Below, piece after piece: positions 1 through 64,000 of a stretch of 64,000 nt of DNA (position 1 is the first letter of the stretch; each line of letters opens with the position of its first letter). The notes below the pieces were generated by a model, which worked only from the letters and a program-made list of their open reading frames with translations, did not search any database and was not told where the DNA came from. The position numbers and the translations under genes are program-made. This DNA comes from an uncultured Dysosmobacter sp. (GTDB taxonomy: Bacteria; Bacillota; Clostridia; Oscillospirales; Oscillospiraceae): NCBI RefSeq assembly GCF_947631165.1, contig NZ_CANRKH010000016.1, positions 1-64,000 of the forward strand, written 5' to 3'.

Positions 1-129
1 AGCCGCGAGCAGTTCGAGCGCCGCACCCACAAGAGACTGATCGACATCACCAAGTCCACTCCCAAGACCGTCGAGGCTCTGATGGCCCTCGAGCTGCCCG
101 CCGGTGTGGAGATCGAGATCAAGCTGTGA
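1..129 (+). CDS. rpsJ: 30S ribosomal protein S10, C-terminal part (truncated by window start)
   Basis: Frame 1 reads [42 protein letters not shown], an S10 C-terminus, directly upstream of rplC. Confidence 0.95.
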
Positions 130-206
130 CCAGCCGCCTCTTTCCGCCTTGCCTGGCGAAAAGATCCAGCCGGTCCCCCGAGGTCCGCTAAATCCCCGCT
201 CAAAAA

Positions 207-232
207 AGCGCCTGCGCTTTTTTGAAACAAAG
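207..232 (+). terminator. Hairpin with terminator-like U tract in the rpsJ-rplC spacer
   Basis: CAAAAAAGCGC-CT-GCGCTTTTTTG perfect inverted repeat. Confidence 0.5.
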
Positions 233-340
233 TTGCTCACCCATGCTCATCGTCTTGCGAGATGAGCGGGTCATGTCGGCAGAGCAATGCGCCGCGGCGT
301 ATCTAAGCCGACCAATAACCTTTCAGGAGGAGAATACACA

Positions 341-1060
341 ATGAAAGCGATCATCGGCAAAAAAGTGGGCATGTCCCAGATTTTTGACGAGAACGGTCAT
401 GTGATCCCCGTCACTGTCATTGAGGCGGGACCCTGCGTGGTCGTTCAGAAAAAGACTTCCGAAAAGGAAGGCTACCAGGCTGTTCAGCTGGGCTTTGAGG
501 ACATCGCCGAGCACAAGCTGACCAAGCCCGAGATGGGCCACCTGAGCAAGGCTGGCGTGTCTCCCAAGAAACACCTGCGCGAGTTCGACCTGGAGAACGC
601 CGCCGAGCTGAACATCGGCGACATCGTCAAGGCCGACACCTTCAAGGCCGGCGACTTCGTGGACGTCACCGGCACCAGCAAGGGCCACGGCTTCCAGGGC
701 GTCGTCAAGCGCCACGGCGCTGCGGTGAAGCGCAACACCCACGGCGGCGGCCCCGTCCACCGCCATCAGGGCGCTCTGGCCGCCGGTACCGATCCTGCCC
801 GTATCTTCAAGGGCCGCGACGGCGCCGGTCACATGGGCGTGGATCAGGTGACTGTGCAGAACCTGTCCGTCGTCAAGGTCGATCCCGAGCTGAACATGCT
901 GGTCGTCTGCGGTGCCGTTCCCGGCCCCAAGGGCGGTCTGGTGACCATCAAGTCCACCGTGAAGGTCCACAAGGTCAAGCAGGCTGGCGCCGACATCAGC
1001 AAGAACCCGCAGAAGGCTTCCGGCCGCAACCCGCAGAAGGCCTCCGCCAGAAACAAGTAA
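341..1060 (+). CDS. rplC: 50S ribosomal protein L3
   Basis: MKAIIGKKVGMSQIFDENG start with upstream AGGAGG; L3 family. Confidence 0.98.
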   Translation: MKAIIGKKVGMSQIFDENGHVIPVTVIEAGPCVVVQKKTSEKEGYQAVQLGFEDIAEHKLTKPEMGHLSKAGVSPKKHLREFDLENAAELNIGDIVKADTFKAGDFVDVTGTSKGHGFQGVVKRHGAAVKRNTHGGGPVHRHQGALAAGTDPARIFKGRDGAGHMGVDQVTVQNLSVVKVDPELNMLVVCGAVPGPKGGLVTIKSTVKVHKVKQAGADISKNPQKASGRNPQKASARNK

Positions 1061-1078
1061 GAAAGGGGTGCTTGAGAA

Positions 1079-1702
1079 ATGTCTACCGTGAAAGTTTTGA
1101 ACATGGCCGGCGCAGAAGTCGGTACCGTGGAATTGAACGACGCCGTCTTTGGCATCGAGCCCAATCAGACCGTCGTTCACGAGGTCGTGAAGAACCACCT
1201 CGCCAATTGCAGACAGGGCACTCAGAGCGCCCTCACCCGCGCCGAGGTCTCCGGCGGCGGCAGAAAGCCTTGGCGTCAGAAGAGCACCGGTCACGCCCGT
1301 CAAGGCTCCACCCGGTCTCCCCAGTGGACCCATGGCGGCATTGTGTTTGCGCCCAAGCCCCGGGATTACAGCTATGTGCTGAACAAGAAGGTCAAGCGCC
1401 TGGCGCTGAAGTCCGTTCTGTCCGCCAAGGCTGCCGAGGGCAAGGTGGTCGTGATCGACGCCATCAAGCTGGACGCCATCAAGACCGCTGATTTCCGCAA
1501 GTTCCTGGACGCTGTCAAGGTCGGCGGCAAGGCCCTGGTGGTCACTCCCGCTGTTGACACCGTGGTGGTCAAGAGCGCCCGGAACATCCCCGGCGTGCTG
1601 ACCACTCCCGCTGCGCAGCTGAATGTCTATGACATCATCAACGCCCAGTATCTGGTGGTGGATCAGGCCGCGCTGGCTAAGATCGAGGAGGTGTACGCAT
1701 AA
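1079..1702 (+). CDS. rplD: 50S ribosomal protein L4
   Basis: Protein similarity by eye (GGGRKPWRQKSTGHARQGSTRSPQW); gene order. Confidence 0.98.
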   Translation: MSTVKVLNMAGAEVGTVELNDAVFGIEPNQTVVHEVVKNHLANCRQGTQSALTRAEVSGGGRKPWRQKSTGHARQGSTRSPQWTHGGIVFAPKPRDYSYVLNKKVKRLALKSVLSAKAAEGKVVVIDAIKLDAIKTADFRKFLDAVKVGGKALVVTPAVDTVVVKSARNIPGVLTTPAAQLNVYDIINAQYLVVDQAALAKIEEVYA

Positions 1703-1995
1703 TGACTGCTTACGATATCATTATCCGTCCCATCATCACCGAGCGTGCTATGGCCGGCGCTGCCGACAAGAAGTACGTGTTCGAGGTTGCCAAGGACGCC
1801 GGCAAGATCGAGATCAAGAAGGCTGTTGAGGAGATCTTCGGCGTGAAGGTCGCCGCTGTCAACACCCTGACGGTGCCCGGCAAGGAAAAGCGCATGGGCG
1901 CCGGCCGCCCCGGCATGACCAAGACCTGGAAAAAGGCCTATGTCCAGCTGACGGCTGATTCCAAGACCATCGAATTCTTCGAAGGCATGGTCTGA
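1702..1995 (+). CDS. rplW: 50S ribosomal protein L23
   Basis: IIIRPIITERAM motif; TAATG overlap with rplD. Confidence 0.97.
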   Translation: MTAYDIIIRPIITERAMAGAADKKYVFEVAKDAGKIEIKKAVEEIFGVKVAAVNTLTVPGKEKRMGAGRPGMTKTWKKAYVQLTADSKTIEFFEGMV

Positions 1996-2018
1996 TAACG
2001 GAAGGAGAGTAAAGCGAT

Positions 2019-2852
2019 ATGTCTATCAAAACCTTTAAGCCGACGACTCCCTCCCGCCGTCAGATGACGGTCTCTGGTTTCGACGGCATCGACAAGAAGG
2101 CCAAGCCCGAGCCCAGCCTGACTCAGCCCCTGAAGAAGAGCTCCGGCCGCAACAGCTACGGCCGCATCACCGTCCGCCACCGCGGCGGCGGCAACAAGCG
2201 CAAGTACCGCGTCATCGACTTCAAGCGCGACAAGTTTGGCTCCGCCACCGTGCTGCGCCTGGAGTATGACCCCAACCGCAGCGCCAACATCGCCCTGATC
2301 CAGTACGAGGACGGCGAGAAGCGCTATATCCTGGCTCCTGTCGGCCTGAAGGCCGGTCACAAGATCATGACCGGTCCCGACGCCGATATCCTGCCCGGCA
2401 ACGCGCTGCCCATCGCCAACATCCCCGTGGGCACCATCATCCACAATGTGGAGCTGCATCCCGGCAACGGCGCCCAGCTGGTGCGCTCCGCCGGCACTTC
2501 CGCCCAGCTGATGGCCAAGGAGGGCAGCGACGCGCAGATCCGCATGCCCTCCGGCGAGGTCCGCATCGTGCGCACCAACTGCTATGCCACCATTGGCCAG
2601 GTGGGCAACATCGAGCATGAGAACATCAACATCGGCAAGGCCGGCCGCAAGCGTCACATGGGCTGGCGGCCCACCGTCCGCGGCTCCGTCATGAACCCCA
2701 ATGACCACCCCCACGGCGGCGGCGAGGGCCGCGCGCCCGTCGGCCGTCCCGGCCCTGTCACTCCCTGGGGCAAGCCCGCTATGGGCTACAAGACCCGCAA
2801 GGGCAAGAACCCCACCAACAAGTTCATCGTGAAGCGTCGCAACGAGAAGTAA
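2019..2852 (+). CDS. rplB: 50S ribosomal protein L2
   Basis: [21 protein letters not shown]...[36 protein letters not shown]. Confidence 0.99.
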
Positions 2853-2867
2853 GGGAGGCAAGTAAAT

Positions 2868-3128
2868 ATGAGCAGATCTATTAAAAAAGGCCCGTATGTT
2901 GCCCCTGAGCTTCTGAAGCGGGTCGAGGAAATGAACGCGAAGAACGAGAAGAAGGTCCTCAAGACCTGGAGCCGCAGCTCCACCATCTTCCCCGCCTTCG
3001 TCGGCCACACCATCGCCGTCCACGACGGCCGCAAGCATGTGCCTGTCTATATCCAGGAGGATATGGTGGGCCACAAGCTGGGTGAGTTCGCGCCCACCCG
3101 GACTTTCCGCAGCCACCGGAAAGACTGA
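2868..3128 (+). CDS. rpsS: 30S ribosomal protein S19
   Basis: [19 protein letters not shown]; order. Confidence 0.98.
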
Positions 3129-3147
3129 TTGAAGGAGGATGCTGAAC

Positions 3148-3492
3148 ATGGAAAATAAAACTGCGAAAGCGCATCTGCGCTATGTCCGCATCGCTCCCCG
3201 CAAGGTCCAGATCGTCTGCGATCTGATCCGCGGCAAGGACGCCGGCACTGCCATGGCGATCCTGATGCAGACCCCCAAGGCCGCTTCCGAGCCTCTGATG
3301 AAGCTCTTGAAGTCCGCCTGCGCCAACGCCGAGAACAACTTCGGCATGGATCCCGCCAAGCTGGTGGTGTCCGAGGTGTTCGCGACCCCCGGCCCCATCC
3401 TGAAGCGGATGATGCCCCGGGCGCGGGGCCGCGCCTATCGTATCAACAAGCGCACTTCTCACGTCACCCTGGCTGTGACGGAAAAGGCATAA
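3148..3492 (+). CDS. rplV: 50S ribosomal protein L22
   Basis: [23 protein letters not shown]; start chosen at MENKTAK. Confidence 0.97.
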
Positions 3493-3510
3493 GAGGGAGG
3501 AGAACAGTTT

Positions 3511-4395
3511 ATGGGACAGAAAGTTAATCCCCACGGTTTGCGCGTGGGCGTCATCAAAGACTGGGATTCCCGTTGGTATGCCAGTGAAGAGAAGGTCGGC
3601 GATCTGATCGTTGAGGATCAGAAGATCCGCAAGTACCTGAAAAAGACCCTGTACGGCGCCGGCGTGCCCAAGATCGAGATCGAGCGCAGCGCCGATACCG
3701 TCACCATTTTCCTGCACTGCGCCCGTCCCGGCGTCGTCATCGGCAAGGGCGGCGAGCAGATCGAGCAGTACCGTCTGGCTGTTGAGAAGCTCATCGGCAA
3801 GAAGGTGCGGCTGAATATCGTCGAGGTCCGCAATCCCGACATGAACGCACAGTTGGTGGCCGAGAACATCGCTCAGCAGCTGGAGAAGCGCATCTCTCAC
3901 CGCCGCGCCATGAAGAACGCCATGGCCCGCGCCATGCGCGCCGGCGCCAAGGGCATCAAGACCTGCTGCTCCGGCCGTTTGGGCGGACGCGAGATCGCCG
4001 GCGTGGAGCACTATCACGAGGGCACCATCCCCCTGCAGACCATCCGCGCCGACATCGAGTATGGCTTCGCGGAGGCCGCCACTACCTTTGGCCGCATCGG
4101 CGTGAAGGTGTGGATCTACAAGGGTGAGGTCCTCTCCCAGACCCTGCGCACCACTCCCCGCACCATGGACACCTCCAAGCCCTATCAGGAGCGTCGTGAG
4201 CGTCGTCCCCGCCGTGACGGCGACCGCCGCGGCGGCTTTGGCGGCGACCGCCGTCAGGGCGGCGGCTTCAACCGTGACCGTCAGGGCGGTTTCAACCGCG
4301 GCGGCCAGGGCCGTCCCCAGGGCGGTTTCAACCGCGCCAACAATACCCGTCCGGCTGCTCCCGCAGCCCCTGCTAAGGAAGGAGGAGCCCAGTAA
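3511..4395 (+). CDS. rpsC: 30S ribosomal protein S3 with Gly/Arg-rich C-terminal tail
   Basis: [24 protein letters not shown]; tail [27 protein letters not shown]. Confidence 0.98.
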
Positions 4396-4817
4396 TGCTT
4401 CTGCCGAAGAGAGTGAAATACCGCCGCATGCAGCGCGGCCGTATGACCGGTAAGGCTACCCGCGGCAACACCGTCGCCTATGGCGAGTGGGGCCTGGTGG
4501 CCGACGAGCCCGGCTGGATCAAGAGCAATCAGATCGAGGCCGCCCGTATCGCCATGACCCGTTATACCAAGCGCGGCGGTCAGGTCTGGATCAAGATTTT
4601 CCCCGACAAGTCCGTCACCATGCGGGCTGCCGATTCCCGAATGGGTTCCGGTAAAGGCACCCCTGAGTACTGGGTCGCCGTGGTGAAGCCCGGCCGTGTC
4701 ATGTTTGAGATCGCCGGCGTACCCGAAGATGTTGCCCGCGAGGCGCTTCGTCTGGCCAGCCACAAGCTGCCCATCAAGACGAAGGTGATCGCCCGCACCG
4801 AGGAAGCAGGTGAGTAA
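4395..4817 (+). CDS. rplP: 50S ribosomal protein L16
   Basis: [21 protein letters not shown]. Confidence 0.98.
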
Positions 4818-5019
4818 GATGAAGGCAAGTGAGATTCGTAAAATGACCCCTGAGCAGTTGAATGAGAAGCTGACGGGTCTGAAGAAGGACCTGTTCTATC
4901 TGCGTATGCAGCACGCTACCAATCAACTGGACAACCCCGTGAAGATCCGGGAGATCAAGCACGATATTGCCCGAGTCAAGACCGTGCTGGCGGAGCTCTC
5001 CGCTTCCGATAAGCAGTGA
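4810..5019 (+). CDS. rpmC: 50S ribosomal protein L29
   Basis: [36 protein letters not shown]. Confidence 0.97.
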
Positions 5020-5036
5020 GAAGGAGGTAAGCGAAA

Positions 5037-5303
5037 ATGAACGAAGAGAAGAGAACTTCCTCCCGTAAGGTCCGCGTCGGCAAGGTCGTTTCCGACAAGA
5101 TGGATAAGACTGTGGTCGTGGCCATCGAGGACCGCGTGGCCCATCCTCTGTATAAGAAGATCGTCGGCCGCACCTATAAGCTGAAGGCCCATGACGAGCA
5201 GAACGCCTGCGGCATCGGCGATAAGGTCAAGGTGATGGAGACCCGCCCCCTGTCCAAGGATAAGCGGTGGCGCGTGGTCGAGATCATTGAAAAAGCGAAG
5301 TAA
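5037..5303 (+). CDS. rpsQ: 30S ribosomal protein S17
   Basis: [34 protein letters not shown]. Confidence 0.98.
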
Positions 5304-5317
5304 GGAGGTGCCGAGTT

Positions 5318-5686
5318 ATGATTCAGCAGGAAACTTTTTTGAAAGTCGCCGATAATACCGGCGCCAAGGAGATCAAGTGCATCCGTGTTCTGGGCGGCTC
5401 CAGCCGGAAGTTCGGCAACATCGGCGATGTGATCGTTGCCTCCGTCCGCAAGTCAACCCCCGGCGGCACGGTGAAGAAGGGCGAGGTCGTCAAGGCCGTC
5501 ATCGTCCGCAGCGCCAAGGGCGTCCGTCGTGCCGACGGCACCTATGTCCGCTTCGATGACAACGCCGCCGTCCTGATCAAGGATGACAAGAACCCCAGAG
5601 GTACCCGTATCTTTGGGCCTGTGGCTCGTGAGCTGCGCGACAAGGATTACATGAAGATCCTGTCCCTCGCTCCCGAAGTGATTTGA
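5318..5686 (+). CDS. rplN: 50S ribosomal protein L14
   Basis: [28 protein letters not shown]. Confidence 0.99.
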
Positions 5687-5699
5687 GGAGGGCGGCGAA

Positions 5700-6011
5700 A
5701 TGGCTATGAACATCAAGAAGGGCGATACCGTTGTCGTCCTGTCCGGTAAGGACAAGGGCAAGCAGGGCAAGGTGCTGGGCACCGTTCCCGGCTCCCTGAA
5801 GGTCGTTGTGGAGGGCATCAACATGGTGACCTGCCACGTCAAGCCCCGCCGTCAGGGCGAGGAGGGCGGCATCGTCAAGCGCGAGGCTGCCATCGCTGGC
5901 TGCAAGGTGCAGGTCGTCTGCCCCAAGTGCGGCAAGGGTACCCGCGTCGCCCACAAGGTCGAGGGCGGCAAAAAGACCCGCGTGTGCAAGCACTGCGGCG
6001 CCGAGCTGTGA
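5700..6011 (+). CDS. rplX: 50S ribosomal protein L24 (with C-terminal CxxC/CxxC zinc ribbon)
   Basis: IKKGDTVVVLSGKDKGKQGKVL; CPKC and CKHC pairs. Confidence 0.98.
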   Translation: MAMNIKKGDTVVVLSGKDKGKQGKVLGTVPGSLKVVVEGINMVTCHVKPRRQGEEGGIVKREAAIAGCKVQVVCPKCGKGTRVAHKVEGGKKTRVCKHCGAEL

Positions 6012-6028
6012 GAAAGGAGCGTTGACAA

Positions 6029-6568
6029 ATGGCTAGACTGAAAGAAAAGTATACCGCCGAGGTCGCTCCCGCTCTGATGAAGCAGTTCGGCTATAAGAGC
6101 GTCATGCAGATCCCCAAGATCGACAAGGTGGTCGTGAACGTGGGCTGCGGTGAGGCTCGTGAGAACTCCAAGATCCTGGAGAACGTTGTCGGCGACCTGA
6201 GCAAGATCACCGGCCAGAAGCCCATCATCACCAAGGCCCGCAAGTCCATCGCCAACTTCAAGCTGCGCGAGGATATGCCCATCGGCGCGAAGGTGACTCT
6301 CCGCGGCGACAAGATGTGGGAGTTCCTGGACCGCCTGTTCAACGTGGCTCTGCCCCGTGTGCGTGACTTCCAGGGCATCAATCCCAACTCCTTTGACGGC
6401 CGCGGCAACTATGCCCTGGGCATCAAGGAGCAGCTGATCTTCCCCGAGATCGAGTACGACAAGATCGACAAGATCCGCGGCATGGATGTGGTCATCTGCA
6501 CCACCGCGCACACCGACGAAGAGGCCCGCGCCCTGCTGCAGCAGGTCGGCGCTCCCTTCGCCCGCTAA
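6029..6568 (+). CDS. rplE: 50S ribosomal protein L5
   Basis: L5 family sequence; order. Confidence 0.98.
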
Positions 6569-6582
6569 GGAGGAAGAGAAAA

Positions 6583-6768
6583 ATGGCTAAAACTTCGATG
6601 AAGATCAAGCAGCAGCGTCCCGCCAAGTACTCCAGCCGGAAGTACAACCGCTGCAAGCTGTGCGGCCGCCCCCACGCCTATCTGCGTGACTACGGCGTGT
6701 GCCGTATCTGCTTCCGGGAACTGGCCTATAAGGGCGAGATCCCCGGCGTGCGCAAGGCTTCTTTCTAA
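6583..6768 (+). CDS. rpsN: 30S ribosomal protein S14, zinc-binding type
   Basis: [51 protein letters not shown]. Confidence 0.98.
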
Positions 6769-6903
6769 GACTTTATCCCACCGCGCGCCGCCCCCTGACG
6801 TATCCCGATACGCCTTCGGGGCTGGCGCGCTGTCTGGGAAAAGCGCCGGAAGCCGGCGCGGGCTGCTTTTCAGGAAAAAAGTACAAATATTGGCGCAAAG
6901 TAC

Positions 6904-6932
6904 TTGACGGACTGCGTTTTTTTTGGTACTTT
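6904..6932 (+). promoter_or_regulatory. Candidate internal sigma-A promoter ahead of rpsH
   Basis: TTGACG - 17 nt - TACTTT inside the 402-bp rpsN-rpsH spacer. Confidence 0.4.
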
Positions 6933-7170
6933 AAAATGTGGGGCACCTTGAGAAAGGTGCGCCACTTGCGCCGTTCTTTGGAGATTTTCAAAAGCGGCTG
7001 TTCTTACTTTTTTGTGACCACGGGCTTTTGATATGGGGCCCTTGGCGATACGGATGGCGAAAGGTCATGACCAATTGGGCACACATGCGCCAGCAGACTG
7101 CTCCATTGGCCATGATACCTCGCTGCCGGAACGGCCACAGGCCGTAACTCTAAAAATAGGAGGATTTACT

Positions 7171-7569
7171 ATGCATATCACCGATCCTGTTGCGGATATG
7201 CTGACCCGCATCCGCAACGCCAACAGTGCGAAGCACGACACCGTTGATGTTCCCGCCTCCAACATGAAGAAGAGCATTGCGCAGATCCTGTTGGACGAGG
7301 GCTATATCAAGAACTTCCAGGTGGTGGACGACGGCCTGCAGGGCATGATCCACATCACCCTGAAGTATAACGCGGGCAAAGAGAAGGTCATCACCGGCCT
7401 GCGCCGCGTTTCCAAGCCCGGCCTGCGCGTCTATGTGGGCGCCGATGAGCTGCCCCGCGTGCTGCGTGGCCTGGGTATCGCCATCATCTCTACGTCCAAG
7501 GGCGTCATGACCGACAAGAAGGCCCGCGAGCTGCATGTCGGCGGCGAAGTCCTGGCATTCGTCTGGTAA
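7171..7569 (+). CDS. rpsH: 30S ribosomal protein S8
   Basis: [42 protein letters not shown]. Confidence 0.98.
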
Positions 7570-7585
7570 GGAGGGCAAACGAACA

Positions 7586-8131
7586 ATGTCTAGAATTGGC
7601 AGAATGCCCATTACCGTTCCCGCCGGCGTGACTGTGAATATCGCCGAGGGTAATGTGGTTACCGTTAAGGGACCCAAGGGCGAGCTGACTCGCGCGCTGC
7701 GCCCCGAGATGATCATTAAGCAGGAAGGCACCACGATCACTGTTGACCGTCCTTCCGATGACAAGCTGCACCGCAGCCTCCACGGCCTGACCCGCACTCT
7801 GCTGCACAATATGGTCGTCGGCGTGACTGAAGGCTTCAAGAAGGAGCTGGATGTGAACGGCGTGGGCTACCGTGTGGCCAAGGAGGGCAAGAACCTGGTC
7901 ATGAACCTGGGCTACTCTCATCAGGTGATCGTTTCTGAGATCGAGGGCATCACCATCGATGTCCCCTCTCCCAATAAGATCGTCATCAATGGCTGCGACA
8001 AGCAGGCCGTCGGCCAGTTCGCCGCCGAGGTCCGCGAGAAGCGTCCTCCCGAGCCTTATAAGGGCAAGGGCATCAAGTATACTGACGAAGTCATCCGCCG
8101 CAAGGTCGGTAAGACCGGCGCCAAGAAGTAA
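7586..8131 (+). CDS. rplF: 50S ribosomal protein L6
   Basis: [19 protein letters not shown]. Confidence 0.98.
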
Positions 8132-8145
8132 GGAGGTGTGCCGAT

Positions 8146-8505
8146 ATGATTAAGAGACCCAATACCAACGCCCAGCGTCTGAAGCGCCACAAGAGAGTGC
8201 GCGCCAAGATCTCCGGCACCCCTGAGATGCCGCGTCTGAATGTGTTCCGCAGCGAGGCCAACATCTACGCCCAGGTCATCGATGATGTCAGCGGCGTGAC
8301 TCTGGCTTCCGCTTCTTCCCTGGATAAGGCCATCGAGGGTTACGGCGGCAACATCGCCGCCGCCACCGCCGTTGGCAAGCTGGTGGCTGAGCGTGCCAAG
8401 GCCAAGGGCATCGAGACCGTGGTGTTCGACCGCGGCGGTTACCTGTATCACGGCCGCGTGCAGGCTTTGGCCGAGGGCGCCCGTGAAGGCGGCCTGAAAT
8501 TCTAA
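8146..8505 (+). CDS. rplR: 50S ribosomal protein L18
   Basis: L18 family; order. Confidence 0.98.
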
Positions 8506-8524
8506 GGGAGGAGGAACGACAACA

Positions 8525-9025
8525 ATGCCTAGATTTGAAAGAGAACAGAGCGAGTATATCGAGAAGGTCGTGTACCTCAACCGCGTTTCCAAAACCGTGA
8601 AGGGCGGCCGCGTCATGAAATTCTCCGCCCTGGTCGTCGTTGGCGACGGTAAGGGCAAGGTCGGTTACGGCCTGGGCAAGGCTGCTGAAGTTCCCGAAGC
8701 GATCCGCAAGGGCATCGAGGACGCCAAGAAGAATATGATCACCGTGACCCTCTCCGGGACCACTGTCCCCCATGAGACCATCGGTGAGGCCGGCGCCGGA
8801 CGCGTGCTGATGAAGCCCGCCGCCCCTGGTACCGGCGTGATCGCCGGCGGCGCTGTGCGTGCCGTCGTCGAGGCCGCGGGCATCAAGGACATCCGTACCA
8901 AGTGCCTGCGTTCCAACAACCCCAACAACGTTGTCGCCGCTGCTTTCCAGGGCCTGAAGAACATGCGTGGTCCTGAGGAGATCGCCCGCATCCGCGGCAA
9001 GCGCGTCGAAGACATCGTGGGTTAA
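8525..9025 (+). CDS. rpsE: 30S ribosomal protein S5
   Basis: [41 protein letters not shown]. Confidence 0.99.
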
Positions 9026-9038
9026 GGAGGCGCGAAAC

Positions 9039-9221
9039 ATGGCAAACTTGAATATTAAGCTCGTCAAGAGCCTGAACGGTCGTCTGGAAAAGCAGATCCT
9101 GACCGCTCATTCCCTGGGCCTGCGCAAGATCGGTGACGTCACCGTGCAGCCCGACAATGATTGCACCCGCGGCAAGATCGCCAAGATCGGCTATCTGCTG
9201 CAGGTCACTGAAGTGAAGTAA
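9039..9221 (+). CDS. rpmD: 50S ribosomal protein L30
   Basis: [33 protein letters not shown]. Confidence 0.97.
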
Positions 9222-9234
9222 GGAGGCACGAAAG

Positions 9235-9675
9235 ATGAAACTGAGCGAACTGTCTCCCGCCGAGGGCTCCGTCCGTCAGGCTTACCGCAAGGGCCGGGGC
9301 GCCGGCTCCGGCAACGGCAAGACCGGCGGCCGCGGCCACAAGGGCCAGAAAGCCCGCAGCGGCGGCAAGATCCGCATTGGCTTTGAGGGCGGCCAGATGC
9401 CCCTGGCCCGCCGTATCCCCAAGCGCGGCTTCAACAATATCTTTGCAAAGCCGTTGGAGATCGTGAACCTGAGCGCCCTGAACGCCTTTGAGGACGGCGA
9501 GACCGTCACTGCCGAGGCGCTGCTGGCCAAGGGCATCCTCTCCAAGTGCGTATACGGCTACAAAGTTCTGGGTAACGGCAAGGTTGCCAAGAAGGTCACT
9601 GTCAAGGCTTCTGCTTTCTCCGCGTCTGCCAAGGAGGCCATCGAGGCGGCCGGCGGAAAGGCAGAGGTGATGTAA
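9235..9675 (+). CDS. rplO: 50S ribosomal protein L15
   Basis: [43 protein letters not shown]. Confidence 0.99.
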
Positions 9676-9676
9676 C

Positions 9677-11077
9677 GTGATCCAGACGATTCGCAAGGCG
9701 TGGGGTATCCCCGAGCTGCGGAAAAAGATCATCTTTACACTCCTCATTCTGCTGATCTTTAGAATCGGCAACGCCATTACCGTTCCCTATATCAACAAAA
9801 TCGCGCTGGAAGCGCAGCTGAACAGCATGGGGACCACTTATTTCGGATTGCTCAACGCCATGAGCGGCGGCGCTTTCGCAATGGCTACTGTTTTCGCCCT
9901 GAGCATCCAGCCCTATATCAACAGCTCCATCATCATCCAGCTGCTGACCGTGGCCATCCCCGCTCTGGAGCGGCTGGCCAAGGAGGGAGGCGAGGAGGGC
10001 CGGAAGAAGATCCAGTCCATCACGCGCTACACCACCATCGGTATTGCCGTCCTGCAGGCCGTGGGCTACTACTTCATGATGAAGCGCTACAACCTGCTGG
10101 AGACCGGAGCCGACGGCATCTGGCCCGCACTGGTCATCATCGTGACGCTGATCGCCGGTTCTTCCTTCGTGATGTGGATGGGAGAGCAGGTCACGGAGTT
10201 CGGCGTGGGCAACGGCATTTCCATCATCCTGTTCGCGGGCATCATCTCCCGCGTGCCTAACATGATCAGCGGCATGATCGACGGCGTACGGACCTGGTCC
10301 GGCGTCAAGGCCGGCAGCATCACGCTGGACGGTCTGGTGTCCGGCTATCAGTCCGCCGGCTATTCCGCCACGGTGGCCAATCAGATGGCTGAGTCCAAGA
10401 TGGCTGGGGCTATCGCTCCTTGGGGCATCGTTCTGCTTCTGGTGGGCATCCTGGCGCTGATCGTGTTCATCGTGTTCATCAACGACGCCGAGCGCCGCAT
10501 CCCCGTGCAGTATGCCAAGCGCCAGGTGGGCCGGAAGATGTACGGCGGCCAGAGCACCAACCTGCCCATGAAGGTGAGCATGGCCGGCGTTCTGCCCGTG
10601 ATTTTCGCCCAGAGCATCGCGTCTCTGCCCATCACCGTGTGGAGCTTCATCGGCACACCGGCGGAGGGCAGCGTGTCCCGCGCCATTTACGACGCCATTG
10701 ACACCAAGTCCGTGCTCTATATGGTCGTATATTTCATCATGATCATCGGCTTCAGTTATTTCTATTCCAGCATCCAGTTCAATCCCGTTGAGATCGCAAA
10801 CAACCTGAAGAAGCAGGGCGGTTTCATCCCGGGCTTCCGGCCCGGCAAGCCCACGGTGGACTTCATCAAGAAGGTCCTGAACAAGATCACTCTGTTCGGC
10901 GCGATCTATCTGGGCATCGTGGCGATCTGCCCCCTGCTGGTGGGCAAGGCCATCGGCAACAACTCCGTGGCCATCGGCGGCACCTCCGTCATCATCGTGG
11001 TGGGCGTGGCGCTGGAGACTGTCAAGGCGTTGGAATCCCAGATGCTGATGCGTCAGTACAAGGGCTTCCTGGAATAA
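9677..11077 (+). CDS. secY: Protein translocase subunit SecY (GTG start)
   Basis: Multi-TM SecY family sequence; order after rplO. Confidence 0.98.
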   Translation: MIQTIRKAWGIPELRKKIIFTLLILLIFRIGNAITVPYINKIALEAQLNSMGTTYFGLLNAMSGGAFAMATVFALSIQPYINSSIIIQLLTVAIPALERLAKEGGEEGRKKIQSITRYTTIGIAVLQAVGYYFMMKRYNLLETGADGIWPALVIIVTLIAGSSFVMWMGEQVTEFGVGNGISIILFAGIISRVPNMISGMIDGVRTWSGVKAGSITLDGLVSGYQSAGYSATVANQMAESKMAGAIAPWGIVLLLVGILALIVFIVFINDAERRIPVQYAKRQVGRKMYGGQSTNLPMKVSMAGVLPVIFAQSIASLPITVWSFIGTPAEGSVSRAIYDAIDTKSVLYMVVYFIMIIGFSYFYSSIQFNPVEIANNLKKQGGFIPGFRPGKPTVDFIKKVLNKITLFGAIYLGIVAICPLLVGKAIGNNSVAIGGTSVIIVVGVALETVKALESQMLMRQYKGFLE

Positions 11078-11092
11078 GAAAGAAGGCAGTTT

Positions 11093-11725
11093 ATGAAACT
11101 GATCCTGCTGGGCGCCCCTGGCGCCGGCAAAGGCACACAGGCGGAGATCCTGTGTGAAAAGCTGGGGATCCCCACCATCTCCACCGGCAACATCCTCCGT
11201 GCCGCCATCAAGAACGGCACGCCCACCGGCATGAAGGCCAAGGCTTTCATGGACGCGGGCAAGCTGGTGCCCGATGACGTGATCATCGGCATCATCACCG
11301 AGCGGGTCGCCGAAGCGGACTGTGCCAACGGCTATATCCTGGACGGGGTTCCCCGCACCATCGCCCAGGCCGAGGCCATGGAGAAGGCCGGGATCGTGTT
11401 TGACGCCGTCGTTTCCATCGAGATCTCCGATGAGACCATCATGGAACGCATGAGCGGCCGCCGCGTCTGCGAGGCCTGCGGGGCCAGTTACCATGTGGTG
11501 GCTGTGCCTCCCAAGGCTGAGGGCGTGTGCGACAAGTGCGGCGGCAAGCTGGTCCAGCGAAAAGATGATGCCCCCGAGACCGTGAAAGCGCGTCTTGAGG
11601 TCTATCATAGGGAGACTGAGCCTCTGAAGGACTTTTACGCCAAGCGCGGTCTCCTGAAAACTGTGGAAAACCAACCCTCTGTGGCGGAGACCTCTGCGGT
11701 CATCCTCCGCGTGCTGGGGAGATGA
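11093..11725 (+). CDS. adk: Adenylate kinase with zinc-binding LID
   Basis: [24 protein letters not shown]...CDKC LID. Confidence 0.98.
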
Positions 11726-11729
11726 GCCG

Positions 11730-12482
11730 ATGATTACGCTCAGATCCCCCCATGAGATCGAACTGATGCGCCATGCCGGAAAAATTACCGCGGCTGCCCG
11801 TGCGTTAGCAGGGGAAATGGTAAGGCCTGGCGTAACGACCCAAGAGATCGATCATGCGGTGGAGCATTTCATCCGCAAACAGGGCGCGGTGCCGTCCTTC
11901 CTCCACTACAACGGCTATCCCGCCAGCGCCTGCATCAGCGTCAACGACGAGATCATCCACGGCATCCCCGGCAAGCGGGTCTTGCAGGAGGGCGATATCG
12001 TCAGCGTGGACGTGGGCGCCTACATTGGAGGATTTCACGGCGACTGCGCGGCGACCTTCGCCTGCGGCAGGATCTCTCCCGAGGCTCAGGACCTGATCGA
12101 TGTGACCAGGCAGAGCTTTTTCGAGGGGATCCGGTTCGCCAGGGAAGGGCGCCGGCTGCTGGATATTTCCGCAGCGATCCAAACCTATGTGGAAAGCCAC
12201 GGCTACTCCATCGTCCGGGAATATGTCGGCCACGGCGTCGGCACGGCGATGCATGAGCCGCCGGAGATCCCCAACTACGGCCATCCCGGCCGGGGACCCA
12301 GGCTTCTGCGCGGCATGACTCTTGCGATAGAGCCCATGGTGAACGCCGGCTCCGCCGCGATCAAACAGATGCCTGACGGCTGGACCGTCAGGACCCTGGA
12401 CGGCAAGTGGGCGGCCCACTACGAAAATACGATCCTGATTACCGATGGTGAGCCTGAGATCCTCACGGCTCCCGCTATCTGA
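11730..12482 (+). CDS. map: Type I methionyl aminopeptidase
   Basis: SVDVGAYIGGFHGDCAATFACG...GHGVGTAMHEPPEIPNYG. Confidence 0.98.
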   Translation: MITLRSPHEIELMRHAGKITAAARALAGEMVRPGVTTQEIDHAVEHFIRKQGAVPSFLHYNGYPASACISVNDEIIHGIPGKRVLQEGDIVSVDVGAYIGGFHGDCAATFACGRISPEAQDLIDVTRQSFFEGIRFAREGRRLLDISAAIQTYVESHGYSIVREYVGHGVGTAMHEPPEIPNYGHPGRGPRLLRGMTLAIEPMVNAGSAAIKQMPDGWTVRTLDGKWAAHYENTILITDGEPEILTAPAI

Positions 12483-12498
12483 AAGTAAGAAGAAACGT

Positions 12499-12783
12499 AT
12501 GGAGATCGCAAAATCAAATATTGTTCGTTCCAGCGCTGGACGGGATCGGGGCAAGCTCTTCGTCGTTCTCGCGGTGGAGGGGGAGTACCTCCTGCTGGCG
12601 GATGGAAAGGGACGGAAGGTGGAATCACCCAAGCGCAAAAAGCGCAGGCATGTGCTGTTTGTAGCGGCGGATGAGACCCGCCTTTCAGAAAAGATCAAAA
12701 GCAGCGAAAAGATCACCAACAGTGAACTTCGCAGGACCCTGGCGGGCTACCGCCAGGAAGTCCAACCGGACCAGGAGGGATAA
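12499..12783 (+). CDS. KOW domain-containing RNA-binding protein (L14e-like)
   Basis: MEIAKSNIVRSSAGRDRGKLFVVLAVEGEYLLLADGKGRKVESPKRKKRRH; position between map and infA. Confidence 0.8.
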   Translation: MEIAKSNIVRSSAGRDRGKLFVVLAVEGEYLLLADGKGRKVESPKRKKRRHVLFVAADETRLSEKIKSSEKITNSELRRTLAGYRQEVQPDQEG

Positions 12784-12786
12784 CGT

Positions 12787-13005
12787 TTGGCAAAATCCGA
12801 TATGATCGAAGTGGAAGGTGTTGTGGTGGAAGCTCTGCCCAACACGACGTTCCAGGTTGACATTGGAAATGGACACACGATCCTAGCGCATATTTCCGGA
12901 AAACTCAGAATGAATTTCATCAGGATTCTGCCCGGCGACAAGGTCACGGTGGAGATGTCCCCGTATGATCTGACCCGCGGCCGGATCACCTGGCGCAGTA
13001 AGTAA
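12787..13005 (+). CDS. infA: Translation initiation factor IF-1
   Basis: [53 protein letters not shown]. Confidence 0.98.
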
Positions 13006-13027
13006 GCGTCAGGCGAACAGAGACTAG

Positions 13028-13168
<141 letters not shown>

Positions 13169-13194
13169 CATTTAATTGGAGGTGCTTTAAAAGT

Positions 13195-13560
13195 ATGGCA
13201 CGTATTGCCGGTATTGACCTGCCGAAGGATAAGCGTATCGAGATCGGCCTCACCTATATCTACGGCATTGGCAGAAAGAGCGCCAAGGACATCCTGGCGC
13301 AGACGGGCATCGACCCCGACATCCGCGTGAAGGATCTGACCGACGCCCAGGAGCAGCAGCTCCGTGACGCCATCGACGCCTATACCGTCGAGGGCGACCT
13401 GCGCCGCCAGACCGCCCTGGACATCAAGCGCCTGAGCGAGATCGGCTGCTATCGCGGCATCCGGCACCGCAAGGGTCTGCCTGTCCGCGGCCAGCGCAGC
13501 AAGACCAACGCGCGGACCCGCAAAGGTCCCAAGAAGACCATTGCCAACAAGAAGAAGTAA
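13195..13560 (+). CDS. rpsM: 30S ribosomal protein S13
   Basis: [30 protein letters not shown]. Confidence 0.99.
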
Positions 13561-13575
13561 GGAGGGAGAACAGAA

Positions 13576-13980
13576 ATGGCAACTGCAAAAGCTAGCGGCA
13601 AGAAGGTCATTCGCCGCCGTCGTGAAAGAAAGAACATTGAGCGTGGCCAGGTCCATATCCGTTCTTCTTTCAACAACACCATGGTGACTGTTACCGATAC
13701 CCAGGGCAACGCCATCTCCTGGGCTTCTTCCGGCGGCCTCGGCTTCCGCGGCAGCAAGAAGTCCACTCCCTTTGCGGCCCAGACCGCGGCTGAGACCGCT
13801 GCCCGCGCCGCCATGGAGCACGGCCTCAAGACCGTGGAAGTTTTCGTCAAGGGTCCCGGCCAGGGCCGCGAGGCTGCTATCCGCGCCCTGCAGGCCGTGG
13901 GTCTGGAAGTGACCATGATCAAGGACGTCACTCCCATCCCCCACAATGGCTGCCGTCCCCCGAAGCGTCGCCGCGTGTAA
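13576..13980 (+). CDS. rpsK: 30S ribosomal protein S11
   Basis: [46 protein letters not shown]. Confidence 0.99.
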
Positions 13981-14004
13981 TCGAAAGAGGAGGTAACAAG
14001 CAAT

Positions 14005-14607
14005 ATGGCAAAGAATATGCAGCCGATCGCCAAGCGCTGCAAGGCTTTGGGCATTTCTCCTGCCGTCATGGGCTATGCGAAGAAGGAGACCAATCGCAAT
14101 CCTGGCGGCCAGATGAGAAAGAAGAAGAGCGAATATGGCATTCAGTTGAACGAGAAGCAAAAGGTCAAGTTCATCTATGGCATTCTGGAAAAGCAGTTCC
14201 ACGACTACTATGAGAAGGCTGCCGCCGCCCCCGGCAAGACTGGCGACAACCTGCTGATCACCGTGGAGCGCCGTCTGGACAATGTGGTGTACCGCATGGG
14301 CTTCGCCATGACCCGCCGTCAGGCTCGTCAGCTGGTGAACCACGCCCACTTCACCGTCAATGGCCAGAAGGTCAATATCCCCTCTTACCTGGTCAAGGCC
14401 GGCGATGTGATCGAGGTGGCTGAGAGCAGCCGTTCTTCCGAGGTCTTTAAGCGCCTGCTGGGCCAGGACGCCCCTATGTTCCTGCTGCCACCCTGGATGG
14501 AGCGTGAAAAGAACGCCCTGAAGGGTACAGTGACCCGCCTTCCCGCCCGCGAGGACATCGATGTTCCCGTGGAGGAGCACCTCATCGTTGAGTTGTACTC
14601 CAAGTAA
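14005..14607 (+). CDS. rpsD: 30S ribosomal protein S4
   Basis: S4 domain [34 protein letters not shown]. Confidence 0.98.
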
Positions 14608-14694
14608 TCGGAGGATACCCTCAATAATGATGAAAACTGCCGGCGGCGTGCAATCGTGCACTGCCGCAATGAGAAGATGAAGGAGGGTAACTGC

Positions 14695-15645
14695 ATGATC
14701 GAAATTGAGAAGCCCCAGATCGACTGTACCGAGACTCCCGGCGATGTCACGTACGGCAAGTACGTTGTGGAGCCGCTGGAGCGCGGCTATGGCACGACTT
14801 TGGGCAATGCGCTCCGCCGCATTATGCTTTCCTCTCTGCCGGGCACCGCGCCGACCACGCTGAAGATCGCCGGCGTCCAGCATGAGTTTTCCACCATCCC
14901 CGGTGTCAAGGAAGACGTGACGGAGATCGTCTTGAATGTGAAGGGCCTCCTGACCAAGCTGCACAGCGAAACGGTGAAAACCGTCTATATCGAAGCGGTC
15001 GGCCCCTGCGAGGTCACCGCCGGCGACATCAAGGCCGACGGCGAGGTGGAGGTCCTGAATCCCGAGATGCACATTGCCACTCTGGATAATGGCGCCACAC
15101 TGAACATGGAGATCACTCTGTCTCACGGCCGGGGCTATGTGCCTGCCGACCGCAACAAGCCTCAGCAGAATGTGATCGGCACCATTGCAGTGGATTCCAT
15201 CTACACCCCGGTCTACAAGGTGAACTACACGGTGGAGCCGACCCGCGTGGGCGCTTCCAGCGACTTTGACAAGCTGACGCTGGAGGTCTGGACCGACGGC
15301 ACCATTTCCGCGCGGGACGCGGTGTCTCTGGGCGCCAAGATCCTGTGCGACCACTTTACGCTGTTCACAGACCTCTCCGAAAACGTGGGCAGTAAGCCCA
15401 CTGTGGTGGAGAAGGCCGAGGCCCAGCGGGATAAGGTGCTGGAGATGACCATCGAGGAGCTGGACCTCAGCGTCCGCAGCTTCAACTGCCTCAAGCGCGC
15501 CAACATCAACACCGTGGAGGACTTGATCTCCAAGACCGAGGACGAGATGATGAAGGTCCGCAACCTGGGCCGCAAGTCCCTGGAAGAGGTCATCAACAAG
15601 CTGGCTATGATGGGTCTCCATCTGGCCGACGAGGAAAATAACTGA
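14695..15645 (+). CDS. rpoA: DNA-directed RNA polymerase alpha subunit
   Basis: [11 protein letters not shown]...[25 protein letters not shown]. Confidence 0.99.
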
Positions 15646-15741
15646 GCCGGGGTCCCCGGCTGACCAAGGCCCGATGTACGGCGATCCCCCTGGAGAAGGG
15701 GCGCTCGTCACGGCGCTGAGAGCCCTGCGCTCACGGCGCCG

Positions 15742-15842
15742 GACCGTATGGACGGCAAACTTTTTGACGGCTGTGCCGTCGGGCCGCTTTCTGCGGCTCC
15801 AATAAAACGGATGGGCCGTTTTGTTGAGAATCAGTATAAGGA
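15742..15842. repeat. Hairpin-dense element (single three-hairpin-like unit) between rpoA and rplQ
   Basis: Successive hairpins GACGGC-TGT-GCCGTC, GCCGC-TTTCT-GCGGC, AAAACGG..CCGTTTT. Confidence 0.55.
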
Positions 15843-15852
15843 GGAAACCGAA

Positions 15853-16197
15853 ATGCCCGGAACTCGGAAACTTGGCAAGACTACCGACCAGCGCATGGCG
15901 ATGCTGCGTCAGCAGGTCACGGATTTCCTGGACAACGGGAAGATGGAAACCACCGTAACCCGCTGCAAGGAGATCAAGCCTTTGGCTGAGAAGATGATAA
16001 CCCTCGGCAAGAAGAACGATCTGGCTGCTTACCGGCAGGCTATGAGCTTCATCACTCGCGAGGACGTCTGCAAGAAGATCTTCAAGGAGATCGCCCCCAG
16101 CTATGCGGAGCGGAACGGCGGTTATACCCGCATCGTCCGCACCGGTGTGCGCCGCGGCGACGCTGCGGAGACCGCGATCATCGAACTGGTGAAGTGA
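15853..16197 (+). CDS. rplQ: 50S ribosomal protein L17
   Basis: [49 protein letters not shown]. Confidence 0.98.
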
Positions 16198-16207
16198 TCC
16201 ACGTATG

Positions 16208-16256
16208 AAAAAAGCCCTTTGCAATGTGTACCTAGGCACGTTGCAAAGGGCTTTTA
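16208..16256 (+). terminator. Intrinsic terminator after rplQ
   Basis: AAGCCCTTTGCAA...TTGCAAAGGGCTTTT. Confidence 0.9.
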
Positions 16257-16360
16257 CGTTTATCAAGAAGCCAGCAAGTCTAAACATACGATTTTTCTTT
16301 TCAAATCGACAGAAATGTGATATAATGAAATGGGTTTAGGCAATGTTTGAAAATTGGCGG

Positions 16361-16462
16361 AATGCTGGATCGGGACAGATTTTTTCGTCAGGCAAGGCGA
16401 TTTCCCGGAGGAGTCCTGACGGATCTCAAGGGAGATTAACGAAGTCCTGACAGGAAAAGGCG
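16361..16462 (-). repeat. Dispersed repeat family 1, copy C (probably partial)
   Basis: AATGCTGGAT..AGATTTTTTCGTCAGGCAAGGCGATTTCCCGGAGG.. aligns with reverse complement of 50586-50746. Confidence 0.6.
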
Positions 16463-16513
16463 CATAATATTTTGACATTTTTCAAACAGGGCCTGGAAAG
16501 GGAGGGCTATCAC

Positions 16514-16894
16514 ATGCGAAAGGTTCGCTGCTATGAGTGCGGCAAAAGCTATGATTTTGACGAGGATGATTTCTGCCCCAGATGCGGGGCCTTCAACCAG
16601 CCGCCCAGAGAAACCCGCATCGGGGTGGATGGCACGCTGGTCCGGGTCGATGGTCTGAACGAGCGGAACCACAAAGGCTCCTTCGTTCACCGGGAGCTGC
16701 ATGAGGAGAACCGGGAGCGCCGGGCCATCGGCCTGTCCAAGGGGGTGAAACGGGGGAGGAGCCAGCCTGCCGCTTCCTCTGTGCGAAAGCCGAAGAAGCA
16801 GGAGACTAAAAATCCCTTCGCCATTGTGGGAAAAATCATTTTTTGGATCATTATCTTAAATGTTTTTGCCACGATATTAGAAATCATATTTTGA
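16514..16894 (+). CDS. Zinc-ribbon protein with C-terminal TM segment, function unknown
   Basis: CYECG..CPRCG N-terminus; IVGKIIFWIIILNVFATILEIIF C-terminus. Confidence 0.7.
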   Translation: MRKVRCYECGKSYDFDEDDFCPRCGAFNQPPRETRIGVDGTLVRVDGLNERNHKGSFVHRELHEENRERRAIGLSKGVKRGRSQPAASSVRKPKKQETKNPFAIVGKIIFWIIILNVFATILEIIF

Positions 16895-16902
16895 TCCTAT
16901 TA

Positions 16903-16934
16903 AAAGAGCCGCCCCAGCGGGCGGCTCTTTTTTT
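16903..16934 (+). terminator. Intrinsic terminator
   Basis: AGAGCCGCC-CCAGC-GGGCGGCTCTTTTTTT. Confidence 0.9.
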
Positions 16935-16995
16935 GAAGCCCCGGCGCTCTTCCGCGGCAGTTTTTGACAGAGGTATTTTTCCCCGGCCTGCACAA

Positions 16996-17183
16996 ACTAT
17001 AGTCGACACACTTGAAAAGAAGCAAAACTTCTTTTCAAACCATCGGCGCATGCGCCGATGGTGGCCGCAAAGCGGCCTAAGTGTCTTCTTCATAGTCAAC
17101 GCCCACGGGCTTTGCCCGTCCAGCGGGTATGCCCGCTGGTTGAAAATCTGCTTTTGCTGATTTTCAAGTGCGTTGACTATATG
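16996..17183. repeat. Inverted pair of three-hairpin repeat units
   Basis: CTATAGTC...CATAGTCAACG...CGTTGACTATAT with six internal hairpins; second half is the inverted relative of units at 62315 and 63811. Confidence 0.8.
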
Positions 17184-17216
17184 CTCACCCGCGGCGCGGG
17201 AAAAGATGCGGAGGGG

Positions 17217-17939
17217 ATGCGGATGCGGAAACAATGGCTGCTGGCGCTGACAGCGCTGGCCGCTCTGGCGCTGCTGGCGCGTCCAGGGGAGCGGCAGGCA
17301 GTCCCGGCGGATGGCACGGCGGAGCTGGCAGCAGAGACCCATTATATCGCCCTGACGTTTGACGACGGTCCCCGCCATGATACCACCGCCCGTCTGCTGG
17401 ACGGTCTGCGGCAGCGGGGGGCCAGCGCCACCTTTTTCCTGGTGGGGGAGCAGGCCCAGGCAAATCCGGAGCTGGTAGAGCGCATGGAGGCGGAAGGCCA
17501 TCAGGTGGGCAACCATACCTGGAGCCATGTCCGGCTGGAGGGCGCCTCCCGGGAGGCCGTGGCGGAGGAGGTGGCCCGGACCGAGGCATTTTTGAGCCAG
17601 CTGCTGGGAGGAAACGGCTATTGGCTCCGCCCGCCCTATGGATTGATCACCGCCGGAACAGAGAACCAGATCACCGTCCCTATGGTCAAGTGGTCCGTGG
17701 ATCCCAGAGACTGGGAGAGCCGGAACACCGCCAAGGTGGTCCAGGCGGTGCTGGAAGCCGTCCGCCCCAACAGCATCATCCTGCTCCATGACATCTATCC
17801 CACCTCTGTGGAGGCGGCCTTGCAGGTCGTGGATACCCTGCAGGCGCAGGGCTATGTGTTCGTCACCGTGGAGGAGCTGCTGTATCTCAACGGCGTCCGG
17901 CCCCAGCCGGGGGTCATGTACCGCACCGGAAAAGGATAA
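17217..17939 (+). CDS. Polysaccharide deacetylase (NodB domain), membrane anchored or secreted
   Basis: HYIALTFDDGPRHDTTARLLDGL...GHQVGNHTWSH motifs; hydrophobic N-terminus. In-frame ATG also at 17181. Confidence 0.92.
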   Translation: MRMRKQWLLALTALAALALLARPGERQAVPADGTAELAAETHYIALTFDDGPRHDTTARLLDGLRQRGASATFFLVGEQAQANPELVERMEAEGHQVGNHTWSHVRLEGASREAVAEEVARTEAFLSQLLGGNGYWLRPPYGLITAGTENQITVPMVKWSVDPRDWESRNTAKVVQAVLEAVRPNSIILLHDIYPTSVEAALQVVDTLQAQGYVFVTVEELLYLNGVRPQPGVMYRTGKG

Positions 17940-18097
17940 GGACCCGTATCCACAAGCGTTCACGCGAGATTGCCGAGCCTTTTTCCGCCATCCTGCGTTG
18001 TCTTTTCCTGCGCCTTCAAAAGGCTCCCTGCGTCAAAATACCCTCTCCAACGAAAAAAGTCCGCCGTCCATCCGGCGTTCCCCGCCTATGGATACAG
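17940..18097 (+). repeat. Dispersed repeat family 1, copy A
   Basis: GGACCCGTATCCA...GGATACAG ends; internal CTGCGTTGTCTTTTCCTGCGCC and CTGCGTCAAAATACC motifs shared with 50586-50746. Confidence 0.7.
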
Positions 18098-18102
18098 ATC
18101 AA

Positions 18103-18132
18103 AAAAAGAGACGCCCAACAGGCGTCTCTTCT
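18103..18132 (-). terminator. Intrinsic terminator of secG
   Basis: minus strand AGAGACGCC-TGTTG-GGCGTCTCTTTTTTT. Confidence 0.9.
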
Positions 18133-18139
18133 GCGCTTT

Positions 18140-18370
18140 TTATCCCAAGATCAGCAGCACCAGGGTCAGGATCAGGAAAACGGCGCCGATCCACTTGGTG
18201 GCGCGGGCCAGCTTGGCGTCCAGGGTCTTGGCCTTGTTCTTGGCCAGGAAGGAATCGGCCACGCCGCCAATGGCACCGGAGAGACCGGCGCTCTTGCCGG
18301 ACTGGAACAGCACCGCCAGAATGATGGCCAGGCCGCAGATCAGCTGCAAAATCGTGATAAACAGTTTCAT
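18140..18370 (-). CDS. secG: Preprotein translocase subunit SecG
   Basis: MKLFITILQLICGLAIILAVLFQSGKSAGLSGAIGGVADSFLAKNKAKTLDAKLARATKWIGAVFLILTLVLLILG. Confidence 0.95.
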   Translation of the reverse strand: MKLFITILQLICGLAIILAVLFQSGKSAGLSGAIGGVADSFLAKNKAKTLDAKLARATKWIGAVFLILTLVLLILG

Positions 18371-18558
18371 AACGGAAAACCTCCAAACAAATATCCATGC
18401 GCTGGGCATGAAGAGCTATTCACAGACAATCATGTTACCATAGGTCGCACTTATTTTCAAGGGGAAATTGAAAAAAACGTTGAATTTTCTCACAGAGACA
18501 GGCGATACTGCCGCGCTAAAGCGTTCCACGGCGCCGTCAAAAAAAATTTCACAAAAGT

Positions 18559-18597
18559 GGAACAAATGTTTGCATTCCCGCCGGGTATGTGCTATAA
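18559..18597 (+). promoter_or_regulatory. lexA promoter with overlapping LexA (SOS) box
   Basis: GGAACAAATGTTTG overlaps -35 TTGCAT; 17-nt spacer; -10 TATAAT. Confidence 0.8.
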
Positions 18598-18640
18598 TAA
18601 AACAAAAAGAGAACGGCAGGACGGAAAAGGGAGGTCTCAT

Positions 18641-19231
18641 ATGACAGAACTTTCGGGTATGCAGCGCAGGATCTATGATTACATCGCATCTTTTATTCAG
18701 AGCCAGGGCTATCCCCCCTCCGTGCGGGAGATCGGGGAGGCGGTGGGTCTGAAGTCCCCCTCTACGGTCCATTTCCATCTCAAGCACCTGGAGGAGGCGG
18801 GCGTCATCTCCAAGGGCGCGGGAAAGGGCCGGGCCATCACCTTGACAGAGCAGCCTGTGCCGGAGAACAAGGTGCCGATCCTGGGCAATGTGGCGGCGGG
18901 CAGCCCCATTCTGGCGGAGGAGTGCATCGAGGATTACCTCACCTTTGACACCGGCGGCCGCAGCGGCGAGTTTTTTGCCCTCCGGGTCCGGGGAGAATCC
19001 ATGCTGAACGCGGGCATCCTGCCTGGCGATCTGGTGGTGGTGCGCCGCCAGCAGACTGCCAATAACGGCGAGATCGTGGTGGCCATGATCGAGGATGAGG
19101 CCACTGTCAAGCGCTTTTCCCGGCGGAACGGCCACATCTGGCTCCTGCCGGAAAACGAGGCGTATTCCCCCATCGACGGCACCTACGCCCAGATCCTGGG
19201 CAAGGTGGCGGCGGTAGTCCGCCGCTATTAA
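18641..19231 (+). CDS. lexA: LexA repressor
   Basis: MTELSGMQRRIYDYIASFIQSQGYPPSVREIGEAVGLKSPSTVHFHLKHLEEAG; S24 peptidase domain. Confidence 0.98.
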   Translation: MTELSGMQRRIYDYIASFIQSQGYPPSVREIGEAVGLKSPSTVHFHLKHLEEAGVISKGAGKGRAITLTEQPVPENKVPILGNVAAGSPILAEECIEDYLTFDTGGRSGEFFALRVRGESMLNAGILPGDLVVVRRQQTANNGEIVVAMIEDEATVKRFSRRNGHIWLLPENEAYSPIDGTYAQILGKVAAVVRRY

Positions 19232-19236
19232 GCGCA

Positions 19237-19265
19237 AAAATCCGGCGGTCTCGCCGGATTTTTTG
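19237..19265 (+). terminator. Intrinsic terminator after lexA
   Basis: AAAATCCGGCG-GTCT-CGCCGGATTTTTT. Confidence 0.9.
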
Positions 19266-19316
19266 TGCAGAGGGACTGAATTTGGCAAAACTTCGCAAAG
19301 ATATGTGTATTTTTAG

Positions 19317-19344
19317 TTGACTTTCTAAAAAAGTTCGTTATAAT
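19317..19344 (+). promoter_or_regulatory. Promoter of riboswitch-controlled transporter
   Basis: TTGACT - 16 nt - TATAAT. Confidence 0.75.
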
Positions 19345-19354
19345 GTATCGCAAA

Positions 19355-19540
19355 GCATGATAGAGGCGCGAATGTCAAGAGTACTTCTCCCCACACGGAC
19401 AGGCACCGGGGAGCAGGAAAGGGGCCTTCGCCGAGGCTGCGCTCTTCCGCCTGTGGGGCGCGCTGCCGGGCTGTGGGAGAATATCCCATGGACTGTCGCC
19501 CTGAGAGGGGCGGAGCGCTGTCGTGGGTCCATACGCCGTT
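19355..19540 (+). ncRNA. Lysine riboswitch (L box)
   Basis: GATAGAGGCGCGAAT..AAGAGTA, AAGGGGCCTTCGCCGAGG, GGGAGAATATCCCATGGACTGTCGCCC, GGAGCGCTGT motifs in order, followed by terminator. Confidence 0.9.
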
Positions 19541-19551
19541 TCCGGTTTTGT

Positions 19552-19588
19552 ATGAAGTCATGACGCTGTCATGACTTCATTTTTTTGA
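19552..19588 (+). terminator. Riboswitch expression-platform terminator
   Basis: ATGAAGTCATGAC-GCT-GTCATGACTTCATTTTTTT. Confidence 0.9.
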
Positions 19589-19601
19589 AGGAGAGAGAAC
19601 C

Positions 19602-21338
19602 ATGAAAACCCTGAGACGCCGCCTGCTTCCTATGCTGGCCATCGTGCTGCTGCTGTGCAGCGCCATGACCGTCACCGCTTTTGCCGCTGATCCCACTGAG
19701 GAGAGCGGCACCAAGATGATCGAGTGTTCCGACTGCGGAGCCTCCGGTGTGGTCTTGTCTGAGGACTGCGAGGCTGTTGCCTGCGAGACCTGCGGCGGCA
19801 CCGGCTATGTGGAATCCCCCAGCAATGTGTTCAACACCGCCTGGGCTTTGCTGCCCCCCATCATCGCCATTGCACTGGCCCTCATTACCAAGGAGGTATA
19901 CAGCTCCCTGTTCATCGGCATCCTGGTGGGCGGCTTGCTGTATTCCAACTTCAGCTTCGAGGGCACCATCCTCCATGTGTTCAACGACGGTATCGTGGCC
20001 TCCGTCACCGATAGCTACAACATGGGCATCCTGATCTTCCTGGTCATCCTGGGCACCATGGTGTGCCTGATGAACAAGGCCGGCGGTTCCGCCGCCTTCG
20101 GCCGCTGGGCAAAGGACCACATCAAGAGCCGGGTAGGCGCGCAGCTGGCCTCCGTGGTGCTGGGCGTGCTGATCTTTATCGACGACTACTTCAACTGCCT
20201 CACCGTGGGCAGCGTCATGCGGCCCATCTCTGACAAGCACAACGTCTCCCGGGCCAAGCTGGCCTACATCATCGACGCTACCGCCGCTCCCGTGTGCATC
20301 ATTGCCCCTATCTCCTCCTGGGCCGCCGCCGTGGCGGGCTTTGCCGAGGACGGCCAGGGCTTCAACCTGTTCCTCCGCGCCATCCCCTATAACTACTACG
20401 CTCTGCTGACTATCGTGATGATGGTGGGCATGATCGTGATGAAGATCGAGTTTGGCCCCATGGCCCGGTTCGAGAAGAATGCCCGGGAGAACGGCGACCT
20501 GTTCTCCGGCTCCGACCCCTATGCCGGTGCCGCCGACGACACGCCGGAGGACAAAGGCTCCGTGCTGGACCTGGTGCTGCCTGTCATCGTCCTCATCATC
20601 TGCTGCGTCATCGGCATGATCTATTCTGGCGGTTTCTTTGAGGGGACCGGCTTCATCGAGGCCTTCTCCAATTCCGACGCCTCCGTGGGATTGATGCTGG
20701 GCAGCACTTTCGCCCTGGTATTCACCATCGTCTATTACCTGATCCGCCGCTCCATGTCCTTCAAGGAGATGATGGGCTGCCTGCCTGACGGCTTCAAGGC
20801 CATGGTCCCCGCTATCCTGATCCTGACCTTCGCCTGGAGCCTGAAGGGCATGACCGACTCCCTGGGCGCCAAGTACTTCGTCCGGGACTTCGTCCGCTCC
20901 TCCGCTTCCGGCCTCCAGCTGATCCTGCCCCTGATCGTGTTCGTCATCGGCTGTCTGCTGGCCTTCGCCACTGGCACCAGCTGGGGTACCTTCGGCATCC
21001 TGATCCCCATTGTGCAGAACGTGTTCTCCATGGACAATCCCATGGCCATCGTCTGCATCTCCGCCTGCATGGCCGGCGCTGTCTGCGGCGACCACTGCTC
21101 TCCCATTTCCGACACCACCATCATGGCCTCCGCCGGCGCCCAGTGCGACCACGTGAACCATGTGTCGACGCAGCTGCCCTACGCCATCACCTGCGCGGCA
21201 GTCTCCGGCGTCACCTATTTGATCGCAGGTATCCTGGTGCATCTGGGTGCCCCCGGCCTGCTGGGCCTGCCCATCGGCATCGTGCTGATGCTGGCTACTC
21301 TGCTGGTCATCAAGCAGACCCAGGGCAAAAAGGCTTGA
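19602..21338 (+). CDS. NhaC-family transporter (probable lysine transporter, LysW-like) with N-terminal signal peptide and CxxCG/CxxCG motif
   Basis: Signal peptide, CSDCGASG..CETCGGTG, then NhaC-type TM core (GVLIFIDDYFNCLTVGSVMRPISD); lysine riboswitch upstream. Confidence 0.85.
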   Translation: MKTLRRRLLPMLAIVLLLCSAMTVTAFAADPTEESGTKMIECSDCGASGVVLSEDCEAVACETCGGTGYVESPSNVFNTAWALLPPIIAIALALITKEVYSSLFIGILVGGLLYSNFSFEGTILHVFNDGIVASVTDSYNMGILIFLVILGTMVCLMNKAGGSAAFGRWAKDHIKSRVGAQLASVVLGVLIFIDDYFNCLTVGSVMRPISDKHNVSRAKLAYIIDATAAPVCIIAPISSWAAAVAGFAEDGQGFNLFLRAIPYNYYALLTIVMMVGMIVMKIEFGPMARFEKNARENGDLFSGSDPYAGAADDTPEDKGSVLDLVLPVIVLIICCVIGMIYSGGFFEGTGFIEAFSNSDASVGLMLGSTFALVFTIVYYLIRRSMSFKEMMGCLPDGFKAMVPAILILTFAWSLKGMTDSLGAKYFVRDFVRSSASGLQLILPLIVFVIGCLLAFATGTSWGTFGILIPIVQNVFSMDNPMAIVCISACMAGAVCGDHCSPISDTTIMASAGAQCDHVNHVSTQLPYAITCAAVSGVTYLIAGILVHLGAPGLLGLPIGIVLMLATLLVIKQTQGKKA

Positions 21339-21351
21339 TTCTTTTCCGAGG

Positions 21352-21388
21352 AAAAACCGTCCGGCCATGGGCCGGACGGTTTACTTTT
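21352..21388 (+). terminator. Intrinsic terminator
   Basis: AAACCGTCCGGCC-ATG-GGCCGGACGGTTT. Confidence 0.85.
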
Positions 21389-21441
21389 TCAGCAAGATGT
21401 GGTAAACTGCTGAGATAAATCAAGAGAAAGGGGAGAGGACC

Positions 21442-22437
21442 ATGAGCCGGGAGAGTATTTTGGCCCTGCTGCGGGCGCATGAAGGGACCTTTGTCTCTGG
21501 CGAGGAGATCAGCGGGGGATTGAGCCGCACCGCTGTTTGGAAGGCGGTGGATGCCCTCCGGCGGGACGGCTACGTTATTGAGGCCCGCACCGGCCTGGGT
21601 TACCGGCTGGTGTCCAGCCCCGACGCCCTGACAGAGCTGGAGATCCGGCGCTTTCTGGGCCAGACGGCGGTGGTGGGCCGGGAGCTGCGGTGCTTCGACG
21701 AGATCGACTCCACCAACACCTATGCCAAGCAGATCGCCCTGTCCGGCGCGGCGGACGGCACAGTGGTGGTGGCCAACTGCCAGACCGCCGGCCGGGGCCG
21801 CATGGACCGCAGCTTCCAGTCCCCCCGGGACAAGGGCGTCTATCTGTCGGTCCTGCTGCGGCCGGAGCTGCCGCCGGACCGGCTCCTGTCGGTAACAGCC
21901 CTGGCGGGCGTGGCGGTCTGCCGGACGGTGGAGCGGGTCTGCGGCGTTTGCCCTGGTTTGAAATGGCCCAACGACCCGGTGCTGGGGAAGAAAAAGCTTT
22001 GCGGCATCCTGACGGAGCTGGCCCTGGAGGGGGAGACCGGCCGGGTCCAGTCCCTGGTGCTGGGCATCGGCATCAACGTGCTGCAAACAAGGAAGGATTT
22101 CCCCCCCGAGGTGGCGGAGATGGCCACCTCCTTGGCCATGGAGCTGGGCCGTCCCGTGTCCCGGCCGGCGCTGGCGGCGGCCTTGATCCAGGAGCTGGAC
22201 CAGCTGTACGCGGACCTGAAGGCAGGGGACCTGTCGGCGTATTTATCCGCCTACCGGCGGGACTGTGTGAATCTGGGCAGGACCGTTCAGCTGATCGGCC
22301 CCGAGGGACGGGAGACGGTCACTGCCGTGGATATCGACCAGGATTTCGGCCTGGTGGTCCGGGACGCGGACGGTGCGGAAAAGACCGTCCGCTCCGGCGA
22401 GGTCTCCGTTCGGGGCATGTACGGCTACGTAGAATGA
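21442..22437 (+). CDS. birA: Bifunctional biotin operon repressor / biotin-[acetyl-CoA-carboxylase] ligase
   Basis: N-terminal HTH; biotin ligase motifs CQTAGRGRMDRSFQSP and LKWPNDPVLGKKKLCGIL. Confidence 0.95.
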   Translation: MSRESILALLRAHEGTFVSGEEISGGLSRTAVWKAVDALRRDGYVIEARTGLGYRLVSSPDALTELEIRRFLGQTAVVGRELRCFDEIDSTNTYAKQIALSGAADGTVVVANCQTAGRGRMDRSFQSPRDKGVYLSVLLRPELPPDRLLSVTALAGVAVCRTVERVCGVCPGLKWPNDPVLGKKKLCGILTELALEGETGRVQSLVLGIGINVLQTRKDFPPEVAEMATSLAMELGRPVSRPALAAALIQELDQLYADLKAGDLSAYLSAYRRDCVNLGRTVQLIGPEGRETVTAVDIDQDFGLVVRDADGAEKTVRSGEVSVRGMYGYVE

Positions 22438-22441
22438 AGAA

Positions 22442-22999
22442 ATGGAAGTGAGCGGTTTGAAAGAGCTTTGGGAACTGTTTTGGACCTTTGCGAAAATGGG
22501 GGTCATGACATTTGGCGGCGGCTATGCCATGCTGCCCATCCTCCAGCGGGAGGTGGTGGAGAACAAGCACTGGGCCACGGAGGAGGAGCTGGTGGACTAT
22601 TTTGCCATTGGGCAGTGCACCCCCGGCATCATCGCGGTGAACACCGCCACCTTTATCGGCCAGAAGAAGCGGGGGGCCGTGGGCGGCATCGTGGCGACCC
22701 TGGGCCTGGTGTTCCCGTCGGTGGTCATCATCTCCATCCTGGCGGGGCTGATCACCAACTTTTCCCATCTGGCCTGGGTGAAAAACGCTTTCGCGGGCAT
22801 CCAGGTGTGCGTCTGTGTGCTGATCTTCAACGCTGTGCGGAAGCTGCTGAAAAAATCTGTGATAGATAAGCGGACTGCCGCCATCTTTCTGCTGGTATTG
22901 TCCGGCGGCACCTTTTTGAACATTTCACCGGTCTGGTTCGTGATCGCCGCCGCCGCGATCGGCATTCTTCTGAAAGAGTTGGAGGCGAAGGGCAAATGA
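22442..22999 (+). CDS. Chromate transporter family protein (half 1)
   Basis: TFAKMGVMTFGGGYAMLPILQREVV...AIGQCTPGIIAVNTATFIG. Confidence 0.92.
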   Translation: MEVSGLKELWELFWTFAKMGVMTFGGGYAMLPILQREVVENKHWATEEELVDYFAIGQCTPGIIAVNTATFIGQKKRGAVGGIVATLGLVFPSVVIISILAGLITNFSHLAWVKNAFAGIQVCVCVLIFNAVRKLLKKSVIDKRTAAIFLLVLSGGTFLNISPVWFVIAAAAIGILLKELEAKGK

Positions 23000-23613
23000 G
23001 CGTGTATCTGAGACTGTTCTGGGAGTTTTTCAAAACCGGCCTGTTTGCTGTGGGCGGCGGCATGGCCACGCTGCCCTTCCTGAAGGATATCGGCGAGTCT
23101 ACCGGCTGGTACACCTATACGGAGCTGATGAACATGCTGGCGGTGTCGGAATCGACCCCCGGCCCCATCGGCATCAACATGGCCACCTACGTGGGCTTTA
23201 CCGCGGCGGGCATCCCCGGCGCGGTCATCGCCACCATCGGCGAGGTGACGCCCTCTATCATCGTGATCCTCATCATCGCCGCGATGCTGAAGAAGTTCCG
23301 GGACAGCAAGTATGTCAACAACGCCTTTTACGGCCTGCGGCCAGCCTCCACCGGCTTGATCGGCGCGGCCTGCGTGACGGTGGTCCTGGAGGTGCTGACA
23401 ACGGTGCGGGTCGTATCTCCTGGGGCGGGAGAGGGCATCGTGAACGGCTTCGCGCTGACGGGCGGCTCTCTGCTGAACTGGCAGGGGCTGGCGCTGGCGG
23501 CGGTGCTGGTAGCGCTGACCAACTGGGTGAAAAAGGTGAAGGACTGGCACCCTATCGTGTTCATCGGCGTCTCCGCCGTGGTGGGCGTGGCGTTCCACTT
23601 CGCCGGCGTGTGA
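22996..23613 (+). CDS. Chromate transporter family protein (half 2)
   Basis: FFKTGLFAVGGGMATLPFLKDI...SESTPGPIGINMATYVGF; ATGA overlap. Confidence 0.92.
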   Translation: MSVYLRLFWEFFKTGLFAVGGGMATLPFLKDIGESTGWYTYTELMNMLAVSESTPGPIGINMATYVGFTAAGIPGAVIATIGEVTPSIIVILIIAAMLKKFRDSKYVNNAFYGLRPASTGLIGAACVTVVLEVLTTVRVVSPGAGEGIVNGFALTGGSLLNWQGLALAAVLVALTNWVKKVKDWHPIVFIGVSAVVGVAFHFAGV

Positions 23614-23629
23614 CCTGGATACGGAATCA

Positions 23630-23664
23630 AAGAAGAGAGACCGCCTGGCGGTCTCTCTTCTTTG
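23630..23664 (+). terminator. Intrinsic terminator
   Basis: AAGAAGAGAGACCGCC-TGGCGGTCTCTCTTCTTT. Confidence 0.85.
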
Positions 23665-23932
23665 CCTGCACACATGCTTGAAACTCGTTCCCATGGACAC
23701 ACGGCCATCCGGATGGCATGGACATATTTTCCAAAAATATGGGCTTCTTTTGCATGATCGTTAGGGGCGGCGGCCGCTGCGGCAGGGAAAAGCAGAAATT
23801 TCCGCAAAAATCGACAGTCCGGTCTTGACTGCTGCGGGAAAAGCCGGTATTATGTAAAGCGTAAACCCATCGTGCCGCGCCCGTTTGGCTGGACGCCGGC
23901 AGCTGAGGATAGAAATTGCGGGAGGAACCACC

Positions 23933-24925
23933 ATGGCCATGAAGCGCTGCCCCGTCTGCGGGGAAGAATATTCCAATACATACCGGACCTGTCCCTTCTG
24001 TGAGGAGGAAGAGGCCCTGCGGGATGGGGAGGAGATCCGCCGCAGCCCCAAGAAGAGCCGCCGGGCGGCCCATGGGCGGCAGTACAATCTCATCACGCCG
24101 ACCCTGGTGGTGCTGATCTTCATCATGGCGGGATTGCTGATCTATCTGCTGTATGGAGAAAAGCTGGCGGAAAAATTCGGCAAGGACGACCCCGCTAAAA
24201 CACCGGACGTGGAGGATGTGATGCCGCCTGTCACGCCTGTGGAGCCGGATGACGAGACCAAGCCCGCGGACCCCAACAGCGGCGATATGCCGGAGGACGG
24301 CGAGCCGCAGAAGCCCGACGATACCACGCCCTCCACTGCCACGCCCGCGCCTGCCGCTCAGACGGATTATGAGAAGCTCTTCGCCCTGCCCAGCGGCCTG
24401 AGCCTGAGCACCACCGACTTTACGTTAAAGACCGTGGGCGAGACCGCCGTGATCCGGGTCACCGGCGGCAGCAGCAGCGGCAGCTATACCTGGGCCAGCG
24501 AGGACGACGGCGTGGCATCTGTGGACCAGAGCGGCAAAGTCACGGCCATTTCCAAGGGTACCATCAACGTGGTGGTGTCTGACGGCACCAAGAAGGGCGT
24601 CTGCATCGTCCGGTGCAATGTGTCCGGCACTGCCGCACCTGCTGCCACACCTACCACACCCACTACGACGCCTTCCACCACGCCCTCCACTCTCGCAGCT
24701 TCTGGACTGAAGGCGGGCGCCGCCACGGTGGTCAACGGCGGCAACGGCGTGCGGGTCCGCTCCGGCCCCGGCACCAACTATGACATCCTGGCCTCCGTGC
24801 CCAACGGCGCGGATATCCAGGTGGTGGAGAGTGCCGGAAACGACTGGTACAAGATCACCTTCTCTGATGTGGGCGGCGTCACCACCACCGGCTACATGAA
24901 GGGCGAGTTCTTGCAAAACAAGTGA
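23933..24925 (+). CDS. Zinc-ribbon membrane protein with Ig-like (BIG2) and SH3b domains
   Basis: MAMKRCPVCGEEYSNTYRTCPFCEEEE; TM segment; BIG2-like repeat; C-terminal VRVRSGPGTNYDILASVPNGADIQVVE SH3b. Confidence 0.8.
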   Translation: MAMKRCPVCGEEYSNTYRTCPFCEEEEALRDGEEIRRSPKKSRRAAHGRQYNLITPTLVVLIFIMAGLLIYLLYGEKLAEKFGKDDPAKTPDVEDVMPPVTPVEPDDETKPADPNSGDMPEDGEPQKPDDTTPSTATPAPAAQTDYEKLFALPSGLSLSTTDFTLKTVGETAVIRVTGGSSSGSYTWASEDDGVASVDQSGKVTAISKGTINVVVSDGTKKGVCIVRCNVSGTAAPAATPTTPTTTPSTTPSTLAASGLKAGAATVVNGGNGVRVRSGPGTNYDILASVPNGADIQVVESAGNDWYKITFSDVGGVTTTGYMKGEFLQNK

Positions 24926-24938
24926 GAAAAGCAGGGCC

Positions 24939-24976
24939 GCCGGACGCATTGGCATCCGGCGGCCTTTCGCGTCTCC
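24939..24976 (+). terminator. Intrinsic terminator-like hairpin
   Basis: GGCCGCCGGACGC-ATTG-GCATCCGGCGGCC. Confidence 0.7.
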
Positions 24977-25156
24977 TGCCGCATCATGATTGGCTGCCAT
25001 CCCAACGTGTTTTAGTTTCTGAAAGGGAAAGTTTACATAACATGAAGACCCCGGAAAATCAGCGTCATATTGCATTCGTCTGCTTTTTTTATCCCAAACA
25101 GAGCCGCCAGATCGCTTCGCTCCCCATCAAGCGGTACGAATAATTATCATGAATCA

Positions 25157-25184
25157 GGCAGTTACCCTTTGGGGGTAACTGCCC
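25157..25184. terminator. Terminator-like hairpin
   Basis: GGCAGTTACCC-TTTG-GGGGTAACTGCC. Confidence 0.6.
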
Positions 25185-25331
25185 ATTTGGTCATTAGGGC
25201 ATAAAATTTGGAAAACAGAGCGGCAGCAACGCCAACGGTAAAAGGGAGAGCCATTTTCTCTCGTTGCACCGTGGAAAAAAACGTGTTATCATATACACGA
25301 TATCGATTTGGATTCCATAAGGAGCATTGCT

Positions 25332-27083
25332 ATGACGACCCGAGAATTTCAGGAAAAGACCTCTCTGCAAATATTTTTATCCTATTTCAAGCCCCACAGG
25401 AAGCTGTTCATCATGGACCTCTGCTGCGCCCTGCTGATCTCCCTCATCGACCTGGCGTTTCCGGCGGTGTCCCGGTGGTGCATGTATGAGCTGCTGCCGA
25501 AGAGCGCCTACCAGACCTTTTTCGCGGTGATGGCGGTGGTGTTCGCGGCCTTTGCCCTGCGGGCGTTGCTGACCTATGTGATCTGCTATTGGGGCCACAC
25601 CTTCGGCATCCTGGTGGAGGCGGACATCCGCCGTGACCTGTTCCGCCACATGCAGGAGCTGAGCTTCGACTATTTTGACCGCAACCGCACCGGCCAGCTC
25701 ATGAGCCGCCTGACGGCGGACCTTTTTGACATCACGGAGCTGGCCCACCACGGTCCGGAGGATATCTTCATCTCCGGCGTCACCATCGTGGGCGCGCTGG
25801 CCGTCATGTTTACCATCCAGTGGCGGCTGGCCCTGGTCATCGCCGTCATCCTGCCCATTTTCTTCGTGGTGGTGTGGCGCAGCCGGGCAGCCATGCAGGC
25901 GGCGTCCCGCCAGGTGAAGCAAAAGACCGCCACCATCAACGCCGATATCGAATCCGGCCTCTCCGGCATCCGCACTGCCAAGGCCTTTGCCAACGAGGGA
26001 ACAGAGCTGAAAAAATTTGAATCCTCCAACGACAGCTTCAAGACCTCCAAGCGCCAGTTCCATAAGGCCATGGGCCGGTTCAACGCCACCATGGAGTTTT
26101 TCCTGTGCATCCTGTCCGTGGCGGTCATCGCCGCCGGCGGCTTCTTCATCATGGAAGGTCAGATGGACACGGTGGACCTCATCACCTTCAGCCTGTATAT
26201 CACCACCTTCGTCAATCCCATCCGCAAGCTGTCTACCTTTGCCGAGCTGTTCGTCAACGGCACGGCGGGCCTGGGCCGCTTCATCGAGCTGATGCGGGAG
26301 GAACCGGCCATGCAGGACGCGCCGGACGCCCAGGTCCTCCAGCGGGTCCAGGGCCGCATCGATGTGGACCATGTCAGCTTTGCCTATCAGGACGATCTGG
26401 CGGTGCTCCACGACGTGGACCTGCACATCCGGCCCGGCGAGACCGTGGCGGTGGTAGGCCCTTCCGGCGGCGGCAAATCGACCCTCTGCCAGCTGATCCC
26501 CCGGTTCTACGACGTGACCGACGGCGCCATCCGCATCGACGGCACAGACGTGCGGGAGGTGACCCAGGAGTCCCTGCGGCAGAACGTGGGCGTGGTGCAG
26601 CAGGATGTGTTCCTGTTCGCCGCCAGTATTTTGGAGAATATCCGCTATGGCCGTCCCGGCGCCACCGAGGAGGAGGTGGCCCAGGCGGCACGGCTGGCGG
26701 AGATCTACGACGACATCTGCGCCATGCCCGAGGGCTTCAACACCTACGTGGGGGAGCGGGGCGCTCTGCTCTCCGGCGGGCAGAAGCAGCGCATCTCCAT
26801 CGCCCGCATCTTCCTGAAGGATCCCCCAGTGCTGATCCTGGACGAGGCCACCTCCGCCCTGGACAGCGTGACGGAGGCCCGCCTTCAGGAGACCTTTGAG
26901 CGGCTGTCCAAGGGCCGCACCACCATCATCATTGCCCACCGGCTATCCACCGTCCGCAGCGCCGACCGCATCGCCGTGGTGGAGGACGGCCGCATCGCCG
27001 AGCTGGGCAGCCACGAGGAGCTGATGGCCCAAAACGGCGCTTACGCCGCCCTGGTCCACACCCAGGAGCTGCGCCATGGATAA
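25332..27083 (+). CDS. ABC transporter ATP-binding/permease protein (exporter type)
   Basis: TM domain, Walker A GPSGGGKST, signature LSGGQKQR, Walker B VLILDEATSALD. Confidence 0.95.
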   Translation: MTTREFQEKTSLQIFLSYFKPHRKLFIMDLCCALLISLIDLAFPAVSRWCMYELLPKSAYQTFFAVMAVVFAAFALRALLTYVICYWGHTFGILVEADIRRDLFRHMQELSFDYFDRNRTGQLMSRLTADLFDITELAHHGPEDIFISGVTIVGALAVMFTIQWRLALVIAVILPIFFVVVWRSRAAMQAASRQVKQKTATINADIESGLSGIRTAKAFANEGTELKKFESSNDSFKTSKRQFHKAMGRFNATMEFFLCILSVAVIAAGGFFIMEGQMDTVDLITFSLYITTFVNPIRKLSTFAELFVNGTAGLGRFIELMREEPAMQDAPDAQVLQRVQGRIDVDHVSFAYQDDLAVLHDVDLHIRPGETVAVVGPSGGGKSTLCQLIPRFYDVTDGAIRIDGTDVREVTQESLRQNVGVVQQDVFLFAASILENIRYGRPGATEEEVAQAARLAEIYDDICAMPEGFNTYVGERGALLSGGQKQRISIARIFLKDPPVLILDEATSALDSVTEARLQETFERLSKGRTTIIIAHRLSTVRSADRIAVVEDGRIAELGSHEELMAQNGAYAALVHTQELRHG

Positions 27084-27873
27084 GACGAAGCTGCTGGACA
27101 GGGCCGGGGCCGCCGGTGAGGACCGGCTGCTGCTGGCCAAGGTGCTGGACCGGGCAGGGCAGGCCCGGGACCGGAACATTCCCGCCGCCACGGACTTTTT
27201 CAGTCCCCAGCAGCAGATGCTGGCCCTGGACCTGCTGCGGCTGGCAGGCGTGCCGGAGACGGGCTATGCCCGCCTGGGCGGCTATGACGGCGCGGAGCGG
27301 GCGCTGTTCCTCTTTCTGCCGGACTGGCTGGACCGGTCGGACGCCGCGTCCCAAAGCCCCATCCGCTGCCTGCGGGCGGCCTTCCGGGCGGAAGAAAACC
27401 TGACCCACCGGGATTTTCTGGGCAGCCTCATGGGCATGGGCGTCGTCCGGGAGAAGGTGGGGGACATCTTGGTGGGGCCTGACAGCGCGGACATCCTGGT
27501 GCTGGAAACCATGGCGGACTTTTTGCTTGGCAGCTGGACCTCCGCCGGACGGGCCAGGCTGACGGTGGCGGAGATCGATCCCGGATATATCCACATCCCG
27601 GAGGTCCAATGCGAGGCGGTGCGGGATACCGTTTCCTCCCTGCGGCTGGACGCGGTGGCCTCCACAGGCTTCCGCATGGCCCGGGGCAAGGCGGCGGAGC
27701 TGGTCGTCTCCGGACGGGTCCAGGTGAACTGGCGGGAATGTACAAAGCCGGATAAGCTGCTCTCAGCGGGGGATACGGTCTCCGCCCGGGGCTTTGGGAA
27801 ATTTGAGCTGGCGGAGGTGGGCGGCGTGACCAAAAAGGGCCGTACGTCCATCGTATTGAAACGATATGTGTAA
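27076..27873 (+). CDS. ylmH: YlmH-family RNA-binding S4-domain protein
   Basis: C-terminal S4 domain (ASTGFRMARGKAAELVVSGRVQVNWREC) and YlmH-type N-terminus. Confidence 0.85.
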   Translation: MDKTKLLDRAGAAGEDRLLLAKVLDRAGQARDRNIPAATDFFSPQQQMLALDLLRLAGVPETGYARLGGYDGAERALFLFLPDWLDRSDAASQSPIRCLRAAFRAEENLTHRDFLGSLMGMGVVREKVGDILVGPDSADILVLETMADFLLGSWTSAGRARLTVAEIDPGYIHIPEVQCEAVRDTVSSLRLDAVASTGFRMARGKAAELVVSGRVQVNWRECTKPDKLLSAGDTVSARGFGKFELAEVGGVTKKGRTSIVLKRYV

Positions 27874-27885
27874 ACGGAGGAGACT

Positions 27886-28098
27886 ATGGATCGCAAGAAG
27901 ATCGACCGCATCAACGAGCTGGCCCGCAAGTCCAAGACGGCGGAGGGCCTGACGGCGGAGGAGCGGCTGGAACAGGCGGATCTGCGCCGGGAGTATATCG
28001 ACTCCGTGGTGGGAAACCTGAAAAGCCAGCTGGACCACATCTATATCATGGATGAAAAGGGCCATAAGCAGAAGCTGAAAAAGCGGAAGGAGCGGTAG
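27886..28098 (+). CDS. DUF896 family protein
   Basis: KKIDRINELARKSKTAEGLTAEERLEQADLRREYIDSVVGNLKSQLDHIYI. Confidence 0.93.
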   Translation: MDRKKIDRINELARKSKTAEGLTAEERLEQADLRREYIDSVVGNLKSQLDHIYIMDEKGHKQKLKKRKER

Positions 28099-28191
28099 AT
28101 CCTTCGAAGCTGTCAAATCACCGCCTGGAAAGCCGGATCTCTGTCTGCCTTGTTCTTGGCGGCTCACCGGACCATGATCGAGCGGACCAAA

Positions 28192-28234
28192 GCGCCGCCC
28201 GCCTGCGTATCGCAGGCGGGCGGCGCGGGTTTTA
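28192..28234 (+). terminator. Terminator-like hairpin
   Basis: GCGCCGCCCGCCTGC-GTATC-GCAGGCGGGCGGCGC followed by GGGTTTT. Confidence 0.6.
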
Positions 28235-28439
28235 TCTCCGTTTGTACAGCCGCGCGGCTGCAAGCACCGCCGGCAGTACCTGCCTGGGGGAAGAGACCGT
28301 CCTCCATGTCGAAGTCTCGGCCATTGCCCCGGCCGCCGCTCATAAAAAAATCTCAGAAATTTGAAAAATAGGGCTTGCATTTCGCAGAGAGACGTGTTAA
28401 TATATACAAGCTGACTTCGGGAAGCAAAAAAATACATAT

Positions 28440-28515
<76 letters not shown>

Positions 28516-28553
28516 AAAAAGCTGGAACCGCAACGGTTCCAGCTTTTTTATTT
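28516..28553 (+). terminator. Terminator after tRNA-Pro
   Basis: AAGCTGGAACCG-CAA-CGGTTCCAGCTTTTTTA. Confidence 0.9.
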
Positions 28554-28790
28554 GTCCAAAAGTTGTGTAAAAACGGATAAAAAACCAGTCTATTACAGAT
28601 AAAAAGTGTTACCGCATACTCTGGATAGAGAGCTTTTGATTTAACTGGAAAGCACAATTATATAGGAGAATAGCTTTGTTTGCTCTACTAGTAAATGGGA
28701 AGCGCTGATTCCCTTGACAGAGAATCAAATATAATGTATGATTAACTGACAAATTGTCTAACTAGAAGAAATTTCCAAAGGGAGGAACAT

Positions 28791-29444
28791 ATGGAAAGTA
28801 TTTCAGAAAACAAAGAATTACTTCAACAGGTCATGACATTGATCGAAGAACATTTTGGAAAAAAATGCGAAGTTGTTCTTCATGATTTCAATAAAGAGCA
28901 TGATCATACGATCGTGGATATCCGAAACGGTAATATTACCGGACGTGCGATCGGCGGATGCGCTACAAATTTGGGCTTGGAAATTATGAACGGAACGCCG
29001 GCAGAGGACCAGTTCAATTACATTACTTATGCTCCCAATGGCCAGATCTTGAAATCGTCTTCTATCTATTTTCACAATGAAGAAGGAAAGGTCATTGGAT
29101 CATTGTGCTTGAATCTGGACATTTCGGACACGGTATACTTTGAAAAATGTTTGCGGGAATACAACAGTTTCCATGGAGTCAACAAAGAGGATCCGCAGGA
29201 AATTTTCACACCGAACGTCAATGAATTGCTGGACCGATTGATCGAACAGTGTATTCAGAAGTTCGGGAAAGCTCCGAAGTTATTGACAAAAGATGAAAAA
29301 ATGCAGTTCATTGCCGACCTGGATGATAAGGGCGCATTTGTCATCACAAAATCCAGCGATCGCGTTTACTCCATGCTGGGGATCTCCCGGTATACCTTTT
29401 ACACGTATTTGGATGCAGTGCGCAAATTGAAAGGGAAAAAATAA
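28791..29444 (+). CDS. PAS (YheO-type)/HTH transcriptional regulator
   Basis: N-terminal YheO-like PAS domain and C-terminal HTH (KGAFVITKSSDRVYSMLGISRYTFYTYLDAVRKLK). Confidence 0.82.
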   Translation: MESISENKELLQQVMTLIEEHFGKKCEVVLHDFNKEHDHTIVDIRNGNITGRAIGGCATNLGLEIMNGTPAEDQFNYITYAPNGQILKSSSIYFHNEEGKVIGSLCLNLDISDTVYFEKCLREYNSFHGVNKEDPQEIFTPNVNELLDRLIEQCIQKFGKAPKLLTKDEKMQFIADLDDKGAFVITKSSDRVYSMLGISRYTFYTYLDAVRKLKGKK

Positions 29445-29509
29445 GGTCCCCCGTTTGCCATCGTACGCATCTGACTGCTGATTTTTTGTAAGAAAACAAA
29501 CAAAAAGTA

Positions 29510-29538
29510 TTGACAAGGCTCCGCGCGATCTCTATAAT
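29510..29538 (+). promoter_or_regulatory. Consensus sigma-A promoter upstream of ridA-like gene
   Basis: TTGACA - 17 nt - TATAAT. Confidence 0.85.
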
Positions 29539-29672
29539 GAAGCTGGATCGTAAATTCGACAAAAATGGCAGTGTGATGAGATAGGCTTATACGCATCCAA
29601 CGGCGGATGCGGATCGCTTCCGCCGTTGCTTCTTATACGCCTGAGAAAAACAAAATAAAGGAGAGACGCAAG

Positions 29673-30128
29673 ATGTCTGTATATGAAAACCTAAAAGCAC
29701 ATGGGTATGAACTTCCCACGGCATTATCCCCCGCGGGTCTGTATGTTCCGATCAAGCGTACAGGAAACCTTCTTTATCTGTCCGGCCAGGGGAGCATGTG
29801 GAAGGGTGAGCATTTCACTGGCAGAGCCGGCATTGATGTGACTTTGGAGCAGGCGCAGGAAGCGGCCAAATACTGCATGCTCAATACATTGGCAGCACTG
29901 CATGGCTATCTGGGGGATCTGAATCGGGTCAAGAATGTTGTCAAGATCCTTGGCTTTGTCGCGTGCAGCGATGACTTTACCCAGCAGGCGCAGGTGATCA
30001 ACGGCGCTTCTCAGGTCTTGCTGGATGTTTTCGGCGAGAACGGCCGCCATGCAAGATCGGCTATCGGAACCAACAATCTCCCCCTTGGGCTGACCGTGGA
30101 AATCGAATCCATTTTTGAGATTGAGTAA
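29673..30128 (+). CDS. RidA family protein
   Basis: LYVPIKRTGNLLYLSGQGSMWKGEHFTGRAGIDVTLEQAQEAAKYC...ARSAIGTNNLPLGLTVEIESIFEI. Confidence 0.9.
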   Translation: MSVYENLKAHGYELPTALSPAGLYVPIKRTGNLLYLSGQGSMWKGEHFTGRAGIDVTLEQAQEAAKYCMLNTLAALHGYLGDLNRVKNVVKILGFVACSDDFTQQAQVINGASQVLLDVFGENGRHARSAIGTNNLPLGLTVEIESIFEIE

Positions 30129-30143
30129 GGAGGTATGTGTTCT

Positions 30144-31121
30144 ATGCTGGGTCAAAATCTTACTCCCGTGCAGATCGAGGATGTCCTGCGTGCGCGGGAG
30201 CGGCTTTCCAAAACGCTTTTACCCACACCGCTGCTTTGTATGGAGCCATTGAACATCCAGCTCGGAAGAAGGCTCTATTTGAAGGCAGAGAGCCTTCAGC
30301 CTACCGGCGCCTATAAGATCCGCGGGGCGTACAACAAATGCGCCTACCTTGTTGAGCGGTTCGGCAGCGGCATTTCCGTCATTACGGCATCTTCCGGCAA
30401 CCATGGTCTGGCCTGTGCGGCAATGTCCAAAAAGCTGGGGATCCCTGTGAAAGTGGTGGTGCCGGTCCCCACGCCGCAGATCAAGAAGGACTGCATCCGC
30501 AGCATGGGCGCCGAGCTTGTGGAATACGGAGAGACCTATGACGAATCCTTCCAGGAGGCCTGCCGGATCTCAGAGCAGGACGGGTCCTATTATGTGCATC
30601 CGGTTTCTGATACGGAGGTGCTGGGCGCACAGGGCACCATCGGTTTAGAGCTGTTGGAGCAGCTGCCCAGTGTGCAGCAGGTGGTCATTCCGCTGGGCGG
30701 CGGTGGCCTCTCCTCTGGTATCTCTTACTATATCAAGCAAAACAGGCCGGATGTTCAAATCACTTGCGTTATGCCGGAGGGCTCCGCGGTTTATGCCGAA
30801 AGCCGTAAGGCAGGCAAACTGGTGGAGTTGAAGGAATGTCATTCTCTGGCGGATGCGGTCGTCCGAAAAACTGGAGAAGCGTTCCTGTTTCCTTACCTCG
30901 AAAAGTATGTGGACCGAATCGTCACTGTCCGGGAGTCCTCCATCAAAACAGCCATCAAGGATGCGGCACTGTACGCAAAGCTGGTCCTGGAAGGGGCGGG
31001 GGCATTGCCTCTGGCCGCTGTCCTGGAAGGGCAGATCGATCCTTCCCTGACCACCGTCCTCATTTGCAGCGGAGGCAATATCGATCAGAAGGTACTGGAC
31101 GACGCAATGGCGAACGGATAA
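30144..31121 (+). CDS. PLP-dependent threonine/serine dehydratase family protein
   Basis: LYLKAESLQPTGAYKIRGAYNK PLP-lysine motif; SSGNHGLACA; GGGGLSSGI. Confidence 0.9.
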   Translation: MLGQNLTPVQIEDVLRARERLSKTLLPTPLLCMEPLNIQLGRRLYLKAESLQPTGAYKIRGAYNKCAYLVERFGSGISVITASSGNHGLACAAMSKKLGIPVKVVVPVPTPQIKKDCIRSMGAELVEYGETYDESFQEACRISEQDGSYYVHPVSDTEVLGAQGTIGLELLEQLPSVQQVVIPLGGGGLSSGISYYIKQNRPDVQITCVMPEGSAVYAESRKAGKLVELKECHSLADAVVRKTGEAFLFPYLEKYVDRIVTVRESSIKTAIKDAALYAKLVLEGAGALPLAAVLEGQIDPSLTTVLICSGGNIDQKVLDDAMANG

Positions 31122-31262
31122 CGGTTTCCCTGTGAGAATCCGCTGTAGGGGCACAGATTATAAAATTTTGGAAGGGGCTCCCTGCAAACTGTCGTTATGA
31201 CATATGAAGCCCTGCAGTTCCGCCATATCCAACGGAGCTGCCCCAGATAGTACGGACAGCAC

Positions 31263-31306
31263 AAAAGCGGCATTTGGATTGAAATATATCCAGATGCCGC
31301 TTTTTG
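31263..31306 (+). terminator. Intrinsic terminator
   Basis: AAAAGCGGCATTTGGAT..ATCCAGATGCCGCTTTTT. Confidence 0.85.
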
Positions 31307-31321
31307 CTGTCTTTGTAAGCA

Positions 31322-31362
31322 GGACCCGGCGGGGACATCTGAAACGATGTCCCCGCCGGGGT
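31322..31362. terminator. Hairpin at convergent gene end
   Basis: ACCCGGCGGGGACATC..GATGTCCCCGCCGGGGT. Confidence 0.6.
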
Positions 31363-31452
31363 CTTTGTTCAGTTGGACCGTCTGCGGCGCTCTATGCCTT
31401 CCGCCCGGCAGACGCCCTCTGCTTGCCCGCGTCTTCAAAACCAAAGCCCGCT

Positions 31453-32466
31453 TTATACCTCGACCCGCCGGGGGGCGGACTGGCGGTACACGATCTCCGG
31501 CTGGATCAGGAGGCTCCGGGGCTGCGTCAGATGGCCTGCCGCCAGGTCGATGGCCATAGTGAGGCACCGCTCCATGATCTCCCGGATGCGCAGGTCCACC
31601 ACCGTCATGGGCGGGCAGCTGCGGGCGAAGAGCCGCTGGGGCCCGGCGCTGATGGCCAGCACCTGGACCTCCTCTCCGACCCGGACCCCCGCCTCGTGGA
31701 GGGCGCTGAGGATGCCGAAGCCCACCATGTCGTAGGAGCAGAGGATCACCTGGGTCAGGCGCTCCGTCCGCGCCAGCTCCCGGCCCAGCTCGTAGCCGTC
31801 GTCGACCCGGTTGGCGCAGTAGAGCGTCCGGCCCGCCGGGTCCCAGCCATGGGTCTTCAGGACCTCCACCATCCGCTCGCTGCGGGAGGTCAGGCCGTAG
31901 TAGTCCACCGTGTTCATCACCACGGTCACGTCGGTGCCGCCGCAGCGCACGGCGTGTTCCGCCGCCAGACGGGCGGCCTCCATGTGATCCACGGAAACGG
32001 AGGAATAGCCCGGCAGGCTGCGGTTCAGCAGCACGGAGGGTACCGCCGGGGGATGGGCCTCCAGCCAGGCCAGGTCCTCCCGCTGTCCCGCCACAAAGAG
32101 CATGGCGTCGCAGGTGGGGGCTTGCTCCTGGAGCAGGGAACCCAGATAGCCCTGGTCGTAGGGGCGGACGGAGATGTTCACCGGCACCGGAGAAGCGGAG
32201 AGGGCGTTGTTCAAGCCCTGCGTCAGCGGCGGCATGCACATCTCAAAATCCCGCCGGGGCCAGTAGACCGCGATCACCGGCGTGGCCGGCGGACCGCCGC
32301 TCCGGCGGCGGTGGCGGGCAGTGTAGTGCAGTGCTTCCGCCGCCGCCCGCACCCGGGCCTGGGTGTCCGCCGAGATGCGGCGCTTGTTCCCCTGTCCGCT
32401 CAAAACATAGGATACTGTGGAAGCGGAGACGCCGCAGCGCTCCGCAATATCGTATACAGTGGCCAT
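31453..32466 (-). CDS. LacI family transcriptional regulator
   Basis: MATVYDIAERCGVSASTVSYVLSGQGNKRRISADTQARV HTH. Confidence 0.95.
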   Translation of the reverse strand: MATVYDIAERCGVSASTVSYVLSGQGNKRRISADTQARVRAAAEALHYTARHRRRSGGPPATPVIAVYWPRRDFEMCMPPLTQGLNNALSASPVPVNISVRPYDQGYLGSLLQEQAPTCDAMLFVAGQREDLAWLEAHPPAVPSVLLNRSLPGYSSVSVDHMEAARLAAEHAVRCGGTDVTVVMNTVDYYGLTSRSERMVEVLKTHGWDPAGRTLYCANRVDDGYELGRELARTERLTQVILCSYDMVGFGILSALHEAGVRVGEEVQVLAISAGPQRLFARSCPPMTVVDLRIREIMERCLTMAIDLAAGHLTQPRSLLIQPEIVYRQSAPRRVEV

Positions 32467-32696
32467 GCTCCCTCCTGATATGCCCTCCGGCGGTCCTGGT
32501 CATGCAGGCAGAGACCGCAGGGGAGTGCTTTATTGAGCAACTCTCTGACAAGCATATATCACGCCGCTGAAAAAAGCAAGTGCGGAGGCGGAATTTTTCT
32601 TGACAATTTCATGGGTTTGTGAGAATATGTGCTTGAAGAGCTTAATAAAATATATTGTTGAGCAAGTTGAGCAAATTGGATAAGGGGGAAGCAGGC

Positions 32697-35600
32697 ATGA
32701 TGAAACGAAAGACCATGGACGGCAACGAGGCCGCCGCGTATGCATCTTATGCATTTACAGAGGTTGCGACGATTTATCCCATCACACCCTCCAGTCCCAT
32801 GGCGGAGCATGTGGACACCTGGGCCGCCAACGGCATGAAGAACCTGTTCGGCCAGCCGGTCCGGCTGGTGGAGATGCAGAGCGAGGCCGGTGCCTGCGGC
32901 GCCATGCACGGCTCTCTGGAGGCCGGCGCCCTGACCACCAGCTACACTGCCTCTCAGGGCCTGATGCTGATGATCCCGCCGCTGTACCGCATCTCCGGCC
33001 AGCTGCTGCCGGGCGTCATCCATGTGGCGGCCCGGACGGTGGGCACCAGCGCCTTCTCCATCTTCGGCGACCACTCCGACGTGATGGCCTGCCGCCAGAC
33101 CGGCTTCGCTCAGCTGGCCTCCTCCTGCGTGCAGGAGTGCATGGACCTGGCGGCGGTGGCCCATCTGTCCGCCATCAAGGCCCGGGTCCCCTTCATGCAC
33201 TTTTTCGACGGCTTCCGCACCAGCCACGAGATCCAGAAGATCGAAGTGCTGGACTATGAGGACCTGCGGAGCATGCTGGACACGGACGCGGTGGACCGCT
33301 TCCGGGCCAACGCCCTGAACAGCGAGCATCCTCTGATGCGCTCCACCGTCATCAACCCGGACACCGCCTTCCAGCTGCGGGAGGCTGTGAACCCCTATTA
33401 CGACGCCGTACCGGGCATCGTGGAGGACTACATGGCCCAAATGAGCGCCCTGACGGGCCGGGACTACAAACTGTTCAACTACTACGGCGACCCGGAGGCG
33501 GAGGAGGTCGTCATCGCCATGGGCAGTGTGTCCGGCTGCCTCCAGGAGGTGGTGAAGTACCTGAATGAGCGGGGCCGGAAGGTGGGCTTCCTCCAGGTGC
33601 GGCTGTACCGCCCCTTCAGCGCCGAGCACTTCCTGAAAGCCCTGCCGGAGAGCTGCCGCCGTCTGACAGTGCTGGACCGCACCAAGGAGCCGGGAGCCAA
33701 CGGCGAGCCGCTGTATGAGGACGTGTGCGCCGTGCTGCTCCACGGCCAGCGGCACCTCCAGGTGCTGGGCGGGCGGTACGGCCTCTCCAGCAAGGATACC
33801 ACGCCTGCCCAGATGATCGCCGTGTACGACAACATGGAGGGCGAGCAGAAGAACCACTTCACCGTGGGCATCACCGACGATGTGACCTTCCACTCTCTGC
33901 CCGTTGGGGAAAACGTGGTCACGGCGGACGCGCGGACCATCAGCTGCAAGTTCTGGGGCCTGGGGTCCGACGGCACCGTGGGCGCCAACAAGAACAGCAT
34001 CAAGATCATTGGCGACAACACGGACCAGTACGTCCAGGCGTATTTTGAGTACGACACTAAAAAATCCGGCGGCGTGACCAAGAGCCACCTGCGGTTCGGC
34101 CACACCCCCATCCTCTCCACCTACTACGTCACCATGGCGGACTTTGTGGCCTGCCACAATCAGAGCTACATCGCAAAATACGATATCGTCAACGAGATCA
34201 AGGAGGGCGGCACCTTCCTGCTGAACTGCGGCTGGTCCGACGAGGACCTGGAGCGCCACCTTCCCAACAAGGTCAAGCGGCTGCTGGCTCAGCGCCATGT
34301 GAAGTTCTACACCATCGACGCGACCCGCATCGCCGGGGAGATCGGCCTGGGCAACCGGACCAACAGCGTGCTGCAATCCGCGTTCTTCAAGCTCAGCGGC
34401 GTGCTCCCCACGGACCAGGCGGTGGAGTATATGAAGGACGCAATCAAAAAGACCTATGGCCGCAAGGGCGACAAGGTGGTGGCCATGAACTGCGCCGCCG
34501 TGGACGCGGGACTCTCCGGCATCCACGAGATACATATCCCGGAGCATTGGGCTGCCCTCACCGACGAGGCGGAGCCGGAGGATCTGTCCTCTCCGTACTA
34601 TGTGCGCACCGTCATGAAGGCGGTGAACGCCCAAAAGGGGGACTCTCTGCCGGTCAGCGTGTTCAAGGACGCCGCCGACGGCACCGTGCCCATGGCCACC
34701 TCCAAGTATGAGAAGCGGGGCTTTGCCTCCCAGGTGGCCAGCTGGCTGCCGGAGAACTGCATCGGCTGCAACCTGTGCTCCCTGGTGTGCCCCCACGCCG
34801 CCATCCGGCCCTTCCTGCTGAATGAGGAAGAAGTGGAGAAGGCCCCGGAGGATTATGTGACCAAGGAGGCCAAGGGCAGGGGCTTCCAGGGCCTGCGCTA
34901 CCGTATCCAGGTGGACCCGCTGGACTGCACCGGCTGCGGCAGCTGCGCCGCCGCCTGCATCGCCAAGGACAAGGCCATCGTCATGAAGCCCATCGAGAGC
35001 CAGCTGCCGGAGCAGCCCAACTGGGACTACAGCCTGGCCCTCAGCCCCAAGCCCAACCCCATGAGCAAATTCACTGTCAAGGGCAGCCAGTACGAGCAGC
35101 CCCTGCTGGAGTTCTCCGGCGCCTGCGCCGGCTGCGGCGAGACGCCCTACATGAAGCTGCTGACGCAGCTGTTCGGCGAGCGGATGGTGGTGGCAAACGC
35201 CACCGGCTGCACCCAGGCCTGGGGCTTCAGCGTCCCCAGCTATCCCTATACCACCAAACCCAACGGCCGCGGCCCCGCCCTTTCCAACTCCCTGTTTGAA
35301 AACAACGCCGAATACTCCCTGGGCATGGTGCTCAGTGTCCGCCAGCAGCGGCTGCGGCTGGCGCAGGAGGTTCGGGAGCTGGCGGACGAGACGAAGGACG
35401 AGGCGCTGAAAGCCGCCCTCCAGGCCTGGCTGGACGGCTTTGAGGACAAGGAGCGCACCATTGCGCTGAGCGACGCCGTCATTGAGGCGCTGAGAAACTG
35501 CCCCGAGACCGGCGAGCTGATCGAAAAGGTCCGCCGGGCCCAGGATCAGCTGGTAAAAAAGAGCATGTGGATGTACGGCGGCGACGGCTGGGCCTACGAC

Positions 35601-36275
35601 ATCGGCTATGGCGGCCTGGACCACGTGCTGGCCAGCGGCGAGGACGTGAACATTTTGGTGGTGGACACAGAGGTCTACTCCAACACCGGCGGCCAGGCGT
35701 CCAAGGCCACGCCGCTGGGCGCAGTGGCTCAGTTCGCGGCCTCCGGCAAAAAGACGGAGAAGAAGGATCTGGGCATGCTGGCGGCCCAGTACCAGAACGT
35801 GTACGTGGCGTCGGTGGCTCTTGGGGCGGACCCCGCCCAGTACATCCGGGCGCTGAAGGAGGCCGAGGCCCACAACGGCCCGTCCCTCATCGTGGCCTAT
35901 GCGCCCTGCATCAACCACGGCATCGTCAAGGGCATGGCCTTTGCCCAGGAGGAATCCAAGCTGGCCGTGAAGAGCGGCTACTGGGTCCTGTACCGCTATG
36001 ACCCGAAGCTGCGGCTGGAGGGCAAGAACCCCTTCACGCTGGACTTCCAGGACCCCAAGTACGACCTGCGGGAATTCCTCATGGGCGAGGTCCGGTTCAA
36101 CTCCCTGCAAAGGACCTTCCCGGAAAAGGCGGAGGCCCTGCTGACGGAGGCCCGGACCCAGTGCCGGGAGCGCTGGGCGCGGTACAACCACATGGCGAAT
36201 CAGGACTATTCCCATCTCCTGGACGTGCTGGAGGACTATCCCATCCATCCGGTCCAAAAGGGCGAGACTACCTGA
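32697..36275 (+). CDS. nifJ: Pyruvate:ferredoxin (flavodoxin) oxidoreductase
   Basis: KTMDGNEAAAYASYAFTEVATIYPITPSSPMAEHVD; two 4Fe-4S CxxCxxCxxxC motifs; GDGWAYDIGYGGLDHVLASG TPP site. Confidence 0.98.
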   Translation: MMKRKTMDGNEAAAYASYAFTEVATIYPITPSSPMAEHVDTWAANGMKNLFGQPVRLVEMQSEAGACGAMHGSLEAGALTTSYTASQGLMLMIPPLYRISGQLLPGVIHVAARTVGTSAFSIFGDHSDVMACRQTGFAQLASSCVQECMDLAAVAHLSAIKARVPFMHFFDGFRTSHEIQKIEVLDYEDLRSMLDTDAVDRFRANALNSEHPLMRSTVINPDTAFQLREAVNPYYDAVPGIVEDYMAQMSALTGRDYKLFNYYGDPEAEEVVIAMGSVSGCLQEVVKYLNERGRKVGFLQVRLYRPFSAEHFLKALPESCRRLTVLDRTKEPGANGEPLYEDVCAVLLHGQRHLQVLGGRYGLSSKDTTPAQMIAVYDNMEGEQKNHFTVGITDDVTFHSLPVGENVVTADARTISCKFWGLGSDGTVGANKNSIKIIGDNTDQYVQAYFEYDTKKSGGVTKSHLRFGHTPILSTYYVTMADFVACHNQSYIAKYDIVNEIKEGGTFLLNCGWSDEDLERHLPNKVKRLLAQRHVKFYTIDATRIAGEIGLGNRTNSVLQSAFFKLSGVLPTDQAVEYMKDAIKKTYGRKGDKVVAMNCAAVDAGLSGIHEIHIPEHWAALTDEAEPEDLSSPYYVRTVMKAVNAQKGDSLPVSVFKDAADGTVPMATSKYEKRGFASQVASWLPENCIGCNLCSLVCPHAAIRPFLLNEEEVEKAPEDYVTKEAKGRGFQGLRYRIQVDPLDCTGCGSCAAACIAKDKAIVMKPIESQLPEQPNWDYSLALSPKPNPMSKFTVKGSQYEQPLLEFSGACAGCGETPYMKLLTQLFGERMVVANATGCTQAWGFSVPSYPYTTKPNGRGPALSNSLFENNAEYSLGMVLSVRQQRLRLAQEVRELADETKDEALKAALQAWLDGFEDKERTIALSDAVIEALRNCPETGELIEKVRRAQDQLVKKSMWMYGGDGWAYDIGYGGLDHVLASGEDVNILVVDTEVYSNTGGQASKATPLGAVAQFAASGKKTEKKDLGMLAAQYQNVYVASVALGADPAQYIRALKEAEAHNGPSLIVAYAPCINHGIVKGMAFAQEESKLAVKSGYWVLYRYDPKLRLEGKNPFTLDFQDPKYDLREFLMGEVRFNSLQRTFPEKAEALLTEARTQCRERWARYNHMANQDYSHLLDVLEDYPIHPVQKGETT

Positions 36276-36280
36276 TACGG

Positions 36281-36450
36281 ATTACGAATAAAACGATTTG
36301 GTCGTTTTATTAGGGCTGCGTATACGGCCCGGCGGCGCAGCCGCCAGGGATGTTGTCCATGCTTTTCTTGGCGCCGCAGGCGCGGCGGAGCAAAGCACCG
36401 CAATAAAAACTTTTTAAAGTTTTTTATCAGGTATGAAAATATCCGTACGG
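36281..36450. repeat. Composite multi-hairpin element after nifJ
   Basis: ACGGAT..ATCCGT ends; AATAAAACG..CGTTTTATT, GGCGGCGCAGCCGCC, CGCCGCAGGCGCGGCG, AAAAACTTTTTAAAGTTTTT hairpins. Confidence 0.6.
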
Positions 36451-36459
36451 ACAGAACAA

Positions 36460-36500
36460 GCCGCCGGTGTGTGATACATCACACACCGGCGGCCTTTTTC
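36460..36500. terminator. Bidirectional terminator
   Basis: GCCGCCGGTGTGTGAT-AC-ATCACACACCGGCGGCCTTTTT. Confidence 0.85.
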
Positions 36501-36527
36501 GCGTTTCAAATGGCGGGGGAGAGGCGG

Positions 36528-37472
36528 TCAGCGCAGGACCATTCTGGCGCAGCCGCAGATACCGGCGTCGTTCCCCAGCCTCGCCAGGGTCATGGGCGTA
36601 TCGGCGGAGACGTGGAAGGCGTATTTTTTATGATACGCCTTCATGGCGGAGAGCAGGATGTCCCCCGCCCGGCTCATGCCGCCGCCGATGACGAACACGT
36701 CGGGGTCGATAACGCAGGAGACGTAGCTCAGGGCGCGGCCCAGGTAACCGGCGCAACGGTCCAGGATCCGCAGCGCCATCCCGTCTCCGGCCCGGGCTTG
36801 GTCGCAGATGTCCCGGGCGGTCAGCGGTTCGATCTGCCGCAAGGCTGAGGGTGCGGCGCAGTCCGCCAGCATCTGCCGCCCCATGCGGACGATGCCGTTG
36901 GCGGAGGCATACTGCTCCAGGCAGCCCCGTTTGCCGCAGCTGCACGGCACGGTCTCCAGCGGCTCCACGGTCATGTGGCCGATCTCGCCTGCGCCGCCGT
37001 GGGCGCCGGCCACGATCTGGCCGTCCAGGGCCACGCCGCCGCCCACGCCGGTGCCCAGCGTGACCATCACGGCGCTGTGATAGCCCATGCCGCCGCCCTT
37101 CCAAAGCTCGCCCAGGGCGGCGGCGTTGGCGTCGTTGGCGGCACGGACCCGGGGGATCTCCGGCAGCAGCCGGTTCATCTCCTCCTTGACGTTCAGCACG
37201 CCCCAGCCCAAATTGACGCATTTGAACACCGTGTTCTGCCCGTCCACCGGCCCTGGGACCCCAATGCCAATGCCGGCCGCCTGCGCCGGGGCGATGCCCC
37301 GTCTCTCCAGCGCGGCCCGTATCGACGCTGCCACGTCCGGCAGAATGTGGCAGCCCTGATCCTCTGTCCGGGTTGGGATCTCCCATTTTTCACACAGCGT
37401 CCCATCCGCCAGGAACAGACCCAGCTTCACGGTGGTCCCGCCGATGTCCACGCCCAAGGCATACTTTTCCAT
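36528..37472 (-). CDS. ROK family glucokinase-like protein
   Basis: ALGVDIGGTTVKLGLFLADG; CSCGKRGCLEQYAS zinc motif. Confidence 0.93.
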   Translation of the reverse strand: MEKYALGVDIGGTTVKLGLFLADGTLCEKWEIPTRTEDQGCHILPDVAASIRAALERRGIAPAQAAGIGIGVPGPVDGQNTVFKCVNLGWGVLNVKEEMNRLLPEIPRVRAANDANAAALGELWKGGGMGYHSAVMVTLGTGVGGGVALDGQIVAGAHGGAGEIGHMTVEPLETVPCSCGKRGCLEQYASANGIVRMGRQMLADCAAPSALRQIEPLTARDICDQARAGDGMALRILDRCAGYLGRALSYVSCVIDPDVFVIGGGMSRAGDILLSAMKAYHKKYAFHVSADTPMTLARLGNDAGICGCARMVLR

Positions 37473-37599
37473 AGGTTCGTCTCCTTTCTTTTGCGCGGAG
37501 GCGCGGAAGCCTTCGCGGTTTTTTGTCGTCCCGTCAGACTGTCAAGCGGGACAGCCGGTCCCCGGGTCGGCAGGCCGCCGCCGGATATGCGCCGCCGGC

Positions 37600-39093
37600 T
37601 CACGTCTGCTTCGCACTCCGTCCGTAAAGGCGGCTCATGGCCTCGATCCGCCGGGCCAGCTCCGCCGTGAGCTGCCCGGGCAGCAGCCGCCACTGCCAGT
37701 TGCCGCCCAGGGTGCCGGGAACGTTCATCCGGGACCCGGCGCCCAGACCCAGATAGTCCTGCATCTGGGCGATGAACAGATCTGCCACAGAGCTTTGCCC
37801 GCCCCGGAGGACGCCCCAGTGGAAGCCCTCCTCCTCGTGCAGGCCCAGGTATTGCCGGGCCATGGCGATGTCCGCCGGGTCTGCCTCGTCCTTCCAGAGC
37901 ATGAGGGGGGCGTTGTCGTGGGTCCCGGCGTAACAGACGCAGTGGGGGGTGTAGGTGTGGGGCAGGTAGTTGCTTGGCTCCCGGGAGTCAAAGGCGAATT
38001 CCAGCACCTTCATGCCGGGGAAGCCGGATTCCGCCAGCAGCCGGTGGACCTCCGGCGTCAAAAAGCCCAGGTCCTCGGCGATGAATTGGATGTGGGGGAA
38101 CCGCCTGGTCAGGACCCGGATCAGATCCATGCCCGGTCCCTTGACCCACCGGCCATGCTTGGCGGTGGTCTCGCCGTAGGGCACCGCCCAGTAGCTCTCC
38201 AGCCCCCGGAAGTGGTCGATCCGCAGGATATCGTACAGCCGGGCGGCGCCTTCGATGCGGCGGACCCACCACTGGTAGCCGTCCCGTTTCATGGCGTCCC
38301 AGTCGTACAGGGGATTGCCCCACAGCTGGCCGCCGGCGCTGAAGCAGTCCGGCGGAACGCCCGCCACCTCGGCGGGTACGCCCCGTTCGTCCAGCTGGAA
38401 GCTCCGGGGGTCCGCCCAGACGTCCGCCGAATCCATGGCCACGTAAATGGGCAGGTCGCCGATGATGCCGATGCCCTTTTTGTGGGCATAGGAGCGCAGG
38501 GCGTCCCACTGGCGGAAGAACAGGTATTGGATATAGGTGAACAGCCGCACGTCCCCGTCCAGCTCCCGGCGGCAGCGGTCCAGCGCCGGCGGTTGGTGGA
38601 GGCGCACGTCCTCGTCCGGCCACTCATACCAGGCTTTCATGCCGTAACGGCGTTTCAGCGCCATGAACAGGGCGTAGTCTGGCAGCCATCCGGCGTTTTC
38701 CCGGGAAAAGGCCGCCACGGCTTCGCTGTCCCGGGCCCAGCCTCTCTGGGCCGCCAGACGCAGCAGGGAAAAGCGGTTTTCATAAATGGCCCGGTAGTCC
38801 ACGCGGCCGCCGTCCCGGCCCCAGTCGATCCCGCCGGTCTCCCCCGCGGTCAGCAGACCGTCTTCATGCAGCAGGTCCAGGTCCACGAAGTAGGGATTCC
38901 CCGCATAGGCAGAAAAGCTCTGGTAGGGGGAATCGCCGTAGCTGGTGGGCCCTACTGGCAGCATCTGCCACCAGGACTGGCCCGCCGCCTCCAGAAAGTC
39001 CGCAAACTCCATGGCGGCACGGCCCAGGGTCCCGATGCCGTGGGGAGAGGGCAGGGCGGAAATGGGCATCAGAATGCCGCAGCTTCTCTTCAT
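37600..39093 (-). CDS. malQ: 4-alpha-glucanotransferase
   Basis: MKRSCGILMPISALPSPHGIGTLGRAAMEFADFLEAAGQSWWQMLPVGPTSYGDSPYQSFSAYAGNPYFVDLD. Confidence 0.96.
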   Translation of the reverse strand: MKRSCGILMPISALPSPHGIGTLGRAAMEFADFLEAAGQSWWQMLPVGPTSYGDSPYQSFSAYAGNPYFVDLDLLHEDGLLTAGETGGIDWGRDGGRVDYRAIYENRFSLLRLAAQRGWARDSEAVAAFSRENAGWLPDYALFMALKRRYGMKAWYEWPDEDVRLHQPPALDRCRRELDGDVRLFTYIQYLFFRQWDALRSYAHKKGIGIIGDLPIYVAMDSADVWADPRSFQLDERGVPAEVAGVPPDCFSAGGQLWGNPLYDWDAMKRDGYQWWVRRIEGAARLYDILRIDHFRGLESYWAVPYGETTAKHGRWVKGPGMDLIRVLTRRFPHIQFIAEDLGFLTPEVHRLLAESGFPGMKVLEFAFDSREPSNYLPHTYTPHCVCYAGTHDNAPLMLWKDEADPADIAMARQYLGLHEEEGFHWGVLRGGQSSVADLFIAQMQDYLGLGAGSRMNVPGTLGGNWQWRLLPGQLTAELARRIEAMSRLYGRSAKQT

Positions 39094-39104
39094 GTGCGCA
39101 CCTC

Positions 39105-40031
39105 TCAGCCCTTGACGGCCCCTGCGGCCACGCCCTTGATGATATGCTTCTGGCACAGGAGGTAGACGATGATGATGGGGATGATGTTCAGCATGATGGA
39201 GGCCATCATGGGACCCATTTCGACCCGGCCGTAGCTGCCGCGGAAGTACTGGATCAGGATGGAGATGGTCATATAGCCCTTGGTGCGGTCCAGGACCAGA
39301 TAGGGCAGCAGGTAGTCGTTCCACAGCCACATGGTTTCCAGGATGCCCACAGAGATCAAAGTCGGCTTCAGAATGGGCAGCACCACCAGAAAGAAGGTGC
39401 GGATGGGCCCGCAGCCGTCGATCATGGCGGCCTCCTCCACCTCCAGGGGGATGGACTTCATAAAGCCGCAGAACATGAACACCGCCAGCCCCGCGCCGAA
39501 GCCCAGGTAGACGATGCAGATGCCGTAGGGGGTGTTCAGCGGCAGCAGGGAGATGTCCGCCGCTGCCTTGGAAACGCTTATCCCCAGTTTCCCGGCCAGA
39601 TTGCCCACAGTGGCGCTGGAGCCGATGCGGTCCGCCGTGGAGGACAGGGTGAACATCAGCATCTGAAAGGGGACCACCATGGAAAATACGAACAGGAAGT
39701 ACAGGGCCTTGCTGTACCAGGCGTTGACCCGGGTTATGAACCAGGCGCACATGGAGCAGCAGATCAGGATCAGCACCAAAGAGGTGACAGTGATGACCAG
39801 CGTGTACCAGAAGGCGGAGAGGAAGCCCTTGGACTGGATGGCGTCAGCGTAGTTGGCAAAGCCGGCGAAGCTCTCCGCCGTGGGCAGCTCAAAGGCGGTG
39901 CCGGTGGAGATGGCGCTCTCCTTTTTCAGGGAGTTGAACAGGATCATAAACACCGGGTAGACCCAGGCCACGCTCAGCAGGGCCAGGACCACAGTGGTGA
40001 TCCGGTCCTTCAGTTGATGTCTCTTTGTCAT
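39105..40031 (-). CDS. Carbohydrate ABC transporter permease (MalG type)
   Basis: EEAAMIDGCGPIRTFFLVVLPILKPTLI EAA motif; TM segments. Confidence 0.93.
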   Translation of the reverse strand: MTKRHQLKDRITTVVLALLSVAWVYPVFMILFNSLKKESAISTGTAFELPTAESFAGFANYADAIQSKGFLSAFWYTLVITVTSLVLILICCSMCAWFITRVNAWYSKALYFLFVFSMVVPFQMLMFTLSSTADRIGSSATVGNLAGKLGISVSKAAADISLLPLNTPYGICIVYLGFGAGLAVFMFCGFMKSIPLEVEEAAMIDGCGPIRTFFLVVLPILKPTLISVGILETMWLWNDYLLPYLVLDRTKGYMTISILIQYFRGSYGRVEMGPMMASIMLNIIPIIIVYLLCQKHIIKGVAAGAVKG

Positions 40032-40900
40032 TACTGCTGCACCTCCTTGGAGCGGGTAGCCCGCAGCTGGATCATAGAGATGGCGATGACCAGGATGCAG
40101 AACAGCACGGCCTTGGCCTGGCCGTAGCCCTTCCACTGGGGGCCGGAGCGGCCATAGAAGGTCTGGTAGATGTTCAAAGCCAGCATTTCCGTCTGGTGGG
40201 CCGGTTCGCCGCCGGTGAGGGCCAGGTTCTGGTCGAAGAGCTTGAAGCCGTTGGTCAGGGTCAGGAAGGCGCAGATGGTGATGGAGGGCATCAGGTTGGG
40301 CAGCTTCACCTTCCAGAAGATCTGGCGCTCCGTGGCGCCGTCGATGCGGGCGGCCTCCAGATAGTCGCCGGGGATGGACTGGAGACCGGCGATATAGATG
40401 ATCATCATATAGCCGATCTGCTGCCAGCACATCAGGATCAGCAGGCCGATGAAGCCGTAGGGCGCGTAAAGGTTCATCAGAGGCTTGCCCAGCAGGGTCA
40501 GCACGCAGTTGAGCAGGATGTTCCAGATGTAGCCCAGCACGATGCCGCCGATGAGGTTGGGCATGAAAAAGACGGAGCGGAACAGGTTGGTGCCCTTGAT
40601 CTCCCGGGTCAGAGCCAGGGCGATGGCCAGAGCCGCCACATTGATGCAGGCGCTGGACACCACGGTGAACAGCACCGTGAATCCGAAGGAGTGGAGGAAA
40701 TCCGCCTCCGTCAAAGCGAAAATATAGTTCTTCAGGCCGTTGAAGGTGGCGTTATTGATGGTGACGAATTTGCAGAAGGACAGGTACAGGCCCTGCAGGA
40801 ACGGCCACACAAATCCGATCAGGAATGCCGCCAAGGTCGGCAGCACGAATACCGGCCAGTATTTTCGGATGGCTTTTTCCAAAGGTGCTACCCCTTTCAT
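40031..40900 (-). CDS. Carbohydrate ABC transporter permease (MalF type)
   Basis: YLEAARIDGATERQIFWKVKLPNLMPSI EAA motif; TM segments. Confidence 0.93.
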   Translation of the reverse strand: MKGVAPLEKAIRKYWPVFVLPTLAAFLIGFVWPFLQGLYLSFCKFVTINNATFNGLKNYIFALTEADFLHSFGFTVLFTVVSSACINVAALAIALALTREIKGTNLFRSVFFMPNLIGGIVLGYIWNILLNCVLTLLGKPLMNLYAPYGFIGLLILMCWQQIGYMMIIYIAGLQSIPGDYLEAARIDGATERQIFWKVKLPNLMPSITICAFLTLTNGFKLFDQNLALTGGEPAHQTEMLALNIYQTFYGRSGPQWKGYGQAKAVLFCILVIAISMIQLRATRSKEVQQ

Positions 40901-40962
40901 GTATATTGTGTAAAAAACAGGGCGGGCGGAGGCCCACCCTGTTTTCATGCGGATACAGGGAC

Positions 40963-42282
40963 TCAGCCGTTCAGCGCGGCGTATTCGCTGGCCCAGCCGT
41001 CCACGAACGCAGATGCCACGGTGTCCCAGGTGCCGGTACCGGCGGCATAGGCGGTCAGAGCGCTGCCCAGCTCGTTCTTCCAGTTCTCAGAGGGCATGGT
41101 GGGGAAGTTCCAGGAGACAGGGGTCTTGCCCGCGGCGGTCATATCCTGATCCTGCTTGACGAACAGGTTGGGGGACTCCACGGCGTTCTGGAAGGGGATG
41201 ACGAAGTTCATCTCCGTGGCCATGGCCTGGGTTCCCTTTTCAGAGGTGACGCACCAGTTCATGAAGTCCAGGGTGGCCTGGATGTTCTCCTCCTTGGCGG
41301 AATTGTTGACGCACCAGTAGTTCTCGGTGCCGGTGCACAGGCCCTGCTGGGCCTCGTCTCCGGCGCCGATGTAGATGGGGATCATGGCCAGGTCGTCGTC
41401 GGTGAAGGGCTTGCCCTCGCCCACCAGGTCGCCGTAGGCCCAGGAGCCGTTCTGATAGAACACGGCCTCGCCGTTGCGGAACTCATTCAGGGAGTCGTCG
41501 CCGGTCTTGCTGGCCAGCTCCTTGGGGTCGCAGGTGGAGTTGTTGATATACAGGTCGAAGATGGCTTTGTAGTTGTCCAGATAGGTGCCTTCGATGGCGT
41601 CGGTGGTGCCGATGCCCTTGTCCTGATACTCGAAGTAGATGGGCAGGTTGGCCAGGTGGGTCTTGAAGCGCCAGTCGGAGGAGCCGTCCATGCCGGCGGA
41701 GGAGAAAGCGGCGAAGCCCAGCTCATCCTTGCGGGCGGTGATGTCCTCGGCCACCTTCTTCAGATCGGCGAAGGAGGCGATGTCCTCCACGGAGTAGCCG
41801 GCCTTGGCCAGCAGGGTCTTGTTGACGATGATGCCGTAGGACTCCACCACGTAGGCGATGCCCAGGGTCGCGTCGCCGTCCTTCAGGGCGAAGGAATCAG
41901 AGGTCAGCTGGCTCAGTATGCCGGAGCCGGTCAGATCCAGGCAGTAGTCCTTCCAGTTGGCCAGGCCCACGGGACCGTTGACCTGAAACAGGGTCGGGGG
42001 ATTGCTCTTGGCGATCTCGCTCATCAGGGTCTGCTCATAGGTGCCGGAGGCGGCGGTCACCACGGTGACAGGCACGCCGGTCTCCTCGGTGTAGGCCTTG
42101 GCCAGAGCCTCCCAGGCCTCGTCCTGCTCGGGCTTGAAGTTCAGGTAGAACACTTCGCCGGCGGCGCTGCTGGCGTCTCCGCCGTTATTGGCGTCGGCAG
42201 CGGGCTTGTCGCCGCCGCAGGCGGCCAGGGACAGGATCATTGACAGGATCAGCAAAAGCGCAAAGCGCTTCTTCATATTCAT
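40963..42282 (-). CDS. Extracellular carbohydrate-binding lipoprotein (ABC transporter)
   Basis: Lipobox MILSLAACGG; SBP family 1 sequence. Confidence 0.93.
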   Translation of the reverse strand: MNMKKRFALLLILSMILSLAACGGDKPAADANNGGDASSAAGEVFYLNFKPEQDEAWEALAKAYTEETGVPVTVVTAASGTYEQTLMSEIAKSNPPTLFQVNGPVGLANWKDYCLDLTGSGILSQLTSDSFALKDGDATLGIAYVVESYGIIVNKTLLAKAGYSVEDIASFADLKKVAEDITARKDELGFAAFSSAGMDGSSDWRFKTHLANLPIYFEYQDKGIGTTDAIEGTYLDNYKAIFDLYINNSTCDPKELASKTGDDSLNEFRNGEAVFYQNGSWAYGDLVGEGKPFTDDDLAMIPIYIGAGDEAQQGLCTGTENYWCVNNSAKEENIQATLDFMNWCVTSEKGTQAMATEMNFVIPFQNAVESPNLFVKQDQDMTAAGKTPVSWNFPTMPSENWKNELGSALTAYAAGTGTWDTVASAFVDGWASEYAALNG

Positions 42283-42300
42283 TCTCCTTTTTTGATTTAT

Positions 42301-42322
42301 TTTTACATCGGACGATGTAAAA
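42301..42322. promoter_or_regulatory. Palindromic operator (LacI-type) upstream of the SBP gene
   Basis: TTTTACATCG-GA-CGATGTAAAA, perfect 10-bp arms. Confidence 0.7.
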
Positions 42323-42364
42323 ACCCAGTGGTTTGCCGCACCGGGGACGGCGCGGAGCGGAAAC

Positions 42365-43375
42365 TCACACAGCCCTGACGCTGCCGCCCTCCCGCAGGGC
42401 CGCCTGCAGCCGGAGCTGCCGGTTCTCCCCGGTGCCCTCGATCAGATCCAGCAGCAGCCGCACCGCCTTTTCCCCCAGCTCCTCCTGGGGCTGGATCAGG
42501 GTCGTCAGAGTGGGGATCATATAGGCCGATATGTCGATGCCGTCGATGGCGATGACGGAGCAGTCCTCTGGCACACGCTTCCCGCCGTCGTGCAGGGCCT
42601 TCATCGCCGCCACGGCCATGGAGTCGGAGATGGCGAACAGTCCGGTGAGGTCCGGCCGCCTTTTCAGCAGGCGGGCGGTGCCGCTGTACGCGGCGGCCAT
42701 GTCGAAATCGCTGGTCTCCTCCACCAGCTCCCGGTCCAGGGGGATGCCGGCCTCTTCCAGCGCCTGGCAGTAACCCCGGTAGCGCAGCTGACTGATGGAG
42801 TGGTCGCAGGTGGAGTCCAGCAGGATGGCGATCCGCCGGTGGCCCCGTTCAATGAGGTGGGCCACCGCCCGGCGGGCCTCCGCCTGATCGTCGATGGAGA
42901 CGGAGGAATAGGCCGTCCGCTCCAGCGTGCCGAAGCTGTTGGTGAAGGAGCAGCACACGAAAGGCACATCCAGGGCGGCGATCCGCTCCGGGGTGTAATC
43001 GAAGCAGCCGCCCAGCAGGATCAGGCCCCGCAGTTTTTTCGCCCGGGCCAGACTGGCCGCCGCGGGGACCTCATTGTCCTCCGTGTGGATCTGGTGGAGC
43101 ACCAGGGTGTAGCCCGCAGCCCGCACTGCCTGCTCGATGGCCCGGATGACGGCGGTATAAAAGGGATTGCCCACGCCCCGGACCACCAGGCCGATGGCGT
43201 CGGGCTGGGGACGCACCAGGTCCCGAGCGCTGCTGTTGGGCACATAGTGCAGCTCCCGCACCACCGCCATGACACGGGCCCGGTTGGCTTCGCTGACGTC
43301 CGGGTGGTCATTGAGGACCCGGGATACCGTGCTGACGGACACGCCGCTCTTCTCCGCGATATCCTTGATCGTCAT
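42365..43375 (-). CDS. LacI family transcriptional regulator
   Basis: MTIKDIAEKSGVSVSTVSRVLNDHPDVSEANRARV. Confidence 0.96.
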   Translation of the reverse strand: MTIKDIAEKSGVSVSTVSRVLNDHPDVSEANRARVMAVVRELHYVPNSSARDLVRPQPDAIGLVVRGVGNPFYTAVIRAIEQAVRAAGYTLVLHQIHTEDNEVPAAASLARAKKLRGLILLGGCFDYTPERIAALDVPFVCCSFTNSFGTLERTAYSSVSIDDQAEARRAVAHLIERGHRRIAILLDSTCDHSISQLRYRGYCQALEEAGIPLDRELVEETSDFDMAAAYSGTARLLKRRPDLTGLFAISDSMAVAAMKALHDGGKRVPEDCSVIAIDGIDISAYMIPTLTTLIQPQEELGEKAVRLLLDLIEGTGENRQLRLQAALREGGSVRAV

Positions 43376-43432
43376 GGAGGGAGCCTCCCTTCGCGGTAGA
43401 TTTGGAAAGCATCCCGGCAGTGTTTCCGGTAT

Positions 43433-43452
43433 CGTTACTGGTAACGTTTCCA
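43433..43452. promoter_or_regulatory. LacI/CcpA-like operator upstream of LacI-family gene
   Basis: CGTTAC-TG-GTAACG palindrome overlapping TGGTAACGTTTCCA (fits TGNNANCGNNNNCA). Confidence 0.55.
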
Positions 43453-43679
43453 ACTGCTTCCTTGATACCACTTATACAGCGAAACGACAGCGGTGTCAAC
43501 CGGTTTTGTGAAATTCGTGGATACGCATAAAGCGGCTGTGCCGGAACTGTACAGCCGCGCCGAACAGATTTTCTGCGAAATCGATTGCGATGGAAATGCT
43601 TCCATCTTATCCCAGTCCCGCCGGGGACTGGCCGCCCGCTGGAAGGAGAGGGGGGACACGCTCCGCCGCCCCCCGCGGT

Positions 43680-45950
43680 TCATGCCCCGCCCAGGTGCCA
43701 GATGTCCCGGTCATACTCCGCGATGGTCCGGTCGGAGGAGAAGAAGCCCGCTTTGGCGATGTTGATGAGGCACCGGCGCTGCCAGTCCAGGGGCCGCGCG
43801 GCATAGTCGGCGATGGCCTGCCGCTTGCGGACCAGATAGGCGTTGAAGTCCGGCAGCGTCTGGAACCAGTCCTTGCCGGTCAGGTCGTCCCGCAGGCGGA
43901 AGAGAGATTCCGCCTGCCCGTGGCGCAGCATCTCCGGTCCGGTGAGAAAGTCCACCGCCCGGCGGATGTTGGGGTCCGCCTCGTACCACTCCCGGGGGCA
44001 GTAGGACTTGGAGGCATAGCGTTTCAGCACCTGGGCGGCGCTCTGGCCGAAAATATAGATGTTCTCCGGGCCGACCCGCTCCGCGATCTCCACGTTGGCG
44101 CCGTCCATGGTGCCCAGGGTCAGGGCGCCGTTGAGCATGAATTTCATGTTGCCGGTCCCGCTGGCCTCTTTTCCGGCCAGGCTGATCTGCTCGGACAGGT
44201 CGCAGGCCGGGATCATCTTTTCGGCGGCGGTCACGTTATAGTTCTCCACGAACACCACCTGCATCCACCGGCGGGCCTCCGGCGTCTCCTCCAGGACCCG
44301 GGCGAAGGCCGCCAGGGCGTGGATGATGTCCTTGGCCAGCGTATAGGCCGGGGCGGCCTTGGCCCCGAAGAGATAGACCTGCTTCACCGGCGTCCCGTGT
44401 CCTGCCAGCAGCTCGAGGTACTGGTGGATCAAAAACAGCAGGTTCAGCTGCTGCCTCTTGTACTGGTGGAGCCGCTTGGACTGGATGGAGAACATGGCCC
44501 CCGGGTCTGTCAGTACGCCCTGGCGGCGGAACAGCCACTCCGCCAGCGCCTGTTTGTTCTCTGCCTTGATCCGGCCCAGCCGCCGCAGCGCGGCTGCATC
44601 CTCCGCCAGGGGCAGCAGCTTTTCCAATTCTCCGGCGTCCTTCTTGAAGCCCGGCCCGATCAGCCTCTCGATCTCGGCCGCCAGCCTGGGATTGCAGGCC
44701 AGCAGCCAGCGGCGGAAGGTGATGCCGTTGGTCTTGTTGTTGAACCGCTGGGGATACAGGCGGTAAAAGCCCGCCAGCTCGCTGGTTTTCAGGATCTCCG
44801 TGTGGAGCGCTGCCACGCCGTTGGTGGAGTGGGTGAAGTGGATGTCCATATGGGCCATGTGGACCCGGTCCTCCCCGTCGATGACCGCCAGGGAGGCGTC
44901 TGCCGTGCGGGCGCGGGCCAGACCGTCCAGCTGCCGGATGATGGGGGCCAGTTGAGGTGCCGTCTGCTCCAGGTCGGCCATGGGCCAGGTCTCCAGGGCC
45001 TCGGCCAGGATGGTGTGGTTCGTATAGGCGCAGGTCCGGGTCACGATCTCTGCCGCCTCCTGGAAGGGGATGCCCCGCTGGCCCAGCAGGCGGATCAGCT
45101 CCGGGATCACCATGCTGGGGTGGGTGTCGTTGATCTGGATGGCCGCATAGCGGTCCAGGTCCCGCAGCGTGCAGCCCCGGGCCTCGCACTCCGCCAGGAT
45201 CAGCTGGGCGCCGGCGCTGGCCAGAAGATACTGCTGGCAGAGCCGTAACAGCCTGCCCGCCCGGTCCGAGTCGTCCGGGTACAGGAACAGCGTCAGATTC
45301 CTGTCGATCCGGGTCTTGTCCATGGAGATGCCGTCCTGTAGGATGGACTCGTCCACCGTGTCCAGGTCGAACAGATCCAGGCAGTTGGTGCGGCCCTCAT
45401 AGCCGGTGACAGCCAGCCGGTACAGCCGTGCCTGAAAGACCCGGCCCCCCAGCTCCACCGGATAGGCAATGTCTGTGGGCCTTGCCCAGCAGCTCTCACT
45501 GAGCCAGCGGTCGGGGTATTCCCGCTGGCAGTTGTTCTCCAGCCTTTGCCGGAACAGCCCGCAGTGATACAGCAGGCCGATGCCGTCACCGGGCAGGTCC
45601 AGCGCTGCCAGGGAATCCAGAAAGCAGGCGGCCAGCCGGCCCAGGCCGCCGTTGCCCAAGCTGGGCTCCGGTTCCAGCTCCTCCAGGTCCGCCAGGGACT
45701 TTCCCGCGTTCGCCAGACAGTCCCGCACCGCGTCATAAAGTCCCAGATTGATGAGGTTGTTGGACAGCAGCTTTCCCACCAGAAATTCGGCGGAGAGGTA
45801 GTACAGCTTCCTGCCCTGTGCCTCCCGCCGCCGTTCTCCGGCCCGCTCCTCCGTCAGCCGCAGCAGCGCGGCGTACAGCTCCCCGTCCGCCGCCTGGCGC
45901 AGCGGCTTTCCGCAGAGCTGCTCTAATCGTTTTTGGATCTGTTCCGCCAT
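43680..45950 (-). CDS. glgP: Glycogen/starch/alpha-glucan phosphorylase
   Basis: LYYLSAEFLVGKLLSNNLINLGLYD...EASGTGNMKFMLNGALTLGTMDGANVEI. Confidence 0.97.
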   Translation of the reverse strand: MAEQIQKRLEQLCGKPLRQAADGELYAALLRLTEERAGERRREAQGRKLYYLSAEFLVGKLLSNNLINLGLYDAVRDCLANAGKSLADLEELEPEPSLGNGGLGRLAACFLDSLAALDLPGDGIGLLYHCGLFRQRLENNCQREYPDRWLSESCWARPTDIAYPVELGGRVFQARLYRLAVTGYEGRTNCLDLFDLDTVDESILQDGISMDKTRIDRNLTLFLYPDDSDRAGRLLRLCQQYLLASAGAQLILAECEARGCTLRDLDRYAAIQINDTHPSMVIPELIRLLGQRGIPFQEAAEIVTRTCAYTNHTILAEALETWPMADLEQTAPQLAPIIRQLDGLARARTADASLAVIDGEDRVHMAHMDIHFTHSTNGVAALHTEILKTSELAGFYRLYPQRFNNKTNGITFRRWLLACNPRLAAEIERLIGPGFKKDAGELEKLLPLAEDAAALRRLGRIKAENKQALAEWLFRRQGVLTDPGAMFSIQSKRLHQYKRQQLNLLFLIHQYLELLAGHGTPVKQVYLFGAKAAPAYTLAKDIIHALAAFARVLEETPEARRWMQVVFVENYNVTAAEKMIPACDLSEQISLAGKEASGTGNMKFMLNGALTLGTMDGANVEIAERVGPENIYIFGQSAAQVLKRYASKSYCPREWYEADPNIRRAVDFLTGPEMLRHGQAESLFRLRDDLTGKDWFQTLPDFNAYLVRKRQAIADYAARPLDWQRRCLINIAKAGFFSSDRTIAEYDRDIWHLGGA

Positions 45951-46152
45951 GAGGTGCTCCTTCCCAGCGGGGGCAATGTTTTTGTCCCCGCTTTTTGAAC
46001 ATAATATACCCACCGCGCCGCATTTCTTCCAAAGTAACGGAATTCCGATCAGTAAGCCAGCAGCTTCCGGCCCGTTGGCCAGCGCCCTTGCTGCCCGTTT
46101 GAATTGCCTGCGGCGAAGCCGGTCCGCCGGACAGCGGCATTGTAAAAGAGAC

Positions 46153-46190
46153 AAAAAAGCAGCAGCGGCTTTGCCGCTGCTGCTTTTTGC
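46153..46190 (-). terminator. Terminator of diaminopropionate ammonia-lyase gene
   Basis: AAAAAGCAGCAGCGGC-TTT-GCCGCTGCTGCTTTTT. Confidence 0.85.
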
Positions 46191-46206
46191 ACAGTTTGGG
46201 AGATAC

Positions 46207-47421
46207 TCAGATTGTGGGATATTCGCCGTCCCAAAGCACCTTACGGAACTTCATGGGGTCGGTGTTGCCCTCGGTGGAGAACAGGAGCACCTGGCTGAAC
46301 CGGTCCAGGCCCAGATAGTCCCGCAGGTCCCGGTATTCATCGGTCTCCATCAGGGCGGCGATCAGGCCCATGCCCACCGCGCCGGACTCGCCGGAGATGA
46401 CCGTGGGGTCGCCCTTGACAGGCACGCCCAGCATCCGCATCCCCCGGGCGCTGACCCAGTCGGGGCAGGAGACGAAAGCGGACACATGGTTCCGCAGGAT
46501 GTCCCAGGCCAGGATGTTCGGCTCGCCGCAGGCCAGGCCCGCCATGATGGTTTTCAGGTCGCCGTCCACGATACGGGGCTGGCCGTCTCCCGCCAGGGCG
46601 CCCTGATACAGGCAGTCCGCCGCCTGGGCTTCCATGACGATGAACTTGGGCGGGTCATTGGGGAACAGGTTGGTAAAATATCCCACAACGGCGCCGGCCA
46701 GACTGCCCACGCCCGCCTGGATGAACACGTGGGTGGGCCGGTTCACGCCGATCTCCCGGAGCTGGTTGGCGGCCTCCCCGGCCATGGTGCCGTAGCCCTG
46801 CATGATCCAGGTGGGGATCTCCTCATAGCCCTCCCAGGCGGTGTCCTGCACGATGACGCCGTGGTAGGTCTCGGCTGCCTCAGCAGCGGCCATGCGGACG
46901 CAGTCATCGTAGTTCACGTCCTCAATGGTGACTTGGGCGCCTTCTTTTTTGATGTTTTCGTACCGGGCCTGGCTGCTGCCCTTGGGCATGTGGACCACGG
47001 CCTTCTGGCCCAGCTTGTTGGCCGCCCAGGCCACGCCCCGGCCATGGTTGCCGTCGGTGGCGGTGAAGAAGGTGGCCTGGCCGAATTCCTCCCGGAACTT
47101 TTCGCTGGTCAGGTAGTTGTAGGTCATCTCGCTGACATCCCGCTCCACCATTTTGGCGATGAACCGGGCCATGGCGAAGGAGCCGCCCAGGACCTTGAAG
47201 GCGTTCAGACCGAAGCGGTAGGCCTCGTTTTTCACATACAGGCCGCCCAAGCCCAGGTATTTGGCCATGCCGTCCAGCTGGGCCAGGGGGGTCACGGTGT
47301 ACTGGGGAAAGGTGCTGTGGAAGAACCGGGCCTTGGCTACGTTGCTCAGGGACATGATGGACAGATGCTCGTCGGCGCTGGGGGGCATGGTATTTGCGGC
47401 CCATTTGATGGTTTCTTTCAT
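46207..47421 (-). CDS. dpaL: Diaminopropionate ammonia-lyase
   Basis: RFGLNAFKVLGGSFAMARFIA; TDGNHGRGVAWAANKLGQ; full-length family resemblance. Confidence 0.92.
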   Translation of the reverse strand: MKETIKWAANTMPPSADEHLSIMSLSNVAKARFFHSTFPQYTVTPLAQLDGMAKYLGLGGLYVKNEAYRFGLNAFKVLGGSFAMARFIAKMVERDVSEMTYNYLTSEKFREEFGQATFFTATDGNHGRGVAWAANKLGQKAVVHMPKGSSQARYENIKKEGAQVTIEDVNYDDCVRMAAAEAAETYHGVIVQDTAWEGYEEIPTWIMQGYGTMAGEAANQLREIGVNRPTHVFIQAGVGSLAGAVVGYFTNLFPNDPPKFIVMEAQAADCLYQGALAGDGQPRIVDGDLKTIMAGLACGEPNILAWDILRNHVSAFVSCPDWVSARGMRMLGVPVKGDPTVISGESGAVGMGLIAALMETDEYRDLRDYLGLDRFSQVLLFSTEGNTDPMKFRKVLWDGEYPTI

Positions 47422-47555
47422 AACAATCACCACATAAAATATTTTTAGTTTTGCTAATTTTTTGTTTGGTCACTCTCATGATAACATAGTTTTCCAGGAA
47501 GTCAAGGAAATTCTTGCGGCTTTCCGAAATTTTCAGCCAATGTGAAAAAATACCG

Positions 47556-47615
47556 TTGACAAATACCCCCGGGGGGTATATAACAAAGCTGTAAATATAC
47601 CCCCGGGGGGTATAT
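47556..47615 (+). promoter_or_regulatory. Copper-responsive promoter with two CsoR-type palindromes
   Basis: TTGACA-17-TATAAC with ATACCCCCGGGGGGTATA filling the spacer; second ATATACCCCCGGGGGGTATAT downstream. Confidence 0.85.
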
Positions 47616-47637
47616 CCCCCCATGGAAGGAGACGCTG

Positions 47638-49884
47638 ATGAAAGAGGAAAAATATGATATTTCCGGGATGCACTGCGCAGCGTGCAGCGCGTCGGTGGAG
47701 AAGGTGACCCGGAAGCTCCCCGGCGTGGAGCGCAGCGACGTGAACCTGACCACCGAGATCATGACGATCCGGTACGACGAAAGCCAGGTGACGCCGGAGC
47801 AGATCGTGGCCAAGGTGGAAAAGGCGGGCTTTGGCTGCACCCTCCACGCGGAGAAAAAAGAACCCCAGAACGCAGAGGACGCCGAGGAAAAGGCCCTGCG
47901 GCGGCGGAAGTATGAGCTGATCATTGCCGCTGTGTTTTCCGTGGCGCTGCTGTATGTGTCCATGGGGCAGATGCTGCCCTTCGGCCTGCCCAGCCTGCCT
48001 CTGCCGGATCTGTTCTCCATGCACACCCATCCGGTGAACTTCGCCATTGCGCAATTGCTGCTGACCGTTCCTGTGCTGTACTGCGGGCGGAACTTCTTCA
48101 TCAGCGGCTTCAAGGCGCTGCTCCACGGGAACCCCAACATGGACTCCCTGGTGGCCATCGGCTCCGCCTGTTCCTTTGCGTACAGCGTGGTGATGACTTT
48201 TTTGATCTCCGACGATCCCCACACCTATGTGCACAATCTATATTATGAGTCCTCCGCTGTGGTCCTGACCCTGGTCTCTCTGGGAAAATTCATGGAAAGC
48301 CGGAACATGCAGAAGACCAAAGGAGCCATCACGGCCCTGATGCGGCTGGCGCCGGACACCGCCATTTTGGCGGACACTGGCCGGGAGGTCCCCACGGAGA
48401 GCCTCAAGACCGGCGACACCGTGCTGGTGAAGCCCGGCGCACGGGTCCCCGCCGACGGCGTGGTGGCCCGGGGAGAGAGCAGCGTCAACGAGGCCATGCT
48501 CACCGGCGAGAGCCTGCCGGTGGAAAAGGCCCCGGGCAGTGAGGTCATCGGCGGCAGCGTGAACCAGAACGGCGTGCTGTACGTCCAGGTGACCCGCACC
48601 GGCGAGGACACGACCCTGGCCCGGATCATCCGCTTTGTGGAGGACGCCCAGGGCAAAAAGGCCCCCATTTCCAAGACCGCCGACAAGGTGGCCGGGGTGT
48701 TCGTGCCCACGGTGATGGGCATCGCCCTGCTGGCTGCCGTGGCCTGGGCGGTGGCGGGCCAGCCCTTTGCCTTCGTGCTGCGGGTGTTCACCTCCGTGCT
48801 GGTGATCGCCTGCCCCTGCGCCCTGGGTCTGGCGACTCCCACCGCCATCATGGTGGGCACGGGCCTGGGCGCCCGGCACGGCATTTTGATCCGCTCCGGC
48901 GAGATCCTGGAGATCACCCACAGCGTGGACACCGTGGTGCTGGACAAGACCGGCACCGTGACGAAGGGCGAGCCTGCCGTGACCTCCGTGGTGCCCTATC
49001 AGTGCGGCGGAGACGCGCTGCTGACCGCCGCAGCGGCGGTGGAGTCCGTTTCCGCCCACCCGCTGGCGGCGGCCATCACGGCTTATGCCGCAACGCAGGG
49101 CTTGGGTGAGCTGCCCAAGCCGGAGAGCTTTGAGAACCTGTCCGGCCGGGGGCTGCGGGCCGTTCTGGAGGGGGAGACTGTGCTGGCGGGCAACCGGCGG
49201 CTGCTGGAGGAGGCAGGGATCGATCCCACGCCGCTGCTGGCGGAGGCGGAGCGGCTGGCCAGCCAGGGCCAGACCCCCATGTTCTTCGCCAGGGACGGCG
49301 CGCTGCTGGGCCTGATCTCCGTGGCCGACGGCGTGAAGGAGACCAGCGCCGCCGCCATTGCCAAGATGAAGGCCGCCGGCATCCGTACAGTACTGCTGAC
49401 CGGCGACAACCACGCGGCGGCGGGCCACATCGGCCAGCTGGTGGGCGTGGATGAGGTCATCGCGGAGGTGCTGCCGGAGGAGAAGGCCGGCGTGATCCAG
49501 AAGCTCCAGGCCCAGGGCCGGAAGGTGATGATGGTGGGCGACGGCATCAACGACGCTCCCGCGCTGACCCAGGCGGAGGTGGGCTGCGCCATCGGCAGCG
49601 GCAGCGACATCGCCATTGAATCCGCCGACATCGTACTGATGCGGGACGACTTGCAGGACGTGCCCCGGGCGCTGCGGCTGTCGGCCCTGACCCTGCGGGA
49701 CATCAAGCAGAACCTGTTTTGGGCCTTCTGCTACAACACCATTGGCATCCCTGTTGCGGCAGGTCTGTTGTATTGCTTCGGCGGGCCGCTGCTGTCTCCC
49801 ATGTTTGCGGGCGCGGCTATGTCCCTCAGCTCCGTGTGCGTGGTGGGCAACGCTTTGCGGCTGGGCCGGGCGGATCTGCAGTGA
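47638..49884 (+). CDS. copA: Copper-translocating P-type ATPase
   Basis: N-terminal HMA (GMHCAAC), CPC motif, DKTGTVTKG, GDGINDAPAL. Confidence 0.96.
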   Translation: MKEEKYDISGMHCAACSASVEKVTRKLPGVERSDVNLTTEIMTIRYDESQVTPEQIVAKVEKAGFGCTLHAEKKEPQNAEDAEEKALRRRKYELIIAAVFSVALLYVSMGQMLPFGLPSLPLPDLFSMHTHPVNFAIAQLLLTVPVLYCGRNFFISGFKALLHGNPNMDSLVAIGSACSFAYSVVMTFLISDDPHTYVHNLYYESSAVVLTLVSLGKFMESRNMQKTKGAITALMRLAPDTAILADTGREVPTESLKTGDTVLVKPGARVPADGVVARGESSVNEAMLTGESLPVEKAPGSEVIGGSVNQNGVLYVQVTRTGEDTTLARIIRFVEDAQGKKAPISKTADKVAGVFVPTVMGIALLAAVAWAVAGQPFAFVLRVFTSVLVIACPCALGLATPTAIMVGTGLGARHGILIRSGEILEITHSVDTVVLDKTGTVTKGEPAVTSVVPYQCGGDALLTAAAAVESVSAHPLAAAITAYAATQGLGELPKPESFENLSGRGLRAVLEGETVLAGNRRLLEEAGIDPTPLLAEAERLASQGQTPMFFARDGALLGLISVADGVKETSAAAIAKMKAAGIRTVLLTGDNHAAAGHIGQLVGVDEVIAEVLPEEKAGVIQKLQAQGRKVMMVGDGINDAPALTQAEVGCAIGSGSDIAIESADIVLMRDDLQDVPRALRLSALTLRDIKQNLFWAFCYNTIGIPVAAGLLYCFGGPLLSPMFAGAAMSLSSVCVVGNALRLGRADLQ

Positions 49885-49931
49885 TATGATTGGATCGTTT
49901 TAGTTTGAGATTCGTATAAGGAGGTATCAGG

Positions 49932-50324
49932 ATGGACGATTCAGATGAGTTTGTGATTGACGCCAAGACCGTGAAGATGGTGGAGGAAATGCTGGGCCAG
50001 CCGATCAAAGTGTTTGGCCGGGACGGCAAAGAGATCGACTACGGCCAGCGCCGCAAGCATCGGGAGCCGTCGGAGCAGGAGGCGCTGCTGCAGCGGCTGA
50101 ACCGCATCGAGGGTCAGGTCCGGGGCATCCGGGGCATGGTGGAGAAGGAGGGCTACTGCACCGACATCCTGACCCAGGTGTCCGCCGTGCAGTCGGCACT
50201 GAACGCCTTTTCCCGGGAACTGCTGGGAAGCCACATCCGCACCTGCGTAGTGCGGGATATCCAAGACGGGGATCTGGAGGTCGTGGACGACCTTCTGGCC
50301 ACCATATATAAACTGATGAAGTAA
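49932..50324 (+). CDS. csoR: CsoR-family metal-sensing repressor (DUF156)
   Basis: LLQRLNRIEGQVRGIRGMVEKEGYCTDILTQVSAVQSAL; copper operon context. Confidence 0.9.
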   Translation: MDDSDEFVIDAKTVKMVEEMLGQPIKVFGRDGKEIDYGQRRKHREPSEQEALLQRLNRIEGQVRGIRGMVEKEGYCTDILTQVSAVQSALNAFSRELLGSHIRTCVVRDIQDGDLEVVDDLLATIYKLMK

Positions 50325-50331
50325 GGAGCGA

Positions 50332-50532
50332 ATGAACATGACGAAAATTTCTGTACCTGACATGATGTGCGAAAACTGTGTGAAGCGCATCACCAATGCC
50401 CTGACCGCGGCGGAGCTGAAATTTGAGGTGAGCCTGGCGGACAAGACCGTCACCATCGACGGCTGCCAGAACTGCGTCAAGACCGCCGTCAGCGAGCTGG
50501 AGGACCTGGGCTTTAGCCCCGCCGTCCAGTAA
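50332..50532 (+). CDS. Heavy-metal-associated domain protein (copper chaperone-like)
   Basis: MMCENCVKRITNAL with MxCxxC motif; second CQNC pair. Confidence 0.85.
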   Translation: MNMTKISVPDMMCENCVKRITNALTAAELKFEVSLADKTVTIDGCQNCVKTAVSELEDLGFSPAVQ

Positions 50533-50545
50533 ACCGCCCACAAGA

Positions 50546-50582
50546 GCGCCCGTATCCGAAGCCGGATACGGGCGCTCTTTTA
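50546..50582 (+). terminator. Intrinsic terminator of copper operon
   Basis: AGCGCCCGTATCCG-AAGC-CGGATACGGGCGCTCTTTT. Confidence 0.9.
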
Positions 50583-50585
50583 TAT

Positions 50586-50746
50586 GGACCCGTATTCATG
50601 ATCGTTGGACACCGCCTGGGCGGGTCTTTTTCCGCCGGGACTGCGTCGATTTTCCTTGCCATACAACAGTATGCCTGCGGAAAATTTTCTTGCCTGACGA
50701 AAAAATCTTTCGCCTATCCGGCATCTCCCGGTTGTGGATACGGGCC
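50586..50746 (+). repeat. Dispersed repeat family 1, copy B
   Basis: GGACCCGTATTCA...TGGATACGGGCC terminal inverted repeats; internal motifs shared with 17940-18097. Confidence 0.75.
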
Positions 50747-50867
50747 CCAGAAGACGAGTTGTTACCGTTTTGTAACTTTTTCGTCCGAGCCTGACAGCTT
50801 TTCCCAGCGAAAAAACGCCTGTTTTCGCTAAAAGTGGGAGGAAGGAGCTTGATTTTATCCAATAAAC

Positions 50868-50896
50868 TTGACAAAAGTGGGGAAGTAGTGTATACT
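50868..50896 (+). promoter_or_regulatory. Sigma-A promoter of G5/3D protein gene
   Basis: TTGACA - 17 nt - TATACT. Confidence 0.85.
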
Positions 50897-51083
50897 GGCA
50901 CCAGTTTTTCAACCGGTAACAAAAGTTACAAATCGTTTTTCCGCTTTCCGGCAGTTCCGGACTGAGGAAAAACGGTCCAAGGCGCGCCTGCTGCGAGACA
51001 GTTGAGCACACGGGCGCGGACCGCCGGCGGGCGCGGCCAATCATGACCTGTCCGCGTGAAAAACAATATTCAGGAGGTATGTT

Positions 51084-52118
51084 TTGAAGCTGCAAAACTT
51101 ACAAAAAAGCCCCCGCACCCACCGGTGCTGCCGCCCCACGGTCCTGCTGGCGTTGCTGTTCGCCCTGGCCGCCGGGGCCGCCGCCACCGGCTGGGCTGAA
51201 GCCGTCTACGTCGTTACCGGCCTGGACGACGGGGCCATCGTTTTGGATGGGGCCGGGGAGGCCCCCGACCTGTCCTCCAAGATCCTGCATATCACCTCCG
51301 GCACCAAGGGCTACGACGTGAACCTGTCCTCCGGGCGGCCTGTCACGGTCCGCCATGGCGATGAGGTATATACTGCCAAGAGCAAGCGGGAGACCGTTTC
51401 CACGCTGCTGAAGCGGCTGGGCGTGGTCCCCAGCCCCCTGGAGGGCGTGGCGGTGGACGTGACCGACGCCGGACTGACCATCACAGTGGCGGAGGAGATC
51501 ACCTATTACGAGACCCTGACGGAGGAGGCCCCTTATGACACTGTCCGGGTTGCCAATCCCGAGATGAAAAAGGGAGAGGAAAAGGTGATCCAGGAGGGGA
51601 AGGACGGCGTGCGCACCTCCATCTATGAGATCACCTGGAGCAACGGCACCCAGATGTCCCGCCAGTTCGTGGAAGAGCTGGACAGCACCGCCGTGGATAA
51701 GATCGTGGAGTACGGGACCGCAGCCGCACCGGCCGCCGCGGCCGCGGAGCAGTCGCCCATTGCCAGCGTTTCCAAAAACGCCGACGGCAGCGGCGTGCTG
51801 ACGCTGAAGTCCGGCACGACCCTGCGCTTTTCCAGTGCCAAGACCATGACCGCCACCGCTTATACTGCCGGGTATGACGGTGCGGACTACACCACCGCCA
51901 CCGGCACGTTTGTCCGGGTCGGCACCGTGGCCGTGGATAAGAAGGTCATTCCCCTGGGGACCCGGATGTATATCGTCACCAACGACGGCATCGTCTACGG
52001 CATGGCTGTGGCGGAGGACACCGGCGTGCGGGGCAACAAGGTAGACCTGTATTACGACACCTATCAGCAGTGCATCAACTTCGGCCGAAGGAGCTGCACG
52101 GTGTATATCCTGGAGTAA
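51084..52118 (+). CDS. Secreted G5/3D (cell-wall hydrolase-like) domain protein, TTG start
   Basis: AGGAGG RBS before TTG; G5-like EITYYETLTEEAPYDTVRVANPEMKKGEEKVIQEGKDG; 3D domain MTATAYTAGYDG...KVIPLGTRMYIV...AEDTGVRGNKVDLY. Confidence 0.9.
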   Translation: MKLQNLQKSPRTHRCCRPTVLLALLFALAAGAAATGWAEAVYVVTGLDDGAIVLDGAGEAPDLSSKILHITSGTKGYDVNLSSGRPVTVRHGDEVYTAKSKRETVSTLLKRLGVVPSPLEGVAVDVTDAGLTITVAEEITYYETLTEEAPYDTVRVANPEMKKGEEKVIQEGKDGVRTSIYEITWSNGTQMSRQFVEELDSTAVDKIVEYGTAAAPAAAAAEQSPIASVSKNADGSGVLTLKSGTTLRFSSAKTMTATAYTAGYDGADYTTATGTFVRVGTVAVDKKVIPLGTRMYIVTNDGIVYGMAVAEDTGVRGNKVDLYYDTYQQCINFGRRSCTVYILE

Positions 52119-52136
52119 GCTCCCAAAACAGCAGAT

Positions 52137-52168
52137 ATGAGCGCCAGCCAAAACGGCTGGCGCTCATG
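52137..52168. repeat. Terminator hairpin, first exact 32-bp copy
   Basis: ATGAGCGCCAGCC-AAAAC-GGCTGGCGCTCATG. Confidence 0.85.
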
Positions 52169-52370
52169 AGACTGTCGAAAAAGTGGCTATGCCACTTTTT
52201 CGAGAAAGCTACGGCCTGCCGCAGCGCACTCGCTGTCCGCCTGGGCGGACAACTCGCACGTTTGCAGGCCGAGATGTGTTTTTTCCGACGTACACGCCGC
52301 CGGAAAAAACAGATCAAAATTCTTTCGCGCCTGCGGGCGCGAACTCTGCGAGACTTTTTCGACAAACTGA
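52169..52370. mobile_element. MITE-like ~202-bp hairpin element with 12-bp terminal inverted repeats
   Basis: TGTCGAAAAAGT...ACTTTTTCGACA TIRs; several internal hairpins; no coding capacity. Confidence 0.55.
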
Positions 52371-52402
52371 TGAGCGCCAGCCAAAACGGCTGGCGCTCAT
52401 GC
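52371..52402. repeat. Terminator hairpin, second exact 32-bp copy
   Basis: Identical to 52137-52168. Confidence 0.85.
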
Positions 52403-52405
52403 TTT

Positions 52406-53113
52406 TTACGTACTGGGGATCCCGTTATCTATGGCATGCAGAAGCTCCGGGAGCTGGGACAGGGCGGTGACGCGGTAGTCCGGGGCTATATCCGGGCGGC
52501 GGGGAGCGCCGTGGGGGTCGAACCAGCAGGTGCGGATGCCGGCGTTGAGACCGCCCCGGATGTCGGAGGTCAGGCTGTCGCCCACCAGCAGGGCCGCTTC
52601 CCGGGAAAAGCCAGGGATGGCAGCGAACACCGCCTGGAAAAAGGCGGGGCTGGGCTTGTCGAAGCCGATGGTCTCGGAGATGAAAATGCCTTTGAAATAC
52701 GGCTTGATGCCCGCGCTGTCCAGGCGGCGGTGCTGCACGGCGGCAGCGCCGTTGGAGACGATGTACAGGTCGTATTGGGGGGCCAGGGCTGCCAACAGCT
52801 CCGGCGCGCCGGGGATGAAGAGATGGCCCTCCGCCAGATGGCCTTCGTAGCGTTCACAGGTCTCCCGGGCGTCCCGGTCCAGCCCTAGTTCCGTGAACAG
52901 CAGCTCGAAGCGGCGGGTCAGCAGCTGGGGACGGGTCACTTTTCCCTCCTCCAGCAGCGCCCACTGGGCGGCGTTGATCTCGTGATAGCGGTCCAGCACC
53001 GCATTCCCGGCGGGGACGTGCATCTCCGTCAGGGCCTTGGTCAGGGCCGCCCGCTCCGCCCGGGCAAAGTCCAGCAGGGTATCGTCCAGATCGAAAAAAA
53101 TGGTTTTCAGCAT
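52406..53113 (-). CDS. HAD hydrolase, YjjG-type noncanonical pyrimidine nucleotidase
   Basis: MLKTIFFDLDDTLLDF; GVGDS-like LLVGDSLTSDIRGG. Confidence 0.92.
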   Translation of the reverse strand: MLKTIFFDLDDTLLDFARAERAALTKALTEMHVPAGNAVLDRYHEINAAQWALLEEGKVTRPQLLTRRFELLFTELGLDRDARETCERYEGHLAEGHLFIPGAPELLAALAPQYDLYIVSNGAAAVQHRRLDSAGIKPYFKGIFISETIGFDKPSPAFFQAVFAAIPGFSREAALLVGDSLTSDIRGGLNAGIRTCWFDPHGAPRRPDIAPDYRVTALSQLPELLHAIDNGIPST

Positions 53114-53215
53114 AAGACGCCTCCTGTTTCGGTAAAATCAGTATACCATAGCTTCGGAGGGCTTGGCAAGAGGAGCTGTTTTTGATATACTGAGGAACAC
53201 GAAAGGCGGGATAGC

Positions 53216-54073
53216 ATGAATCTCTGTGACTATCAGACCATCCGGGAGCTGCTGGGGCGGCACGGATTTCATTTTTCCAAGTCCCTGGGGCAGAATTTTT
53301 TGATCGATCCCCAGGTGCCGTATGATATCGCGGCATCGTCTCAGGCGGACGGGCGCTGCGGCGTGCTGGAGATCGGACCGGGCATCGGTCCTCTGACGGC
53401 GGAGCTGGCCCGGCGGGCGGGGAAGGTCGTTTCCGTGGAGCTGGACAAGTCCCTGCTGCCGGTATTGGCGGAGACCATGGCCCCCTATCCCAATGTGGAG
53501 ATCGTGTCCGGAGACGTGCTGAAGCTGGACCTGAACGCCCTGGCGGCGGAGAAGTTCCAGGGGCTGCGGCCCATCGTGTGCGCCAACCTGCCCTATAACA
53601 TCACCACGCCGGTGCTGACCAAGCTCGTGGAAACGCCCTGCTTTGAGACCATCACCGTGCTGATCCAAAAGGAGGTGGCCCAGCGGCTGGCGGCGGCCCA
53701 GGGGTCCGGGGACGGCGGGGCCTTCTCGGTGTTTTTGCAGTATCACATGGAGACGCAATATCTGTTCGACGTGCCGCGGGAGAAATTCCTGCCGGAGCCC
53801 AAGGTGACCTCTGCTGTGCTGCGGTGCGTCCGGCGGGCGCACCCCGCCGTGGAGGTGGAGGACGAGGCGTTTTTTTTCAAGGTGGCCCGGGGAGCGTTCC
53901 TGCTGCGGCGAAAGACCCTGGCCAACTCCCTGGCGGCGGCGCTGGGCATGGAAAAGGCCGCCGTGCAGGCGGCCATCGCGGACTGCAGCCTGCCCGCCGA
54001 CATCCGGGGCGAGCGGCTGACGCTGGAGGACTTCGCCCGGCTGGCGGAGCGGCTGGCAAAGGAGCGCCGCTGA
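53216..54073 (+). CDS. rsmA: 16S rRNA (adenine(1518)-N(6)/adenine(1519)-N(6))-dimethyltransferase
   Basis: HFSKSLGQNFLIDP; VLEIGPGIGPLTAELARRAGKVVSVELD; NLPYNITTPVL. Confidence 0.97.
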   Translation: MNLCDYQTIRELLGRHGFHFSKSLGQNFLIDPQVPYDIAASSQADGRCGVLEIGPGIGPLTAELARRAGKVVSVELDKSLLPVLAETMAPYPNVEIVSGDVLKLDLNALAAEKFQGLRPIVCANLPYNITTPVLTKLVETPCFETITVLIQKEVAQRLAAAQGSGDGGAFSVFLQYHMETQYLFDVPREKFLPEPKVTSAVLRCVRRAHPAVEVEDEAFFFKVARGAFLLRRKTLANSLAAALGMEKAAVQAAIADCSLPADIRGERLTLEDFARLAERLAKERR

Positions 54074-54138
54074 CCGCAAAGGGAATGCCCATTTCAGACC
54101 GGCGATGCTGCTCGGTTTTTCGGATGAATCGCCAGGTA

Positions 54139-54302
54139 GAACCTGTACCAATGGGGGAGGAATGCCGGATGGACGAGGAATTTTTCTGCCGATCAAGGCG
54201 TTATGACGCAGGAATACTTGGAGTATTCCAAGGAGAAACAACGCAGAGCGGCGGGAAAAGGACCGCTCAGACGGTGTGCTGCACCTATTGGTACGGGTTC
54301 TT
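54139..54302 (-). repeat. Dispersed repeat family 1, copy D
   Basis: AGAACCTGTACCAAT..ATTGGTACGGGTTCT ends (14/15); internal ATGCCGGATGGACGAGGAATTTTTCTGCC and GACGCAGG-hairpin-CCAAGGAGAAA motifs. Confidence 0.75.
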
Positions 54303-54378
54303 ACAAAATACAGGATGACTGGATCATGGCAGCCATCCTGTATTTGGCTTATATGGAGGGCATGCATGGAACCGGAAG

Positions 54379-54465
54379 TCAGAAAATCCCTTTATTGTAT
54401 TTGAATTGGGCGTAAAGCATGAAGATCAGCCCCACGACAATACCGGCAAGGCAGATTTTTATCAC
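54379..54465 (-). CDS. Possible 28-aa single-TM peptide
   Basis: GTG start: VIKICLAGIVVGLIFMLYAQFKYNKGIF*; weak RBS. Confidence 0.25.
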   Translation of the reverse strand: MIKICLAGIVVGLIFMLYAQFKYNKGIF

Positions 54466-54584
54466 ACTTAGAGTAAAAGGGAAGTGGGAAACTCCCTTTT
54501 ATTTTTCGTGCTGCTCAATTATTTGAACTCCCGCCAAAATGACAAAAGAAACAGTCATCCTTTAGGGTGACCGTAAAATAAAAT

Positions 54585-54827
54585 TTAGCTCTGATTCAAA
54601 TCTGAGTTACCATCGAAAAAGTCAATAATAACCTTCTGACAATCCCGGCACAAATGGGAAACAACAGCAGATCCTTTCATAACTGATAATTTGGAAAGAA
54701 CGACGGCACCATCATAGAATTCTGCCCTACCGAATAACGTTCGTTTTTCACTTTTTATCCAGGAAATCTCCTGTGGGCTTTGAATCAGCCCCTTCTCCAT
54801 CTCTTGGCCACAGTATGGACATTGCAT
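54585..54827 (-). CDS. Zinc-ribbon PF20097-like small protein
   Basis: MQCPYCGQEMEKGLIQSPQEISWIKSEKRTLFGRAEF...CRDC. Confidence 0.75.
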   Translation of the reverse strand: MQCPYCGQEMEKGLIQSPQEISWIKSEKRTLFGRAEFYDGAVVLSKLSVMKGSAVVSHLCRDCQKVIIDFFDGNSDLNQS

Positions 54828-54959
54828 CCTTTATCACATCCGAATCTATAGACCTGATTATAGCACAGTATATGTTGGAGTTCAATCTACAAGTTGGTGA
54901 AATCGACGGAGTTTCATGCCGGCAGCACAAAAGGTAAAAGAAAGGTGGGAAATGTCCGC

Positions 54960-55010
54960 TTGCATTTCCCAGCGGAAGGTGGTATCCTATACATCTGAAA
55001 ATGATTCTCA
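54960..55010 (+). promoter_or_regulatory. Promoter with Fur-family (Zur/Fur-like) box
   Basis: TTGCAT-17-TATCCT followed by TGAAAATGATTCTCA, close to 7-1-7 TGATAATNATTATCA. Confidence 0.6.
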
Positions 55011-55029
55011 AATTGAAAGAGGATGTATC

Positions 55030-56010
55030 GTGAAAAAAAGCTGCTTTGTACTGCTGCTGTGCCTTCTGCTGACGGGCTGCGGTCCGGCAGAGGCGCCGGC
55101 CCGGCCGGACCGGCCCCAGATCGTGGCCACGGTGTTCCCAGCCTATGACTTTGCCCGGGCCGTCTGCGGGGAGCTGGCGGACGTCCGCCTGCTGCTGCCG
55201 CCGGGGGCGGAGAGCCACTCCTATGAGCCTACGCCGGCGGATATCCTGGCAGTCCAGGACTGCGACCTGTTCATCTGCCTGGGTGGCGAATCCGACGCTT
55301 GGGTCGATACCATCCTCTCCGCGGTGGAGCCACGGGGAGAGGTGCTGCGGATGGTGGACTGTGTGGAGCTGCTGGAGGAGGAGACCGTGGAGGGGATGCA
55401 GGCCCAGCCGGGCCATGACCACAGCCACGATCACGACGAACATGACCATGAGGCGGAGGAGCATAGTCTGGGCCAGGTAGTGGGCATGGACGAGCATGTC
55501 TGGACCTCCCCCTGCAATGCCGCTGCCATTGTCCGGACTGTGGGCGGACGGATGGAGACTCTGGACCGCCCCAATGCGGCAGCCTACCGGGAAAACGCCG
55601 AGGCCTATGCTGGACAGATCGACGAGCTGGACCAGCGGTTTGCGGATCTCTTTGCGGCCCAGCCGGAGCGGACCATCGTATTTGGAGACCGGTTCCCGCT
55701 GCGGTACTTCGCCGAGGAATATGAACTGGACTACTATGCCGCGTTTCCTGGCTGCGGGACCCAGACAGAGCCGTCGGCGGCCACCATTGCCTATTTGACC
55801 GCCAAGGTGCGGGACGAGGGCATCCCAACGGTGTGGTATATCGAATTTTCCAACCATCTGGTGGCGGACAGCATCGCGGAAGCCACCGGGACCCAGACTG
55901 CCATGTTCCACACCTGCCACAATGTCTCCCGGCAGGAAATGGAGGCGGGAGCCACATATCTGTCCTTGATGGAGCAAAATTTTGTGTCTTTAAAACAATA
56001 TTTTGGATGA
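55030..56010 (+). CDS. Zinc/metal ABC transporter substrate-binding lipoprotein (ZnuA/AdcA-like), GTG start
   Basis: Lipobox LLLTGCGP; His-rich loop HDHSHDHDEHDHEAEEH; DEHVWTSPCNA. Confidence 0.93.
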   Translation: MKKSCFVLLLCLLLTGCGPAEAPARPDRPQIVATVFPAYDFARAVCGELADVRLLLPPGAESHSYEPTPADILAVQDCDLFICLGGESDAWVDTILSAVEPRGEVLRMVDCVELLEEETVEGMQAQPGHDHSHDHDEHDHEAEEHSLGQVVGMDEHVWTSPCNAAAIVRTVGGRMETLDRPNAAAYRENAEAYAGQIDELDQRFADLFAAQPERTIVFGDRFPLRYFAEEYELDYYAAFPGCGTQTEPSAATIAYLTAKVRDEGIPTVWYIEFSNHLVADSIAEATGTQTAMFHTCHNVSRQEMEAGATYLSLMEQNFVSLKQYFG

Positions 56011-56072
56011 TTTCCAGATTTGCCGGTAGATCTGCCTTTTATCAGAGGGATAGGATGGCTTTCTTATATGGC

Positions 56073-56297
56073 TCATTCTCCGGGACCGGGGTGGATGACT
56101 TTGCCCACGCTCCAAAAACGGGCGGCCTGCCGGGCCATTTCCAGCCGTTCCTCCGGGGTGCGGTAACGCAGCTCCGCCGTGTGGCAGCCGCAGTCCAGGC
56201 AGCTGACATACACGCACCAGCCGTCCTCGTCCTGGAGCATCCCGGCTCCGTGGCACAACGGACAGTCCAGCAGTTCGATGTTTTCAAAAGAGTCCAT
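56073..56297 (-). CDS. Lar-family restriction-alleviation-like small zinc protein
   Basis: MDSFENIELLDCPLCHGAGMLQDEDGWCVYVSCLDCGCHTAELRY. Confidence 0.65.
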   Translation of the reverse strand: MDSFENIELLDCPLCHGAGMLQDEDGWCVYVSCLDCGCHTAELRYRTPEERLEMARQAARFWSVGKVIHPGPGE

Positions 56298-56571
56298 ACC
56301 TGTTCTCCTGTTCTGAAATGGAAGTGCGGTCGTGCTGATTTTAGTGTACCACAACGGCGGAAAAAGAACAATGAAAACTTTGCCAGGATGCGGGAGGGAG
56401 CGGTACGAGAAATCCCCACCCGTACGGGTTGGGATCATGAGTGGAGCGGATTTTGATCCGACGAGCACCGGGGCAAGAAAAACACTTTTTTACTCGCCCC
56501 TCCGTCCTATCCGACCGCGAATCCAGCGGAGCGAATCGCGGTCGGAAGCGAAGAAAAAGCACGTCTGGCGT

Positions 56572-56597
56572 ATGAAAAGGCCTTAAGGCCTTTTCAT
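56572..56597. repeat. Perfect 26-bp palindrome
   Basis: ATGAAAAGGCCTTAAGGCCTTTTCAT. Confidence 0.8.
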
Positions 56598-56741
56598 CGC
56601 CTTAGGGCTTTTTCTGAGCTGTACCAAGGCGATGAAAATACTTTTCCAGCCAAAAGGTTTGCCAAAGCCAAACCGAAGCCCAGCAAAGCGGGTTCGGTTT
56701 GGAAAGGAGGAGCAGCAGAATGAGCGCGCTCTGACTTTTGA

Positions 56742-56778
56742 AAAAAGTCGGAGCAAGCGATATGCCGCTTGCTCCGAC
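56742..56778 (-). terminator. Terminator downstream of tRNA-Ser(GCU)
   Basis: minus strand GTCGGAGCAAGCGGCATATCGCTTGCTCCGACTTTTTT. Confidence 0.85.
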
Positions 56779-56779
56779 G

Positions 56780-56873
56780 TGGCGCGGAAGGAGGGATTTG
56801 AACCCTCGCGGCGTTTATTAGACACCCTACTCCCTTAGCAGGGGAGCCCCTTCGGCCTCTTGGGTACTTCCGC
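56780..56873 (-). tRNA. tRNA-Ser (anticodon GCT), long variable arm, CCA encoded
   Basis: minus GCGGAAG...CTCCC-CTGCTAA-GGGAG...GGGTTCAAATCCC..CTTCCGCGCCA. Confidence 0.93.
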
Positions 56874-56890
56874 AGATCATATGAAAAAAG

Positions 56891-56978
56891 TGGCGGAGAG
56901 AGTGGGATTCGAACCCACGGATGCTTGCACATCGCCGGTTTTCAAGACCGGTTCCTTCAACCGCTCGGACATCTCTCC
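56891..56978 (-). tRNA. tRNA-Ser (anticodon TGA), CCA encoded
   Basis: minus GGAGAGATGTCCGAGCGGTTGAAGG...CCGGT-CTTGAAA-ACCGG...GGGTTCGAATCCC..TCTCTCCGCCA. Confidence 0.94.
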
Positions 56979-57116
56979 ACGAACCGGCAGGGGGGCCGCC
57001 GCCCCTCAAGCACCTGAAGTATGATACCATATCCGCTCCGGGTTTGTCAATATCAATTTCCCATTCGTGAGGAACTTCGCGGCGGTCCCGCACCCGGGGC
57101 CGCCGGAGACACGAAA

Positions 57117-57148
57117 GCGGGAAGCCCAATCGGACTTCCCGCTTCGGC
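57117..57148 (-). terminator. Terminator-like hairpin after flavodiiron gene
   Basis: AGCGGGAAGTCCGATTGGGCTTCCCGCTTT on minus strand. Confidence 0.7.
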
Positions 57149-57156
57149 GGATCGGA

Positions 57157-58374
57157 TCACTTATTGACAGAGGCGGCGATGGCATCGGCCAGGGCATCCA
57201 TCTCGCTCAGGTTCTGTTCCTGGAGGGAGGAAGCCATGGTCAATCCGTCGTCCAGGATGTCCATGTGCTTGAGCTTCTCCAGTTCCGCACGCATGAGGGC
57301 GCCGGACCGGGGCGCCCAGGAGCCGTTTTCCACCAGGGCTACGGTGCGCTTCTGAAGATTCAGGGCCTTCATGTCCGCCAGGAAGTTGTGCATGGGCGGG
57401 AAGATCCCCAGATTATAGGTGACGGAGGCCAGGACCAGGTGACTGTATTTGAACAGGTCGGAGATCAGGTAGCTCACATGGGTGCTGGACACGTCATAAA
57501 GCCGGGTATTGGTGACGCCCCGGTCTGCCAACTTGGCGGCCAGGACCTCGGCAGCGGTCTCGGTGTTGCCGTACATAGAGGCATAGACGATCATGACGCC
57601 CTTCTCCTCCGGCTCATAAGTGGCCCAGTGGACATACTTGTCGATGATATAGCCCAGGTCCTTCCGCCACACGGGACCGTGGAGGGGGCAGAGGTACTTG
57701 ATGTTGTCCAGACCCACGATGTTGGCCGCCTTGTTCAGCAGGGCCTGGACCTGGGGACCGTACTTGCCCACGATATTGGTGTAGTAGCGGCGGGCGTCGT
57801 CGATCCACTCGCCGTCAAAGTCGAACTCGTCGGCGAACAGCTTGCCGTCCAGGGCACGGAAGGAGCCGAAGGCGTCGGCGGAGAAGAGGACGCCGTTGGT
57901 GGTGTCGAAGGACACCATGGCCTCGGGCCAGTGGACCATGGGGGCGCTGACGAAGGCGATGGTGTGCTTGCCGAAGCACTTGGTATCGCCCTCCCGGACC
58001 TCCTCCACACGGCTGCTGTCGATGGGGAAGCCGAACTGGTGCAGCAGGATCACCGCCTTGGGGGAGGTGACGATCTTCACCTCCGGCCAGCGGAGGAGGA
58101 TCTCCTCAATGGAGGCGGCGTGATCCGGCTCCACGTGGTTGATGACCAGGTAATCCAGGGTGCGGCCGTCCAGAACGGCCTTCACATTGTCGATGAACTG
58201 ACGGCCCACGGACCAGTCGGCAGTGTCGAACAGAACGGTCTTTTCGTCCAGCAGGACGTAGGCGTTGTAGCTGACGCCGTGGTACAGGGGATGGATATTC
58301 TCAAACAGGGCCAGGCGGTGGTCGTTGGCACCGACCCAGTACAGATCGTCGGTGACTTTCCGGAAATTATACAT
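57157..58374 (-). CDS. Flavodiiron protein, A-type (FprA family)
   Basis: beta-lactamase-like diiron motif NHVEPDHAASIEE, LCPLHGPVWR, flavodoxin domain VMIVYASMYGNTETAAEVLA. Confidence 0.96.
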   Translation of the reverse strand: MYNFRKVTDDLYWVGANDHRLALFENIHPLYHGVSYNAYVLLDEKTVLFDTADWSVGRQFIDNVKAVLDGRTLDYLVINHVEPDHAASIEEILLRWPEVKIVTSPKAVILLHQFGFPIDSSRVEEVREGDTKCFGKHTIAFVSAPMVHWPEAMVSFDTTNGVLFSADAFGSFRALDGKLFADEFDFDGEWIDDARRYYTNIVGKYGPQVQALLNKAANIVGLDNIKYLCPLHGPVWRKDLGYIIDKYVHWATYEPEEKGVMIVYASMYGNTETAAEVLAAKLADRGVTNTRLYDVSSTHVSYLISDLFKYSHLVLASVTYNLGIFPPMHNFLADMKALNLQKRTVALVENGSWAPRSGALMRAELEKLKHMDILDDGLTMASSLQEQNLSEMDALADAIAASVNK

Positions 58375-58405
58375 AGCAGATACCTCCTTTTATCCTCAGG
58401 CAGCT

Positions 58406-60313
58406 TTAGACTTCGATTTCGATGAACTGGTCCACGCCCTCGCCGCAGTGGGGGCAGACCCAGCCTTCCGGCAGGTCCTGGAACTTGGTGCCGGGCTTGA
58501 CGTCGCTCTCGGGGTCGCCCACCAGCAGGTCGTACTCGTGGCCGCAGCCGTTGCAGATGTACAGCTTCCGAGGCTGCGTGATCTTCTTGGGCGTGGCACG
58601 CTTCATCTTCTTCATGGGCGGGGCGGGCAGTTTCTCGCCGGTGTCCAGGGCCTTGGTCAGCAGGGGCAGGATCTCCATCACATCGCCCACGATACCGTAG
58701 TCGCAGTTTTTGAAGATACGGGCGTTGGGGTCGATGTTGATGGCTACGATGGTGGAGGCGTCCTTGATGCCCTTCAGATGCTGGCCCGCACCGGAGATGC
58801 CGCAGGCGATGTACAGATTGCCCTTGAACTTCTGGCCGCTCATGCCCACATAGCGGTTCAGGGGGACGTATTGCAGCGTCTCGGCCACGGGACGGCTGGA
58901 GCCGATGGCGGCGCCGGCGGCCCTGGCCAGGTCTTCAATGAGCTTCATGTTCTTCTTTTCGCCGATGCCCTTGCCGGCGCTGACGACCCGCTCTGCCTGG
59001 ACGATGGGGGTGTCCATGGGGATGCCCACAGTGAAGTCATAGCCGTCCTTCTTCAGGGCTGCCACCAGAGCGTCGACCCGCTCCTGGGCGGTGCCGTCCT
59101 TCAGGATCTGTTTCTTGCGCTCGCCGGTCTCTGGACCGCGCTTCTGGACCGGGGCGGCGTCGGCTTTGCCTGCCTTGCCCAGGATGTGAGAGGCGATGAC
59201 GACCCGCTGGATCTCGTTGGTGCCCTCGTAGATGGTGGTGATCTTGGCGTCGCGGTAGAAGCGCTCCACCTCCATGCCCTTCAGGTAGCCGTTGCCGCCG
59301 AAGATCTGGAGAGCGTCGTTGGTGACCTCCAGAGCGATGTCGGAGGCGTACTGCTTGGCCATGGCAGACTCCATGCCGTAGGGGACATGGTCCTGCTTCA
59401 GATCGGCGGCGCTGTATACCAGCAGGCGGGCGCAGCGGAGCTTGGTGGCCATGTCGGCGATCTTGAAGGCGATGGACTGCTGCTGGCAGATGGGACGGCC
59501 GAACTGGACCCGCTCCTTGGAGTACTCCACAGCCGCCTCAAAGGCGCCCTGAGCGATGCCCAGCGCCTGGGCCGCGATGCCGATGCGGCCGCCGTCCAGA
59601 GTGCTCATGGCGATCTTGAAGCCCTGGCCCTCCTTGCCCAGCAGGTTCTCCTTGGGGACCTTCACGTTGTTGAAGAGAAGCTGGCAGGTGGCGGAGGAGC
59701 GGATGCCCATCTTGTCGTAGTGGTCGCCGAAGGTGAAGCCCTCCCAGCCCCGCTCCACGATGAAGGCGGAGATGCCCCGGGTTCCGATGTCCGGCGTGGT
59801 GACGGCAAAGACCACATAGGTGTCCGCCTCGCCGCCGTTGGTGATGAAGATCTTCTCGCCGTTCAGCAGCCAGTGGTCGCCCATGTCCACGGCGGTGGTC
59901 TCGGTGCCGCCGGCGTCGGAGCCGGCGTTAGGCTCCGTCAGGCCAAAGGCGCCGATCTTTTTGCCGGAGCACAGATCCGGCAGGTACTTCTTCTTCTGCT
60001 CCTCGGTGCCAAAGGCGTAGATGGGGTAGGTGCCCAGGGACGTGTGAGCCGACAGGATGACGCCGGTGCCGCCGTCCACCCGGGCCAGCTCCTCCACGGC
60101 GATGGCATAGCTCAGGGCGTCCAGCCCGGCACCGCCGTATTTCTTCTCATAGGGGATGCCCATCAGGCCCATTTCCCCCAATTTTTTGACGGCCGACCTG
60201 GGGAAGCGGTTCTCCTGGTCCAGCATAAACGCGATGGGCTTGACCTCCGCCTCCGCGAAGGCCCGGACCTTGGCCCGCAGTGCCTCGTGGGCTTCAGTGG
60301 TTTGATAGAACAT
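58406..60313 (-). CDS. Acyl-CoA dehydrogenase - EtfA FAD-domain - rubredoxin fusion protein (635 aa)
   Basis: ACAD (GAFGLTEPNAGSDAGG, IYEGTNEIQRVVIA); EtfA domain II (GNLYIACGISGAGQHLKGIKDASTIVAINIDPNARIFKNCDYGIVGDVMEILPLL); rubredoxin (YICNGCGHEYDLLVGDPESDVKPGTKFQDLPEGWVCPHCGEGVDQF). Confidence 0.96.
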   Translation of the reverse strand: MFYQTTEAHEALRAKVRAFAEAEVKPIAFMLDQENRFPRSAVKKLGEMGLMGIPYEKKYGGAGLDALSYAIAVEELARVDGGTGVILSAHTSLGTYPIYAFGTEEQKKKYLPDLCSGKKIGAFGLTEPNAGSDAGGTETTAVDMGDHWLLNGEKIFITNGGEADTYVVFAVTTPDIGTRGISAFIVERGWEGFTFGDHYDKMGIRSSATCQLLFNNVKVPKENLLGKEGQGFKIAMSTLDGGRIGIAAQALGIAQGAFEAAVEYSKERVQFGRPICQQQSIAFKIADMATKLRCARLLVYSAADLKQDHVPYGMESAMAKQYASDIALEVTNDALQIFGGNGYLKGMEVERFYRDAKITTIYEGTNEIQRVVIASHILGKAGKADAAPVQKRGPETGERKKQILKDGTAQERVDALVAALKKDGYDFTVGIPMDTPIVQAERVVSAGKGIGEKKNMKLIEDLARAAGAAIGSSRPVAETLQYVPLNRYVGMSGQKFKGNLYIACGISGAGQHLKGIKDASTIVAINIDPNARIFKNCDYGIVGDVMEILPLLTKALDTGEKLPAPPMKKMKRATPKKITQPRKLYICNGCGHEYDLLVGDPESDVKPGTKFQDLPEGWVCPHCGEGVDQFIEIEV

Positions 60314-60622
60314 ACTGCTTTCCTCCTTTTCCGCTTTTCATAGAAAATGTACGCTTCACGCCAATATTTGCAGGTAGTTATTGTAGATAGTATATATAGT
60401 ATATAAAAAGACGGGAGAAAAACAAAGTGATTTTTGCAACAGTGTGGGGCTTTTGGGAGGTGTCACAAAAAGTGATGGTATTTTTTGGCGTTTTCCATGG
60501 GGAGGGAGAGGCGCTTTTTCCATACGGCGCGGGGAAGAAAAGAAACCGCCCGGCAGGTCCTGCTGCCGGGCGGGGTGCTGTTCTGGCTGTTTGGAAAGGG
60601 GGCGGGGCCGCTGCGCCTCCGG

Positions 60623-61795
60623 TCAGATCCGGGCCACACCGGAGTCCCGGGCGGCCTGGGCCACGGCGGCGGCCACAGCGTCCTTCACCCGGGGGTCGAA
60701 GGCGGCGGGGATAATGTAATCGGCGGACAGCTCCTCGCCGGAGATCAATCCCGCCAGGGCGTGGGCGGCGGCGATCTTCATGGCGTCATTGATGTCGCTG
60801 GCCCGCACGTCCAGCGCGCCCCGGAAGATACCGGGGAAGGCCAGCACGTTGTTGATCTGGTTGGGGTAGTCGCTGCGGCCGGTGGAGACCACCGCCGCGC
60901 CGCCGGCTTTGGCGTCCTCGGGGAAGATCTCCGGCGTGGGATTGGCGCAGGCAAAGACAATCGCGTCCCGGTTCATGGTCCGTACCATCTCCGTGGTGAC
61001 GGAATTGGGGGCGGAGACGCCGATGAACACGTCGGCACCTGCCAGAGTCTCGGCCAGGTTCCCGGGCTTCCGGTCCAGATTGGTGACCTGGGCCATTTCC
61101 TCCTTGATCCAGTTGAGACCGTCCCGACCCGCGTAGATAGCGCCCTTGCGGTCGCAGAGGGTGATGCGCTTGGCTCCGGCGGAGAGCAGGAGCTTGGTGA
61201 TGGAGATGGCCGCCGCGCCGGCGCCGTTGATGACGATGCGGACCTCCTCCAGCCGTTTGCCCACCACCTTCAGGGCGTTGGTCAAGCCCGCCAGAGTGAT
61301 GACGGCGGTGCCGTGCTGGTCGTCGTGGAAGATGGGGATGTCGCAGCGCTCCTTCAGCTTCCGTTCGATCTCAAAGCAGCGGGGGGCGGCGATGTCCTCC
61401 AGGTTCACGCCGCCGAAGGACCCCGCCAGCAGGGCCACGGTGTTCACGATGTCGTCCACGTCCTTGCTGCGGACGCACAGGGGAATGGCGTCCACGCCGC
61501 CGAAGGCCTTGAACAGGACGCACTTGCCCTCCATGACGGGCATACCGGCCTCAGGGCCGATGTCGCCCAGGCCCAGAACGGCGGTGCCGTCGGTGACTAC
61601 GGCCACGGTGTTCCAGCGGCGGGTCAGTTCATAGCTCTTGTTGATATCCTTCTGAATCTCCAGGCAGGGCTGGGCCACGCCGGGGGTGTAGGCCAGGGAC
61701 AGGGCGTCCTTGCTGTCCACGGCGGCCCGGGGCGTCATTTCCAGCTTGCCCTTCCACTCATAATGCAGGCGCAGGGATTCCTTTGCATAATCCAT
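60623..61795 (-). CDS. NAD(P)-dependent malic enzyme
   Basis: DSKDALSLAYTPGVAQPCLEI; FHDDQHGTAVITLAGLTNAL; VINGAGAAAISI. Confidence 0.96.
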   Translation of the reverse strand: MDYAKESLRLHYEWKGKLEMTPRAAVDSKDALSLAYTPGVAQPCLEIQKDINKSYELTRRWNTVAVVTDGTAVLGLGDIGPEAGMPVMEGKCVLFKAFGGVDAIPLCVRSKDVDDIVNTVALLAGSFGGVNLEDIAAPRCFEIERKLKERCDIPIFHDDQHGTAVITLAGLTNALKVVGKRLEEVRIVINGAGAAAISITKLLLSAGAKRITLCDRKGAIYAGRDGLNWIKEEMAQVTNLDRKPGNLAETLAGADVFIGVSAPNSVTTEMVRTMNRDAIVFACANPTPEIFPEDAKAGGAAVVSTGRSDYPNQINNVLAFPGIFRGALDVRASDINDAMKIAAAHALAGLISGEELSADYIIPAAFDPRVKDAVAAAVAQAARDSGVARI

Positions 61796-61944
61796 GATGC
61801 GATGCTCCTCTCATTTGTTGAAAAGTGCTTTCTTCATTCTAGGGCAAAATGCTGGGGATGTCAATTCCAGATGAAAAATGTTTATGGGGCGGAGCACGGA
61901 AAAAGGGAGGGCCATTCGGCCCTCCCTTGGGTTCCAGCGGGAAG

Positions 61945-62142
61945 TTACAGAGACTTCTCGTAGGACTCGATCATCTTCTTGACCATCTGGCCGCCGACAG
62001 AGCCGGCCTCACGGCTGGTCAGGTCGCCGTTGTAGCCTTCCTTCAGGTTGACGCCCACCTCGGAGGCAGCCTCCATCTTGAACTTGTCCATGGCGGCGCG
62101 AGCCTCAGGAACGTTGATCTTGTTGTTGTTCTTGCTAGACAT
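61945..62142 (-). CDS. Alpha/beta-type small acid-soluble spore protein
   Basis: VPEARAAMDKFKMEAASEVGVNLKEGYNGDLTSREAGSVGGQMVKKMIESYEK. Confidence 0.95.
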   Translation of the reverse strand: MSSKNNNKINVPEARAAMDKFKMEAASEVGVNLKEGYNGDLTSREAGSVGGQMVKKMIESYEKSL

Positions 62143-62314
62143 AGTCAGTCTCTCCTTTTCATCAAATCAAATGTGGGTCTGTTGGGTATCGCAGGCATAG
62201 TTTGACTCGAAGGAACGGGAATATGCTGTTTTTTTGGCGGAAAAATTTTGACGATGGAGAAAATTTTTCTGAAACCATGGAGGAAGGCTGGACATTTGCG
62301 GCGGCAGCGGGTAT

Positions 62315-62402
62315 GATATAGTCAATTCGCTTAAGAAACACAAACGGTTTTTCAAGCGGGCTGCGCCGCTTTGTGCGGAGTACACGGTTATTGGCTATGA
62401 TA
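62315..62402 (+). repeat. Single three-hairpin repeat unit upstream of glmM
   Basis: GATATAGTCAATTCGCTTAAGAAACACAAACGGTTTTTCAAGCGGGCTGCGCCGCTT..TTATTGGCTATGATA aligns with 63811-63899. Confidence 0.8.
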
Positions 62403-62447
62403 AGGAGTTTTTCCAATAGATCTTAAATATGACAGTGGAGTGACGAT

Positions 62448-63812
62448 ATGGGTAAATATTTTGGTACAGACGGTTTTCGCGGCAAGGCGGGAGAGGGACT
62501 GACCGCCGCCCACGCTTATGAGATCGGCCGTTTTTTGGGCTGGTACTACGGCCGCGCCCAGCGGGCGCAGATCGTGGTGGGAAAGGATACCCGCCGGTCC
62601 AGCTATATGCTGGAATACGCTATCAGCGCGGGCATGGCTTCCTCCGGCGCGGACGTGTATCTGCTGCATGTGACCACCACGCCCTCGGTTTCTTATGTGA
62701 CCCGGACCGACGGCTTTGACTGCGGCGTGATGATCTCCGCCAGCCACAATCCCTTCTACGACAACGGCATCAAGCTGATGAACCGGGAAGGGGAAAAGAT
62801 GGACGAGGCCACCATCCGCCTGGTAGAGGACTATCTGGATGGGAAGCTGGAATTGGACGGCCAGCCCTGGAAGGAGCTGCCTCTGGCCACTGGAGAGGAT
62901 GTGGGCGCCATCGTGGACCACAGCGCTGGACGGAACCGGTACATTGGATATCTGATCTCCCTGGCCATGTACTCCTTCAAGGGAAAGAAGGTGGCGCTGG
63001 ACTGCGCCAACGGCAGCGCCTGGAGCATCGCCCCCAGCGTGTTCAAGGCATTGGGCGCCGAGGTGCGGGTCATCAACGACAGCCCTGACGGATTGAACAT
63101 CAACCGGGACGCCGGATCGACCCACATCGACGGCCTGCGGCAATACGTGCGGGAAAACCACATGGACGCGGGATTTGCCTTTGACGGCGACGCGGACCGC
63201 TGTCTGGCTGTGGACGAGAACGGCGAGCTGGTGGACGGCGACAAGATCATGTACATCTACGGCCTTTACATGAAGGAGCGGGGCAAGCTGGTGAACAACA
63301 CCGTGGTCACCACGGTGATGAGCAACTTTGGCCTGTACAAAGCCTTGGATGAGGCGGACATTGGCTACGTCAAGACCGCCGTGGGCGACAAGTACGTCTA
63401 TGAGTACATGGTCCAGCACGGCAACCGCATCGGCGGCGAGCAGTCCGGCCACATCATCTTCTCCAAGTATGCCCGGACCGGTGACGGTATCCTTACCGCG
63501 CTGAAGGTGATGGAGGTCATGCTGGCCAAGAAGCTGCCCCTGAGCCGTCTGGCGGAGCCGGTGACCATCTATCCTCAGGTGCTCATCAACGCCCGGGTGC
63601 GGGACAAGAAAGAAGCCCAGGAGGACCCGGCGGTACGGGCTGCGGTGCAGGCCGTGGCCGACGAGCTGGGCGGCACCGGCCGTATTCTGGTGCGGGAGTC
63701 CGGCACGGAGCCGCTGGTGCGGGTCATGGTGGAGGCGGAGACCCAGGAGCGCTGCCAGACGCTGGCGGAGCGGGTCGTGGCCGTCATTCGGGAACAGGGC
63801 CACATGGCCTGA
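62448..63812 (+). CDS. glmM: Phosphoglucosamine mutase
   Basis: MGKYFGTDGFRGKAGEGLTAAHAYEIGRFLG; ISASHNPFYDNGIKL; FDGDADR. Confidence 0.98.
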   Translation: MGKYFGTDGFRGKAGEGLTAAHAYEIGRFLGWYYGRAQRAQIVVGKDTRRSSYMLEYAISAGMASSGADVYLLHVTTTPSVSYVTRTDGFDCGVMISASHNPFYDNGIKLMNREGEKMDEATIRLVEDYLDGKLELDGQPWKELPLATGEDVGAIVDHSAGRNRYIGYLISLAMYSFKGKKVALDCANGSAWSIAPSVFKALGAEVRVINDSPDGLNINRDAGSTHIDGLRQYVRENHMDAGFAFDGDADRCLAVDENGELVDGDKIMYIYGLYMKERGKLVNNTVVTTVMSNFGLYKALDEADIGYVKTAVGDKYVYEYMVQHGNRIGGEQSGHIIFSKYARTGDGILTALKVMEVMLAKKLPLSRLAEPVTIYPQVLINARVRDKKEAQEDPAVRAAVQAVADELGGTGRILVRESGTEPLVRVMVEAETQERCQTLAERVVAVIREQGHMA

Positions 63813-64000
63813 TATAGTCAATTGACTTTAAAAATCGCAAGTGATTTTTAAAGCGGGCTATGCCCGCTGCGCACAAAGTGCACAGTCATTGACTATGAAA
63901 TCTAAATCAAGGCCGCATCCCGCGGCCTGTCACAGCGCATATGTGCTGTGACACTTGAAAAGTGGGTTTACCACTTTTTAAGTTATTTGATTATAGTTGA
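63811..64000. repeat. Inverted pair of three-hairpin repeat units downstream of glmM (second may be cut by window end)
   Basis: GATATAGTCAATTG...CATTGACTATGAAAT then inverted unit ending TTTGATTATAGTTGA. Confidence 0.8.

Follow-up and report, generated by a model that had tools for sequence, protein, structure and literature searches.

Two convergent genes in the window (the whole 64,000-nucleotide stretch of DNA analyzed here) are separated by a non-coding block that lies between two identical copies of a terminator hairpin, which raises the question of how the block came to be there and why the hairpin is present twice. The genes, a 3D-domain secreted-type protein (51084-52118, + strand; named from its C-terminal motif and sequence resemblance) and a HAD-type hydrolase (52406-53113, − strand; named from motifs and sequence resemblance), both point their 3′ ends towards the block. 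Sequence comparison within the window placed exact copies of a 32-mer, ATGAGCGCCAGCCAAAACGGCTGGCGCTCATG, at 52137-52168 and 52370-52401. The initial annotation was thus correct about the repeat and its first position, but its second copy starts at 52370 and not at 52371. The final G of the 32-mer belongs to the element on the left and to the flank on the right and is a chance extension. When the element ends were set by family-wide junction analysis, the duplication was 31 bp, ATGAGCGCCAGCCAAAACGGCTGGCGCTCAT (52137-52167 = 52370-52400), one base less than the 32 bp first proposed, and the element retained its proposed length of 202 bp (52168-52369). The left copy, ATGAGCGCCAGCC-AAAAC-GGCTGGCGCTCAT on the + strand, comprises the whole terminator hairpin and has no T-tract after it; the right copy is the same hairpin followed by GCTTTTT, which matches the intrinsic-terminator pattern on the + strand.

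Inspection of the block, GAGACTGTCGAAAAAG...CTTTTTCGACAAACTG on the + strand, revealed terminal inverted repeats at 52168-52184 (GAGACTGTCGAAAAAGT, + strand) and 52353-52369 (reverse complement CAGTTTGTCGAAAAAGT, − strand). The 12-bp inverted ends reported initially, TGTCGAAAAAGT and ACTTTTTCGACA, are present exactly at 52173-52184 and 52353-52364, as are all of the internal hairpins that had been named. On the + strand, a sub-terminal hairpin, TCGAAAAAGTGGC-TAT-GCCACTTTTTCGA (52175-52203), has the same architecture as the left ends of the IS1182-type elements L104, L166, and L093. It is followed by a branched stem, CGGCCTGC/GCAGGCCG (52212-52271), around the hairpin TGTCCGCC/GGCGGACA (52234-52251), by a long stem, GTGTTTTTTCCG/CGGAAAAAACA, with a conserved loop, ACGTACACGCCGC (52273-52315), which is the most conserved part of the family, and by a hairpin, TTCGCGCC/GGCGCGAA (52324-52343). 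The pairs of the branched stem and of the last hairpin covary across copies. The loop of the long stem (window about 52285-52297) occurs in two co-varying forms, CGTACACGCCG and CGCACATGTCG, for which within-stem pairing provides no explanation.

Approximately 10 copies of this sequence are present in the source genome, and the family was found in 36 of the 86 genomes of the same genus. An iterated profile gave 85 hits in 79 fetched loci, a few of which overlap. Across the bacterial family, copies were detected in 96 of 201 genomes and in 64 of the 106 genera sampled; elsewhere in the order they were rarer (22 of 197 genomes, 12 of these 22 belonging to the same bacterial family). The end motif TSAGNNTGTCGAAAAAG was present in 48 of the 86 genus genomes, with almost no matches to a reversed control, and it identifies insertion sequences and further MITE families (about 164 bp), most of which lie at a hairpin foot. 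Dozens of copies of this motif in the genus genomes G061 (83), G074 (44), and G032 (34) suggest recent expansions, and elements of this kind may be active at present; many of the copies in G032 lie near contig ends.

Where the ends are intact, almost all copies of the element are flanked on both sides by one and the same hairpin, the sequence of which is specific to the site. A flank-to-flank match score of at least 14 was obtained for 29 of the 56 full-length copies, far above chance: left and right flanks drawn at random from different sites reached this score in 0 of 600 mispairings. The majority of these 29 elements begin directly at the 3′ foot of the left hairpin, with 0 nt intervening. 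About half of the full-length copies now lack a clear duplication, and in most of these the ends are degraded. Among 39 elements with strict ends (MITEs and complete insertion sequences whose ends were set by a motif), pairing extends to 85-90% of the outer seven positions of the duplication. An A nearly always precedes the duplication and a T nearly always follows it; the element is therefore most naturally defined as GAG/CAG...CTG within a duplication A[hairpin]T, which by this definition is 19-38 bp long (median 27). The length of the duplication tracks the palindrome and not a fixed stagger.

Perfect duplications were found in many copies. In others, such as L048, the duplicated hairpins have diverged yet still pair, which suggests that both are still useful. 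In L007 and L079 (and perhaps L034), the two hairpin copies share an unchanged stem but have loops that are reverse complements of each other (GAAT/ATTC, GTAA/TTAC), which suggests that template switching or cruciform processing inverted the loop. An array at L072/L034 (G056 contig C66, about 48.7-49.2 kb) contains two tandem elements and three copies of one hairpin, as if the second element had entered an already duplicated hairpin.

The convergent 3D-domain/HAD-hydrolase gene pair is conserved in many relatives. About 15 of these lack the element and have an intergenic terminator hairpin that is present only once. In L169, the closest element-free relative (hydrolase 80% identical), the single hairpin, GGGCGCCAGCC-TGAAA-GGCTGGCGCCC, has the stem core GCGCCAGCC..GGCTGGCGC in common with the duplicated hairpin of the window, and more distant relatives have terminators of different sequence at the same intergenic site. 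Because element-free relatives have the hairpin but no second copy of it, the second hairpin arrived with the insertion.

IS1182-family insertion sequences with CAGnCTGTCGAAAAAG-type ends, closely similar to those of the MITE, give hairpin-sized duplications too. Ends of the CAGnCTGTCGAAAAA type are carried by L166, L200, L206, L211, L212, L215, and L220, to be compared with GAGACTGTCGAAAAAG and CAGTTTGTCGAAAAAG at the ends of the MITE, which accordingly has the same ends as the IS1182-family elements. The transposase of L104, a broken copy, carries DUF772 and DDE_Tnp_1_6, and the NCBIfam IS1182 model NF033551 was the best match for all five transposases tested. Scores of 447 and 440 bits (cut-off 270) were obtained with the full-length L148 and L150 transposases. 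The partial L166, L220, and L223 transposases gave 231-237 bits with NF033551 as best hit, below the cut-off of 270, which may be due to the partial sequences. The partner transposase is therefore assigned to IS1182.

A scan of GTDB genomes gave 80 related transposase loci. A duplication could be located in 25 of the 56 insertion sequence loci examined, many contigs breaking inside the element, and each of these 25 elements (∼1.3-1.6 kb) has a copy of a 17-38-nt palindrome on either side. These hairpin-duplicating insertion sequences include about a dozen Chakrabartyella piscis copies as well as examples from Oscillibacter valericigenes, Acetobacterium wieringae, and Anaerotruncus, and in several of them a frame of about 500 codons is open. 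The source genome has an intact IS1182 transposase on contig C73 (L148), and since the ends of that element differ slightly (CTGTAGACAAAG), the exact partner of the MITE may be absent from this genome or unassembled. At L148 (2071-3922), a MITE-like left part, an internal hairpin, and the intact IS1182 element form a composite, the outer ends of which are flanked by a duplicated hairpin, GTTACCGAGAAAATCTCGGCAAC.

The block in the window is short (202 bp, too small for a transposase), non-coding, and bounded by terminal inverted repeats, and its family is multicopy and dispersed over unrelated sites, with a target-site duplication and element-free sites in relatives. It is very probably a non-autonomous MITE, mobilized by a DDE transposase of the IS1182 family for which the stem-loop of an intrinsic terminator serves as target. 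The initial annotation had offered, as one of two readings, insertion of a MITE-like element whose long target duplication reproduced the terminator; this reading is borne out by the multiple copies, by duplicated hairpins that belong to each site, by the element-free sites, and by the like behavior of insertion sequences with the same type of ends, which would mobilize the MITE in trans.

Most DDE transposases generate a fixed, short duplication, and ordinary staggered cuts in duplex DNA by a DDE transposase of fixed geometry would not be expected to yield duplications of 19-38 bp. The hairpin-sized duplications can be explained by the following model. In the simplest case, the terminator palindrome would be extruded as a cruciform, bringing the two opposite feet of the hairpins together at the four-way junction. 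Strand transfer would take place at both of these feet, and gap repair would copy the whole stem-loop, leaving one copy at each element end and a duplication as long as the hairpin. The T-tract would remain with the far copy, and transcripts from either side would probably enter or cross the element before ending. A broader proposal is that an IS1182-type clade reads DNA shape and inserts across the base of the extruded cruciform, with the target setting the length of the duplication, and that the MITE carried along by this clade has become established across much of the Oscillospiraceae, where it has doubled host terminators and equipped gene 3′ ends with a structured, covarying cassette; the chances for and against this proposal appear about even.

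Extrusion would be dispensable if the transposase recognized A-tract/T-tract borders in the duplex, with duplication of the hairpin a by-product of cutting both borders. Because duplications nearly always start with A and end with T, and often stop at an A/T tract, some probability attaches to such recognition, and cuts are often at the border between GC stem and A/T tract even where A:T pairing could lengthen the stem. However, the length range of 19-38 bp and the symmetry of the duplication ends about the palindrome make recognition of the borders an unlikely explanation.

Alignment of 40 sequences of the element folded into several helical regions, and 25 of the 34 predicted pairs showed double compensatory changes. 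This covariation, together with the presence of the family in 64 of 106 genera, is what would be expected if the element were mainly a conserved structured RNA or 3′-UTR module under host selection, with mobility only ancestral. However, mismatches in the stems (40 G-T versus 32 A-C) were balanced between strands, as expected for folded DNA or for RNA from both strands and not for one transcript; relatives with the same gene pair do not share the window insertion; and many duplications are perfect. Such a module is accordingly improbable as the main explanation, more so than border recognition, and a function as single-strand RNA gains no support from the mismatch test. A search of the element against Rfam returned only matches far below threshold, with no family reaching its gathering score. 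The conservation and covariation of the interior exceed what a plain deletion-derived MITE would need.

The other reading in the initial annotation was recombination between terminators. In this form, or as gradual duplication of a terminator, two pre-existing hairpins would have been left with unrelated sequence between them, consistent with the identity of the two copies and with the frequent occurrence of two terminators at convergent gene pairs. By contrast, the same 202-bp element was found between different duplicated hairpins at many loci, the flanking hairpin varying from copy to copy while the element stays constant, and orthologous loci lack both the element and the second hairpin; this explanation is refuted by these observations and has only a very small probability.

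Two other kinds of element were considered. REP/BIME sequences are small, intergenic, hairpin-forming, and present in many copies, as is the element described here, and their RAYTs are Y1 HUH enzymes that leave no target duplications. By contrast, the present element has terminal inverted repeats, long target duplications, and same-ended relatives that carry DDE transposases, and a REP/BIME identity was rejected. Group IIC introns likewise insert next to intrinsic terminator hairpins but are retroelements with neither inverted ends nor hairpin duplication; this identity was rejected for a 202-bp element with no long or reverse-transcriptase frame and no Rfam intron match.

IS1182-family insertion sequences are stated to target palindromes in a review (Siguier 2015, as cited in PMC5678879 and PMC4923244) that, according to PMC5678879, contains no detailed data. 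The elements described here resemble these insertion sequences in transposase family (NF033551; DUF772 and DDE_Tnp_1_6), in terminal repeats, and in palindromic or terminator targets, but the window element has no transposase. In the present analysis, whole-hairpin duplication was found at many sites, one of which was compared with element-free relatives. In staphylococci, IS1272 and TnSha1, also of the IS1182 family, target stem-loops of no fixed sequence, several of which are confirmed terminators, and IS1272 removes the stem-loop and leaves no duplication (PMC5678879, PMC4923244). Replacement of this type, in which the original target hairpin would have been lost and the hairpins on either side would be part of the element, would account for the common transposase family and terminator targets (PMC5678879, PMC4923244) but is refuted here, and is thus highly improbable, given that the flanking hairpin is site-specific, matches the host terminator of the closest element-free relative, and is present twice.

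In the present elements, the stem-loop is instead retained and duplicated. In the searchable literature (subscription journals and ISfinder lying outside it), whole-stem-loop duplication by the IS1182 family was found only as “pathway b” of Wan et al. (PMC5678879), to which the cruciform model above corresponds and which those authors presented as hypothetical because IS1272 itself deletes the stem-loop. For one IS1182 element, 2 copies are recorded as having 4-bp direct repeats (PMC3196728); hairpin-sized duplication is thus not universal in the family. The insertion described here is a variant form of palindrome-targeted transposition, and that literature yielded no large natural data set on it, although priority is not certain; nor did it yield an earlier description of this MITE family of the IS1182 group. 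The copies would provide large-scale natural evidence that IS1182-family transposases choose and measure their target by its folded shape, each duplication whose length tracks the folded target being a natural record of structure-guided insertion. They also lead to complete elements, with frames intact, that could be tested directly, and they supply a duplicating counterpart to stem-loop deletion by IS1272, such that two outcomes of one transposase family can now be compared.

The copies are located at the 3′ ends of genes: the neighboring genes are convergent in 33 cases, tandem in 19, and divergent in 2, and the median distance between stop codon and element is 35 nt. Genes were called by open frame and codon-position GC filter only, the filter being needed because antisense frames in GC-rich DNA are as long as real genes. 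Landing after genes with the terminator preserved suggests a low-damage mode of spread. The initial expectation that each flanking gene would keep a terminator needs qualification: the copy nearer each gene has no T-tract after it, and each flanking gene therefore probably terminates at the far copy or within the element. On the + strand of the window, the terminator pattern was matched at the right copy and at a weaker site inside the element; on the − strand, there was no match at the window element. Two of the relatives, L171 and L173, have several tandem repeats of the C-terminal end of the HAD hydrolase gene downstream of its stop codon.
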